A stretch of 37,746 nt of DNA, from positions 1 to 37,746 of IMG/VR virus record IMGVR_UViG_3300010412_000039; one strand, written 5' to 3'. The first letter of the stretch is position 1. Every line of letters begins with the position of its first letter. The notes below the pieces were generated by a model. It worked only from the letters and a program-made list of their open reading frames with translations, was not told where the DNA came from and ran no database searches. This DNA is from a virus. Of this stretch, positions 1 to 37,746 are shown piece by piece. Both the position numbers and the translations under genes were made by a program.

Positions 1-1
1 T

Positions 2-157
2 AGATATGGTTTTACCGGATTAGAGTGGGGCATAATAAGCTGTATGAAATTCAAGGAACTTTTTAATCCTGATGCAGCAAACTATTGTGGCTATTATGAC
101 AGCATTTCAAAAAAGGAATGGACATGGAGAGACATATTAAAAAGGCATTCAAAATAG
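2..157 (+). CDS. C-terminal fragment of an unknown protein
   Basis: An open frame runs in from the window edge and stops at TAG 155-157, giving 51 residues rich in Trp, Tyr and Lys. An in-frame ATG at 44 begins MKFKELF but has no Shine-Dalgarno (SD) sequence, so the start is more likely upstream of the window. It overlaps the next gene by 34 bases, as is common here. No family recognised. Confidence 0.5.
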   Translation, partial: RYGFTGLEWGIISCMKFKELFNPDAANYCGYYDSISKKEWTWRDILKRHSK

Positions 158-324
158 TTGAGCCTTTATCACATGCAACTATTCCACCAAAAAGATTTAT
201 ACCGGAACCACCACCTAACCCTATAGAACCTGTTGGATGGTGGGAAGGTTGCTGGCTTAATCCTTGGAAGAAAAAGGATGTATACGATTTATCAAGTATT
301 AGACAATATGATATAATAGAATAA
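124..324 (+). CDS. Hypothetical 66-residue protein
   Basis: The start is set at ATG 124, with AAAGGA (112-117) at good spacing; ATG 118 lies on top of that SD. The middle is Pro-rich (IPEPPPNPIEP), followed by a Trp-rich GWWEGCWLNPW segment. The stop codon directly abuts the first base of the tRNA-Ile gene, so the transcript probably continues into the tRNAs. No family recognised. Confidence 0.55.
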   Translation: MERHIKKAFKIVEPLSHATIPPKRFIPEPPPNPIEPVGWWEGCWLNPWKKKDVYDLSSIRQYDIIE

Positions 325-398
325 CCTCCGGTAGCTCAATGGCAGAGCAAACTCCTTATAAGGGTGAGATCCTGGTTCGATTCCAGGTCGGAGGACCA
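325..398 (+). tRNA. tRNA-Ile (anticodon UAU)
   Basis: Acceptor 325-331 (CCTCCGG) pairs with 388-394 (TCGGAGG; one G-U). The D-arm is GCTC/GAGC, the anticodon loop is CTTATAA (355-361) and the T-arm is CCTGG-TTCGATT-CCAGG. Discriminator A395 and an encoded CCA (396-398) follow. Anticodon TAT reads AUA directly, without needing the host lysidine modification used on CAU-type Ile tRNAs. The outermost anticodon-stem pair (A350, G366) is mismatched. Confidence 0.9.
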
Positions 399-399
399 T

Positions 400-477
400 G
401 GGGGAGTGAAGGGAAGTGGTATACCTACTTGGCTCAAACCCAAGTGTTTGCTGGTTCGAATCCAGTCTCCCCTACCA
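400..477 (+). tRNA. tRNA-Leu (anticodon CAA), short variable loop
   Basis: Acceptor 400-406 (GGGGGAG) pairs with 467-473 (CTCCCCT; one G-U). The anticodon arm is CTTGG-CTCAAAC-CCAAG, the T-arm is GCTGG-TTCGAAT-CCAGT, the discriminator is A and CCA is encoded. CAA would read UUG (Leu), and A73 fits Leu. Between the anticodon and T stems there are only about five bases (TGTTT), whereas bacterial tRNA-Leu normally has a long variable arm, so amino-acid identity is less certain than the fold. Confidence 0.8.
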
Positions 478-579
478 TGAGTTTATAAAGGGTGCCGTAG
501 GAAAGAGATACTTCGATATTTTGCCAAAACCAAAAATGATCAAAAGACTCTTTTCGAATTTTGCCCCTTTTCTTTTACA

Positions 580-610
580 GGTTTACAAATAGTTTTCCAT
601 GTGGTATGAT
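580..610 (+). promoter_or_regulatory. Phage promoter, TTTACA-17-TATGAT
   Basis: GG precedes TTTACA (582-587), then exactly 17 bp to TATGAT (605-610). It is one of seven + strand sites of the same form. It drives the block starting at 733. The 478-732 gap also holds a palindrome AAAAGACTCTTTT near 542 and an imperfect leader hairpin (GGAAAGAAGA with TCTTCCTTCC, about 658-710); no gene was seen in it. Confidence 0.8.
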
Positions 611-732
611 CTTCACATGGTCATATGCATTATTAGAAACCTTAAAGCATAACCTAGGGAAAGAAGATAGAGGTATATATAACTGAAGCTTAAAGCCTGT
701 CTTCCTTCCTGCAACTGCTAAAGGAGGATGCT

Positions 733-1227
733 ATGCCAATACGTGGTGACTGGATACCTGGAATGGAGATAGAATTACCAAAGAAGAAAAAAGATTTACC
801 TGTACAAAAAGAGTTTGAATATAATCCTGTGAGATCTTTTAGAGATGGAAATCCATACACTATGGCTTTCTGTTATCCTCATCCACTCTATCATAGACCC
901 TTTGTTGTGAAAGGTGGATTTAAGGATTGTAATGAATACCTAAAAACTTTGGATTATCCTATCTTTGTGCATCTTGTTTTCTATTATAAAGGATCTACAA
1001 GAAGGATCTTCAAATTCTATCAGCTTGATAGTAATCTTGCTCTAAATGAGCAGGTTTCTTTCCCACCAAAGAAAAAGGGAAAAAGATTGTGGGAACTCTA
1101 CTTAAGAGGAAGTGGTTTAGGTGTAAGAACTAAAACATTAGCAACCTTCAAAAGAGTTCCTAGAAGATGGATCAGAGAACTTAACCTTTATGTAAAAGCA
1201 GAAAGGAGAAGGTTTCATGATGTCTGA
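733..1227 (+). CDS. Hypothetical 164-residue protein
   Basis: First gene after the promoter at 582-610, with a strong SD (AAAGGAGG, 720-727). The protein is basic, with Lys/Arg clusters (ELPKKKKDLP; PPKKKGKRLW; C-terminal KAERRRF), which suggests nucleic-acid contact, but no domain is recognised. Aromatic residues are frequent in the middle. It overlaps the next gene by 11 bases, so translation is probably coupled. Confidence 0.75.
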   Translation: MPIRGDWIPGMEIELPKKKKDLPVQKEFEYNPVRSFRDGNPYTMAFCYPHPLYHRPFVVKGGFKDCNEYLKTLDYPIFVHLVFYYKGSTRRIFKFYQLDSNLALNEQVSFPPKKKGKRLWELYLRGSGLGVRTKTLATFKRVPRRWIRELNLYVKAERRRFHDV

Positions 1228-1399
1228 AGTGTATCTCATTCAAGAGCACATAAAAGACATGGAAATAAAAAAGGCTGATCTAATTAATAAAAACATTTGT
1301 GTGACATGCTTTGAGTTAGCAAAGGATTTTAGAGATGATGTTAGTTATATAGATTTCCTTTATTACTCAGGGGAATGTCAAAAATGTCAAGACAAATAG
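1217..1399 (+). CDS. Small CxxC protein, possible zinc binder
   Basis: 60 residues. Two cysteine pairs, CVTC and CQKC at the extreme C-terminus, could form one zinc site. ATG 1217 follows AAAGGAGAAGG; an ATG three bases later is an alternative. The stop codon (TAG, 1397-1399) overlaps the first two bases of the tRNA-Ser gene, so processing of that tRNA would cut this message at its stop codon. Confidence 0.65.
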   Translation: MMSEVYLIQEHIKDMEIKKADLINKNICVTCFELAKDFRDDVSYIDFLYYSGECQKCQDK

Positions 1400-1493
1400 T
1401 GGGATGGTGGAGTCAGGCTTAACACACCTGTCTGGAAAGCAGGTGATCATCTTTACAGGTGGTCCATGGGTTCAAATCCCATTCCCACTGCCA
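1398..1493 (+). tRNA. tRNA-Ser (anticodon GGA)
   Basis: Acceptor 1398-1404 (AGTGGGA) pairs perfectly with 1483-1489 (TCCCACT). The anticodon loop is CTGGAAA, the variable arm is long as expected for Ser, and the T-arm is ATGGG-TTCAAAT-CCCAT. Discriminator G1490 (typical of Ser) and encoded CCA (1491-1493) follow. It reads UCC and UCU. The 5' end lies inside the stop codon of the preceding gene. Confidence 0.93.
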
Positions 1494-1494
1494 T

Positions 1495-1568
1495 GCCAGC
1501 ATAGTATAATGGCATTACAACTGACTTGTAATCAGTAGATGAGGGTTCGATTCCTTCTGCTGGCTCCA
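1495..1568 (+). tRNA. tRNA-Thr (anticodon UGU)
   Basis: Acceptor GCCAGCA pairs with TGCTGGC. The anticodon arm is ACTGA-CTTGTAA-TCAGT, the T-loop is TTCGATT, the discriminator is T and CCA is encoded (1566-1568). It reads ACA and possibly other ACN codons. It starts one base after tRNA-Ser ends, so the two are surely co-transcribed and processed together. Confidence 0.93.
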
Positions 1569-1585
1569 ACTAAGAAAGGAAAGAG

Positions 1586-2026
1586 ATGCTACAATATGCA
1601 AAAAGGAGATGGAAAAGGATTACCCTTTTCCTTTTTTTGTTTCTATTTTTGCCTATAGGCATCGGCATCTATTTCTCTATGGATTCTGGTCACTCATTAA
1701 AAGTTGTTAGTAAATTACAAACAAATACACTACAGCAACAACCAAAAAACAAAATAGAAGAGATAGAAAAAAATGATAAAAACATTAAAGAACAACTATC
1801 ACAACTTACAGAGAATGTAGTTAAAGACACAAAATCACTTATAGATATGGCATCGGAACAGGCAACCGATTTATTTAAAAATGAACCTAAGAAAGAACCT
1901 GAGACTTCTATAAATAATACTGAGACTAATGAGAAAAAAAAGAAGGACAGTTCATCAGGAATATTTGATTACTGGTGGTCTGTCCTTATTGTTATTTGGT
2001 TCATTAGTAGAATTTTCTCTAAATAG
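1586..2026 (+). CDS. Membrane protein with terminal TM segments and a coiled coil
   Basis: 146 residues. A basic N-terminus precedes a hydrophobic segment (about residues 12-30), then a long Lys/Glu/Asn/Gln-rich region (about 45-120) likely to form a coiled coil, and a second hydrophobic segment near the C-terminus (WWSVLIVIWFIS). SD AAGGAAAG lies just after the tRNA-Thr. Two terminal anchors with a charged linker could span or tether membranes. No holin or spanin family is recognised. Confidence 0.7.
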   Translation: MLQYAKRRWKRITLFLFLFLFLPIGIGIYFSMDSGHSLKVVSKLQTNTLQQQPKNKIEEIEKNDKNIKEQLSQLTENVVKDTKSLIDMASEQATDLFKNEPKKEPETSINNTETNEKKKKDSSSGIFDYWWSVLIVIWFISRIFSK

Positions 2027-2035
2027 GAGTTAAAA

Positions 2036-2743
2036 ATGGAAGAGCAAGAAGATTATAAACAATATCTGGAGTCAGATTTTCCATTGCTTGAAAAGTTCAG
2101 AGAAATTGCACCTGGAAGTTTCAAGCATAGCCAAAATGTAGCAGACATGTGTGAACTGATTGCCAAGGAACTTAACCTGGATGGAAATCTGATGAAGGTT
2201 GCTGGTCTATATCATGATGTTGGGAAAATGATTAATCCACAAATGTTCACAGAGAACCAGGATGAAAAGAATCCCCACGATAAGCTTGAACCAAACATAA
2301 GCTATCAAATTATATCAAGACATATAGGTGATAGTGTATTAATCCTTTTTAATTATGATTTTCCTGTTGAAATTATAAAGATGATTTCACAACACCATGG
2401 AAATACCGTAATTAGATATTTTTATGATAGATCAAAATCGAAAATTGAAGATAACTATAGATACAAATGTAAACAACCTGAAACCGATGAAGCTGCAATT
2501 CTAATGATAGTTGACTCTGTAGAAGCAACAGCTAGATCTCTCTCTACAGTTAATGGCAAGATGGAAAGTCCTGATAAGAGACATGCTGTTGTTGATAATA
2601 TTATCATGAGACTAGAGGAAGATGGTCAGTTAGATAATATTAAAGTTGGTGTTCTTAAAGTGATCAGAAAAGTCCTCTATAGAGAATTAGATTCTCTCTA
2701 TCATAGAAGAGTTGCTTATCCTGAAGAAGAACAGGAAGAATAA
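2036..2743 (+). CDS. HD-domain phosphohydrolase, PgpH-type (probable cyclic-di-AMP phosphodiesterase)
   Basis: 235 residues, soluble. All metal-ligand motifs of the HD fold are present: H31, H60-D61 (YHDVGK), H96, H120-H121 (QHHGNT) and D160 (DSVEA). Segments such as ENQDEKNPHDKLEP, EAAILMIVDSVEATARSL and the C-terminal YHRRVAYPEE strongly resemble the cytoplasmic HD domain of bacterial PgpH/YqfF, which hydrolyses c-di-AMP to pApA. The seven membrane helices and extracellular domain of PgpH are absent, so this is a free catalytic domain. It is followed with a 1-base overlap by a metallophosphoesterase. The HD fold is near certain; the substrate is inferred from family resemblance. Confidence 0.85.
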   Translation: MEEQEDYKQYLESDFPLLEKFREIAPGSFKHSQNVADMCELIAKELNLDGNLMKVAGLYHDVGKMINPQMFTENQDEKNPHDKLEPNISYQIISRHIGDSVLILFNYDFPVEIIKMISQHHGNTVIRYFYDRSKSKIEDNYRYKCKQPETDEAAILMIVDSVEATARSLSTVNGKMESPDKRHAVVDNIIMRLEEDGQLDNIKVGVLKVIRKVLYRELDSLYHRRVAYPEEEQEE

Positions 2744-3249
2744 TGGATTATTTTACTTCTGACTGGCACATAGGTCATGAAAGACTAGTGCTTAAATATT
2801 GTAATCGGCCTTTCCGTACTGTCAGAGAGCATGATAAAGAGCTTCCTAAAATAGCAAACTCTATTCTCACTGAAGATGATACTCTATACATGCTTGGTGA
2901 CCTTACTCTTGCTGGTCATGACTATTTAAACCTCTTCACCAAACTAATTAGCAATATTAAATGTGGAAAGATGGTTTTCATCTGGGGAAACCATGATCAA
3001 TTTTCCTGGAGAAACTATCTTAAAATGGGATTCGATAGCATTCACTCCGAACTCTACCTGCCTGAACATAATCTATACCTCACTCATGATCCTGCCAATT
3101 CAATCAAAGACATGTCAAAACTCTGGCTTTGTGGACATGTCCATCAAAGATGGAAACAAATTTCAAACACTATTAATGTTGGTGTTGATGTTTGGGATTT
3201 CAAACCTGTCTCCATTCAAGAAATAAACGAACTCAGATTAAATTTCTAA
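2743..3249 (+). CDS. Calcineurin-like metallophosphoesterase
   Basis: 168 residues with the metal-binding motifs of the family in order: DWH (D7, H9), GD (52-53), GNHD (82-85), LTHD, and GHVH near the C-terminus. It is short, with no extra domain, like many phage phosphoesterases. Its ATG overlaps the stop of the HD-domain gene (TAATG), so the two are translationally coupled. A joint role, for example finishing degradation of a product made by the HD enzyme, is inference; the substrate could equally be another nucleotide, RNA end or phosphoester. Confidence 0.88.
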   Translation: MDYFTSDWHIGHERLVLKYCNRPFRTVREHDKELPKIANSILTEDDTLYMLGDLTLAGHDYLNLFTKLISNIKCGKMVFIWGNHDQFSWRNYLKMGFDSIHSELYLPEHNLYLTHDPANSIKDMSKLWLCGHVHQRWKQISNTINVGVDVWDFKPVSIQEINELRLNF

Positions 3250-3253
3250 ACAG

Positions 3254-3284
3254 GGTTTACAAATACCAAATTTTTTGGTATAAT
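3254..3284 (+). promoter_or_regulatory. Phage promoter, TTTACA-17-TATAAT, with palindromic spacer
   Basis: GG then TTTACA (3256-3261), 17 bp, perfect TATAAT (3279-3284). The spacer and the start of the -10 form a perfect inverted repeat, ATACCAAA (3263-3270) and TTTGGTAT (3274-3281), around a 3-base centre. That could be an operator, or chance in AT-rich DNA. It drives the gene at 3323. Confidence 0.85.
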
Positions 3285-3322
3285 TAGAATATATAAGGAA
3301 ATATTCATCTAAAGGAGATGAA

Positions 3323-3538
3323 ATGACCAGACAGAAGACCCTAACTATCGGAAATGACAAGGTTTTAGTGAAGGTCAGATCCAAATCCTATGTGGGGAAC
3401 CATGTTGGTTTCAGGGCATGGGTAACTAACCCAAAAAAGAATCACGTTATAGAATATAATCATATCAATAGCTTAACTGCTGATGAAGCTATTGAGAAGG
3501 CTATAAACTTCTATAAAAAAGAGGATATTTCCAAATGA
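3323..3538 (+). CDS. Hypothetical 71-residue protein
   Basis: First gene of the block, about 30 nt after the expected transcription start, with SD AAAGGAG. Small and basic, with a beta-rich N-terminal half and a C-terminal segment that looks helical (ADEAIEKAINFYKKE). The stop overlaps the next start (ATGA). No family recognised. Confidence 0.7.
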   Translation: MTRQKTLTIGNDKVLVKVRSKSYVGNHVGFRAWVTNPKKNHVIEYNHINSLTADEAIEKAINFYKKEDISK

Positions 3539-4032
3539 GACTTGAAAATTTTTTAAATGAAGAAATATCAAAGGAAGAATCAGATAGATTCAAGGCCAAG
3601 TGGAGAAATGAAGTAAGCAAATATGGTGCCACTCTTAAGGGATCTGAGCATTTTGATAAAGACAGGCTCAATGATCCTAGAAATAAACCACCGATTACAA
3701 CTGAAGAGCTAGATTGGCTTTTAAATGCTTGGTTTAACAAGCATTCTGATCAATTCAAAAAAGATGTTGAAGATGTCAAGAAGAATATAGCTAGACCTAG
3801 AGGTATCAACAAAAAACGAATACCTCATAATAATCTTGAATGGACTATTTCAGGAAGTGTTAAAGATAGAAATAAAGTCCATATAGTTCTAGCACTAAGA
3901 CAACTGAAAGATCAACAAGGGAAAGGCACTAAGGGTACGGCAATATTAGTAATTCAGAGTGTCATTAGAACCCCAAATAAAAAAGTCACAATGGGTGAAT
4001 ATTTTGATGTTGGAACCTATGAAATGAAATAA
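3535..4032 (+). CDS. Hypothetical 165-residue protein with capsid-targeting-like N-terminus
   Basis: Charged protein with no recognised domain. Its first ten residues, MRLENFLNEE, match the starts of the proteins at 26867 and 34744, each with LxE at residues 7-9. That is the layout of the T4 capsid-targeting sequence, which is cleaved by the prohead protease after (I/L)xE. It overlaps the preceding gene by four bases. The C-terminal half (residues about 95-165) looks beta-rich. Confidence 0.75.
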   Translation: MRLENFLNEEISKEESDRFKAKWRNEVSKYGATLKGSEHFDKDRLNDPRNKPPITTEELDWLLNAWFNKHSDQFKKDVEDVKKNIARPRGINKKRIPHNNLEWTISGSVKDRNKVHIVLALRQLKDQQGKGTKGTAILVIQSVIRTPNKKVTMGEYFDVGTYEMK

Positions 4033-4046
4033 ATATTTCTATACTA

Positions 4047-4077
4047 GGTTTACAAATCCTTCAGACTATGTTATAAT
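4047..4077 (+). promoter_or_regulatory. Phage promoter, TTTACA-17-TATAAT
   Basis: GG then TTTACA (4049-4054), AAT, 17-bp spacer, perfect TATAAT (4072-4077). Transcription should begin near 4084. This rules out ATG 4076, inside the -10 box, as a start codon and supports ATG 4100 for the next gene. Confidence 0.87.
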
Positions 4078-4099
4078 GAAGTTAAGAATGGAGGATGAA

Positions 4100-4399
4100 A
4101 TGATCACAAGATTAGAGAGGAAAGCAATCAAGACAATCCTGGAGAGTGAATATCACGATAGCAGCAATCCAGCAGATAATGTTGAGAGTGATACTTGGGT
4201 AGATTGTCTCTGGGAACTGGAGAAAGAGGGCTTACGAAAGTCCGGTGTTATGGGAAGTCTCCAGAAAAAAGGCTTCATTGTAACAGATGGTGAAGTTGTG
4301 AGAGTAACCAAAAAAGGTTTCGATGCATACCAAGAATGGATGAAAGTTCATAAGGATGCTGCTGAGTTTTTTGTGGGCTTAGAAAAAGGAGAAAAATAA
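4100..4399 (+). CDS. Hypothetical protein, possible winged helix
   Basis: 99 residues from ATG 4100, chosen because GGAGG (4090-4094) sits five bases upstream and the promoter -10 box covers an earlier in-frame ATG. The pattern of helices followed by VMGSLQKKGFIVTDGEVVRVTKKG resembles a winged-helix wing, as in small phage or MarR-like DNA-binding proteins, but the match is by pattern only. Its stop overlaps the start of the next gene. Confidence 0.75.
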   Translation: MITRLERKAIKTILESEYHDSSNPADNVESDTWVDCLWELEKEGLRKSGVMGSLQKKGFIVTDGEVVRVTKKGFDAYQEWMKVHKDAAEFFVGLEKGEK

Positions 4400-4551
4400 T
4401 GAAACATCATGGTGTTTTCTTTCCCAAAGATGATAATCATGATGGTGTAAAAGCCATGGCAGTTTATGTGGCTACTCTGGAAAAAGAAAATGTTGCCTAT
4501 CTAATCGAAGATCTTGGTCATGGTTGGATAGTTGAAGCAACTGGTTACTAA
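4399..4551 (+). CDS. Small hypothetical protein, 50 residues
   Basis: Starts at ATG 4399, overlapping the preceding stop (TAATG), with SD AAAGGAG. The sequence begins MKHHGVFFPKDD and ends EDLGHGWIVEATGY. Tight coupling on both sides (next SD AAGGAGG begins at its stop) supports it as real. No family recognised. Confidence 0.65.
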   Translation: MKHHGVFFPKDDNHDGVKAMAVYVATLEKENVAYLIEDLGHGWIVEATGY

Positions 4552-4561
4552 GGAGGAAAAA

Positions 4562-5107
4562 ATGAATAATCCTGATGGTCCAGCAACTAAAAGGCAATTG
4601 TGGGCTTTGTTCTGCATTACCAAAGAGGACTGGAGGGGTAAAGGTCTCACCAAAGCTGAAGCTTCAGATCTGATCAAAAAGCTTGGTGACAAAAAACATA
4701 CCAAAAAGACTTCCAAGAAAAATTCTTATGTAGAGATTTATGAAAAAGCTTTTGCTGCTGGTCTTGCTGCTCTTAAAGCTGCAACACCTGTTCCAATGGT
4801 TGTACAGCAACATGCAGACATGATGAATGATCATTCTCCAGTGGTGAAGGAATGGTTTGTGGCTGATGGTGCTTGTGGGTTTGCATGGGTAAATGTCAAG
4901 TGTAAGGGTGAAGGTCTCAAGTTCATAAATGCCATGAAAAAACATGCTTCAGATAGGTGGAGAAAAGACGGTTACTATGGTGGTTATACCTTCTGGGTAC
5001 GTGAAGGCAATCAGTCTATTCAGAGGAAAGAAGCTTTTGCTGCTGCCTTTGCTGATGTCCTGAGAGAAAATGGAATTAATGCTTACTGGAGTAGCAGGTT
5101 AGACTAA
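4562..5107 (+). CDS. Hypothetical 181-residue protein
   Basis: The start is ATG 4562, five bases after AAGGAGG (4551-4557); an in-frame ATG at 4532 lies inside the previous gene with no SD. The N-terminus (PATKRQLWALFCITKED, then GKGLTKAEASDLIKKL) is a short helical module seen in various phage and mobile-element proteins, often beside DNA-processing domains. The rest, with an aromatic-rich beta region and GGYTFWVREGNQS, is not recognised. Confidence 0.75.
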   Translation: MNNPDGPATKRQLWALFCITKEDWRGKGLTKAEASDLIKKLGDKKHTKKTSKKNSYVEIYEKAFAAGLAALKAATPVPMVVQQHADMMNDHSPVVKEWFVADGACGFAWVNVKCKGEGLKFINAMKKHASDRWRKDGYYGGYTFWVREGNQSIQRKEAFAAAFADVLRENGINAYWSSRLD

Positions 5108-5310
5108 TGAAGACTGTAAAAGAAATAGAAAAAGAAATAAGCAAATTAGAACGTGAGTACTATCAGGGAAGATGGGCTTATTCAGACTATATTAGAAACA
5201 GGCATGAACTAGCCATGAAGATTTACAAACTAACTGCACCTGATAAAGCATACTGTCATATTTGTGGTGAGTGTAAAACTAAAGGATGTGAACACTATGA
5301 AAAAAATTAA
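5107..5310 (+). CDS. Small protein with C-terminal zinc-binding motif
   Basis: 67 residues. An N-terminal helix rich in Glu and Lys (likely coiled coil) is followed by CHICGECKTKGCEHYE, which offers four cysteines and two histidines for a zinc site. The start overlaps the preceding stop (TAATG). No family recognised. Confidence 0.7.
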   Translation: MKTVKEIEKEISKLEREYYQGRWAYSDYIRNRHELAMKIYKLTAPDKAYCHICGECKTKGCEHYEKN

Positions 5311-5518
5311 ACTGCTCAAATTAGGTGAGCCTGGAAGTGGAGTTTACTGTACTCTGGATTTCAGGTTCAGGATTTCAAGGAAGCATGGTCTTCCTGCTAC
5401 ATGGTGGTTGATTGAGGATATGGCAGGAAAGCTTCCAGAAGCTTTTAGATCAGCAGATACACTAACTGAAGCAAAAGAGAATATAGCTGATTGGCTGGAG
5501 GATGAAAATGTGGAGTAA
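5297..5518 (+). CDS. Hypothetical 73-residue protein
   Basis: The start is ATG 5297 (MKKIKLLKLG), eleven bases after AAAGGA (5280-5285), and overlaps the previous gene by 14 bases. An earlier in-frame ATG at 5264 lacks an SD. A beta-rich N-terminal half is followed by a helix (TLTEAKENIADWLEDE). No family recognised. Confidence 0.7.
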   Translation: MKKIKLLKLGEPGSGVYCTLDFRFRISRKHGLPATWWLIEDMAGKLPEAFRSADTLTEAKENIADWLEDENVE

Positions 5519-5708
5519 AGATTTTTGCCATGCAGTTATTGATGCCAGTCTCTACTGGACCGGAGAAGATGAAGCTAATTGTCCTGCTCTAAAATATCTC
5601 CGTACAATGGCAGGATATTATCTCTGGGAGCAAGCTGGAAGACCGTTTCCTGGTCTAACTTGTGAACGGCAACAAATTAAAGATGCAGAGAGGTTTTTAC
5701 AAGCATGA
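5508..5708 (+). CDS. Hypothetical 66-residue protein
   Basis: ATG 5508 is preferred because GGAGG (5497-5501) is six bases upstream; ATG 5502 would have no spacing. The protein is helical in pattern, with several aromatic residues and three cysteines that are not in a CxxC arrangement. It overlaps genes on both sides. No family recognised. Confidence 0.7.
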   Translation: MWSKDFCHAVIDASLYWTGEDEANCPALKYLRTMAGYYLWEQAGRPFPGLTCERQQIKDAERFLQA

Positions 5709-6088
5709 AAAAGCTTAGAGAAGATCTTCAAGCTGTAACTGATCTCTGTCTGGAAGATTATAATCTACCTTCATTTCCAGTGAAAATTAAATCTGTCCAA
5801 AGGGGTAGATGCAATCGAAAAAGTATAACTTTGCCCTCTTACTTGGCATATCATCATGAAGCATATCAAATATATTATGCAGTACATGAAGCTACACATA
5901 AAATTACTGGTTGTGGACATGGAAGACATTTCAAACACATTGAAGATCTGCTTCTAGAAAAATTTGGAATTAAGATTGAGAGGAAAAAAACTTATCCTGG
6001 AAGTATATGGCTTGATGGTAGATTGATTATTGAGAATGATACATATACGGCACAAGGTCAAAAGGAAATAGGGAAATTACCAAAATAG
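5705..6088 (+). CDS. SprT-like zinc metallopeptidase
   Basis: 127 residues with HEATH (61-65) preceded by YYAV and followed by GCGHGRHFKHIEDLLLEKFGI. This is the HExxH helix and downstream His layout of small phage SprT/WLM-like metallopeptidases, so E62 would be catalytic and H61 and H65 zinc ligands, with a third ligand among H72, H75 and H78. In cells SprT-type enzymes cut DNA-protein crosslinks; whether this one acts on DNA-bound proteins is inference. Last gene before the promoter at 6090. Confidence 0.75.
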   Translation: MKKLREDLQAVTDLCLEDYNLPSFPVKIKSVQRGRCNRKSITLPSYLAYHHEAYQIYYAVHEATHKITGCGHGRHFKHIEDLLLEKFGIKIERKKTYPGSIWLDGRLIIENDTYTAQGQKEIGKLPK

Positions 6089-6118
6089 GTTTACAAATAT
6101 TTAATCCTATGATAGAAT
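6088..6118 (+). promoter_or_regulatory. Phage promoter, TTTACA-17-TAGAAT, close to the start codon
   Basis: GG then TTTACA (6090-6095), AAT, 17-bp spacer, TAGAAT (6113-6118). The expected start of transcription (about 6124-6126) is only 2-4 bases before ATG 6128, so the message would be nearly leaderless. Confidence 0.82.
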
Positions 6119-6127
6119 GGATATACT

Positions 6128-6382
6128 ATGAAACAATATCTATGTAAGGATCATGAAGGAAAATTTTTTATTATCGAAGCACCATCACCGGAAGATGCTA
6201 GAGATGCTGCTGTTCTTGATGGTGGTGAAGTAGTACAGGATCTAAACCCAGAATCAGAAGTTGATGAACTAATAAGAGGTACTAAAGATCTTATAGACTC
6301 AACTATGAAAGACTTCTTCAGCTTGCCAGAAGTTAGGTATGCTGCAAGACAAGTGGGTTTAAAGTATAGGAGAAAAAAATGA
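6128..6382 (+). CDS. Hypothetical acidic 84-residue protein, possibly leaderless
   Basis: No SD precedes ATG 6128 and the promoter -10 box ends nine bases upstream, so translation from a near-leaderless transcript is likely unless read-through supplies a leader. The N-terminal half (YLCKDHEGKFFIIEAPSPEDARDAAV) looks like a small alpha/beta fold; the C-terminus is basic. It overlaps the next gene by four bases. No family recognised. Confidence 0.7.
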   Translation: MKQYLCKDHEGKFFIIEAPSPEDARDAAVLDGGEVVQDLNPESEVDELIRGTKDLIDSTMKDFFSLPEVRYAARQVGLKYRRKK

Positions 6383-6675
6383 TATTCGATGGTCTGAAAT
6401 TTCGGAGAACAAATAAGGTTGTAACTCTTCCACATGCTCTCTGGGAAAAGAAGGGTGATACAAGATATGTTGTATTTGGCAGAGTAGCAAAAGATCCTAA
6501 TGATCCAAAAGCTGTTGCAACCAATTGGTATCGGAGGATTGATATTGGAACTAGGGTAATTGTTAAAGCCATACCTATTAAATCGGATGGTCACAGCAGA
6601 ACTAACATGATGTACGGAAAAGATGGTTATACCTATCTTTTCATAAAAGGCCAAGTCTACATAAGGAAAACATAA
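6379..6675 (+). CDS. Hypothetical 98-residue protein
   Basis: Basic, beta-rich protein; SD AGGAG lies in the end of the preceding gene. No family is recognised. Its TAA shares its last base with the ATG of the following gene. Confidence 0.7.
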   Translation: MIFDGLKFRRTNKVVTLPHALWEKKGDTRYVVFGRVAKDPNDPKAVATNWYRRIDIGTRVIVKAIPIKSDGHSRTNMMYGKDGYTYLFIKGQVYIRKT

Positions 6676-6863
6676 TGAAATGGAATGAGAGAATAGTAAG
6701 AGTTGAGATTAGAAATGGTGAGGGGAAAGTAACTGAATGTCCCAAAGATGTAACTGTGCTTATTGTTAACCATGATAAGCAAATTAATGATATTGATTTT
6801 GGAACAAGCAGTGAGTATGATCCTCCTAACCCTCCAGGCATAGATGATGGAGTAGATGAATAG
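6675..6863 (+). CDS. Hypothetical 62-residue protein with acidic tail
   Basis: Starts within the preceding stop (TAATG), SD AAGGAAA. A beta-like N-terminal half is followed by a Pro/Asp-rich acidic C-terminus (DPPNPPGIDDGVDE). No family recognised. Confidence 0.65.
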   Translation: MKWNERIVRVEIRNGEGKVTECPKDVTVLIVNHDKQINDIDFGTSSEYDPPNPPGIDDGVDE

Positions 6864-6873
6864 GAGTCAAAAA

Positions 6874-6996
6874 ATGAATTGCAATATATTACGATGTTCG
6901 GAAAATAAAGATGGAAAGTGTAATGCTCCACAATGGTTTATTGATGAATGGAAGCTGAAAGCAAAGTGGTGTCCATTGGGAAAGGAAATAAAATGA
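6874..6996 (+). CDS. Small four-cysteine protein, 40 residues
   Basis: ATG 6874 follows TAGGAG and the frame ends at TGA 6994-6996, overlapping the ligase start by four bases. Cysteines at 3, 8, 16 and 33 could bind one zinc, though spacing differs from usual CxxC ribbons. Very short, but the SD and coupling support it. Confidence 0.6.
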   Translation: MNCNILRCSENKDGKCNAPQWFIDEWKLKAKWCPLGKEIK

Positions 6997-8852
6997 ACAT
7001 CATAGACTTGCTTAAAGACTACGATAAGAAATATGCTGAAGGGAAACCTGAAGTCTCTGATACAGAATATGATAAGCTTAGGGAGACTGCACAAGAACTC
7101 CATCCTGAAGATCCCTACTTCCAAAGTGTTGGTGCTCCTGCCCCCAGAGATAAAGCCAAACTTCCATTTGTCCTTGGAAGTCTCAACAAAGTAAAAATTG
7201 ATTCAGTCTATGATTGGTTTAAAAGCAAAGGCAAACATCACTATATTGCTTCAGATAAAGTTGATGGTGCAAGCTTTATGGTTATCTATAAAAATGGAAA
7301 ACCTATTGCTGGTTATACTAGGGGAGATGGAGAATTTGGAAAAGACATTTCTGATAAAGTAAAACTCTTTTGTCCTGAAATTTCAGACAAAGGATATTGG
7401 GTATTCAGGGGAGAAGCAGTTCTACAAGATCCATCAAGATTTGGATATAAAAATAGAAGAAATGGTGCTGCTGGTCTTCTGAATAAAGATGATGCAAGCA
7501 ACTGCCAATATTTACGTCCTTGGTTTTATGAAATAATAGAATACAAACCTGTTTCTTCATTGACAGATAGATATGTTGAAAACAATAAACTTAATCTCGA
7601 TTCAGAACCCTCAAGATGGGAAATTTTAGAAGAACTCTTTCCGGTTAACACTCCTAGAAACTGGACTATAGATTATCCTGTCAAAGAAATAATTGAAGAA
7701 AGACTAGTTGCTCTCCTAAAACATTCCAGGGAAAATAATGAGCTATATGATGTTGATGGTCTTGTGATTGCAGTTAATGAATCTGATAGAGAGAATGTAA
7801 TGTATCCTGGAAATAAAGTAGCTTTCAAAGTCAATCTAGATGCAGTTCCAACAGTTGTCACTGGTATTGATTGGAAGGTTACAAGGACCGGATTAGTCTG
7901 TGCTACTCTTGAAGTTGCACCTACAGAGATCCAGGGTGTAACAGTAACTAGAGTAGGTGCTGGTATCAATTGGAAGATCATGCAAGAACAAGGCATGGGG
8001 ATTGGTGCTGAGATCGGTATAGTTAGATCAGGTGATGTAATCCCTTATGTGGAGGAAGTTTACACACCTTCAGATAATTTCGATATTGGATATTGTCCTA
8101 GCTGTGGACATCCAGTAGTTGAAAGTGGTGTATGGTTAGCTTGTCCTAATCCTGAGTGTGAAAGAAAGAAACTCTGGGAAATGGAATATTGGCTTATCTC
8201 TCTTGGTGCTGAAAATCTAACTATCGTTACACTTGAAAGAATTTTTGATTCTCTCAATCTAGAACCATCCATCCAGGCTCTATATGATCTTACTCTTGAA
8301 GATCTTCTGGAGGTTGAAGGCTTTGGTATAAAGAGAGCAACACAAGTATATAATGAGATCCAGGGAACTCTTCATACAACACATGAGAAGCTTCTTACTG
8401 CTTTCGGTATTCCCAATGTAGCTAAAGAAACTGCAACTGAATTAATCAGACATTTCAGATCAGTTCATGGTGTTCTCACTGCTCCATACACTGAACTAGT
8501 TGAAGTAGAAGGTATTGGAGATATAGTTGCAAATAATATCAGGGAAGAGCAAAACAGATGTGTGAGAGTCTTCCTGGAGTTAAGAGAGAAGGGGCTTGAA
8601 CTAGAAGAGAAGAAAGTTGGTTCTCTCACTGGTAAAATGTTTGCAATCACTGGCAAGCTTCCAATGAATAGAGATACAGTTGTAAGAATGATTGAAGCTA
8701 AAGGTGGAACCTGGAAGAATGCTGTAACCAAAAGAACAGACTATCTAATAACTGACAATCCTAGTTCAGGTTCCGGTAAAAATAAGAAGGCACAATCTTA
8801 TGGAACCAAATTAATTACCTTTGATCAATTTCAGGAGATGATCAATGCCTAA
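6993..8852 (+). CDS. ligA: NAD+-dependent DNA ligase
   Basis: 619 residues, slightly shorter than bacterial LigA (about 670) but with every domain: an NMN-binding Ia region (SDTEYDKL, 22-29), adenylation motif KVDG with nucleophile K89, a GEAVLQ nucleotide-binding motif, an OB domain, a four-Cys zinc finger (CPSCG..CPNPEC), helix-hairpin-helix repeats (EVEGFGIKRA, EVEGIGDIVA) and a C-terminal BRCT domain (SLTGKMFAITGKLP onward). It seals nicks in DNA using NAD+. The start is ATG 6993, after AAAGG and coupled to the preceding stop; ATG 6948 lies inside the previous gene without an SD. T4-type phages use an ATP ligase instead. Confidence 0.97.
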   Translation: MNIIDLLKDYDKKYAEGKPEVSDTEYDKLRETAQELHPEDPYFQSVGAPAPRDKAKLPFVLGSLNKVKIDSVYDWFKSKGKHHYIASDKVDGASFMVIYKNGKPIAGYTRGDGEFGKDISDKVKLFCPEISDKGYWVFRGEAVLQDPSRFGYKNRRNGAAGLLNKDDASNCQYLRPWFYEIIEYKPVSSLTDRYVENNKLNLDSEPSRWEILEELFPVNTPRNWTIDYPVKEIIEERLVALLKHSRENNELYDVDGLVIAVNESDRENVMYPGNKVAFKVNLDAVPTVVTGIDWKVTRTGLVCATLEVAPTEIQGVTVTRVGAGINWKIMQEQGMGIGAEIGIVRSGDVIPYVEEVYTPSDNFDIGYCPSCGHPVVESGVWLACPNPECERKKLWEMEYWLISLGAENLTIVTLERIFDSLNLEPSIQALYDLTLEDLLEVEGFGIKRATQVYNEIQGTLHTTHEKLLTAFGIPNVAKETATELIRHFRSVHGVLTAPYTELVEVEGIGDIVANNIREEQNRCVRVFLELREKGLELEEKKVGSLTGKMFAITGKLPMNRDTVVRMIEAKGGTWKNAVTKRTDYLITDNPSSGSGKNKKAQSYGTKLITFDQFQEMINA

Positions 8853-9012
8853 ACATGAGATCGTTTTAGTTTTACTTGCACTAGTAGGTATATTAAGTTT
8901 TCCCATAGCTCTATTTACTGAAGTAGGTGAGATATTTCTTTATGGATATCCATTGTGTTTTCCATTTATGCTTTATATAATGTTCTGGAACAAAAGGAGA
9001 AGTCGTGTCTAA
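8845..9012 (+). CDS. Small membrane protein, 55 residues
   Basis: SD AGGAG (8833-8837) precedes ATG 8845, which overlaps the end of the ligase gene by eight bases. Two hydrophobic segments (about residues 5-25 and 30-48) end in a basic tail (NKRRSRV), predicting two membrane spans. It is holin-sized, but nothing in the context indicates lysis. Confidence 0.65.
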   Translation: MPKHEIVLVLLALVGILSFPIALFTEVGEIFLYGYPLCFPFMLYIMFWNKRRSRV

Positions 9013-9181
9013 CCTTCAATCTGTTTGTGCTAAATGCAATACACCGATTACTATTGCAATTACATCCATTACAATAAATCCAGATGGATGGATAGAGATC
9101 AAACTAATTTGTTTTGGATGTGGCAGGAAATTCTATAAGGGAATTGGAATAGAACAATTCGAAGTAACAGAAGAGGAATAA
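9005..9181 (+). CDS. Small zinc-ribbon protein with GTG start
   Basis: 58 residues from GTG 9005, with SD AAAGGAG (8994-9000) at correct spacing and an 8-base overlap with the previous gene. CAKC and CFGC pairs about 25 residues apart form a typical zinc ribbon around a beta hairpin. The C-terminus is acidic. Function unknown. Confidence 0.68.
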   Translation: MSNLQSVCAKCNTPITIAITSITINPDGWIEIKLICFGCGRKFYKGIGIEQFEVTEEE

Positions 9182-9184
9182 TAA

Positions 9185-9409
9185 ATGAAGTGGTATCGTT
9201 TATTGATAGAATTTTTTATATGGGTAATTATATCAGGTTCGATATGGGAGTTAATATATAACTCTTTTATCAAGGGAACCAAAATGTATCTCTCAGCAAT
9301 CATACTGGAATTTATGTTCTTCTGGTTTGGTGCTTTTGTCTGGGTAGATGTTTTAAATAGAAGACCTCATATTTTAAAATTGCTTAAAAGAGAGGGAAAA
9401 GAAAAATGA
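9185..9409 (+). CDS. Small membrane protein, two TM segments
   Basis: 74 residues; two hydrophobic stretches (about 6-25 and 35-55) rich in Trp, Phe and Ile, then a basic tail (LLKREGKEK). The SD is AGAGGAA in the end of the preceding gene. It overlaps the next gene by four bases. No family recognised. Confidence 0.68.
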   Translation: MKWYRLLIEFFIWVIISGSIWELIYNSFIKGTKMYLSAIILEFMFFWFGAFVWVDVLNRRPHILKLLKREGKEK

Positions 9410-9843
9410 AACTATTTTATTGTACAGAATGCTATAGTTTAATTCAAGTTAGAGTTAGTCACATTTATAATTGCCTTTGCAAAAAACATGCTGGCAAATA
9501 TCTTAATGATAATTTAACAGCAGTTTTTACTAAAGGTACAATAATTGTGGGCATAGACAACAACTCATTCTATCCAGCAGTTGATAGATATAAGATACAT
9601 AATCCAGAAGGAGAAAAACCATATCCAACAAGAATAGATTTTTTCTTTGTTGGATGGATTCCTACTATCCCTGGAGAAGTAATCTTTGTGGATACTGTAG
9701 ATGATGTTGTGAATTTCCCTATGGACTATGATGCTGGCAATGAGCATTCAACAATGCCAAACTCTCAGCCAAAATGCAATAAACTAGTTTGTTATTGTGA
9801 TAACAAAGGTGTATGTAAGAACCAGAAGGAATGGGATAAGTAA
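9406..9843 (+). CDS. Hypothetical 145-residue cysteine-containing protein
   Basis: Starts with a CTEC pair, then CLCKKH, giving a likely N-terminal zinc site within about 30 residues. The middle is beta-rich (TIIVGIDNNSFYP; FFFVGWIPTIPGEVIFVDTVDDV). The C-terminus carries further cysteines (CNKLVCYCDNKGVC). SD AGAGGGAAAAG. No family recognised. Confidence 0.7.
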   Translation: MKLFYCTECYSLIQVRVSHIYNCLCKKHAGKYLNDNLTAVFTKGTIIVGIDNNSFYPAVDRYKIHNPEGEKPYPTRIDFFFVGWIPTIPGEVIFVDTVDDVVNFPMDYDAGNEHSTMPNSQPKCNKLVCYCDNKGVCKNQKEWDK

Positions 9844-10095
9844 ATGAGATTCGAAAAGGGAGATAGAGTAATAAGAATACTTCCACCATCTGAAAACTGG
9901 TGGGCATTCATTGCTGAAGGTTATGTTGTAGCTGCATCCCCAACAGAAGTTGTTTGTCAAATTTTTGTTGATGTTCCAAGACGTATGACCTTTAAGCAAT
10001 CAAATGGGATATGTCTAAATGGAACTGGTAGTTTTATTATTCATATGAGGTTATATAAACACTTCATGGAGAATGAAAATGAGAAGAGGACATGA
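9844..10095 (+). CDS. Hypothetical 83-residue protein, possible SH3-like barrel
   Basis: It begins directly after the preceding stop. The opening MRFEKGDRVIRILPP and alternating hydrophobic strands suggest a small SH3-like barrel, similar in flavour to the N-terminal part of the next protein. SD AAGGAATGGG. The end overlaps the next gene by 17 bases. Confidence 0.65.
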   Translation: MRFEKGDRVIRILPPSENWWAFIAEGYVVAASPTEVVCQIFVDVPRRMTFKQSNGICLNGTGSFIIHMRLYKHFMENENEKRT

Positions 10096-10849
10096 GAAAC
10101 CTTCAGCAAAAGAATTGAGACATATTCCAGAACCCACTTTCGTCTATGACATAGGGGAGAGGGTTCAGTATGGTGCATGGGATTATTGTGAGATTCTTGA
10201 AGTCTGGGAAGGTGGAAAATATTATAGGTGCTATATAGAAACAGCAAATATCGTATATGGAAAATATGAAGGTCAAAAACAAGATGAGGTTTACCTTACA
10301 TGGACTGAAGTAAAACCCTATAGGTCTCCAGAAGAAATTGATAAGATAGAGAGACTAGAAGAAGATGATGATATACGTTTTAATTATTCTCAAAGACAGC
10401 TAGACTCTATTTTATATTTACTTTATAGAGAGACAGGTCTTGATCTTAATCCAGATTATCAAAGAGGAAATGTTTGGAGTTTACAACAGAAACAATCTCT
10501 GATAGAATCTATATTTAAGAATATAGATATAGGAAAGTTTACCATTATCAGAAGACGGTTTAAAGAAGATCTAGAGCACTACTATGAAGTGCTTGATGGT
10601 AAGCAAAGAATCATTGCACTCAGTGAATATTTTGAAGGTAGATTTACATATAGGGGAAAAAGATTTCAAGATCTTCATCCCTATGATCAGCATCACTTTA
10701 AAGGATATGCTATTTCTTATGCTGAGATAGAGCCATTAACAAACGAACAGAAATACAGATACTTCTTGAAGCTTAATACAACTGGTCAACCTCATGACCC
10801 ATCTCACCTTAATAAGGTTAAAGAGATGTGGGAGAAGGAAAAGAAATGA
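10079..10849 (+). CDS. DUF262 (ParB/GmrS-like) protein with N-terminal SH3-like module
   Basis: 256 residues. Residues about 20-80 (IGERVQYGAWDYCEILEVW onward) look like an SH3/Tudor-type barrel. Residues about 105-235 match DUF262: NPDYQRGNVW (124-133) and DGKQR (173-177), the ParB-like motifs of GmrSD and related nucleases, where the D-G-x-Q-R motif is needed for NTP-dependent activity. The GmrSD C-terminal HNH domain is missing, so nuclease activity is uncertain. ATG 10079 is chosen for its spacing from GGAGA (10068-10072). In a phage it could bind DNA, nick DNA or compete with host DUF262 defences. Confidence 0.8.
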   Translation: MRRGHEKPSAKELRHIPEPTFVYDIGERVQYGAWDYCEILEVWEGGKYYRCYIETANIVYGKYEGQKQDEVYLTWTEVKPYRSPEEIDKIERLEEDDDIRFNYSQRQLDSILYLLYRETGLDLNPDYQRGNVWSLQQKQSLIESIFKNIDIGKFTIIRRRFKEDLEHYYEVLDGKQRIIALSEYFEGRFTYRGKRFQDLHPYDQHHFKGYAISYAEIEPLTNEQKYRYFLKLNTTGQPHDPSHLNKVKEMWEKEKK

Positions 10850-11073
10850 AAAAGCAATATGTAGCAATGGCAGGGTTAAAGGGATATCTACCTAACTACA
10901 GTGACATATTTGATACGAAAGAAGATGCTGTAGATGCCTTGCTTGATCTTCATGAGATAGACCATTGTTCTGAGGTAGCAGATCACTTAACAGAATTTGG
11001 TTACAGTGATTTAAATCTAGAAGTCAATGGAAATGAATATGCAGAAATTGTAGAATTAGAAATGGAGGGATAA
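10846..11073 (+). CDS. Hypothetical acidic 75-residue protein
   Basis: ATG 10846 follows GGAGAAGGAA and overlaps the DUF262 stop (ATGA). Strongly acidic, mostly helical in pattern, beginning MKKQYVAMAGLKGYLP. No family recognised. Small acidic phage proteins beside DNA-binding proteins are sometimes DNA mimics, but no specific motif supports that here. Confidence 0.68.
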   Translation: MKKQYVAMAGLKGYLPNYSDIFDTKEDAVDALLDLHEIDHCSEVADHLTEFGYSDLNLEVNGNEYAEIVELEMEG

Positions 11074-11556
11074 ATGGGATATCCAATACCAAAACTAACA
11101 AGAAGCAACCAACATAAATTTTTTGGTGATAATGTAAAACATTGTGATCTATTCTCATATTCAGATGCATTCCTTCTAAAGGATGTAGGAGATCTTGCAA
11201 AAAAACATGGTTACTGGATTGACTACTGCAAGCCTGGAACACAAGAATATAAAATGCATGGTAGTCAGGTTTGCTATGCATATGAGATTGAAAGGGCAGC
11301 AGAAGAGATGGAAAAAAACAGTTGGGATACAAAAGCACTTCCAGAAAAATGGGAAGAGTTCAGAACAAAGATAGGTGATTTGGTCCTCCAGTTCGAAGCA
11401 AAGAAAGAGCAAGCTGCAAAAATCAGGGATGATCTTAGAAGTATTGCAGGGGAGATAGAAGATATTGTAGATTCATTTGATGATGGTGTTGAGGGACTTG
11501 AGGATGCACTAGAACAATTTAAACATGCTCTAGATGATATGAGCAGGTATGTATGA
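11074..11556 (+). CDS. Hypothetical coiled-coil protein, 160 residues
   Basis: The first 85 residues are mixed, with scattered aromatics and His. Residues about 90-158 form a long amphipathic Glu/Lys/Asp-rich stretch likely to be a coiled coil (RSIAGEIEDIVDSFDDG). SD TGGAGGG. No family recognised. Confidence 0.72.
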   Translation: MGYPIPKLTRSNQHKFFGDNVKHCDLFSYSDAFLLKDVGDLAKKHGYWIDYCKPGTQEYKMHGSQVCYAYEIERAAEEMEKNSWDTKALPEKWEEFRTKIGDLVLQFEAKKEQAAKIRDDLRSIAGEIEDIVDSFDDGVEGLEDALEQFKHALDDMSRYV

Positions 11557-11566
11557 AAGGATTAAA

Positions 11567-11797
11567 ATGAATTTACTAACTTTGATAATAATTATAATAC
11601 TTGCAAAAATGAATCATGGATTCCCTTGGTATATCTGGCTTGTAATTGGTTTTTGTTGGATTATTGATGCTTATGAAGATGCTGCTGTTTATAATGGCAT
11701 TAATCATGTCAATCAAAATATTAGAGTCCTTGGCAATTGGCTAGGGAATAAATTAAGTAATGAGCAAGAAGAGGAAGAAGAAAACATTAAGGAGTAG
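11567..11797 (+). CDS. Small membrane protein with acidic tail
   Basis: 76 residues from ATG 11567, downstream of GAAAGGA; ATG 11549 lies inside the previous gene. Two hydrophobic segments (LLTLIIIIILA and WYIWLVIGFCWII) with a short loop precede an acidic C-terminus (EQEEEEENIKE). First of a run of membrane or exported proteins reaching to 13.9 kb. Confidence 0.68.
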   Translation: MNLLTLIIIIILAKMNHGFPWYIWLVIGFCWIIDAYEDAAVYNGINHVNQNIRVLGNWLGNKLSNEQEEEEENIKE

Positions 11798-11802
11798 TAC
11801 TA

Positions 11803-12231
11803 ATGGACAATACAAAAAAGACAAAAACCTGGAAAGTGATTTTAGCATTTCTTCTAATAATTGCTTCTGTATCATTCATGTGCATTGGAATTAATAATCT
11901 CATATTCGTATCACCACAAGACAGAATAATTGTGACTGAGTTTGGCAGATTCATTGGGGAGAATCGTGGAGAGATATATATCATAAAAACTGATATTGAA
12001 GATATCTTTAAAGACCTTATTGCACAATCTGATATAAACAAAGAAGTTTTTATTTACTTTGATAATGCAAACAAAATGCAAGTTATAGTAAATAGAGGAA
12101 TTTATAATTTGCTTGAAGCACAAACAGATAAAATATATGAACTAGAAGAAAGGGTAGATGTTCTTGAAAGAAGACATCTTGAGTTATTAAGGGCAATCTG
12201 TATCTTACAGAAGAAACATTGGAAGGAGTAA
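11803..12231 (+). CDS. Single-pass membrane protein with C-terminal coiled coil
   Basis: 142 residues: basic N-terminus, one transmembrane helix (about 11-36), then an extramembrane domain ending in a helix with heptad-like spacing (TDKIYELEERVDVLERRHLELLR in part). No cleavage site is clear, so it is probably a type II anchor with the bulk outside the cytoplasm. SD AAGGAG. No family recognised. Confidence 0.7.
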   Translation: MDNTKKTKTWKVILAFLLIIASVSFMCIGINNLIFVSPQDRIIVTEFGRFIGENRGEIYIIKTDIEDIFKDLIAQSDINKEVFIYFDNANKMQVIVNRGIYNLLEAQTDKIYELEERVDVLERRHLELLRAICILQKKHWKE

Positions 12232-12234
12232 AAC

Positions 12235-12525
12235 ATGAAAAAATTTCTGGTAAGTCTGATATTGTGTTTGGCAGTTACAGTCTTCTTAAAAGACGGTAAC
12301 GTAATAAAGGCACCTTGGATCTTTATTGCTAAAGATGGTGTTTATCTCATGACAGATAAGCAAGCACAGTCAGGTACAGATAATATTCTTGAAGGTGCTA
12401 CAAGAATTGTCAAGGAAAAAACTTCTGAAGCAAAAGAGATCCAGCAGCATATAAAAGTTGCACCAAAGCTTTGGTCTCATTGGATACCAAAGGAACACAT
12501 CAAATATATTTACAGGGGAGATTAA
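12235..12525 (+). CDS. Membrane-anchored or secreted protein, 96 residues
   Basis: MKKFLVSLILCLAVTVF is a short positively charged leader plus hydrophobic core, a signal peptide or anchor; there is no clear Ala-x-Ala site. The rest is polar, with a probable helix (NILEGATRIVKEKTSEAKE). SD AAGGAG lies in the end of the previous gene. No family recognised. Confidence 0.68.
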   Translation: MKKFLVSLILCLAVTVFLKDGNVIKAPWIFIAKDGVYLMTDKQAQSGTDNILEGATRIVKEKTSEAKEIQQHIKVAPKLWSHWIPKEHIKYIYRGD

Positions 12526-12526
12526 T

Positions 12527-12754
12527 ATGTCAGTGCAAATATTGTTAATTGGAATTATGGTTCTGCTTTTTATAGGGCTGATCACTGTTCTTATTTCTCT
12601 ACATAAAATAGGATATACTTTAAATGTGATTTTACAAGTTGTATCTATAGGAATACAAAGATCAGGTCTAGTCCGTACACCTGAACAAGTAAGGGCAGAT
12701 GCAGAAGCAGCAGAGGAAGAGGAAATTCCTTTTCATGAAATTCCAGAGGAATAA
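12527..12754 (+). CDS. Small membrane protein with acidic C-terminus
   Basis: 75 residues from ATG 12527 after AGGGGAG; an upstream in-frame ATG (12458) lies in the preceding gene. One long hydrophobic helix (about residues 4-25), a second partly hydrophobic stretch, then an acidic tail (EAAEEEEIPFHEIPEE). No family recognised. Confidence 0.68.
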   Translation: MSVQILLIGIMVLLFIGLITVLISLHKIGYTLNVILQVVSIGIQRSGLVRTPEQVRADAEAAEEEEIPFHEIPEE

Positions 12755-12757
12755 AAA

Positions 12758-12907
12758 ATGGAAATACATTTTGTTTTTAAAGCATGGCATTTCTGGTTGC
12801 TAGTAATAATAATGTTCCTCCAACTTGTTATTACCAGCAGGATGGATGATAACCTTAAAAGGATAGCTGATAAGCTAACCGGAAAAGAAAAGGAGAAGAC
12901 AGAATGA
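12758..12907 (+). CDS. Small single-TM protein, 49 residues
   Basis: The ATG at 12758 follows AGAGGAA, and the gene ends with an ATGA overlap with the beta-barrel gene. One membrane helix (about residues 11-27: HFWLLVIIMFLQLVIT) and a charged, lysine-rich tail. Coupling on both sides supports it despite its size. Confidence 0.62.
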   Translation: MEIHFVFKAWHFWLLVIIMFLQLVITSRMDDNLKRIADKLTGKEKEKTE

Positions 12908-13539
12908 AAAGATTAATTTGTTTGGTATTAGTACTGTTGGTTGTAGGTTGGATTGCTCCAGTAATGGCAGCAGATCAAATCGGTCTTGGTGGTATTTGGA
13001 TTAAGGGAGCACATAGTGACTCCGGTAAATTTGCCATGGAGAATGAGGGTGACAATGGATGGGGCATTAATGCCTTCTATGACAAAGACATGGGATGGAT
13101 AAAGAAAGTCAGTGAAGACCATGCCTTTGGATTAGATCCTGGAATGGATTACAAATATCTCCGATGGACAAAAAGCTATAATAAAGAGAGAACCTTGCAA
13201 TACAGAGGGGTAATTTGTAAGGCATGTCAAGACTATCCTGTTACTACCATAAAAGAACAATACAGGGAAAATGAGAAAGTCAATTCTCAGATTCTTTCCG
13301 GTACTGTGAAACCATTCTGGCAATATAAAGACTTCAGACTCTTTGGTATAGGTGGTGTTGGTATTGAGGTCGAAGAAAGTGATAATGCAAACCTTGCTGT
13401 TACTTATGGTGCAGGTCTTCAATACTACCTCTCCAAACATCTTGGTCTTACAGTGTCAGCACAGGAAGTCTACTCAAATCCTACTGGTAATTTTAAAAGA
13501 TGGGATTTGGTTGTGGCCAATGTGCTTTATAGGTTCTAA
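12904..13539 (+). CDS. Probable outer-membrane beta-barrel protein
   Basis: 211 residues. A signal peptide (residues 1 to about 22, ending VMA before AD) is followed by alternating, aromatic-rich strands typical of a small 8-stranded OmpA/OmpW-like barrel (GVGIEVEES; LAVTYGAGLQYYL; LGLTVSAQEVYS). It ends ...VVANVLYRF: a C-terminal Phe in an amphipathic last strand is the classic BAM recognition signal. An ICKAC pair lies in a predicted loop. In a phage this could alter the cell surface, for example to exclude other phages. Family membership is inferred from pattern, not a specific hit. Confidence 0.72.
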   Translation: MKRLICLVLVLLVVGWIAPVMAADQIGLGGIWIKGAHSDSGKFAMENEGDNGWGINAFYDKDMGWIKKVSEDHAFGLDPGMDYKYLRWTKSYNKERTLQYRGVICKACQDYPVTTIKEQYRENEKVNSQILSGTVKPFWQYKDFRLFGIGGVGIEVEESDNANLAVTYGAGLQYYLSKHLGLTVSAQEVYSNPTGNFKRWDLVVANVLYRF

Positions 13540-13540
13540 G

Positions 13541-13705
13541 ATGAAAAGTATCCTATTAGCAGAATTATTGAGAGAGGTCGAACTTCTGGAAAGGTGGGTC
13601 TCCGAAACCAAAAGTGGTGGATGGAGTACCCACCTTGTTCAACCCATGGAAGAAAGGATCAAAGAACTTAAAGTTCTACTCTTTGATATGGGGCTAGGAA
13701 GATGA
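13541..13705 (+). CDS. Small helical protein, 54 residues
   Basis: ATG 13541 lies one base after the barrel gene stop. The protein is amphipathic and helical (LLAELLREVELLERWVSET, then PMEERIKELKVLLFDMG). No strong SD is seen (TAGG about ten bases upstream), so translation probably depends on coupling. It ends overlapping the next gene by four bases. No family recognised. Confidence 0.6.
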   Translation: MKSILLAELLREVELLERWVSETKSGGWSTHLVQPMEERIKELKVLLFDMGLGR

Positions 13706-13932
13706 AAAATGCTTTAATTATAATTGGAAAGGTATTACTAGCAGGTCTGGTTCTTGCTGGTGCTGTTATTGCTATTGTAGGTCTTCTTACACCTACACAA
13801 ACTATGATGTCAGTAAGAATAAACAATATAAGATATCTAGTAGATAAACAGACCTTGGCTAATGGAAGCTGTTACTATATCTATCAATCAGGACCAAGAG
13901 TTTTTATAATTCCATGTGAGGAAAAAAGATGA
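13702..13932 (+). CDS. Membrane protein, single TM
   Basis: 76 residues. One strongly hydrophobic segment (about residues 4-29, Ala/Gly/Leu-rich) precedes a small domain with beta-like strands and two cysteines (SCYYIY and FIIPCEE). A signal anchor with the domain outside the cytoplasm is likely. SD AGGAAG. No family recognised. Confidence 0.68.
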   Translation: MKNALIIIGKVLLAGLVLAGAVIAIVGLLTPTQTMMSVRINNIRYLVDKQTLANGSCYYIYQSGPRVFIIPCEEKR

Positions 13933-14123
13933 AAGCATATGTAATTCAATATAGAGGTCTCTGGATGGGAGGTACAGCAGTTGTAATAGCTAAATCCAAA
14001 AAGAAGGCTTTACAGTTAGTTGAGAATGATCCAAGTACAGTTGCTTTTGAAGAACCTGAAATTACAGATATCATTGAACTCGACAAACCAAAAATTCTTT
14101 ATAATGATAATGGAGATTATTAA
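13929..14123 (+). CDS. Hypothetical 64-residue protein
   Basis: Begins with a beta strand (MKAYVIQYRGLWMGGTAVVIAKSKKKALQLV in part), a strand-helix pattern common among small phage proteins; the C-terminus is acidic. It overlaps neighbours on both sides (ATGA and TAATG). No family recognised. Confidence 0.66.
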   Translation: MKAYVIQYRGLWMGGTAVVIAKSKKKALQLVENDPSTVAFEEPEITDIIELDKPKILYNDNGDY

Positions 14124-14413
14124 TGACAGTAAGAGAAGGAGCACCAAGGATCTGTGAGACATGTAAACATTTAGTCTCCTGGTATAACTGTGGAAGAAAG
14201 CCACTTTTCAAATCTCCACTTGATGGTGAAGTAAGATATAAAAGCTGTAACCTGGAAAGAAGTTTTAATTTCCTCTGGTGGAGATGCTGTGGTCCTGTTG
14301 GTAGGTTCTGGGAATATGATAATGAACATAAAAATTTCAGATTCGAACAAAAAAGAAAAGAAGAGAAGCTAAAACAAATGGTGGAAAAATATAAGGGATT
14401 AAAGGAGTGTTAA
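14123..14413 (+). CDS. Hypothetical cysteine-rich protein, 96 residues
   Basis: N-terminal CETCKHLVSWYNCGR, then SCNLE and RCCGP: about seven cysteines, consistent with one or two metal sites. The C-terminus is a basic helix (FEQKRKEEKLKQMVEKYKG). The CxxCKHL start is seen in several small phage zinc proteins. Function unknown. Confidence 0.7.
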   Translation: MTVREGAPRICETCKHLVSWYNCGRKPLFKSPLDGEVRYKSCNLERSFNFLWWRCCGPVGRFWEYDNEHKNFRFEQKRKEEKLKQMVEKYKGLKEC

Positions 14414-14587
14414 ATGGATTTTGTTAAAGAAGTTGAAAACCTCCAAAGAAGTATTAATAGAGGGGGTCATATGGCACATATTCAAGCAGAAGGAATGCTT
14501 GCAATTGCATATGGTCTTCTTGCAATAGCAGAATCATTAGCCAAAGAGAAGAAAGAAGATGAAAGAGTAAGGAGAAAAGAAACATGA
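14414..14587 (+). CDS. Small helical protein, 57 residues
   Basis: ATG 14414 follows AAAGGAG and the preceding TAA. The sequence is helical with an Ala-rich centre (AEGMLAIAYGLLAIAESLAK) and a charged tail (KEKKEDERVRRKET). The central region could be weakly membrane-associating. It overlaps the next gene by four bases. Confidence 0.62.
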   Translation: MDFVKEVENLQRSINRGGHMAHIQAEGMLAIAYGLLAIAESLAKEKKEDERVRRKET

Positions 14588-14724
14588 CATTTCCACCAGA
14601 AGATTTCTATGAGGAAGACAATAAAAAAAGAAGTATCATATTTTCAAAGTATTTTTTAGTAGCACTAATAATAACTACTATAGTATATTATATCATTGAT
14701 AGAATAATTCTATGGTTAAAATAA
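14584..14724 (+). CDS. Small single-TM protein, 46 residues
   Basis: ATG 14584 overlaps the previous stop (ATGA), with SD AAGGAG. An acidic, then basic N-terminus is followed by one membrane helix (about residues 22-43). It is the last gene before the 137-bp gap at 14725-14861, and its 3' end lies opposite any RNA from the leftward promoter at 14813-14843. Confidence 0.6.
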   Translation: MTFPPEDFYEEDNKKRSIIFSKYFLVALIITTIVYYIIDRIILWLK

Positions 14725-14812
14725 AAAAGACTAAACAATTAAATAATAACTTTAAAATAATAATGATAATATTAAATAGAATTATTAATACCTCTGCCGT
14801 GGACGTAACCCT

Positions 14813-14843
14813 ATTCTAACATATAATTTTGGAGATGTAAACC
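14813..14843 (-). promoter_or_regulatory. Leftward phage promoter, TTTACA-17-TAGAAT
   Basis: On the - strand: GG, TTTACA (14841-14836), 17 bp, TAGAAT (14818-14813), the same form as the seven + strand promoters. RNA would start near 14806 and run leftward, through the rest of the gap and opposite the 14584 gene. No - strand gene is visible downstream. A T-run on that strand (about 14731-14725) might end a roughly 80-nt RNA. A weaker rightward candidate overlaps it (TGGACG 14800, TATAAT 14822-14827). Confidence 0.65.
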
Positions 14844-14861
14844 TATAAGGAGAAAAAAAAA

Positions 14862-15143
14862 ATGAAAAAAATTGATCCTGAGAAATTACATGTATTTACA
14901 AGACTTCTGAGAGATATGGGCAGAATTAATGGAATTATTTCTGAAGCTGAAGAGTGGGCAGAGAAACAAATTATGCCTTTGGATCGAATCACTCTTGGAG
15001 CACTCAAGGATATAAGGAAGGTTGCCAGGAGATGGAAGAAAATGACTCCTGCTCCAGAGAAAGATATCTCAGGTATTGAACTACCTGAATTAAAAGATTT
15101 TCCTTTATATGGAGAAGACACCAAAAATATGGAAGAAGTTTAA
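14862..15143 (+). CDS. Hypothetical 93-residue helical protein
   Basis: SD AAGGAG (14848-14853) precedes an A-rich spacer and ATG 14862. Mostly helical in pattern, basic in the middle (GALKDIRKVARRWKKM), with an acidic C-terminus. It abuts the next gene. No family recognised. Confidence 0.7.
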   Translation: MKKIDPEKLHVFTRLLRDMGRINGIISEAEEWAEKQIMPLDRITLGALKDIRKVARRWKKMTPAPEKDISGIELPELKDFPLYGEDTKNMEEV

Positions 15144-15605
15144 ATGAAATTCAGAAAAGACAAGAGAAAAGTCAGTTGGGCCAATTTAGAGAAGGATATA
15201 CAGGAAAGAAGCAAATCCAAAGATCCTTCTTTTATTCTAACTGGTGAATGGAAAAGATTTATTGGAGTACAAGAGGGTTATAAGATCTACCAAGTAGATG
15301 GAACATGGGTAAGAAATAATTTGAGTATAATCTTTGGGCATGGTGGACATGGACTGGTCCACGAATTTATTCCCCTACATGAAATATGGATAGCAGAGAA
15401 ACATTTCAATGGATGTAAATGTGGTGGAGGAAAATTATCAGGAACAAAACTGACTCAAGCATATTTTAAAAGTTGTATTGCACACGAAATAAAAGAATGT
15501 AAGGAAATGAAAAAGGGAAGACCTTATTGGGAAGCACACCAAATAGCTCAAAATCTTGAGAGAGAATTGAGATTAATTCCCGATGATCAAATATATGATG
15601 AATAG
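15144..15605 (+). CDS. Hypothetical protein with HEIKE metallopeptidase-like helix
   Basis: 153 residues. The middle (GHGGHGLVHEFIPLHEIWIAEKHF) and end (HEIKE 114-118, then GRPYWEAHQIAQNLERE) match a phage/plasmid family whose members carry an HE..E helix followed by AH about 14 residues later. This resembles zincins but lacks a classical second His, so activity is uncertain. A CKC pair lies between. SD-like GGAAGAAG. Confidence 0.68.
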   Translation: MKFRKDKRKVSWANLEKDIQERSKSKDPSFILTGEWKRFIGVQEGYKIYQVDGTWVRNNLSIIFGHGGHGLVHEFIPLHEIWIAEKHFNGCKCGGGKLSGTKLTQAYFKSCIAHEIKECKEMKKGRPYWEAHQIAQNLERELRLIPDDQIYDE

Positions 15606-15614
15606 GAGAATAAA

Positions 15615-15851
15615 ATGAGATGTTGTGGATGTTGGAGTTCAACAGGTTATGAAAGAGCCAAAGCAGTTATAAAGTCTTGTGAGACCTATGATCATTTAGC
15701 TGTTGCTCAAAGATATGCAGAGTTAGCATTAAAGAAAGTATTCAATCATGAGCATATCAATCTAAACAAAGAACAAGCTGAGATGGTGAAGCTAAACCTC
15801 CTGGATCTTTTGGGCAAGCAAGAAATGAAAATAAGGAGAAAGGCAAGATGA
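15615..15851 (+). CDS. Hypothetical 78-residue protein
   Basis: SD TAGGAG. An N-terminal RCCGCW cluster is followed by helices (VAQRYAELALKKVF; KEQAEMVKLNLLDLLGKQ) and a basic tail. It overlaps the next gene by four bases. No family recognised. Confidence 0.68.
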   Translation: MRCCGCWSSTGYERAKAVIKSCETYDHLAVAQRYAELALKKVFNHEHINLNKEQAEMVKLNLLDLLGKQEMKIRRKAR

Positions 15852-16063
15852 AAAGTCCATGGTACTGTCCTGATGGTAGAGAAATATTCAACCTCAACCG
15901 ATATTCAAAACTGAAGGTTTTCTATCAATTGCCTAATAAAGGAAGATGCTTTATTTCTGGCTTAATCACCGGATCTGATAATGAATGGGAAGATATAGTC
16001 CAAGGAGAAAAACCCGATATCCAAAAACATTGGGAAACAATTAAAGAAATTTTGCTCTCATAA
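15848..16063 (+). CDS. Hypothetical 71-residue protein
   Basis: SD AAGGAGAAAGG lies in the end of the previous gene. Short alpha/beta pattern with a Trp-containing acidic middle (DNEWEDIV) and a C-terminal helix. Last gene of its block, followed by a promoter at 16085. No family recognised. Confidence 0.66.
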   Translation: MKSPWYCPDGREIFNLNRYSKLKVFYQLPNKGRCFISGLITGSDNEWEDIVQGEKPDIQKHWETIKEILLS

Positions 16064-16082
16064 TTTCTAAATATCTATGATA

Positions 16083-16113
16083 GATTTACATTTATCTAAA
16101 AATAGTGTATACT
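16083..16113 (+). promoter_or_regulatory. Phage promoter, TTTACA-17-TATACT
   Basis: TTTACA (16085-16090), 17 bp, TATACT (16108-16113). It is preceded by GA instead of GG, a variant of the family. Transcription should begin near 16120, inside the spacer between the SD (AGGAG, 16114-16118) and ATG 16127, so the short transcript would lack that SD. Confidence 0.75.
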
Positions 16114-16126
16114 AGGAGTGAATAAT

Positions 16127-16411
16127 ATGCCACTATGTGCAAAGTGTAAAAAATTTATGCCCCCTGAGTTTTGTGAACCAGCAGAGGATCACGATTTTCT
16201 ATGTCTTTTTTGTATGAGAGACACAGATGTAATCTGGTATGGTGAGGGGCAACAAAAGAAAGCAACAAGAGAAGAAATTGCAAGAGAATATCAAATGTTC
16301 ACCAAGGAACTAAGGGAAAAGCTTTTAGATCCTTTTGCAGGTGATAAAGAGAAAAGAAAACTAGTTAAAGGAATCACAGAAAAGGAAAGTAGAATTATCA
16401 GACCATGGTAA
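16127..16411 (+). CDS. Small zinc-binding protein, 94 residues
   Basis: CAKC near the start, then FC and CLFC, forms a treble-clef or ribbon-like zinc site in the first 35 residues. The rest is a charged helical region (REEIAREYQMFTKELREKLL). ATG 16127 is preferred over GTG 16118, which lies on the SD. Its TAA is followed at once by the extended SD of the HNH gene. Confidence 0.7.
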   Translation: MPLCAKCKKFMPPEFCEPAEDHDFLCLFCMRDTDVIWYGEGQQKKATREEIAREYQMFTKELREKLLDPFAGDKEKRKLVKGITEKESRIIRPW

Positions 16412-16423
16412 AGGTAGGTGATC
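16409..16423 (+). promoter_or_regulatory. Extended Shine-Dalgarno sequence of the HNH gene
   Basis: TAAAGGTAGGTGATC can pair with almost the whole 3' tail of a standard bacterial 16S rRNA (complement TAAGGAGGTGATC), with one extra T. The same TAAAGGTAGGTGAYCT arrangement, also starting in a stop codon, precedes the gene at 24855. It sets the start of the HNH gene at ATG 16427. Confidence 0.6.
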
Positions 16424-16426
16424 TCT

Positions 16427-16993
16427 ATGACAGAAAGAGTAAGCAGAGGAAGACGAAAGTACAACATGGTATCCAGTCCAAGAGATGGTGTAGTGTTGCT
16501 AAATGCTGACTACTCATTCTTGCATGTAGTTGACTGGAAGAAAGCTGTTACCCTTATCACCAAGGGTAAGGTGGAGATCCTTAAGTTGGGTACAAGGATT
16601 GTACGAAACTTTGAAGGTACTAAAGAAATCATTGTACCTTTGATCATGAGACTTATCAAATTGGTAAGAACCTTGTACAAAGCTAAGGTTCCTTATTCTA
16701 AGAGAAATGTGTTCATTAGAGATGAGTTCAAATGCTGCTACTGTGGATGTGAACCTGGAAAACTAACCATTGAACACATTGTGCCAAGAGATCAAGGTGG
16801 TAAGTCTACTTGGGAAAACACTGTTGCTGCATGTCTACCATGTAACAACAAGAAAGAAAACAGAACTCCTTCTCAAGCAGGTATGTACTTGATGAGAAGA
16901 CCTTTTGCTCCTACTATTAATGAATTTCTACAACTACGAATGAGAAAGTGGGGAGTAAAGAGTATATTGAAAGAGTTCTTTGAATCCGTATAA
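16427..16993 (+). CDS. HNH endonuclease
   Basis: 188 residues. The N-terminal region (VLLNADYSFLHVVDWKKAVTLI) is typical of the common bacterial standalone HNH family. The HNH domain follows at about 95-145: CCYC (103-106), EHIVPRDQGG with H117, N131, and CLPCNNKK (C136, C139, N140), so both zinc cysteine pairs and the catalytic His are intact. It cuts or nicks DNA; target unknown. It sits immediately upstream of a 300-nt structured region and an RNA ligase, an arrangement reminiscent of intron or mobile-RNA loci. Confidence 0.92.
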   Translation: MTERVSRGRRKYNMVSSPRDGVVLLNADYSFLHVVDWKKAVTLITKGKVEILKLGTRIVRNFEGTKEIIVPLIMRLIKLVRTLYKAKVPYSKRNVFIRDEFKCCYCGCEPGKLTIEHIVPRDQGGKSTWENTVAACLPCNNKKENRTPSQAGMYLMRRPFAPTINEFLQLRMRKWGVKSILKEFFESV

Positions 16994-16994
16994 G

Positions 16995-17298
16995 AGAAGA
17001 TCTAGCCTAGGCAAACTTAAACAAAAATAGTCTAGACTAGTTGCCTTACCCCAAAGGGACTTCCCTGGCATACGTGACCAGATGTGGCTCTTTGGGGAAC
17101 CATAGGGGAAATCGTTAGTACCTTGTGGAGAATGTTATTAATAGGAGGATGCCTATAGAATAACAAAAAGATAGATACTAATTAAATTAAATTAAATTGA
17201 AAATTAAAATGATTAATGAAACCTAAAGCACATTAAGGTGCATGATTGGAAAAAGAGTATATCGAAGAGGTTATTAAAAGTCCTAGGCTAGATCTTCT
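16995..17298 (+). ncRNA. Putative structured RNA closed by a 17-bp stem
   Basis: This fills the 325-bp gap between the HNH and RNA ligase genes; no ORF is evident. Its ends, AGAAGATCTAGCCTAGG (16995-17011) and its exact complement (17282-17298), form 17 perfect pairs, followed by a T-rich run. Inside are CCCCAAAG/CTTTGGGG (17049-17056/17090-17097) with nested CTGG/CCAG, a two-part hairpin GTTATT+ATAGG/CCTAT+AATAAC (17134-17164), a GCAC/GTGC hairpin near 17228 and an ATTAA tandem (about 17180-17197). Resembles a stable ncRNA or ribozyme-like element, but I recognise no known family. Confidence 0.6.
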
Positions 17299-17318
17299 TT
17301 TTATTTAAGGAGTGTGTT

Positions 17319-18197
17319 GTGAATAAATTCAAAAGATATAGTGACCTTGAAAACTACTGGAATCTTGAAAAAGTTATGGAGAGGTACAATCCTGATTTTG
17401 ACAGAGATATGCCCCATTTCTGGCACGTTACTGAAAAGATTCATGGTTCAAATGTTTGTATTTCAAACATGTATAAAGAGGGACCAGCATTCTTTACAAG
17501 AAATGGTAATCAGCTTCCAGCAGACTACCAAGAAGTTTTAAAGAAGTATGATTGGGAATTTCTCTTTAGACTCTATCCTGGTCTCAAATTTATATATGGT
17601 GAAATTGCTGGACCTGGAATCCAAAAGGGTGTTAATTACGGAGATGAAAGAAAGCTTTATATCTTTGATTACCATGATGGTGAAGAATATCTAAGAATAC
17701 CACGACAAGAAGAAGGCTTTGATTATGTGCCTGTCTGGTACACACCTATTACCAAAATCTCATACAATGACTTTTTAACTTGGCTACTTGATAGACTTAA
17801 TCATGATCCTGTCTCAGCACTTAATCCCGATAAAGGAAATATAGTTGAAGGGTTTGTGGTAAAGTGTGTCTCAATGCCGATGCTAACTAAGGAAACACGT
17901 TTCATCTTCAAAGTAAAACATCCAAAATTCGAAGAAAAAGTTAGAGGACCAAAGAAAGAAAAGAAGTTTGATGATATTGATTACACTATTGTTGATCAAT
18001 ATATCAATGAGAACAGAATAATGTCTGCTATGTCCAAATATCCTGGATATAGGAAACACCAAATAGGTGATGTTATGAGAGAGATCGTTCAGGATGTTGA
18101 AAAAGACATGAAGAAAGATGGTTATAGATGGGATAAAAAATATGGTAAGAGGATTGCAGCATTTGCCCAAAAAACTGTTGTACAAGGAGCAGAATAA
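17319..18197 (+). CDS. RNA ligase (T4 Rnl2-like), GTG start
   Basis: 292 residues from GTG 17319, six bases after AAGGAG. Nucleotidyltransferase motifs: KIHGSN with adenylated lysine K40, a GEIAGPGIQ motif, EGFVVK and a FKVKHPKF motif near 225. This order and the KxHGxN form are those of the Rnl2/RNA-editing ligase group. It would seal 3'-OH/5'-phosphate RNA ends using ATP. The position about 20 nt after the structured RNA suggests that RNA or the phage tRNAs as substrates; repair of tRNAs cleaved by host anticodon nucleases is the T4 precedent. No kinase-phosphatase partner is seen nearby. Confidence 0.9.
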   Translation: MNKFKRYSDLENYWNLEKVMERYNPDFDRDMPHFWHVTEKIHGSNVCISNMYKEGPAFFTRNGNQLPADYQEVLKKYDWEFLFRLYPGLKFIYGEIAGPGIQKGVNYGDERKLYIFDYHDGEEYLRIPRQEEGFDYVPVWYTPITKISYNDFLTWLLDRLNHDPVSALNPDKGNIVEGFVVKCVSMPMLTKETRFIFKVKHPKFEEKVRGPKKEKKFDDIDYTIVDQYINENRIMSAMSKYPGYRKHQIGDVMREIVQDVEKDMKKDGYRWDKKYGKRIAAFAQKTVVQGAE

Positions 18198-18469
18198 TGA
18201 GGTTCACTTGTCCTTTCGAAGTAATAGTAGATTATCAATTTTGGAGGTATGATAAATGGTTTTCAGCTTTTGCATGGTATCCTGTGAAGGTGAAAGATAA
18301 ATGGGTTTGGCTTGAACCTGTAGAGAGATGCAGAAGAGAAGGTTGTTTTTCTGATTATCGTTATCCTGGAGACAGAACACCTACGGAATATGAGAGATTA
18401 AAGTTTGCAGATAACTTAGAGGAAGTTACCAGACTGAGAGATAAAAAGGAGTATAAATATGATGGTTAG
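18197..18469 (+). CDS. Hypothetical 90-residue protein
   Basis: Starts in the stop of the RNA ligase gene (TAATG), SD AAGGAG. Rich in Trp and Tyr (FWRYDKWFSAFAWYPVKVKDK in part), with CRREGC and a charged C-terminal half. No family recognised. Confidence 0.68.
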   Translation: MRFTCPFEVIVDYQFWRYDKWFSAFAWYPVKVKDKWVWLEPVERCRREGCFSDYRYPGDRTPTEYERLKFADNLEEVTRLRDKKEYKYDG

Positions 18470-19043
18470 GCTAAGTCCAGGTAATATGAAACTAGGAAAA
18501 CTTACGAACATATCATTAACACCTGTAGTATCATGTCAAAAGGGAGTTCCCTGTAGTAAGAAAGATTGTTATGCTTTAAAAGCCTATAGAATGTATAAGA
18601 ATGTTCGTGAATGTTGGGATTCAAATTATAGATATTATCTTCAAGATAATGAGGGATTTTTCAACAATATCATAGAACAGTTAAATAAAAAGAAACCTGA
18701 AAGATTTCGATGGCACGTTGCTGGTGATATTGTTGATCAGAAATATTTTAATGGCATGGTTAGGGTAGCAGAAACCCTACCTGACACTAGTTTTTTATGT
18801 TATACGAAAAAATATGAATTAGATTTTAGCAATGCACCAAGAAATTTAAGAATAGTGATAAGTGCTTGGCCTGGACTTGAAATTCCAAAGAAACTTTATA
18901 GTATGCCAATTGCATGGTTATCAGAAGATACAAGAAGACCAGAAGAAAGGCAACATAGAATTTGTAATGATGATTGTCCTGATTGTGGTTATTTGTGTTA
19001 TGAAGCTGGATCTAAATTTGATGTAGTATTTGACAAACACTAG
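18459..19043 (+). CDS. GP88-family protein (mycobacteriophage gene product 88-like)
   Basis: 194 residues. Hallmarks of the GP88 family: an N-terminal SPGNMKLGK, the cysteine cluster SCQKGVPCSKKDCYALKAYRMY, FRWHVAGDIVD, LCYTKKYEL, ISAWPGL, a C-terminal cysteine group (CNDDCPDCGYLC) and the closing VVFDKH. The conserved cysteines suggest a metal or iron-sulfur site. The family is widespread in phages and mobile elements; its function is not established. SD AGGAG (18447-18451) supports ATG 18459. It overlaps the previous gene by 11 bases. Confidence 0.88.
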   Translation: MMVRLSPGNMKLGKLTNISLTPVVSCQKGVPCSKKDCYALKAYRMYKNVRECWDSNYRYYLQDNEGFFNNIIEQLNKKKPERFRWHVAGDIVDQKYFNGMVRVAETLPDTSFLCYTKKYELDFSNAPRNLRIVISAWPGLEIPKKLYSMPIAWLSEDTRRPEERQHRICNDDCPDCGYLCYEAGSKFDVVFDKH

Positions 19044-19056
19044 GAGGGTAATAATA

Positions 19057-19365
19057 ATGTTAGATGAAAATATGGATTTATTAGATAGAATGTTATGGAT
19101 ATACCTCTGTCTCCAAACAGATGTACAAGGTATAAGTGTTTCAACTGCTATTGAGATATCCAAGGAAGCAAGAAAGAATGGCTTATGGGATATTTGCAAA
19201 GACTATCTTAAAGAAGAATTAAAAGAAGCTGCAAATCTAATTGCAAATCAAATGATTGAAGAGCATGAAGATGAAAGATATTACCAGACCTGTAATGATG
19301 TTGAGCCAGAAGAAAAAGCAAAGTCAGGTTGTAAGTCTGCCCATATGTTTGGTGATATTATATGA
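19057..19365 (+). CDS. Hypothetical acidic helical protein, 102 residues
   Basis: TAGGAGGG followed by ATG 19057 sets the start; ATG 19030 lies in the GP88 gene. Mostly helical (VSTAIEISKEARKNG; LKEELKEAANLIANQM), with three cysteines near the C-terminus. It overlaps the next gene by four bases. No family recognised. Confidence 0.7.
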   Translation: MLDENMDLLDRMLWIYLCLQTDVQGISVSTAIEISKEARKNGLWDICKDYLKEELKEAANLIANQMIEEHEDERYYQTCNDVEPEEKAKSGCKSAHMFGDII

Positions 19366-19508
19366 ATGATCCAAGAGACATTGCAGAAACTATCTATAGA
19401 CTTGCAGAAGCAATGAACGAACTTCCTCTTGCAGCAGATGAAGCAAGAAAAGAAATAGAGCAAACTATAGTTTCACTTTGTAAACTAATAGATGGAAACC
19501 GAACATAA
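19362..19508 (+). CDS. Small helical protein, 48 residues
   Basis: ATG 19362 overlaps the preceding stop (ATGA). Amphipathic helical sequence (DIAETIYRLAEAMNEL, then EIEQTIVSLCKLIDG), similar in style to the preceding protein. No SD of its own, so translation is probably coupled. It ends right at AAGGAGG of the next gene. Confidence 0.58.
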   Translation: MNDPRDIAETIYRLAEAMNELPLAADEARKEIEQTIVSLCKLIDGNRT

Positions 19509-19525
19509 AGGAGGACTTATGATAA

Positions 19526-20632
19526 ATGGCATTAAAAACTGTTAAAGGGACGTTTTCTATTTGGAGTTATGTGGGGGATGTACAGGGATGTGGAACAATT
19601 AGAGTTATCTGGCCATTTTTTCTTTTAAACCATTATAGAATGAAGGATGTAAAATTTACAGCTTTTTTTGCACCTTACTTTGTGCATCATCCAGATTTCT
19701 ATCGTAACTACGGCATTTGTCAGTTTCAAAGATCAGCAACAGAAACACATCTACAAATCTTTAAGCATTTTAGAGATGTTATTAAGAAACATACTAAGAC
19801 TGGTCTTGTATATGAAATAGATGATCTTCTAGTTGATATACCTGAATGGAATTATGCCAATGAATATTACAAGAAGTATTTTCCGTATATTAAAGAAATG
19901 ATGGGAATTGCTGATGGTATAACAGTATCAACCGAAAGATTGAAAGCAATTTATTCTGATTACAATAATAATATTGAGGTAGTACCTAATCATCTTCCAA
20001 AACATGTTTGGGGTCCGATATTCCCTAAGCATCACAATGAGCCAAGAGAATTAAAATATGGAGAAAAACCTAGAATATTATGGGCAGGATCTCAGAATCA
20101 TTTTGTAAGAAAAATAGATAAGATTCATAAAGGACTTGAAGGTGGTGATTTTGGAAATAAACTGTTGGACTTCATTAGAAAGACAACAGACATATATCAA
20201 TGGGTATTCGTGGGAGCAATGCCTGTAGAACTTGAGCCTGTAAAGAATAAAATAGAATTTCATAATTGGGTTCCTGTTTTCGAATATCCACAATATGTAA
20301 AAAATTTAGATACTGATTTTGGTATAGCACCTTTAGAGGATAACATTTTCAATGCATGTAAAAGCAATATTAAAATGCTTGAATATACTGCATGTGGAAT
20401 ACCTGCTGTATACTCTAATGTTGAGCCATATTGGAAAGCAAGCCTTAAGGCTAACAATGAAGAAGAAATGATTTCTTATGTTGAAGATCTGGCTAAAGAT
20501 GTTTCACTAAGAGGAAAAATATACAATAGAGACCAAAACACTGTTGCTGGTCAGCTATGGTGGGAAGAATCCGGTAACCTAAAGCTTTATGCCAATTCGT
20601 ATCTAAAACTATTTGGTAGGAGGTTACCGTAA
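19526..20632 (+). CDS. Glycosyltransferase, GT4-like (GT-B fold)
   Basis: 368 residues. The C-terminal half has the GT-B nucleotide-sugar site pattern: ILWAGSQNH, WVFVGAMP, then DTDFGIAPLEDNIFNACKSNIKMLEYTACGIPAV, where the E of MLEY contacts the donor ribose in family 4 enzymes. The N-terminal half has YEIDDLL and VSTERL, common in this group. Phage members modify phage DNA bases, host surface glycans or proteins; the target here is unknown. AAGGAGG (19508-19514) is 11 bases from ATG 19526 and 4 bases from an out-of-frame ATG 19519, an awkward layout. Confidence 0.85.
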   Translation: MALKTVKGTFSIWSYVGDVQGCGTIRVIWPFFLLNHYRMKDVKFTAFFAPYFVHHPDFYRNYGICQFQRSATETHLQIFKHFRDVIKKHTKTGLVYEIDDLLVDIPEWNYANEYYKKYFPYIKEMMGIADGITVSTERLKAIYSDYNNNIEVVPNHLPKHVWGPIFPKHHNEPRELKYGEKPRILWAGSQNHFVRKIDKIHKGLEGGDFGNKLLDFIRKTTDIYQWVFVGAMPVELEPVKNKIEFHNWVPVFEYPQYVKNLDTDFGIAPLEDNIFNACKSNIKMLEYTACGIPAVYSNVEPYWKASLKANNEEEMISYVEDLAKDVSLRGKIYNRDQNTVAGQLWWEESGNLKLYANSYLKLFGRRLP

Positions 20633-21057
20633 TGGACTGTCTTTCAATTAATCAAAAAGTTTGGGTTGTTAAAAGAAACTACATGGAAAATTCATTTGGA
20701 ATGAATATGATTGAAACAGAGCCTTTCAAAGTTGCAGAGTTAAGAGTAATAAGTATACAGGCTAGAACAAATCCTGATCGTACTTATATTACATATAAGC
20801 TTGCAGAGGAAATAGGTTATAAACCTGAAATTAATGATATGAGACCTTTTGAGGGACTAACGGATGAGTTTAGAGAAGATGAGGTTTTCACTTCTTTTGA
20901 ATCGGCAATTTTAAGTATACTTGAAATGATAGATGAAAGATCAGGTGAGTTACAGGAAATAAGACAGCATTATCTAAATATGTTACAAGAACATAATTTT
21001 AAAGACTATGGTAACTCTAACTGGATTGATGAGGATCTGTTCAAGATGCAAGGCTGA
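20632..21057 (+). CDS. Hypothetical 141-residue protein
   Basis: The start shares a base with the preceding stop (TAATG), SD AGGAGG. The N-terminal half looks like a small beta domain (QKVWVVKRNYM; FKVAELRVISIQ); the C-terminal half is helical and acidic. No family recognised. Confidence 0.72.
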   Translation: MDCLSINQKVWVVKRNYMENSFGMNMIETEPFKVAELRVISIQARTNPDRTYITYKLAEEIGYKPEINDMRPFEGLTDEFREDEVFTSFESAILSILEMIDERSGELQEIRQHYLNMLQEHNFKDYGNSNWIDEDLFKMQG

Positions 21058-21058
21058 A

Positions 21059-21187
21059 ATGGTTCGAATAATCCACCATGCTTTAGATGGTGTTGATTGG
21101 TGGGTTTGTATTTGGTGTTATAGGGAAGATAAAATTAAGAGAAAATGGTGGAGGAAAATTTTCAAGGGAGAGAAAAAATTTACGTGA
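21059..21187 (+). CDS. Small basic Trp-rich protein, 42 residues
   Basis: ATG 21059 lies just after the previous stop, with AAGG about six bases upstream. The sequence DWWVCIWCYREDKIKRKWWRK is aromatic and basic with a CIWC pair. It fills a 130-bp space between two coupled genes, which supports it, though it is short. Confidence 0.55.
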   Translation: MVRIIHHALDGVDWWVCIWCYREDKIKRKWWRKIFKGEKKFT

Positions 21188-21190
21188 TAG

Positions 21191-21439
21191 ATGTTTAATG
21201 ATATACTAGATTCAAGACCTATTCCTAAAGAAATAGTTAATGCTGCAAGGGAATGGGTAGAATATGAACTTAACAGAATTTATGGTAAACAAACTGCACT
21301 TTATGTTCCATCTCTACAAGGAGAAGCAGAAAGAATGCTTACTAGCAGACTTGGAAAGAAATGGAAGATGAATCATAAAGTAGAAATACGTGTCAGCAGT
21401 GGTAGAAACATAACCGTTATAATAAAAGATTGGGATTAA
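21191..21439 (+). CDS. Hypothetical 82-residue protein
   Basis: Helical N-terminal half (PKEIVNAAREWVEYELNRI), then a basic beta-like region (MNHKVEIRVSSGRNITVIIK). No clear SD; it starts four bases after the preceding stop. No family recognised. Confidence 0.68.
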   Translation: MFNDILDSRPIPKEIVNAAREWVEYELNRIYGKQTALYVPSLQGEAERMLTSRLGKKWKMNHKVEIRVSSGRNITVIIKDWD

Positions 21440-22072
21440 ATGGTTTATACTGATTGGGATATATATTGTGCTTTTAGAAAGGCTCAAGCAAACTATTTGA
21501 GCAGACCATATAGACTGCCAAAGAATTGGGAGAAGTTTAAAACCAGAATGACGAAAACAAATCTGGAAGCATTAGAATTAGCAACAAATTTTTTTAATAC
21601 TAAATGGAGCAAGATAAATCCTGAACGGTATTTTTCTACTGGATTTAATCTACATGGTAAGGGCTTTACATATTCAAGGTTTTTCGACAAGAAAAATATG
21701 CTCAAATATATTAAAGATGATAAGATGCTGAAGAGGGATTTGGAATTGAACAAGAGATCTCTTATAGAGTCTGCTAAATTCGTAAAGCAGTATATGAGCA
21801 TGAGAAATGGTGTAAATCCTAAAGTCTCATTGCTTAGACAATACTCTTGTATAAAAGAAGGAAATATGTATGTTCCTGTTCTGCATTATATTCAAGGTCA
21901 TATTGATACATACTTTCTTGTTTGGTTGATAAGAAGAGGACTTGTTAAGATTGATGAAGATCATAGTCCTCATGTGCCTTACATAGTAGAAAAGTACAGA
22001 GAGCATATGGCAGTTATTAACAAGGAACCCATTTTGAAGTTCCTGGAGAGAATGAGGGAGTATATAGGATGA
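21440..22072 (+). CDS. Hypothetical 210-residue basic protein
   Basis: Abuts the preceding gene with no gap. Helical and basic, with FRKAQANYL, RMTKTNLEALELATNFF, then a C-terminal helical half (YFLVWLIRRGLVKIDED). Length, basicity and the two-part helical layout recall T4 gp59, the helicase loader encoded near gene 32, and an SSB gene lies 3 kb downstream. This is a weak resemblance by eye, not a family assignment. Confidence 0.72.
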   Translation: MVYTDWDIYCAFRKAQANYLSRPYRLPKNWEKFKTRMTKTNLEALELATNFFNTKWSKINPERYFSTGFNLHGKGFTYSRFFDKKNMLKYIKDDKMLKRDLELNKRSLIESAKFVKQYMSMRNGVNPKVSLLRQYSCIKEGNMYVPVLHYIQGHIDTYFLVWLIRRGLVKIDEDHSPHVPYIVEKYREHMAVINKEPILKFLERMREYIG

Positions 22073-22548
22073 GTAAGAAACTTCAGAAATTTATTGAAAC
22101 TGCACTGGTAGAGGTTGATGCTAAAATTAAAAAGCTTGAAGATAAACTACGTGAGGAAAATGCAGATAACCTTGATGAAGATAAACTATCAAAGGCTCTT
22201 GATTGCCAAAAAGTTATAATGCTTATACAAGCTACCATAAAAGGTGGTATAAGATGGCTTGAAACAAAGAATGTAGAAGGTGAAGTTGCAATATCTTTTG
22301 TAGCATCTAATTTAGATGTCTTGACAAAACAGGGCAATCCATCGTTAATTTGCAATTATACTTACATGCAACCAGAGACAATTGAAGATCTAGAATACCA
22401 TTTTGATGTATTAATGACATTTCTGGAAGCAAAGAAATTAGGATGGAAGTCTGGAGTATATACACATAAAGACGTAAAAGAATTTAGGAAGAAAACAGAA
22501 CAACAAGCCAAGGAATATGAAACCTTTGTTGTGAGGGGGAGAGTATGA
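22069..22548 (+). CDS. Hypothetical protein with N-terminal coiled coil
   Basis: 159 residues. Residues about 5-45 are an amphipathic Lys/Glu-rich helix (VDAKIKKLEDKLREEN); a mixed domain follows. It overlaps genes on both sides by four bases. No family recognised. Confidence 0.72.
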   Translation: MSKKLQKFIETALVEVDAKIKKLEDKLREENADNLDEDKLSKALDCQKVIMLIQATIKGGIRWLETKNVEGEVAISFVASNLDVLTKQGNPSLICNYTYMQPETIEDLEYHFDVLMTFLEAKKLGWKSGVYTHKDVKEFRKKTEQQAKEYETFVVRGRV

Positions 22549-22700
22549 CAAAAGTTGAAAAGATCTATGGAGAATCTAAGCTAGAAGAGCTTCTTCAAGA
22601 CCTAAAAAATAGAGGAATTAAACCGGACACTGTTTTATCAGATGGTGGAAAATACTATACAGTCATTTATGAAGAAACAAATATTTTAAACGAAGGTTAA
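22545..22700 (+). CDS. Small hypothetical protein, 51 residues
   Basis: ATG 22545 overlaps the preceding stop, with GAGGGGGAG as SD. Helix-strand pattern (KLEELLQDLKNRGIKPDTV, then GGKYYTVIYEE). Its stop codon overlaps the -35 box of the next promoter, so this gene and that promoter are packed without any spacer. Confidence 0.65.
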   Translation: MTKVEKIYGESKLEELLQDLKNRGIKPDTVLSDGGKYYTVIYEETNILNEG

Positions 22701-22725
22701 CAAATACAAATAACCGTGTTACAAT
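22695..22725 (+). promoter_or_regulatory. Phage promoter, TTAACA-17-TACAAT
   Basis: GG then TTAACA (22697-22702), AAT, 17-bp spacer, TACAAT (22720-22725). One base off the family consensus in each box. It heads the exported-protein operon (22757-25091), which ends in a strong terminator. Confidence 0.72.
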
Positions 22726-22756
22726 CAAAGTAACTCAAACCTGTTAGGAGAATAAA

Positions 22757-23299
22757 ATGTATAAATGGAGAATGAGGTTAGCATTGCTAATTGCAATTAT
22801 GTTTGCATTTGGTTGCACTACCATTCGTCTGGTTACCAAAGATGGTATACCACTTCCACAAGAATCAATCCAAATAACAAATCCCCAAACAGGCATAACT
22901 GTAGAGTCAGTATTCATCAGGTATTATGAGGATTCACCAGAATCAATCTATCCTGAGTACCTAGAATTTAATAAGATCAATCATCTTTCCGATACCGATA
23001 CCCAGAAGACAACTAATGTAATTTTGTTTCTCAGAATATGGAACAAGAGAGAAGTTCCATATAAGGTAATAAAGTATATAAGATATGGTGATGGTAAAGA
23101 AGATTTCACAAAAAGTGTTGTATATAAAGGTAAAGATGTTGTAAGGCATTTCCAATTAGAAATGCCAATTGTTGAAGATAGACTTATTCAGATTCAAGCA
23201 GACGTTGCAGATGGTGAAGGTGACGTTATCTTCAAGTTGGGTTATTTTAACGTCAAGTTTGGATCTAAAAATATAGATGAGGGGATTAAAATAAAATAA
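22757..23299 (+). CDS. Probable lipoprotein
   Basis: 180 residues. A basic N-terminus and hydrophobic core end in AFGC at residue 20, an acceptable though not ideal lipobox, which predicts lipidation of C20. The mature part is beta-rich (TTNVILFLRIWNKREVPYKVI; DVIFKLGYFNVKFG). First gene after the promoter, SD TAGGAG. The fold resembles an immunoglobulin-like or YcfL-like lipoprotein by pattern only. Confidence 0.72.
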   Translation: MYKWRMRLALLIAIMFAFGCTTIRLVTKDGIPLPQESIQITNPQTGITVESVFIRYYEDSPESIYPEYLEFNKINHLSDTDTQKTTNVILFLRIWNKREVPYKVIKYIRYGDGKEDFTKSVVYKGKDVVRHFQLEMPIVEDRLIQIQADVADGEGDVIFKLGYFNVKFGSKNIDEGIKIK

Positions 23300-23312
23300 G
23301 AAAGGGGGTGTT

Positions 23313-23819
23313 ATGAATATGTGGAAAAAGATATTAGTAGTAGTTGCAATTCTAGCTACTGTCTTTTGTGCTGCACCTGTCATGGCTAATGGCTATTGGG
23401 GGAGCATGAATTATGCTGATGCTTCTGCTCAACAACAGTCCTGCTCATTAGCACTTGGTTTTTTACCAAGTTCTCATGTAGGGGGATTTGCCAATACTTT
23501 TACCTACACTGGATGTAATTATGCAGTGGCATATGGTGAAGGTCATAGTTGGGGTGGGGCTAGTACAGTATTTGGACTAGCAGGATCAAGAGGAATTGCT
23601 GGAAGTCAAGCACAGTCAATGACTCTTGGATATTGTAACTTCTCTATGGCTCAAGCTAGTGGTACTGCTAGTTATGCTGCTGTTGCAATGGGCTTTGGTG
23701 CTAATGCTGGTGGTGGGGCATATAGTGAATCGTTCACTCTTACCACAAATGGATTGGCAGTTGCAAGCCAAAGAAGTGCAGCAACATCTAGTTCATCCAC
23801 TGGTGGTTTTTTACGTTAA
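23313..23819 (+). CDS. Secreted Gly/Ala/Ser-rich protein
   Basis: 168 residues. Signal peptide (1 to about 25, ending APVMA before NGYWG). The mature protein is low in charge and rich in Gly, Ala, Ser and aromatics, with repeating stretches (SMTLGYCNFSMAQASGTASY; AVAMGFGANAGGGAYSES), suggesting a beta-solenoid, amyloid-like or surface-fibre protein. Three or four cysteines are dispersed. SD AAAGGGGGTG. No family recognised. Confidence 0.7.
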   Translation: MNMWKKILVVVAILATVFCAAPVMANGYWGSMNYADASAQQQSCSLALGFLPSSHVGGFANTFTYTGCNYAVAYGEGHSWGGASTVFGLAGSRGIAGSQAQSMTLGYCNFSMAQASGTASYAAVAMGFGANAGGGAYSESFTLTTNGLAVASQRSAATSSSSTGGFLR

Positions 23820-23851
23820 CCTTTAAACAAAATCTTTGAAAGGAGAAACCT

Positions 23852-24841
23852 ATGAAAAAACTGTTAATGTGTTTAGTGGTAATTTTTGCTGCTCTAACAC
23901 TTGTTGTTCCTGCACTTGCCGATGGTGGTGATAAAGTCACTATTAAAGATAATCAGGTTCAGGGTGCAGTGGGTATTGGTAACATGGGTGTTCAGAATAG
24001 TGGTAATATGAATAAAGCTACTATTCTTGGTCCTGGTGCTGAATTGAACTCAACTACTGTTAATGGTGGTATTCGTAACAGCAACATGAACATGAACATG
24101 AACATGAACAACAACTCTGCTAGTGCTGATGCTTCTGCAAATGCTAGTGCTGATGCTACTGCTGTTAATAACACCGACAATACCAATGTTAACCTGAACA
24201 AGACTTCTCAGGCTAATCAGCAGTCAATCACAATTGAAGCAACAGAAATTCCAAGGCAATTTGCCATTGGTACAGAGATCAATTATCCTGGTATGCCTGG
24301 ATACTTTGGTCCTGCTACCAATCAACCTAACTATGTTAAGGCTGAAGTTATTACTGAGTTCCAGAAAGAATTTACAAGAGAGTATGTTGAAGCTGCACTT
24401 ACCTCTCATTCTGGAACAAGCTTTAGCATGAAGAAAAGATTCCATTACTACACTGGCAAGAAGGCTTCAGCAGACCGTAAGGCAACTGATGCTCTTACTG
24501 TTACCATCAATAAACCTGAAGGTAAAAAAGTTAGAGTAGTTGGTTACTGCAACATCTGGTCAACCAGTGTAAACAAAGACTCCTTGGACGTTTTCTTTTC
24601 TGCATTGCAGGATATGTTGAATGTCGAAGGTGGTGCTAACACTGTATGGCTTACTGGTGAAGGTGCTATGAATGTTGTTAAGTCATTCGGATGGGGTATT
24701 GGTCTCAACTACTCCCATGCATTTGTGAATGGCAACAATGACCAATCCGGTAATGCTACAGGTGGTACTGGTATCAGTGGTGGTGAAGCAGGATACAGGG
24801 CAAAACCTTTTATGCAACTACAACTTCTGATAGTTGAGTAA
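23852..24841 (+). CDS. Secreted Asn/Ala-rich repeat protein
   Basis: 329 residues. Signal peptide to about residue 23 (ALA before DGG). Residues about 30-125 are low-complexity, rich in Asn, Ala, Ser and Thr, with VGIGNMGVQNSGNMNKA, a MNMNMNMN run and a SADASANASADATA repeat. Such composition recalls curlin-like or other functional amyloids. Residues about 130-329 form a more ordinary domain (ITEFQKEFTREYVEAAL; VRVVGYCNIW). It may be an assembly or adhesin component with the preceding protein. SD AAAGGAG. Confidence 0.72.
   Translation: MKKLLMCLVVIFAALTLVVPALADGGDKVTIKDNQVQGAVGIGNMGVQNSGNMNKATILGPGAELNSTTVNGGIRNSNMNMNMNMNNNSASADASANASADATAVNNTDNTNVNLNKTSQANQQSITIEATEIPRQFAIGTEINYPGMPGYFGPATNQPNYVKAEVITEFQKEFTREYVEAALTSHSGTSFSMKKRFHYYTGKKASADRKATDALTVTINKPEGKKVRVVGYCNIWSTSVNKDSLDVFFSALQDMLNVEGGANTVWLTGEGAMNVVKSFGWGIGLNYSHAFVNGNNDQSGNATGGTGISGGEAGYRAKPFMQLQLLIVE
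24083..24106 (+). repeat. AACATG x4 hexamer tandem repeat within a CDS
   Basis: Four perfect AACATG units encode the Asn-Met run of the secreted protein. Just downstream, GCTAGTGCTGATGCT occurs twice (24119-24133 and 24143-24157). Copy changes would stay in frame and alter only protein length. Confidence 0.85.
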
Positions 24842-24854
24842 AGGTAGGTGACCT

Positions 24855-25091
24855 ATGGATGCACGTAACATAAATGGGCATTTAACGGCAACATGGGTCT
24901 ATTGTGCCAAATGTGGTACAGGATTTGTAGGTGATATGAGTATGCAATCCTGTCCTGGTTGTATGAAGAAACATCGTATCAACATCAGGAATAACACTCT
25001 TGATGCATGGGATTGGTTAGCAGTTAGTTTAATCCCTCTATTTGGCACATTTTTCTGTTTACTTGATTCACTAACAAAGTGGTACTACTAG
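24855..25091 (+). CDS. Zinc-ribbon protein with C-terminal membrane segment
   Basis: 78 residues. CAKC and CPGC pairs form an N-terminal zinc ribbon, and a hydrophobic segment (about 52-72: WLAVSLIPLFGTFFCLLD) follows. The gene has the same extended SD (TAAAGGTAGGTGACCT) as the HNH gene. Last gene of the exported-protein operon; a membrane-bound ribbon could help assemble or regulate it. Confidence 0.7.
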   Translation: MDARNINGHLTATWVYCAKCGTGFVGDMSMQSCPGCMKKHRINIRNNTLDAWDWLAVSLIPLFGTFFCLLDSLTKWYY

Positions 25092-25120
25092 AAACTTTCT
25101 AGAAAGTTTTTGGATGTAGA

Positions 25121-25151
25121 AGAGATGGGAGAAATCCCATCTCTTTTTTTT
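25121..25151 (+). terminator. Rho-independent terminator
   Basis: AGAGATGGGA (25121-25130), GAAA tetraloop, perfect complement TCCCATCTCT (25135-25144), then a long T-run. It closes the exported-protein operon. An 18-bp perfect palindrome AAACTTTCTAGAAAGTTT (25092-25109), followed by T, lies just upstream, directly after the stop codon. Confidence 0.93.
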
Positions 25152-25159
25152 CTTTTGGG

Positions 25160-25190
25160 GGTTTACAATTACATAAAAGTGTCGTATAAT
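25160..25190 (+). promoter_or_regulatory. Phage promoter, TTTACA-17-TATAAT, for the SSB gene
   Basis: GG then TTTACA (25162-25167), 17 bp, perfect TATAAT (25185-25190). It lies directly after the terminator and about 95 nt before the SSB start codon, leaving a long leader that holds regular repeats. Confidence 0.88.
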
Positions 25191-25218
25191 TGTCATAAGC
25201 CTAGAGACAAGTTACCCG

Positions 25219-25291
25219 AAATTACCGATATATTACCCGAAATTAACGAAATCAGAAGGCTAAATTAACATAGAAAAGGAGACAAATTAAC
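25219..25291 (+). promoter_or_regulatory. Candidate autoregulatory RNA operator in the SSB leader
   Basis: Four boxes of AAATTAMC at 25219, 25240, 25262 and 25284, with spacings of 21, 22 and 22 nt; the last runs up to the start codon at 25293. The first two lie in a longer repeat, TTACCCGAAATTA. The SD (AAAAGGAG, 25274-25281) sits between the third and fourth. T4 gp32 represses its own translation by cooperative binding to an unstructured leader; this layout suggests the same. Confidence 0.6.
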
Positions 25292-25292
25292 G

Positions 25293-26276
25293 ATGAGTAA
25301 ATGGATTGACAAAGAATTGTTCAACAAATTTGCTGAACAAAAGACAAAAGAAGCTGAACAAGAACAGCAAAACAAAGGCAGTACCTCAAGAATGGGGAAG
25401 ATTTGGCCAACACCTGAAAGAGGAAGTGTTGATAAGCCAAAAGTTTATGAAGGTAGATTCCTACCGGATCAAAAGGGCAAATTCTATCTAAAGTATTTTT
25501 ACCATATGTTCATGTCAGGAGAACAATGGCAATTTATTTTATGCCCTAAGACAGAATCAATGGATAACTGGTGTCCATGGTGTTCTGTAACTCAGAAGCT
25601 TTTTATGGGAGGATCTGAAGATAAAAAGCAAGCACAGGTTTATAAGAGAAAAGAAAAATATGTTGGAAACTGGTTTATAGTAAAAGATCCTAGAGATGTT
25701 GAGAAAGAAGATCCAGAAGATAAAGTAGAAAATACTGTAAGGCTCTATGAATTTCCTGGTAGAGTAGAATCAAAACTTAAGCAAGAAATTACAGATACCA
25801 AGCAAGGTTACGGATATGCTATTTTTGATCCAGGTGAAGATGGGTTTAATTTCATCCTCAAAGTAAAGTCTACTAAGAAAGACAGAGAGGGTAGAACTTG
25901 GCCAGATTATAGTGATTCAATGTTCTCTAGGCAATCTGAAGCTCTTGGCAGTGACAGACAGATTCAACAGATCTTGAAAAACTGTTATGATCTTGAAGAG
26001 TATGTTAAAGATCTAGAGAGACCTGAAGATGAAATTAAAGATCTTCTAAAGGTGGAAATGGTATGGGATCTTGTAGAGTCTGAGTGGCAAAGAATGAAAG
26101 GTCTTCAAGAAACAAAAGAGAAAGTAGAGAGAACCAGAAAAGAAGAAAAAGAGCTTGAACTACCAAACGATGAACCTCAAGCAGAAGAGCCAAAAGAAGA
26201 AGAAGAACCAGAAGAGGTTAAAACTGTAGAAGAAGAATCAGATGAAGACTTGTTGGCAGAATTAGAAAATCTGTAA
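25293..26276 (+). CDS. Single-stranded DNA-binding protein, T4 gp32-like
   Basis: 327 residues. Zinc ligands H71, C84, C94 and C97 have the same 13-10-3 spacing as T4 gp32 (H64, C77, C87, C90), within aromatic-rich OB-fold strands (KFYLKYFYHMF; WQFILCP). The N-terminal region is basic and Gln-rich, the place of the cooperativity domain. The C-terminus from about 270 is highly acidic (EEPKEEEEPEEVK; ending DLLAELENL), the usual docking tail for replication partners. It would coat single-stranded DNA and organise the replisome. It has its own promoter, repeat-bearing leader and downstream hairpin. Confidence 0.92.
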   Translation: MSKWIDKELFNKFAEQKTKEAEQEQQNKGSTSRMGKIWPTPERGSVDKPKVYEGRFLPDQKGKFYLKYFYHMFMSGEQWQFILCPKTESMDNWCPWCSVTQKLFMGGSEDKKQAQVYKRKEKYVGNWFIVKDPRDVEKEDPEDKVENTVRLYEFPGRVESKLKQEITDTKQGYGYAIFDPGEDGFNFILKVKSTKKDREGRTWPDYSDSMFSRQSEALGSDRQIQQILKNCYDLEEYVKDLERPEDEIKDLLKVEMVWDLVESEWQRMKGLQETKEKVERTRKEEKELELPNDEPQAEEPKEEEEPEEVKTVEEESDEDLLAELENL

Positions 26277-26317
26277 TCATCTGTGACCAGTATAACTTGG
26301 TTCCATCAAAAAATGTG

Positions 26318-26356
26318 CAAGGGGAGGTATCCCCTCCCCTTGACAACCTCTTTTTT
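26318..26356 (+). terminator. Probable terminator after the SSB gene
   Basis: CAAGGGGAGG (26318-26327), five-base loop, complement CCTCCCCTTG (26333-26342). The T-run (26351-26356) begins about eight bases after the stem, further than ideal, so termination may be partial and allow read-through into hsp20. The region 26277-26317 shows nothing else. Confidence 0.65.
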
Positions 26357-26367
26357 ATGATTATCTT
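26340..26367 (+). promoter_or_regulatory. Candidate promoter for hsp20, TTGACA-16-TATCTT
   Basis: TTGACA (26340-26345) is the perfect sigma70 -35, with TATCTT (26362-26367) 16 bp later. It differs from the TTTACA-17 family. A start near 26374 would leave only a short leader carrying the SD and would exclude the 5' half of the hairpin described at 26346-26389. The -10 is poor. Confidence 0.4.
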
Positions 26368-26389
26368 TTTTCAAAAAAGATAAGGAGGT
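26346..26389 (+). promoter_or_regulatory. Candidate RNA thermometer over the hsp20 ribosome-binding site
   Basis: ACCTCTTT (26346-26353) can pair with AAGGAGGT (26382-26389), masking the complete SD in eight pairs including one U-G. An inner AU-rich stem, ATCTTTTT/AAAAAGAT (26363-26370/26374-26381), stacks beneath it. Weak U-rich pairing over AGGA upstream of a small heat-shock gene is the hallmark of fourU-type thermometers. It would act only on transcripts that begin upstream of 26346. Confidence 0.42.
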
Positions 26390-26396
26390 ATTTGAA

Positions 26397-26765
26397 ATGT
26401 TACCAGTAAGAAGAGGAAGAGGATGGAATAGTTTTTTCAAAGAGTTTGATGAACTAGCTTCAGCATTCAGTGAGGTCTTTGATGATACTGTTTGTTATTC
26501 AGTAGGAGAAGACAGAGTGTTTGAGTTAGAGGTTCCAGGTTTTAATGAAACTAATATTAATGTTGAGTTATCAAACGGTATACTCACCATTAAAGGAACT
26601 AGAGAAGTAAAGGAAGGTTGTTATGCTGGACGTAAAGAGATCTACAAAAGATATACAGTTGGTTCTCATGAAGAGGTTGATGCAAGTATCAAAGATGGTA
26701 TTTTAAGATTAACTCTTAAAACTCCTAAAGAAGATGTGAAGAAAATAGAGCTTAAATCAAATTAA
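26397..26765 (+). CDS. Small heat-shock protein, Hsp20/alpha-crystallin family
   Basis: 122 residues. The alpha-crystallin domain spans about residues 35-120: VFELEVPGF, INVELSNGILTIKG, the strand pair YAGRKEIYKRYTV, then IKDGILRLTLKTPKE, where the conserved A-x-x-x-G-x-L motif appears as ASIKDGILRL. The N-terminal arm is short. No I-x-I tail motif is evident at the C-terminus (KIELKSN), so oligomers may be small. An ATP-independent holdase; phage copies are known in cyanophages and others and probably protect phage proteins. SD AAGGAGG; own terminator downstream. Confidence 0.95.
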   Translation: MLPVRRGRGWNSFFKEFDELASAFSEVFDDTVCYSVGEDRVFELEVPGFNETNINVELSNGILTIKGTREVKEGCYAGRKEIYKRYTVGSHEEVDASIKDGILRLTLKTPKEDVKKIELKSN

Positions 26766-26784
26766 TTTCATTTTGTTCTCTTTT

Positions 26785-26846
26785 AAAAGACCTTCATTCT
26801 TATAAATATCTTATAGATATATAAATAAGAGTGTAAGGTCTTTTTT
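26785..26846 (+). terminator. Rho-independent terminator after hsp20
   Basis: AAAAGACCTT (26785-26794) pairs with AAGGTCTTTT (26835-26844). Between them ATTCTTAT pairs with ATAAGAGT (one G-U) and ATATC with GATAT, giving a long AU-rich hairpin followed by T. The gap 26766-26866 holds nothing else. Confidence 0.85.
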
Positions 26847-26866
26847 GTTATAGGAGAAATAAGAAC

Positions 26867-27139
26867 ATGAAGCTCAAAAAATATCTAGAGGAAAAGGTTA
26901 CATTTAAAGGAAAAGATATAGGATGGGGAGCATACCCTAAAGGATGGGATAGAGGATCAGTACAGAAATTTGCAAAATCCCTTACAAAGGAAACTGGTAA
27001 ATCTCCTGATGATAAGGGATGGTTCGATGCTTGTGTTAAAAAGATTAAAGGTAAGCTAAGTGATCCAGAAGCTTTTTGTGCATCTGTAAGAGATGAAGCA
27101 AAGGGAACTACAATGTGGAGAGGTAAACATAAAAAATGA
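26867..27139 (+). CDS. Hypothetical protein with DPEAFC motif and capsid-targeting-like N-terminus
   Basis: 90 residues. The first ten, MKLKKYLEEK, have LxE at 7-9 like the proteins at 3535 and 34744. The C-terminal half (WFDACVKKIKGKLSDPEAFCASVRDEAKG) matches a small domain seen in many phage proteins, with paired cysteines in FDAC and EAFCA. An N-terminal tag cleaved in the capsid would suggest a packaged or scaffold protein; that is inference. SD TAGGAG. Confidence 0.78.
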   Translation: MKLKKYLEEKVTFKGKDIGWGAYPKGWDRGSVQKFAKSLTKETGKSPDDKGWFDACVKKIKGKLSDPEAFCASVRDEAKGTTMWRGKHKK

Positions 27140-27306
27140 ATCTTCCTCAACATAATCCAAATGATCCGTATCAAAGGTTTGCAGTGGCTTGTCCTAACTG
27201 TAAGAAAGTAATTCATGTTGCATCTCCAGGCTATTCTGGAGTGTCTTTCTTTTGTCCTATGTGTGGTCATGATTGGGAGGAAAGGGAAGATGAAGATGAT
27301 GATTAA
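27136..27306 (+). CDS. Small zinc-ribbon protein, 56 residues
   Basis: ATG 27136 overlaps the preceding stop (ATGA). CPNC and CPMC pairs, 22 residues apart, form a zinc ribbon, and the C-terminus is acidic (EEREDEDDD). Ribbon plus acidic tail recalls small transcription-related proteins, but no family is recognised. Confidence 0.68.
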   Translation: MNLPQHNPNDPYQRFAVACPNCKKVIHVASPGYSGVSFFCPMCGHDWEEREDEDDD

Positions 27307-27309
27307 ATT

Positions 27310-27849
27310 ATGGCAAAAGGTGGAGATTTCGAAAGAGAGATAAGTAGGTTTCTAACTAAATGGGCAAGTGGAAAAGAAAAGCCCTATTGGTATTGGAGAC
27401 TGCTAGGAAGTGGCTCAGTTGCTACATTATCTGAAGCCAATAAAGAGCTATCGGGTGATATTCATGCATTAAAACCTGAAGCATGTTTTCTTACCGATAG
27501 GTTTTGTATTGAATGTAAAACAGGATATCCCAATACAAAATTTCACCAGCACCTTAAGGGTATTAAAACTTTTAATATAAGGGAGTTCTGGGAACAAACT
27601 ATAAGAGATTCTGATAGATCCTTGAAATTTCCCTTGTTGATCTATCGTAGGAAAGGCATGAAGCCTATTGTTGGAATTGATATTGTTATTCAACATAATC
27701 TTGGATATAAGCTTCAAAGCTTGAACTTTATACAGCTTGGAAATTTTGAGAACAATATACCACCAATTTGGTTCTATGATATGGAGGGATTTTTTAAATT
27801 GATTTCTCCAGAAGATATTAAAGAAATTAAAGTAAGGGAAATAATTTAA
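27310..27849 (+). CDS. PD-(D/E)XK family nuclease
   Basis: 179 residues. GGDFEREISRFLTKW carries the conserved Glu (E8); SGD (D50) and IECK (E68, K70) form the D-x17-ExK catalytic core; RLLGSGS between them is typical of phage resolvase- or recombination-nuclease-like members. It probably cleaves branched or damaged DNA during replication. Which DNA structure it recognises cannot be told. It overlaps the next gene by one base. Confidence 0.82.
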   Translation: MAKGGDFEREISRFLTKWASGKEKPYWYWRLLGSGSVATLSEANKELSGDIHALKPEACFLTDRFCIECKTGYPNTKFHQHLKGIKTFNIREFWEQTIRDSDRSLKFPLLIYRRKGMKPIVGIDIVIQHNLGYKLQSLNFIQLGNFENNIPPIWFYDMEGFFKLISPEDIKEIKVREII

Positions 27850-28139
27850 TGGCAAAGATAACTATAGATCAAGAACAATGGTCTGATATAGTTCTAGTTT
27901 ATATACTAGATACTATACAGAAAGCAAAACAACTTGAGGGAACATCAGAGACATACAAAGAATTTATTAGAGAAATTGGAACAACAATAAGGCCAAAACT
28001 GATAAAGCATTTTTTAGATACGGATGTTGAAATAAGAGTTCTATATAGACTTATTAGGGATGCTTTTTCACCAAGGGCAGATAAAACAATAATTGATATA
28101 ACAAAATCACTTACAAAATTTGGAAAGAAAGAAGATTAA
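27849..28139 (+). CDS. Hypothetical 96-residue helical protein
   Basis: Starts in the stop of the nuclease gene (TAATG), SD AAGGGAA. Helical throughout (IVLVYILDTIQKAKQLEG; YRLIRDAF; IIDITKSLTKFG). A partner for the nuclease is possible from the coupling but unproven. No family recognised. Confidence 0.7.
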   Translation: MAKITIDQEQWSDIVLVYILDTIQKAKQLEGTSETYKEFIREIGTTIRPKLIKHFLDTDVEIRVLYRLIRDAFSPRADKTIIDITKSLTKFGKKED

Positions 28140-28158
28140 AGTGTAGGAGGTAAATATT

Positions 28159-28476
28159 ATGGGTGAAATGCTTGGTGCTGAAAATGGTCATGGTCCAGAG
28201 ACCATAGCACAACAAGATTTAGCAGTTAAAGAACCAGAAGGTGGATTTGCCACTGATGTTGATGGTGTAATGGCCAACGGAGAAAGAGAAGGCAAACCAG
28301 TTTTTGATGTTGAACATGGAGAGTTCTATCAAAACATGGAATTTGGTAGAAAGAGACTTCGTTTCAAAAGTGGTTCAAACATACAGCAATACATGCAAGG
28401 AACCAGATACAATAGACCATTTTTCATTAGATATACTGATGATAATGGCAAACAATATATAAGAAGGGTGAAGTAA
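28159..28476 (+). CDS. Hypothetical 105-residue protein
   Basis: Strong SD TAGGAGG. The N-terminal half is Gly/Glu-rich and possibly disordered (MGEMLGAENGHGPETIAQQ). The C-terminal half is basic and beta-like (GRKRLRFKSGSNIQQYMQG; FFIRYTDDNGKQYIRRVK). No family recognised. Confidence 0.7.
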   Translation: MGEMLGAENGHGPETIAQQDLAVKEPEGGFATDVDGVMANGEREGKPVFDVEHGEFYQNMEFGRKRLRFKSGSNIQQYMQGTRYNRPFFIRYTDDNGKQYIRRVK

Positions 28477-28477
28477 T

Positions 28478-28798
28478 ATGAAAAAGTTAATTATACTATT
28501 CGTTACACTATTTTTAATATTAGGTGGTGCTGGTGGTGTTTTTGCTGGTGGAGGTAGGTCAGGTAAAAAGTTCGATAGAAGTCACCTTCTCTATCACAAT
28601 TTCATGGGGGGAGATCATCTTCTCTATCATCATACCTTCCCTCATCATAATTATCATCATGGGTATCACTGGCAAAGTCCACATCACTATTATCAGCCTG
28701 GATACATGTCACCAGGATATATAATAATGATGAAAAAATATAGACCACACTGTTTAAAGAATCACATTATAAGAGACAGATTTCAAAATAGAAGATAA
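28478..28798 (+). CDS. Exported histidine-rich protein
   Basis: 106 residues. Signal peptide (1 to about 23, ending VFA before GGG). The mature region has about 14 His, many paired (YHHTFPHHNYHHGYH, then SPHHYYQPGY), plus many Tyr, and a basic C-terminus. Such a composition binds Ni, Zn or Cu in other exported proteins; a metal role here is inference. It starts two bases after the preceding stop and overlaps the next by one. Confidence 0.72.
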   Translation: MKKLIILFVTLFLILGGAGGVFAGGGRSGKKFDRSHLLYHNFMGGDHLLYHHTFPHHNYHHGYHWQSPHHYYQPGYMSPGYIIMMKKYRPHCLKNHIIRDRFQNRR

Positions 28799-29031
28799 TG
28801 TTTGAAGATATTTTAGGTCCAAAGAAAGACCGTCTTCTTCAACTACCAGAACTACCAGACATAGATTTTGAAGGTTGTCCTTATTGTGGGGCATTGAATA
28901 TAGAGGAAGATGGTATAGGTGCATTTCCCAATGCAAAACAATTCAATCAACCTATGGTATGTAATACTTGTGGTGGTAAGTGGACGGTGGAATATGATGA
29001 AGATCTAGAAATAAAAAATGTAGTATATTGA
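28798..29031 (+). CDS. Small zinc-ribbon protein, 77 residues
   Basis: CPYCG and CNTCGGKW pairs, about 28 residues apart, form a zinc ribbon in a beta setting; the flanks are acidic. The start shares a base with the stop of the His-rich gene (TAATG). No family recognised. Confidence 0.7.
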   Translation: MFEDILGPKKDRLLQLPELPDIDFEGCPYCGALNIEEDGIGAFPNAKQFNQPMVCNTCGGKWTVEYDEDLEIKNVVY

Positions 29032-29044
29032 AAGGAAAATTGTG

Positions 29045-29947
29045 ATGTTTAAAAATTTAAGGAAGACCGTTTTACTATTTGACTTCAACAATCTAGCTAC
29101 CAGAACTTTTTTCGTAAAAGATGTTGGTGCTCATACAACCCATCCCGAATTTCCCCTCTGGAGGTACATGACATTTGATGCTATCTATAAAGCACTATTT
29201 CGTGTAGAAGGTGTTAGTGAAATTGTTGTAGCATGTGATGATAGATTGTCATGGAGAAAATTATATTTTGAAAGATATAAAGAATCAAGAAAAGGTAAAA
29301 GAGATACATCCGGTGTTGATTGGAATCTCTTTTATTCCAATCTCAATAGCTTTATAAAAGCTATTAAAGAAAACATTCCCTTTAAAGTTTTACAGGTAAA
29401 AAATGCAGAAGCAGACGATATTATCGGTATTCTTGCTTTACATGGAGAGGACTTTTATTATATAATAAGTAATGATGAGGATTATCTTCAGTTGAGTGAT
29501 CAAAACAATGTGATAATTTATAATCCGAATCAAGCTAAGGAAGTTTCTGTGCCTGATGCAGAAGAGTTTATAATTAAAAAGTCCTTGATGGGACAACCAA
29601 AAGATGATATATTTAATGTCATAACTCCTTTGGATTATGGGCTAACTGAAGAGACTGAAGGAAAAAGAAAGCCAGGATTTGGTCCTGCAAAATGTGAGAA
29701 AGTTTTGAAAGAGGGCTATGAGTTCTGGCTTAAAAGAAATGGACTTGAAGAAAGATTCAAGATAAACAGAAACCTAATTGACTTCAAAAAAATACCACAA
29801 ACAATTCAAAACAGAATATGGAAAGCATATAATGACTATGAATACCCAGAACCAGAGAAGATCTATCCGTTCTGTAAAAAAATGGGATTCAGAGAATACA
29901 TTGATGAATTTACAAAATTTGAAAATATGTTGTTGAGGTTGTACTAA
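29045..29947 (+). CDS. 5'-3' exonuclease / RNase H, T4 Rnh-like (FEN1 superfamily)
   Basis: 300 residues. Acidic metal-binding motifs in order: LLFDFNNLATR, ACDDRLSWRK, an arch with basic YKESRKGKRD, the core AEADDIIG, SNDEDYLQL, and then GQPKDDIFNV with GFGPAKCEKVL (helix-turn region binding duplex DNA). This is the T4 RNase H layout. It would remove RNA primers and flaps from Okazaki fragments. Start ATG 29045 is preferred to GTG 29042; SD AAAGGAAA. It fits with the SSB, ligase and primase in the same window. Confidence 0.9.
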   Translation: MFKNLRKTVLLFDFNNLATRTFFVKDVGAHTTHPEFPLWRYMTFDAIYKALFRVEGVSEIVVACDDRLSWRKLYFERYKESRKGKRDTSGVDWNLFYSNLNSFIKAIKENIPFKVLQVKNAEADDIIGILALHGEDFYYIISNDEDYLQLSDQNNVIIYNPNQAKEVSVPDAEEFIIKKSLMGQPKDDIFNVITPLDYGLTEETEGKRKPGFGPAKCEKVLKEGYEFWLKRNGLEERFKINRNLIDFKKIPQTIQNRIWKAYNDYEYPEPEKIYPFCKKMGFREYIDEFTKFENMLLRLY

Positions 29948-30213
29948 TGTCAATTGAAAGAAAAATCGGTATAGGTATAATAATATTTTCTTTAGCTGTT
30001 TTTTGTTTCGTTACAGTTCCTCTAATTGCCGAAATTATTACTCCTACTATCATTGCAATTCTGCCAGAAAAAACCAAGGAATCTAAGCTGATACGAGTTA
30101 TTGATAGAGAAGCAGGAGTAATATGTTATATAATTCAAAATGATACTGCTGATTTTTATAGTGGTTTACAATGTATTCCAATAGACCAAACAAAATTAGG
30201 ATATCAGAAATGA
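29947..30213 (+). CDS. Membrane protein, 88 residues
   Basis: Starts in the stop of the exonuclease gene (TAATG). Hydrophobic stretch at about 6-40, perhaps two short helices around a Pro, then a small beta-like domain with two cysteines (GVICYII; LQCIP), probably outside the cytoplasm. Its end overlaps the next gene by four bases. No family recognised. Confidence 0.7.
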   Translation: MSIERKIGIGIIIFSLAVFCFVTVPLIAEIITPTIIAILPEKTKESKLIRVIDREAGVICYIIQNDTADFYSGLQCIPIDQTKLGYQK

Positions 30214-30449
30214 AATATAAATACAAACTATTTTATAAATGCAGAATGTGTAAAGTAATTTTTGAAGTAAACTTTGAAAGTGATAGAGCAGAGGAAAGAC
30301 ATTTTCCTTTTCTTGCTAGACATCATGGATGTGCTGATGCAGAAGCATTAAGCAGTGAAGGTTCATTAGTTGGAATGGGGGATGTTGTTGCAATAGACCA
30401 AACACCATATCTTAATTTAAAGAGGAAAGAAAATGCTGAAGATAACTGA
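30210..30449 (+). CDS. Small protein with CxxC and His/Cys zinc motif
   Basis: 79 residues from ATG 30210, overlapping the preceding stop; ATG 30171 lies inside the previous gene. CRMC near the start and HHGC at about 38-41 could form a zinc site. The C-terminal region is acidic, then basic. SD TTAGGAT. No family recognised. Confidence 0.66.
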   Translation: MKYKYKLFYKCRMCKVIFEVNFESDRAEERHFPFLARHHGCADAEALSSEGSLVGMGDVVAIDQTPYLNLKRKENAEDN

Positions 30450-30846
30450 AAGAGATGGTATAGTAAAATGGGAAGATGTGCCTGACCTAGATAAATGTGG
30501 ACTTTTTGTTGATGGAAAAAGGATCTTCCCTGCACAAGCTAAAAATGTTAACCTCTTACCAAAGGAGTGTCAAATGAAAGTTCGTTATGCTGTTGTTAAT
30601 CACAAAGAGAAAGAGGAATTTGAAAAGAAATGGCAAATGCCATATGGCTACAACAACAGTCCTAAGATCTGCTTTAATCAGGATGAAGCAATAAGATGGA
30701 TCAACCAAAACTTAGGACCAAACGAAAGAAAGAGTTATGTAGTTGAAAGACATAAATCCGGTAAGATTGATGTTGTTTGGAAGATTTTGGATGGTCCTAA
30801 GCTTGCTGGAGAACAGGAGGATGAATGGGATGATGAAGAGTTTTAA
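30433..30846 (+). CDS. Hypothetical 137-residue protein
   Basis: SD AAAGAGGAAAG. Mixed alpha/beta pattern with a Trp-rich middle, a segment QDEAIRWINQNLGPNERKSYVVE, and a very acidic end (EQEDEWDDEEF). It overlaps both neighbours by 17 bases. No family recognised. Confidence 0.72.
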   Translation: MLKITERDGIVKWEDVPDLDKCGLFVDGKRIFPAQAKNVNLLPKECQMKVRYAVVNHKEKEEFEKKWQMPYGYNNSPKICFNQDEAIRWINQNLGPNERKSYVVERHKSGKIDVVWKILDGPKLAGEQEDEWDDEEF

Positions 30847-31690
30847 ACCTATCTTTGTTGAAGGAACAAATCTGGATGATACATGGTTCAAGCTTCTAGC
30901 TGAAGTCTATAAGCATGGCAGAAGAAACAGAATTGATACTGGTTCATATGAGAAAGAAACTGACAGATTAGAATTTGACTTTGTAGCTGGAAGTATCAAG
31001 TATCCTACTGACAGACCACTCTCACCAAGACTTGAGGGACTTGCTGTACCACCACCAACAACAGATGAAGATATTGAAAAATACTTTGCTAACTACTTAA
31101 TGAATGGTGCATTGACAGACAATGAACATTACAAGTATGCTACATGGATTGTTGGTGGGAAATATAAATTACCTGTTAAACCCAAGGTAACAATAGAAAA
31201 TACAGATGTTGACACTGGTGCTCAATATATAGTTACAGAAGTAGAACAGGGAAATATTATAATGAATGTACCGAATGCTCTTGAGTGGATTGTAAAACAT
31301 TACCAAGAGAAAGGATATGCCAATAATCATTGCTACATTCAAGTTGGATATCCTGAAAGCAATATGGCATATGATATCCCATATAAGGATGAAACCGAAA
31401 GACAAACTTCTCCATGTCTCAGAGGAATAGATACCAAGATAGTTGAAGAGCTAGGATATAAATTTCTTCTCATGAATGTCTACTTCAGGTCTTGGGATTT
31501 ATGGGGAGGTTGGCCAGAAAACATGGGAGGAATGGTTCGACTAATGGAGACCATCTGTGAAATGCTAGGGGATGTAAGGCCAGGAGCACTTTCATTTGCA
31601 TCCAAGGGGCTTCATTGTTATTGGTTCCAATTAGATGCTGTAGCTTGTAGATTAAATATAGAAAGAGAAAAGGAAGATGAAACATCTTGA
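30830..31690 (+). CDS. thyA: Thymidylate synthase-family enzyme
   Basis: 286 residues from ATG 30830, nine bases after AGGAGG. Active-site residues line up with E. coli ThyA: nucleophile C196 in SPC, R220 and D223 in YFRSWD (E. coli YQRSCD), N231 in GWPENM (GLPFNI), and H262 and Y264 in GLHCY (DTHLY). Spacing R220-D223-N231 is identical. An Asn at 231 favours dUMP over dCMP, so the product is probably dTMP, though a dUMP hydroxymethylase cannot be excluded. The N-terminal third diverges from bacterial ThyA and is closer to archaeal-type members. Works with the downstream reductase on dNTP supply. Confidence 0.82.
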   Translation: MMKSFKPIFVEGTNLDDTWFKLLAEVYKHGRRNRIDTGSYEKETDRLEFDFVAGSIKYPTDRPLSPRLEGLAVPPPTTDEDIEKYFANYLMNGALTDNEHYKYATWIVGGKYKLPVKPKVTIENTDVDTGAQYIVTEVEQGNIIMNVPNALEWIVKHYQEKGYANNHCYIQVGYPESNMAYDIPYKDETERQTSPCLRGIDTKIVEELGYKFLLMNVYFRSWDLWGGWPENMGGMVRLMETICEMLGDVRPGALSFASKGLHCYWFQLDAVACRLNIEREKEDETS

Positions 31691-31959
31691 GTGAAGATCT
31701 TATAACTAGACTAGCAAAAAGAAATCCAAAAAATTATGCCTTAAGACCATATTCAAGAAGAGAGTGGATGAGAGAACAAATCTCTTTTCCATGGCTTCAT
31801 TCACAATACGAACTGGTTTATTTATATGATGATTTACCAGTATCAGCAGTGGTGTCTGTACCTACACCACCTGTTTCACCATCAGATGGTACACTATATT
31901 ATGATACAGATGATAATCATTTTTATAGCAGGTATAATGGAGATTGGTTAGAATTTTAA
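31687..31959 (+). CDS. Hypothetical 90-residue protein, TTG start
   Basis: Begins at TTG 31687, overlapping the preceding TGA; SD AAAGGAAG lies about ten bases upstream. The basic N-terminal half (RREWMREQISFPW) is followed by PPVSPSDGTLYYDTDDNHFYSRYNGDWLEF, a short beta motif of the kind found in phage virion and tail-associated proteins. No in-frame ATG lies near the SD. Confidence 0.65.
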   Translation: MSEDLITRLAKRNPKNYALRPYSRREWMREQISFPWLHSQYELVYLYDDLPVSAVVSVPTPPVSPSDGTLYYDTDDNHFYSRYNGDWLEF

Positions 31960-31960
31960 A

Positions 31961-32479
31961 ATGGAACAATCTATTAAACAATTTATAAATAGTATATGTG
32001 ACCTTAAAAAGGAAGACCCAAAAAAGAGACCCATAGGATTCGTAACAGATGAAGAAGATCCTTTCTATGACTCAGCAATCAATAAACTTCTTGAAAAAAT
32101 AGGTCACGATGAAAGACACTATAACATTCCACCTGACTTAAAATATTATCTTGAATCACTGCTAAGAGAAGACGAAAGAAGATATCCTAAAATAAGGATA
32201 CAATGCAGCAGATGTGGTTCAAGATATGTTTTTTATATAGAGCCAAAAGTAAGATATGCAAGAAATGATATATATGAAATGTCAGAAGCAGAACATGATA
32301 TGGCAATACAAAGAATGGTGGAACATATTTTTGTTAATTGCACTGTATGTAGTCACAGATTGGTATTAACTGATATAGAGAGAATAATCAAATTTGAAGC
32401 TATATTAACTAACCCCAATAACCCCACCGAACCACCAAGGTATGATTTTAGTAGACATAGGAGACCATTTGGCATATGA
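31961..32479 (+). CDS. Hypothetical protein with zinc-binding CxxC pairs
   Basis: 172 residues. The N-terminal half is helical; CSRCGSRYVF and CTVCSHRLV pairs, about 45 residues apart, flank a helical insert and could share one zinc. The C-terminus is basic and Pro-rich. It overlaps the ribonucleotide reductase start by four bases, so it is expressed with it. Confidence 0.72.
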   Translation: MEQSIKQFINSICDLKKEDPKKRPIGFVTDEEDPFYDSAINKLLEKIGHDERHYNIPPDLKYYLESLLREDERRYPKIRIQCSRCGSRYVFYIEPKVRYARNDIYEMSEAEHDMAIQRMVEHIFVNCTVCSHRLVLTDIERIIKFEAILTNPNNPTEPPRYDFSRHRRPFGI

Positions 32480-34734
32480 TTAATTTAAGTGAGAATGCTA
32501 TAGCTGTTTTTAGAAAGCATCCTGGCTATAGTTTTCAAAATGAATCCATAGAAGAAACATTTAGAAGAGTATCAAAAGAATTTGCAACAAACCAGGAAGA
32601 AGAAGAGCTTGCCTTTAATCTTCTAGTAGAAAATATCTGGAGACCGAACACTCCTGTATTTCTAAATGCTGGTACTGAACATAGAAACTTCTGTGCTTGT
32701 CATGTTGTTGGCCTAGAAGACTCTATGGAAAGCATCTATGATATTGCTAATGTCTCTAGAAAAATATTCCAGTATGGTGCAGGTGTTGGTATTCCTATTG
32801 GTAATCTAAGAGAAAAAGAAGCTTTTATTTTTGAAGGAAATCCTAAAGATATTCCTGAAGGTAAATCATCTGGGCCTATCACTTTCATGAGACTATATGA
32901 TGCTGTAGGTGAGACTACTAAATCTGGTGGACGTGTAAGACGTGCAGCAATTATGATTTCCATGTACTGCTGGCATCCTGATATAATGGAGTTTATCCAA
33001 TGCAAACAGAATGAGGGATGGTTAACCAATATGAATATATCTGTTGCAATTACAGATAAGTTTATGCAGTGTCTTGAAGATAGAGTTCCCTTCCAATTAT
33101 ATACTCCCTATAATGGATCTGAAAAAGGAACAATTGATCCAGAAGTACTTTGGGAAACACTAGCTGTGATGTCTCATAAAACAGGAGATCCTGGTGTCCT
33201 TTTTCTAGATACAGTACAAAGATTCAATCCCCTTAAAAAGAAATTTCTCATTGAATCAACAAACCCCTGTGGAGAGCAACCACTAATGCCATTTGGAGTA
33301 TGTAATCTCAGTGCAATCAATGTAAGTAAATTTGTTGTTGATGAAGATTTCGATTGGGATGGTTTATATAAAACTGCTTTTAATGTTACCGGACTTATGG
33401 ATAATGTTATAGATAGTATGGATTATCCAGATCCACGTTTCAAAGATACTGCCCAAAAATATAGACAGATTGGTGTTGGAATAATGGGGCTTGCAGATGC
33501 AATGTACATGCTGAACTATAGATATGATGGTCCTGAAGGCAAGAAATTTGCAGGTGAAGTGATGAGAACCATTACAACAGCATGTGTGGATCGTAGCACT
33601 CTACTTGCAAAAGAAAAAGGTCCATTCTATGACTATGATAGTTTTAAAGAAGACATTTATGATATATTGAAACAACAGGTTAATGATAGAAAAGTATTAA
33701 AGAGGGTTCAGAAATATGGTGTAAGAAACTCTCAATTCACCACTTGTCAACCAACAGGAACTACAGCACTTAGTTGTGATTGTTCATATGGGATTGAACC
33801 TATCTTTGGTCTTGTATTTGAAAAGAAGATTGTAGATGGTGGAATAATGAAGATAGCTAATCCCATTTTTCTGGAAAGAGTTAAAAATGAAGAATGGTGG
33901 AACGATGGAATGATTGATAAGATCTTTGAAAATGGAGGTTCGTTAAAAGGTATCCATGGTATACCAAGAGAGGTCAGAGAGGTTTTCATTACAGCACATG
34001 ATATTAAACCAAAGGATAGAATAGATCTCCAGGCAAGCATACAAAAACATTGTTCCTCTGCAATATCCAGTACTGTCAATCTACCAAAAGAGACAACAGC
34101 ACAAGAGATATCAGACCTTTATAAATATGCATATAAAAAGAGTCTCAAGGGACTTACTATTTATAGAGATGGTTCAAAGAAAAATCAACCAGTAACTTTC
34201 AAAAAAGAAAAAGATTCTATCACTGCTATTGATGCACAACAACTTTTGGCTCAAATGAAAATTAAAAGGCCAAGAAGACTTTCCGGTGAAACATTCACAA
34301 TAGAAACCGGAGAGGGAAAAATGTATGTGACAATAAACTCAGATGATAGAAAGCCAATAGAAGTTTTTATTGAGGTAGGGAAGAGTGGACAAACAACAAA
34401 AGTAATGTCTGAAGCACTTGGAAGAGTAGCTTCTATTGCCCTCCAGCACAGGGTTCCAGTAGAGGAAGTAGTAAAAACACTAAAAGGTCTTGACAGTAGT
34501 AATCCCAAATGGTATAGATTCGAAGAGGAAGATTCTAGACCTACACAGATTTTAAGTATCCCAGATGGATTAGCTCAACTTTTGGAAAGGTATTATATAA
34601 ATACTGATAAAGGCACAATAGAATTTTTGAACGGAAGCACATTTTCTACTTGCAAAAGGTGTGGAGTTAAGGCATACTTAGAAACTGAAGGATGTGGTGT
34701 TTGCCAGAATTGTGGTGACAGTTCTTGTAGCTAG
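32476..34734 (+). CDS. nrdJ: Ribonucleotide reductase, class II (adenosylcobalamin-dependent)
   Basis: 752 residues. NPCGE carries radical-site C265 and E267, with N263; C75 (CACH) and C276 (GVCNL) are the redox pair, and the 11-residue gap C265-C276 matches class II enzymes. YGAGVGIPIGNLR and TGTTALSCDCSYGIEPIF are further family motifs. The C-terminus has a CKRCG...CGVCQNCG cluster, typical of class II electron-transfer tails. No small radical subunit gene is adjacent, consistent with B12 use. It reduces ribonucleotides to deoxyribonucleotides without oxygen, and depends on host cobalamin. Confidence 0.93.
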   Translation: MINLSENAIAVFRKHPGYSFQNESIEETFRRVSKEFATNQEEEELAFNLLVENIWRPNTPVFLNAGTEHRNFCACHVVGLEDSMESIYDIANVSRKIFQYGAGVGIPIGNLREKEAFIFEGNPKDIPEGKSSGPITFMRLYDAVGETTKSGGRVRRAAIMISMYCWHPDIMEFIQCKQNEGWLTNMNISVAITDKFMQCLEDRVPFQLYTPYNGSEKGTIDPEVLWETLAVMSHKTGDPGVLFLDTVQRFNPLKKKFLIESTNPCGEQPLMPFGVCNLSAINVSKFVVDEDFDWDGLYKTAFNVTGLMDNVIDSMDYPDPRFKDTAQKYRQIGVGIMGLADAMYMLNYRYDGPEGKKFAGEVMRTITTACVDRSTLLAKEKGPFYDYDSFKEDIYDILKQQVNDRKVLKRVQKYGVRNSQFTTCQPTGTTALSCDCSYGIEPIFGLVFEKKIVDGGIMKIANPIFLERVKNEEWWNDGMIDKIFENGGSLKGIHGIPREVREVFITAHDIKPKDRIDLQASIQKHCSSAISSTVNLPKETTAQEISDLYKYAYKKSLKGLTIYRDGSKKNQPVTFKKEKDSITAIDAQQLLAQMKIKRPRRLSGETFTIETGEGKMYVTINSDDRKPIEVFIEVGKSGQTTKVMSEALGRVASIALQHRVPVEEVVKTLKGLDSSNPKWYRFEEEDSRPTQILSIPDGLAQLLERYYINTDKGTIEFLNGSTFSTCKRCGVKAYLETEGCGVCQNCGDSSCS

Positions 34735-34743
34735 GAGGAAAAA

Positions 34744-35073
34744 ATGAAATTTGAGAACTATCTGTATGAAAAGCAGATTCTAGAGAAAATCCTTACAGGT
34801 CCATTTGAAGATCCTATGTCTGGATCAGAGATAGGTAAGAAGCTAGGAGTTTCCAGAGCAGCAATTTCATCAACAATTAAAAAAGCTCTACCAAAATATT
34901 GGAAAGGATTTAAAGAACATTATCCTGATGCTGATCCATGGGAATTATTCTGGATTATTGCACAAACTACAGGTATGACAAATGAGCCTGATAAACTACT
35001 CAAGCTATTTCCATCTGATATCAGAAAAGAGGTTGAAAAATTTGCATCAGCACATAGAAGGATTAAAAAATAA
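34744..35073 (+). CDS. HTH protein with capsid-targeting-like N-terminus
   Basis: 109 residues. Starts MKFENYLYEK, with LxE at residues 7-9 as in the proteins at 3535 and 26867. A helix-turn-helix follows (SGSEIGKKLGVSRAAISSTIKKAL), of the sigma-4/MarR style. The C-terminal half is helical. SD TAGGAGG. If the tag truly targets the capsid, this would be a DNA-binding protein packaged and delivered on infection; otherwise a regulator made in the cell. Confidence 0.78.
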   Translation: MKFENYLYEKQILEKILTGPFEDPMSGSEIGKKLGVSRAAISSTIKKALPKYWKGFKEHYPDADPWELFWIIAQTTGMTNEPDKLLKLFPSDIRKEVEKFASAHRRIKK

Positions 35074-35077
35074 GATT

Positions 35078-35233
35078 TTGCTTTGCACAAATTGTGTTTT
35101 TTATATTTCTGATGGTAAAATGGTTGATTGTGAGAAAAGCTATTTTAGTTCAGTTCCGATTAAAAAAACACTTATATATACACCTATAGAGTTTGATTGT
35201 TGGGAATATGAAGAAAAAGATAATAACAATTAG
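35078..35233 (+). CDS. Small cysteine protein, non-ATG start
   Basis: The reading frame gives (K)ILLCTNCVFYISDGKMVDCEKSYF, a CxxC...C zinc-type start typical of this genome. No ATG lies near; TTG 35078 or ATT 35075 are candidate starts, downstream of AGAAGGA (35056-35062). The only in-frame ATG (34982) lies 92 bases inside the HTH gene without an SD. The frame ends at TAG 35231-35233 with a DNNN tail. Confidence 0.5.
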   Translation: MLCTNCVFYISDGKMVDCEKSYFSSVPIKKTLIYTPIEFDCWEYEEKDNNN

Positions 35234-35387
35234 TGTTGGTCCTTGTTGGTTCTGTGATTGGAAACCAACAAAAGAAAGTGGTGCCAAGTTTACTAAGATA
35301 GATGGTGCTGTTTATGTTTTTTGTCCTGAGTGTGGGTATGAAATTCCAGATGCCCGATTTCTAATAGGAGAAAATGTTGAAGAGTGA
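35208..35387 (+). CDS. Small zinc-ribbon protein, 59 residues
   Basis: ATG 35208 (MKKKIITISVG) is preferred over ATG 35193; neither has a strong SD and both overlap the previous gene. CWFCDW and CPECGYE pairs form a zinc ribbon. It overlaps the primase start by four bases. No family recognised. Confidence 0.66.
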   Translation: MKKKIITISVGPCWFCDWKPTKESGAKFTKIDGAVYVFCPECGYEIPDARFLIGENVEE

Positions 35388-36448
35388 TAGACCTAGAAGT
35401 TGTAAGAGAATTTGTGTTCGAACACTTTCCAAAAGTAAAGGTAACTAAAGGGGGAACCCACTTTAATGCCAGATGCATACTTTGTGGAGACTCAAAGAAA
35501 AGCCTTTCTAAAAGACGTTTCAATTTAAATTATAATAACGGAAACCCGATTTACCAGTGTTTTAATTGTGGTGAGTCGGGTTCTTTTATTGATTTATATG
35601 CTAAAGTTAAAGGTATTGATTATGATGAAGCAAAAAGAATCTTGTTTGATTATAGTCCAAACAGATTCATGGAAAGAATCGAACATGCAGAAAAAAGATG
35701 GAATGGAGGTATTAAAGATTTTAATAGTGGGAGACCTCTTACAGAATGTCATAACTATATTTTAAAGAATTGTATATCTCCAGAAGATGTACCGAAAGAT
35801 ATAATAACTAAAAGGCACCAGCAAGAACTTTTCAAATTTATTGAAGAACGTCATATTCCCAAACATGTAAAGCTGTATGTAGCATACAAAGATCTGTATA
35901 AAGGTAGAATCATAATTCCTATATTCGAAAAGCATAGTATAGTATATTTCCAAGCAAGAGCTATACACAAAAATATGTATCCTAAGTATAAAAACCCTGC
36001 CACAGAGAAAGAGAGAATTATTCTCAATAAGGAAAACTTTGATCCTAATAGGTATATCATAGTAACTGAAGGTTTGATTGATGCTTTCATGATTCCTAAT
36101 CAAGGCACTGCATGTTTAGGATCAAGTATTTCAGAACTATTCTTGAAAGATCTTTTTGAAACTAAACCAAAAGGGATCATTATTTTCTTTGATAATGATG
36201 AGCCTGGAATCGTGGCTTTCAGGAAGTTTACAGGGACAGGAAAATATAGGAAAGATTTTGGAAATGAATACAAAAAAGAAGTAAAATATTTTATCTTTCC
36301 AGATAAATATAAGAGAGAAGGTATTGAGGATTTAAATGAAGCCGTATCAAAATTTAATATCGGGAACGTATACGACTTTGTTATAGAGAACTCATATGAT
36401 TTAGAGAGGGCATTGGTCAGGTTGCAATTAGGAGGTTTTGTGAAATGA
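35384..36448 (+). CDS. DNA primase, DnaG-type (CHC2-like zinc finger and TOPRIM)
   Basis: 354 residues from GTG 35384, which overlaps the preceding stop. The N-terminal zinc-binding domain has C31, C34, C59 and C62 (CILCGDS...CFNCGESGSFIDLY). The catalytic part has RIIIPIF and SIVYFQAR, then TOPRIM motifs VTEGLIDAFMI and IIFFDNDEPGIVAF. Shorter than DnaG and without a helicase domain, so it resembles phage primases acting with a separate helicase. It makes RNA primers for lagging-strand synthesis. A helicase gene is not seen in this window. Confidence 0.92.
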   Translation: MIDLEVVREFVFEHFPKVKVTKGGTHFNARCILCGDSKKSLSKRRFNLNYNNGNPIYQCFNCGESGSFIDLYAKVKGIDYDEAKRILFDYSPNRFMERIEHAEKRWNGGIKDFNSGRPLTECHNYILKNCISPEDVPKDIITKRHQQELFKFIEERHIPKHVKLYVAYKDLYKGRIIIPIFEKHSIVYFQARAIHKNMYPKYKNPATEKERIILNKENFDPNRYIIVTEGLIDAFMIPNQGTACLGSSISELFLKDLFETKPKGIIIFFDNDEPGIVAFRKFTGTGKYRKDFGNEYKKEVKYFIFPDKYKREGIEDLNEAVSKFNIGNVYDFVIENSYDLERALVRLQLGGFVK

Positions 36449-36912
36449 GATTGACTAGACTTGGTTCTGATTATGTATGTATTTCAGAGGACAATATTAA
36501 TAGATATACAGAAATTCCACGAATACATTTAATTAAAATGAAATTCTTTAACCCCACTGAAGACAAGATTAAAAAGGTGCTACAACTATACCCTAAAACA
36601 AGAAGGTTCGTAATTGAAGACAACATCAGGGTATACAACCAAGCATTAAAGAAAACAAACAAAAAATTTTATGTTGAAAATGCAGAAGGAGTAGGTTTTA
36701 TTTCTTTTTTTAGGAAAAATAACAAGGTATTGTTGAATGTTACTAAGTTATCTACCTTTGAAAGACAATTTGCACTTAATATTTGTCTTGAAGATATCTT
36801 ACGAAATATAGAAGTTATTCAATTGCCAGAAGAAGATTTTGAAGAATATAAAGAGGTTTTTGAAAAGTGGAGTGGTAATGTCATTCTTCATAATGACAAG
36901 TATATACTATGA
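36445..36912 (+). CDS. Hypothetical 155-residue protein
   Basis: Overlaps the primase stop by four bases, SD TAGGAGG. Basic N-terminal half with strands (RRFVIEDNIRVYN), acidic C-terminus (LPEEDFEEYKEVFEKW). No family recognised. It is coupled on both sides. Confidence 0.72.
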   Translation: MRLTRLGSDYVCISEDNINRYTEIPRIHLIKMKFFNPTEDKIKKVLQLYPKTRRFVIEDNIRVYNQALKKTNKKFYVENAEGVGFISFFRKNNKVLLNVTKLSTFERQFALNICLEDILRNIEVIQLPEEDFEEYKEVFEKWSGNVILHNDKYIL

Positions 36913-37745
36913 AAATAATCGGTTTTGGTCCTTACATAGGAGAATTTGAGCAAGAAGTAGTTACGTTCAGACCCTACATCAAATGGATAACAAAAGCACT
37001 TGATCCAGATCTTGTGTTTTTAAATACACATTTTAATAGATCCTTTTTGTATGAATGGGTTTCGTCTGAAAATATTTTTCCGGTATATGAGCATCTATCC
37101 AGAGATGAGCTAGGTCAATTCGGATATACACATGACCAGTTCAAACAGAGAGACCATGCACTTCTAGCCAAAATCTTCAAAGAAAAAATAGCTAATGTTT
37201 GTAAATGCTCTAAGAGAGATATAGAGATATACAATATTAACTATGCCAGAAACAAACCGATTTATTCAATATACCAAAAAGTATTCACTCCAATACAAGT
37301 TCCAGATATAAATATTAAAGAAGAGTTTTTAAATAGGGTGATCTATATCCCTGCTCCAGGATATTATCTGGAAGAAGTATATGAATATGTAGTATCGAAA
37401 TATGATGCTATCGTAGTTGGAGACCTACGACTAACTAGCTATTGCTCTGAGAATAATGTCATGCTTAAATTTGTTGATTACTTTGAAAACGGATTCAAAT
37501 ATATAATGAAGATCCTTGATAGTGCAAAAGCTATTATCTGCCCTGTCAGCTATTGGACGTTTATAGCAAATCTACAAGGATACCCTGTCTTCTCTTATGG
37601 TGATTCTCCAGGACTTTATAAGGAAGGTGGAGTTTATTATTTCGATAACAATAAGTCCGTTGTAATTCCTGTTGATGAAGATACAGATGTCAATAGCATT
37701 TTTAATATGATTGATTATTTTATGAGGAAGCAAAATGAAATTTGA
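36909..37745 (+). CDS. Possible glycosyltransferase (GT-B, GT9-like)
   Basis: 278 residues. Alternating strand-helix pattern with a C-terminal half (YIPAPGYYLEEVYEYVVSKYD; AKAIICPVSYWTFIANLQGYPVFSYGDS) that recalls the nucleotide-sugar half of GT-B enzymes such as heptosyltransferases, in which a Ser/Thr loop is followed by a helix and a hydrophobic strand. The match is by pattern and not strong. The end overlaps the start of the next gene (ATG 37735). Confidence 0.7.
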   Translation: MKIIGFGPYIGEFEQEVVTFRPYIKWITKALDPDLVFLNTHFNRSFLYEWVSSENIFPVYEHLSRDELGQFGYTHDQFKQRDHALLAKIFKEKIANVCKCSKRDIEIYNINYARNKPIYSIYQKVFTPIQVPDINIKEEFLNRVIYIPAPGYYLEEVYEYVVSKYDAIVVGDLRLTSYCSENNVMLKFVDYFENGFKYIMKILDSAKAIICPVSYWTFIANLQGYPVFSYGDSPGLYKEGGVYYFDNNKSVVIPVDEDTDVNSIFNMIDYFMRKQNEI

Positions 37746-37746
37746 A
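37735..37746 (+). CDS. Start of a further gene, cut by window end
   Basis: ATG 37735 follows GAGGAAG and overlaps the previous gene by 11 bases; only MKFE is visible. The same four residues open the HTH protein at 34744, so this may be another member of the tagged group. Too short to say more. Confidence 0.5.

Follow-up and report, generated by a model that had tools for sequence, protein, structure and literature searches.

What does a long gap between a nuclease gene and an RNA ligase gene encode, and does its content belong with either of them? We addressed this in an uncultivated phage contig (a virus record of 37,746 bases, analysed over its whole length and called the window below), in which 325 nt without a convincing ORF (16994-17318) separate an HNH ORF (16418-16993) from an Rnl2-type RNA ligase ORF (17319-18197), the coding strand of all genes here being +. 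The original prediction described this as the sole gap over 300 bp in the window, which holds only when ORFs as short as about 45-58 aa are taken for genes; a 60-aa ORF cut-off leaves further gaps of more than 300 at 8853-9184 (332), 14414-14861 (448) and in the tRNA region (325-732). Relatives were sought with three query proteins (the ligase, the HNH protein and ribonucleotide reductase), and two contigs, G001 (loci L002, L003 and L063) and G004 (loci L023 and L064), carry the same element as the window. The features of the locus are as follows.

16118-16411, +: zinc-ribbon-like small ORF, upstream syntenic neighbour of the HNH gene, with homologues in relatives
16418-16993, +: PLMP-like and HNH protein, 191 aa (Pfam, AlphaFold2 model, PDB comparison)
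16967-16994, +: promoter-like TTGAAA-17-TATAAG, putative only, overlapping the HNH stop codon
16995-17011, +: 5' arm of the 17-bp closing stem P1; its inner 11 nt, TCTAGCCTAGG, are invariant among relatives
17012-17018, +: CAA bulge (17012-17014, conserved), then ACUU pairing with 17278-17281
17048-17098, +: GC-rich hairpin unit of 51 nt, exactly missing in L063 (G001), with ACC repeats on both sides
17100-17128, +: hairpin CCAUAGGG/CCUUGUGG predicted from the single sequence, missing in L064
17133-17165, +: predicted two-part hairpin GUUAUU-AUAGG/CCUAU-AAUAAC, missing in L064
17223-17249, +: internal hairpin CUAA-A-GCAC-AUUAAG-GUGC-AUGA-UUGG, present in all three members
17278-17298, +: AAGU (17278-17281) and P1 3' arm (17282-17298), the 3' side of the helix
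17299-17306, +: T-rich tail 3' of the stem, present in the window and L063 and missing in L064
17319-18197, +: Rnl2-type RNA ligase, 292 aa, ligase motif KIHGSN (Pfam, PHROG)
19526-20632, +: glycosyltransferase-like ORF, right border of the variable slot that begins at the HNH gene

Closing helix and interior of the element

Between the P1 arms (16995-17011 and 17282-17298) pairing is perfect over 17 bp, which confirms the earlier claim that 17 perfect base pairs close the gap, and the helix reaches 20 bp with one G.U when it is extended into the HNH stop codon. No other inverted repeat within 400 nt is as long anywhere in the window, and 30 dinucleotide shuffles peak at only 11-14. Its 3' arm ends about 8 nt upstream of the Shine-Dalgarno (SD) sequence of the ligase (AAGGAG, 17307-17312) and 20 nt from the ligase GTG start; the 20 nt first given as the distance to the SD is in fact the distance to the start codon. 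The fold of the whole gap (-89.2 kcal/mol) was better than that of 100/100 shuffles (-65.2 ± 4.7, z -5.2), whereas the interior without the closing stem was only mildly better than shuffles (z -2.5 in the window, -1.6 and -1.8 in the two relatives), and therefore most of the folding excess comes from the closing stem. A good fold is predicted for the complementary strand as well (z -4.7), as a long inverted repeat requires, so that energy alone cannot name the strand. In its architecture P1 is a 17-bp helix followed by the CAA bulge and 3-4 further bp, a long helix formed by the two ends of the element.

Both internal hairpins noted originally are present, namely the 8-bp CCCCAAAG stem (17049-17056/17090-17097) and the two-part 11-bp stem (17133-17165). 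The CCCCAAAG hairpin is the 51-nt unit that is exactly absent from G001, and its ACC flanks make a slippage indel likely (loss at the hairpin by replication slippage). The AT-rich tract inside the element is its least conserved part, the loop within P1 varies from 139 to 270 nt among members, and apart from the conserved hairpin at 17223-17249 the interior is expendable, given that relatives are missing the 51-nt unit and about 145 nt.

Candidate signals around the stem were also tried and rejected. Sequestration of the ligase SD, as in T4 RBS hairpins, fails as the SD falls outside P1; an extra pairing 17016-17027/17298-17309 (a pseudoknot to the SD) was not seen in L064 by eye; and TTGAAA-17-TATAAG is good-looking as a promoter, but it is not conserved in L064, and the AT-rich DNA here has many sites of this class (0.74 per kb). 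We also observed a 24-nt direct repeat (79%) at 16957-16980, just outside the 5' arm, and 17252-17275, just inside the 3' arm. Elsewhere in the window, 26361-26383 is a near-perfect AT-rich hairpin, TTATCTTTTTT, with a loop of 1; its 23 nt are also found, inverted, in two related contigs, as expected of a palindrome.

Members in related phages and covariation

The proteins of G001 are 97-99% identical to those of the window (ligase 97%) and its stem is identical, the element differing in the AT-rich tract, in a few single positions and in the exact loss of the 51-nt unit. In G004, HNH and ligase are 66% and 74% identical and the element has about 146 nt between the arms; no change in the inner P1, the bulge or the flanks (17 and about 17 nt) separates the window from G004, whereas other DNA is about 71-75% identical. 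The HNH stop codon is the constant neighbour of the element in all three members and the next SD lies about 5-9 nt past the stem in each. The downstream gene differs, being the ligase in the window and L063 and a 106-aa zinc-finger ORF in L064, where it sits between element and ligase; therefore, the element is not simply a leader of the ligase.

Numbered outward from the loop, P1 pairs 1-11 (TCTAGCCTAGG/CCTAGGCTAGA) are the same in the window and G004, pair 12 is A-U in the window and G.U in G004, pairs 13, 15, 16 and 17 are changed on both sides in G004 with pairing kept (four double compensatory changes), pair 14 is unchanged, and pairs 18-20 are unpaired in G004. Six contiguous extra pairs arose between random positions of the G004 locus in 0.4% of trials. 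RNAalifold continues the helix beyond the CAA bulge by ACU(U)/AAGU and gives five compensatory pairs in total. The internal hairpin, GCAC/GUGC in the window, becomes GCAU/AUGC in the 66-74% relative (one compensatory pair, hence a GCAY hairpin), and in its outer part U.G becomes C-G in G001. In the aligned conserved parts 96.8% of cells are paired (28-48% for slid versions) and 5 pairs are doubly changed, a count reached by 1 of 500 shuffles, which is of modest strength with 3 sequences and a hand-trimmed alignment. Two of the three members are near-identical, so the covariation rests on a single comparison, and matched changes could also arise without selection, through correction of the inverted repeat by template switching.

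The G.U pairs speak for an RNA of the + strand, the strand of all genes here. We consider it likely, on comparative grounds, that the element is a real, selected, + strand RNA structure with a fold not yet catalogued. The folded RNA proposed originally is thus supported by the changes in P1 and the internal hairpin, and the compensatory changes in homologues on which that proposal depended are present in the 66-74% relative.

Searches for known families

Rfam gave no match at gathering and none up to E 10 for 16900-17420 (group I and II introns, HEARO, tmRNA and tRNA included), and by ARAGORN and Rfam the window element is neither tRNA nor tmRNA. No match to the element was found by blastn against 50,697 phage records, and scans of viral contig DNA with GGGGAAATCGTTAGTA and TCTAGCCTAGGCAAA and of genome DNA with AAGTCCTAGGCTAGA gave only chance matches beyond the known contigs. 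A covariance model of the element, run on 22 records, recovered the three members and no others, and no hit in another 47 loci was better than E 0.1. Previous studies described GOLLD, ROOL and OLE as large, ornate RNAs (PMC12286853); the element is likewise non-coding, structured and intergenic, but it is much smaller, occurs in three contigs only and has no sequence match to them.

A variable slot in syntenic phages

Syntenic contigs were gathered through an alignment of the glycosyltransferase. Most of them conserve the order zinc-ribbon, HNH, slot, glycosyltransferase, which makes HNH a core gene of this phage group rather than a free homing gene. In the window, G001 and G004 the slot contains the element, the ligase and small ORFs. 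L072 and L073 have a 77-aa ORF there, L068 has other genes, L075 and L077 have short hairpins, L076 has a stem-closed 105-nt gap (z -2.1), and the gap of L071 folds no better than shuffles. In L066, L078 and L082 the slot is almost empty: HNH is followed after 2-25 nt by another gene, and no RNA lies between them. L065 has an intact GIY-YIG gene in the slot (6217-6972) and L070 an apparently decayed one (3706-3810), which marks the slot as an insertion hot spot. A check by eye of the right border showed no repeats that bound the cargo.

The slot hairpins of L075, L076 and L077 were rejected as homologues of the element, having no sequence likeness to it and sizes that are common in gaps. Indeed, 26 of 101 gene gaps of these phages contain a perfect stem of 10 bp or more; structured intercistronic RNA is therefore a normal device of the group, of which P1 is the extreme long-range case. 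Among other gap hairpins, those of 11-15 bp at L068:7583-7640, L076:13527-13790, L078:11926-11989 and L078:13470-13580 have CCTCC or CCTC in the 5' arm, and their 3' arm may hide the SD of the next gene, like T4 translational hairpins.

The HNH protein

The HNH protein matches Pfam HNH (E 1e-11); its residues 22-87 (approximately) resemble the PLMP domain of IscB and residues 89-165 the HNH domain of Cas9/IscB. In an AlphaFold2 model built from 12 homologues (mean pLDDT 72, about 70 over the PLMP part), the HNH domain was closest to type II-D Cas9 in a PDB comparison (Z 10.2), and the N-terminal b-b-a-b-b domain (residues 23-87) aligned to IscB PLMP with a middling Z of 7.1 (rmsd 1.8, 50 residues). 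A RuvC domain with bridge helix was sought, and in Pfam only HNH models matched, while the NCBIfam IscB model covers the HNH stretch only. By these comparisons, the protein is an IscB-like PLMP plus HNH protein of IshB-like layout with no RuvC. The IshB layout in the OMEGA literature is PLMP plus HNH, and the window protein has the same two domains and size, but its gene is fixed in a phage group here and an RNA guide is only putative. Distant relatives of the HNH protein lie within tRNA arrays at L043:1396-1540 and L052:3495-3590, with tRNA-like sequence directly 3'.

The combination of IscB PLMP and HNH domains beside a structured RNA of about 300 nt resembles OMEGA systems (IscB/IsrB with omega RNA, HEARO). 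We disfavour that reading because orthologue slots are empty, the RNA is downstream rather than upstream (the HNH ORF begins just 6 nt past the preceding ORF, which leaves the upstream position of an omega RNA unfilled), the protein has no RuvC, and there is no HEARO match. HNH was also rejected as an obligatory partner of the RNA, its orthologues in L066, L078 and L082 having no adjacent RNA. PLMP domains contact omega RNA in IsrB (PMC9581776), and the neighbouring RNA is therefore worth a binding test; IshB-like proteins have been proposed as HNH donors to IscB (PMC12477157).

The RNA ligase

Both Rnl2 domains are present in the ligase (RNA_ligase PF09414, 3.4e-13; T4_Rnl2_C PF18043, 7e-8; PHROG 548), and its NCBIfam TIGR02307 score of 57 bits, under the 197 cut-off, makes it a divergent Rnl2-type member. 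Of 18 further records, only that of a relative of this phage (G008, IMGVR_UViG_3300035158_000869) has a close relative of the ligase (E 5e-104), wedged between tRNA-Tyr and tRNA-Thr (L151:897-1265) in an array of 11 tRNAs in 4.3 kb with a phage tmRNA (tag ADDYAYAKAA). The element was sought in this record, with the covariance model included, and is absent. An Rnl2-type ligase, and a copy of it inside a tRNA/tmRNA array, recall the phage Rnl1/Rnl2 tRNA-repair systems, whereas the window element is no tRNA or tmRNA.

The ligase follows the element immediately or after one intervening gene in each of the three members, and no element was found in syntenic phages without a slot ligase. This co-occurrence is confined to one lineage and counts as a single event, so by comparative evidence the ligase is a neighbour and no proven partner. 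The joint element of HNH, RNA and ligase first proposed is not supported: L066, L078 and L082 have HNH without the RNA, G008 has the ligase without it, and in L064 a gene intervenes.

Possible roles of the element

Our leading reading, held tentatively, is that the element is a cis-acting intercistronic RNA boundary after the HNH stop, involved in mRNA processing or stability, at a variable cargo slot. The gap would encode a structured + strand RNA, presumably transcribed, that fills the space from the HNH stop codon to the next SD; P1 and the internal hairpin would form a cis-acting boundary, for processing or stability, after the HNH message, and the locus would take inserted accessory genes, the ligase included. 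This is supported because P1 is far above chance, its pairs are compensatory, the HNH stop is a constant neighbour, the SD spacing is kept and gap hairpins are common. Intercistronic RNase III processing hairpins occur in phage messages, e.g. T7 early mRNA, and the boundary may be comparable to them in principle: both are long double-stranded RNA between co-directional phage genes, from stop codon to next SD, but the loop of the element is far larger and variable (139-270 nt) and its inner helix is strictly conserved. Against a cis boundary, the invariance of the inner helix, bulge and flanks exceeds what a plain processing hairpin needs, and favours a protein- or sequence-specific role.

That conservation of inner P1, bulge and GCAY hairpin beyond pairing needs would suit a discrete, trans-acting small RNA, bound by protein or serving as a substrate of the Rnl2-type ligase (e.g. 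P1 nicked and resealed, or circularised), which we regard as the main rival, with a clearly lower probability. The ligase within one gene in 3/3 members, the ligase-less syntenic slots that hold no element and the promoter-like site abutting the P1 5' arm point the same way, but the co-occurrence comes from one lineage, G008 has its ligase flanked by tRNA-Tyr and tRNA-Thr and has no element, and the promoter-like site is of a common type and not kept in L064. More speculatively, and somewhat less probably again, the element may stand for a small phage RNA of a new class, marked by a long, bulged closing helix, a disposable interior and a GCAY hairpin; this RNA would be released from the message and act with a protein encoded next to it (ligase or PLMP-HNH), e.g. 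as a circularised ligase substrate.

The conservation of the inner repeats TCTAGCCTAGG/CCTAGGCTAGA as sequence, the insertion hot spot and the AT-rich tract inside could also reflect a feature of the DNA, either inverted repeats for a recombinase, a replication protein or the HNH enzyme, or an AT-rich cruciform origin. We find this unlikely, as G.U and compensatory outer pairs suit RNA better than DNA, the AT-rich tract is the least conserved part, and no cargo-bounding repeats were seen by eye at the right border. Less likely still is the simple long-loop intrinsic terminator raised in the original prediction: TTCTTTTTATTT follows the stem directly in the window and L063, but L064 keeps the stem and continues with AAAACAAG, so that the U-tract is not conserved in the 66-74% relative, a 270-nt loop is outside the usual layout, and a same-strand gene starts within about 20 nt. 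A relic of a mobile intron or intron-like ribozyme, the degraded intron of the original prediction, would fit a slot that accepts GIY-YIG genes (intact in L065, decayed in L070), but it is very improbable given no Rfam intron match even at E 10, a 146-nt member smaller than a group I core, an intergenic site with no interrupted exon, and a helix that is maintained rather than decaying.

Significance

To our knowledge, neither the natural substrate of T4 Rnl2-type ligases nor the function of PLMP-HNH (IshB-like) proteins is settled. An RNA supported by covariation and placed between genes of both kinds is a concrete candidate partner for either, a link that the comparative evidence does not require. 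Even as a plain cis element, it would represent an uncatalogued phage RNA fold, in which a selected helix spans an expendable interior.

Follow-up and report, generated by a model that had tools for sequence, protein, structure and literature searches.

The leader of a single-strand DNA-binding protein (SSB) gene in this viral DNA carries a short, evenly repeated box, and the question it raises is whether the SSB uses that leader to control its own synthesis, as gp32 does in phage T4. The original prediction, made from the letters of the window (the whole 37,746-nt stretch analyzed, IMG/VR record IMGVR_UViG_3300010412_000039), considered an independent version of the gp32 operator plausible. 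We compared the locus with about 40 distinct ssb loci obtained from scans of viral contigs; no ssb relatives were found in bacterial genomes, and the relatives of the window SSB among named phages have only 27% identity to it.

The SSB and the setting of its gene

The window SSB matches the SSB family PHROG 224 (1.7e-21) and, in a profile comparison, the T4 gp32 core 1gpc (E 3e-9); a Pfam search with the same protein gave no match. When an AlphaFold2 model (mean pLDDT 70) was submitted to Foldseek, it retrieved 1gpc (1.2e-12) and RB69 gp32 (2a1k, TMt 0.75, E about 1e-12). The zinc-ligand spacing is that of T4 gp32, as originally predicted (H71-x12-C84-x9-C94-x2-C97, compared with H64, C77, C87, and C90 in T4), and these ligands are invariant in 8 homologues. 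The predicted similarity of the acidic tails was also borne out, with the window protein ending in DEDLLAELENL and T4 gp32 in DLDDLLNDL. By profile and by fold, the window SSB is a genuine, distant gp32 homologue with an OB fold core. Its N terminus (MSKWIDKEL) is without the LAST motif, (K/R)3(S/T)2, which is KRKST at residues 3-7 of T4 gp32, so the cooperativity of the window SSB is an assumption.

The features of the locus are collected in Table 1. Most relatives have an ssb promoter of the kind listed there, and the window leader is weakly folded, no better than its shuffles (MFE -6.3, z +0.8). The upstream terminator-like hairpin is also present in the two nearest contigs (L001 and L002) and in L003, with a different hairpin in L004 and L005; a GC-rich hairpin lies 3' of ssb in the window and its close relatives, its sequence having diverged in L004 and L005. 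The palindrome occurs once in the window, and its core CTTTCTAGAAAG is kept at about the same place in L001, L002, L003, and L005, with a variant in L004; it is probably separate from the leader. The ssb neighborhood includes a gene for a T4-RNase-H-like 5'-3' exonuclease; other parts of the window encode ribonucleotide reductase, primase, and ligases. Directly downstream of ssb is an Hsp20-family small heat-shock protein gene (PF00011, 26397-26765). The window also contains four phage tRNA genes, at 325-474 and 1398-1565, and a weak match to thymidylate synthase (PHROG 160) at 30743-31687 that covers the C-terminal part only and possibly represents a divergent form.

Table 1. Positions in the window of features at the ssb locus
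Feature	Position	Strand	Basis or remark
Perfect palindrome AACTTTCTAGAAAGTT	25093..25108	.	Between upstream gene and terminator
Hairpin resembling an intrinsic terminator, ending the upstream transcript	25118..25147	+	Predicted
ssb promoter TTTACA-17-TATAAT	25162..25190	+	Consensus-type, sigma-70-like
ssb mRNA leader, ~96 nt, 47% A	25197..25292	+	Start inferred from -10 box
Strand a, AGCCT, mRNA 5' end	25198..25202	+	Predicted pairing with 25257-25261
Array, 10-11 nt register	25212..25292	+	TTAMC at 25212, 25222, 25233, 25243, 25265, 25287
Box 1, AAATTACC	25219..25226	+	Inside loop; AAATTCCC in L003
Box 2, AAATTAAC	25240..25247	+	Inside loop; kept in L003
Strand a', AGGCT, partner of strand a	25257..25261	+	Predicted
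Box 3, AAATTAAC	25262..25269	+	Directly 3' of strand a'; kept in L003
Shine-Dalgarno AGGAG	25277..25281	+	Sequence
Box 4, AAATTAAC	25284..25291	+	Between Shine-Dalgarno and ATG; AAATTAAT in L003
gp32-family SSB, 327 aa, acidic tail	25293..26276	+	Homology, zinc ligands

The box array and its fate among relatives

The four AAATTAMC boxes stand where they were originally placed, at spacings of 21, 22, and 22 nt, and they do run up to the start codon, with a single G between box 4 and the ATG. Their clustering in the leader is real and not due to chance. The 8-mer is not rare across the window (10 found, 6.1 expected), with a mean of 0.06 copies per dinucleotide-shuffled leader; when the 96-nt leader was dinucleotide-shuffled 1000 times, no shuffle contained any one-fold-degenerate 8-mer four times, and a scan of both strands of the window found no comparable 8-mer family in any further stretch of 96 nt. 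Counted from the inferred mRNA start and with one mismatch allowed, six copies lie at offsets 12, 22, 33, 43, 65, and 87, which gives a true register of 10-11 nt; the original prediction had seen every second step of it. Split by this register, the leader reads TTACCCGAAA / TTACCGATATA / TTACCCGAAA / TTAACGAAATC / AGAAGGCTAAA / TTAACATAGAAA / AGGAGACAAA / TTAACG / ATG. The strongest period in a periodogram is 10.9 nt; when all periods of 6-26 nt are considered, 28/500 shuffles equal it, and within the 10-11.5 band 2/500 do.

A period this near to one helical turn (about 10.9 bp), in an array adjoining a strong promoter, would also suit a site in the DNA itself, where a transcription regulator binds or the DNA bends downstream of the promoter. 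We consider this reading very improbable, because the array lies entirely within the transcribed leader and continues through the Shine-Dalgarno sequence to the start codon, because L004 and L005 lose the register but keep the RNA helix described below, and because in other relatives compensatory RNA helices take the place of the boxes.

Among close relatives, the repeats are absent in part. The leaders of the two nearest contigs are identical to that of the window, L003 (88% protein identity) keeps 2 of the 4 exact boxes (boxes 2 and 3), and L004 and L005 (69% protein identity) keep none; there CGAAACTAA replaces CGAAATTAA, occurring about three times in L004 and fewer times in L005. Beyond these 69%-identity relatives exact AAATTAMC boxes are absent, and an even register of ~10.9 nt was rejected as a conserved rule since it fails in L004 and L005. 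L033, the sister of the window clade in the tree (98/83 support), has boxes of its own in its leader, TACAGTAR three times (3/500 shuffles). The exact boxes are thus local and are not the conserved element; the trait that recurs among relatives is the architecture of the leader.

Two adjacent 21-nt copies (TTACCCGAAATTAMCGAWATM) contain boxes 1 and 2, which are therefore not independent events. It is thus conceivable that a 21-nt unit was doubled by a neutral local duplication, with an A-rich leader yielding look-alike boxes elsewhere and the whole having no function, and the lack of box conservation at 69% identity fits such an origin. We regard this as unlikely in view of boxes 3 and 4, which lie outside the duplicated unit yet share its register, of the independent boxes in L033, and of leader conservation that exceeds that of silent sites at two distances. 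Compared with the window, leader identity is 86/96 in L003 (four-fold sites, 56/82; p 6e-4) and 62/97 in L004 (four-fold sites, 24/65; p 1e-3). Between L004 and L005, the leader changes faster than silent sites do (15/86 versus 6/97, p 0.02).

In about half of the relatives, the ssb leader measures 11-48 nt or a small ORF adjoins the gene on its upstream side, and these loci would thus have no such operator. If the ssb leader is an operator, it would have been gained and lost among these phages. The small ORF stands directly before ssb, in place of a long leader, in L040, L043, L046, L050, and L069. The AACGAAATCA repeats of L008 resemble the boxes and were rejected on inspection by eye, as they fall within an ORF of 42 codons that immediately precedes ssb. 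In L012, the ssb homologue has no ATG, GTG, or TTG start and its frame opens with ATT ATT TCT (86-91); it likely uses an ATT start after a very short leader.

A predicted 5'-end helix and predicted pseudoknots in other relatives

Two features of these leaders were missed by the original prediction, namely a helix at the 5' end and the pseudoknots predicted in relatives. For each leader, the best helix formed with the first 16 nt was scored against 500 shuffles. In the window this helix is AGCCU/AGGCU (5 bp, 7/500 shuffles), with its second strand 54 nt downstream; it has 6 bp in L004 and L005 (1/500 and 3/500) and 4 bp in L003 (40/500). A 5'-end helix that closes an A-rich loop of 37-54 nt just before the Shine-Dalgarno sequence is predicted in 15 of the 17 long ssb leaders, each of these helices being equaled by at most 40/500 shuffles; the two leaders that did not pass are those of L033 and L110. 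The combined p value (one member per lineage, both failures included) is 2e-11, and 2e-4 for the non-pseudoknot lineages alone, values that are descriptive because the helix test was framed after the leaders had been inspected. The helix of the window clade is short and its GCC/GGC core pairs never vary; this invariance, together with a one-column shift that MAFFT introduces at strand a', led us to leave out a covariation count for the window clade.

Where this promoter type serves other genes of the window, L003, and L004 contigs, the leaders are mostly 12-59 nt long, and none of the other non-coding leaders of at least 55 nt in these three has a 5'-end helix better than its shuffles. An A-rich leader as a general habit of the phage was accordingly rejected, the other strong-promoter leaders being short or devoid of a 5' helix.

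In another part of the tree than the window clade, nine leaders score as H-type pseudoknots with 0-4/300 shuffles (L032/L036/L073, L034/L041, L047, and L049/L056/L066). In these predictions, a second helix crosses the 5'-end helix, its 3' strand lies close upstream of the Shine-Dalgarno sequence, and the first loop is long and A-rich. As positive controls, the same script recovered the known pseudoknots of T4 (18/300) and RB69 (1/300). Both helices show compensatory changes. Over 3 sequence types, 10 of 13 pairs are altered on both sides, a count made on rows aligned by structure, which favors a compensatory result; the helix of L049/L056/L066 has 2/9 pairs altered on both sides, weak on its own. 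Pseudoknots at p<=0.01 occur in 8/37 ssb leaders and in 14/150 other upstream regions (p 0.05), an excess so modest that the single scores and the repeated topology weigh more than the count. A pseudoknot in the window leader itself is unsupported, since its crossing pair is equaled in 30/300 shuffles (27/300 in L003); no crossing pair was found in the L004 and L005 leaders, and a second helix is absent from the window clade. At the gathering score, Rfam reported only the tRNAs in the window and no family in 11 relatives, T4, or RB69.

Much of this anatomy could also belong to a constitutive element, in which the 5' helix blocks 5'-end-dependent decay and the A-rich loop acts as a ribosome standby site or S1-binding enhancer, giving high SSB levels without feedback. 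A 5'-terminal helix, an unpaired A-rich leader, and a consensus promoter suit a strongly expressed gene, the mRNA of T4 gene 32 is itself unusually stable (PMC3014915), and the L004-L005 comparison, where the loop changes fast and the helix is kept, fits selection for composition rather than sequence. Such an element is the main competing explanation, although we hold it to be doubtful, since it leaves unexplained the six in-register boxes, the different boxes of L033, and the crossing helices that abut the Shine-Dalgarno sequence in other relatives, and since most other genes that share this promoter type in these phages have short, plain leaders.

A candidate operator compared with known systems

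Based on the above comparisons, we favor, at a probability of roughly 55%, the reading that the leader is a gp32-type autogenous translational operator of new architecture that would limit the SSB's own synthesis. The layout of the leader is shared with related phages, several of them with predicted pseudoknots, so this is probably a T4-like self-regulating switch that is built differently. The dedicated promoter would yield an mRNA with a ~96-nt, almost unpaired, A-rich leader whose boxes continue through the Shine-Dalgarno sequence to the start codon. When SSB exceeds the available single-stranded DNA, several monomers would bind side by side on the boxes of the loop, the weak 5' helix would open, and binding would extend across boxes 3 and 4, keeping the ribosome off. 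Exposure of single-stranded DNA during replication would draw SSB off the leader and let translation resume. The helix, or the pseudoknot in other relatives, may serve as the nucleation or recognition feature, the role played by the T4 pseudoknot. Throughout this scheme, we infer from leader anatomy that SSB binds there. In its favor, the original prediction of an independent operator has the gp32 homology and a mostly unpaired, A-rich leader conserved above silent sites; against it, the exact boxes on which it was built persist in the nearest contigs only.

More tentatively, and with somewhat less than even odds, these phages may form a separate gp32-phage lineage whose fast-evolving ssb operators follow one plan, in which a strand at the 5' end closes an A-rich loop, bound by SSB, ahead of the Shine-Dalgarno sequence; one clade would realize this plan through in-register boxes and another through H-type pseudoknots with long loops. 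If this shared plan is true, SSB autoregulation by RNA reaches beyond the T4-type phages and uses a different RNA. According to a 2010 review, viruses may offer no other example of a pseudoknot serving translational autoregulation than that of T4-type gene 32; the review noted that RB49 seems to be without one and called for study of diverse gp32 systems (PMC3014915). The leaders described here vary in nature (with boxes alone, a helix alone, a helix and a crossing helix, or nothing of the kind) and belong to genes for homologous proteins, which makes the recognition of its own mRNA by an otherwise sequence-neutral SSB testable through leader and protein swaps. We found no earlier description of these leaders in the open-access papers searched; one may exist elsewhere.

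For the gp32 proteins of T4 and RB69, autogenous repression through their own mRNA leaders is proven (PMC535899, PMC3014915). In the T4 operator, a ~28-nt pseudoknot precedes an unpaired stretch that bears UUAAA/UAAA repeats, and repression requires both (PMC535899); the original view that a regular repeat was not described for T4 is thus inaccurate; even spacing of ~10.9 nt is the only respect in which the window repeats differ. The window resembles the T4 gene 32 operator (also that of T2 and RB69) in having a gp32-family SSB behind its own mRNA leader, a mostly unpaired A/U-rich segment with short UUAA-like repeats over the ribosome site, and relatives with predicted H-type pseudoknots. Unlike T4 and RB69, whose compact pseudoknot (~28 nt) has closely spaced repeats 3' to it, the window has no compact 5' H-type pseudoknot; leaders of its type pair a 5'-end strand with a site 37-54 nt downstream, the window boxes lie both inside and after the loop, and a dedicated sigma-70-like promoter stands in place of the 59-32 gene order. 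The RB49-type gene 32 leader is similar in having no pseudoknot; it keeps UUAA/UUAAA units according to one source (PMC535899) and lacks the A+U-rich sequence according to another (PMC3014915), a disagreement that leaves this comparison unsettled. Pseudoknots near SSB genes are also a feature of the STAXI motif, but there the pseudoknots are repeated in tandem, and it was proposed that they possibly serve as single-stranded DNA (Weinberg 2010, PMC2864571); Rfam gave no such match in the window or in the relatives scanned. In the M13 gene V protein, which acts on gene II mRNA, a phage SSB likewise serves as an mRNA-specific translational repressor (PMC535899), although that SSB is unrelated and its target is another gene.
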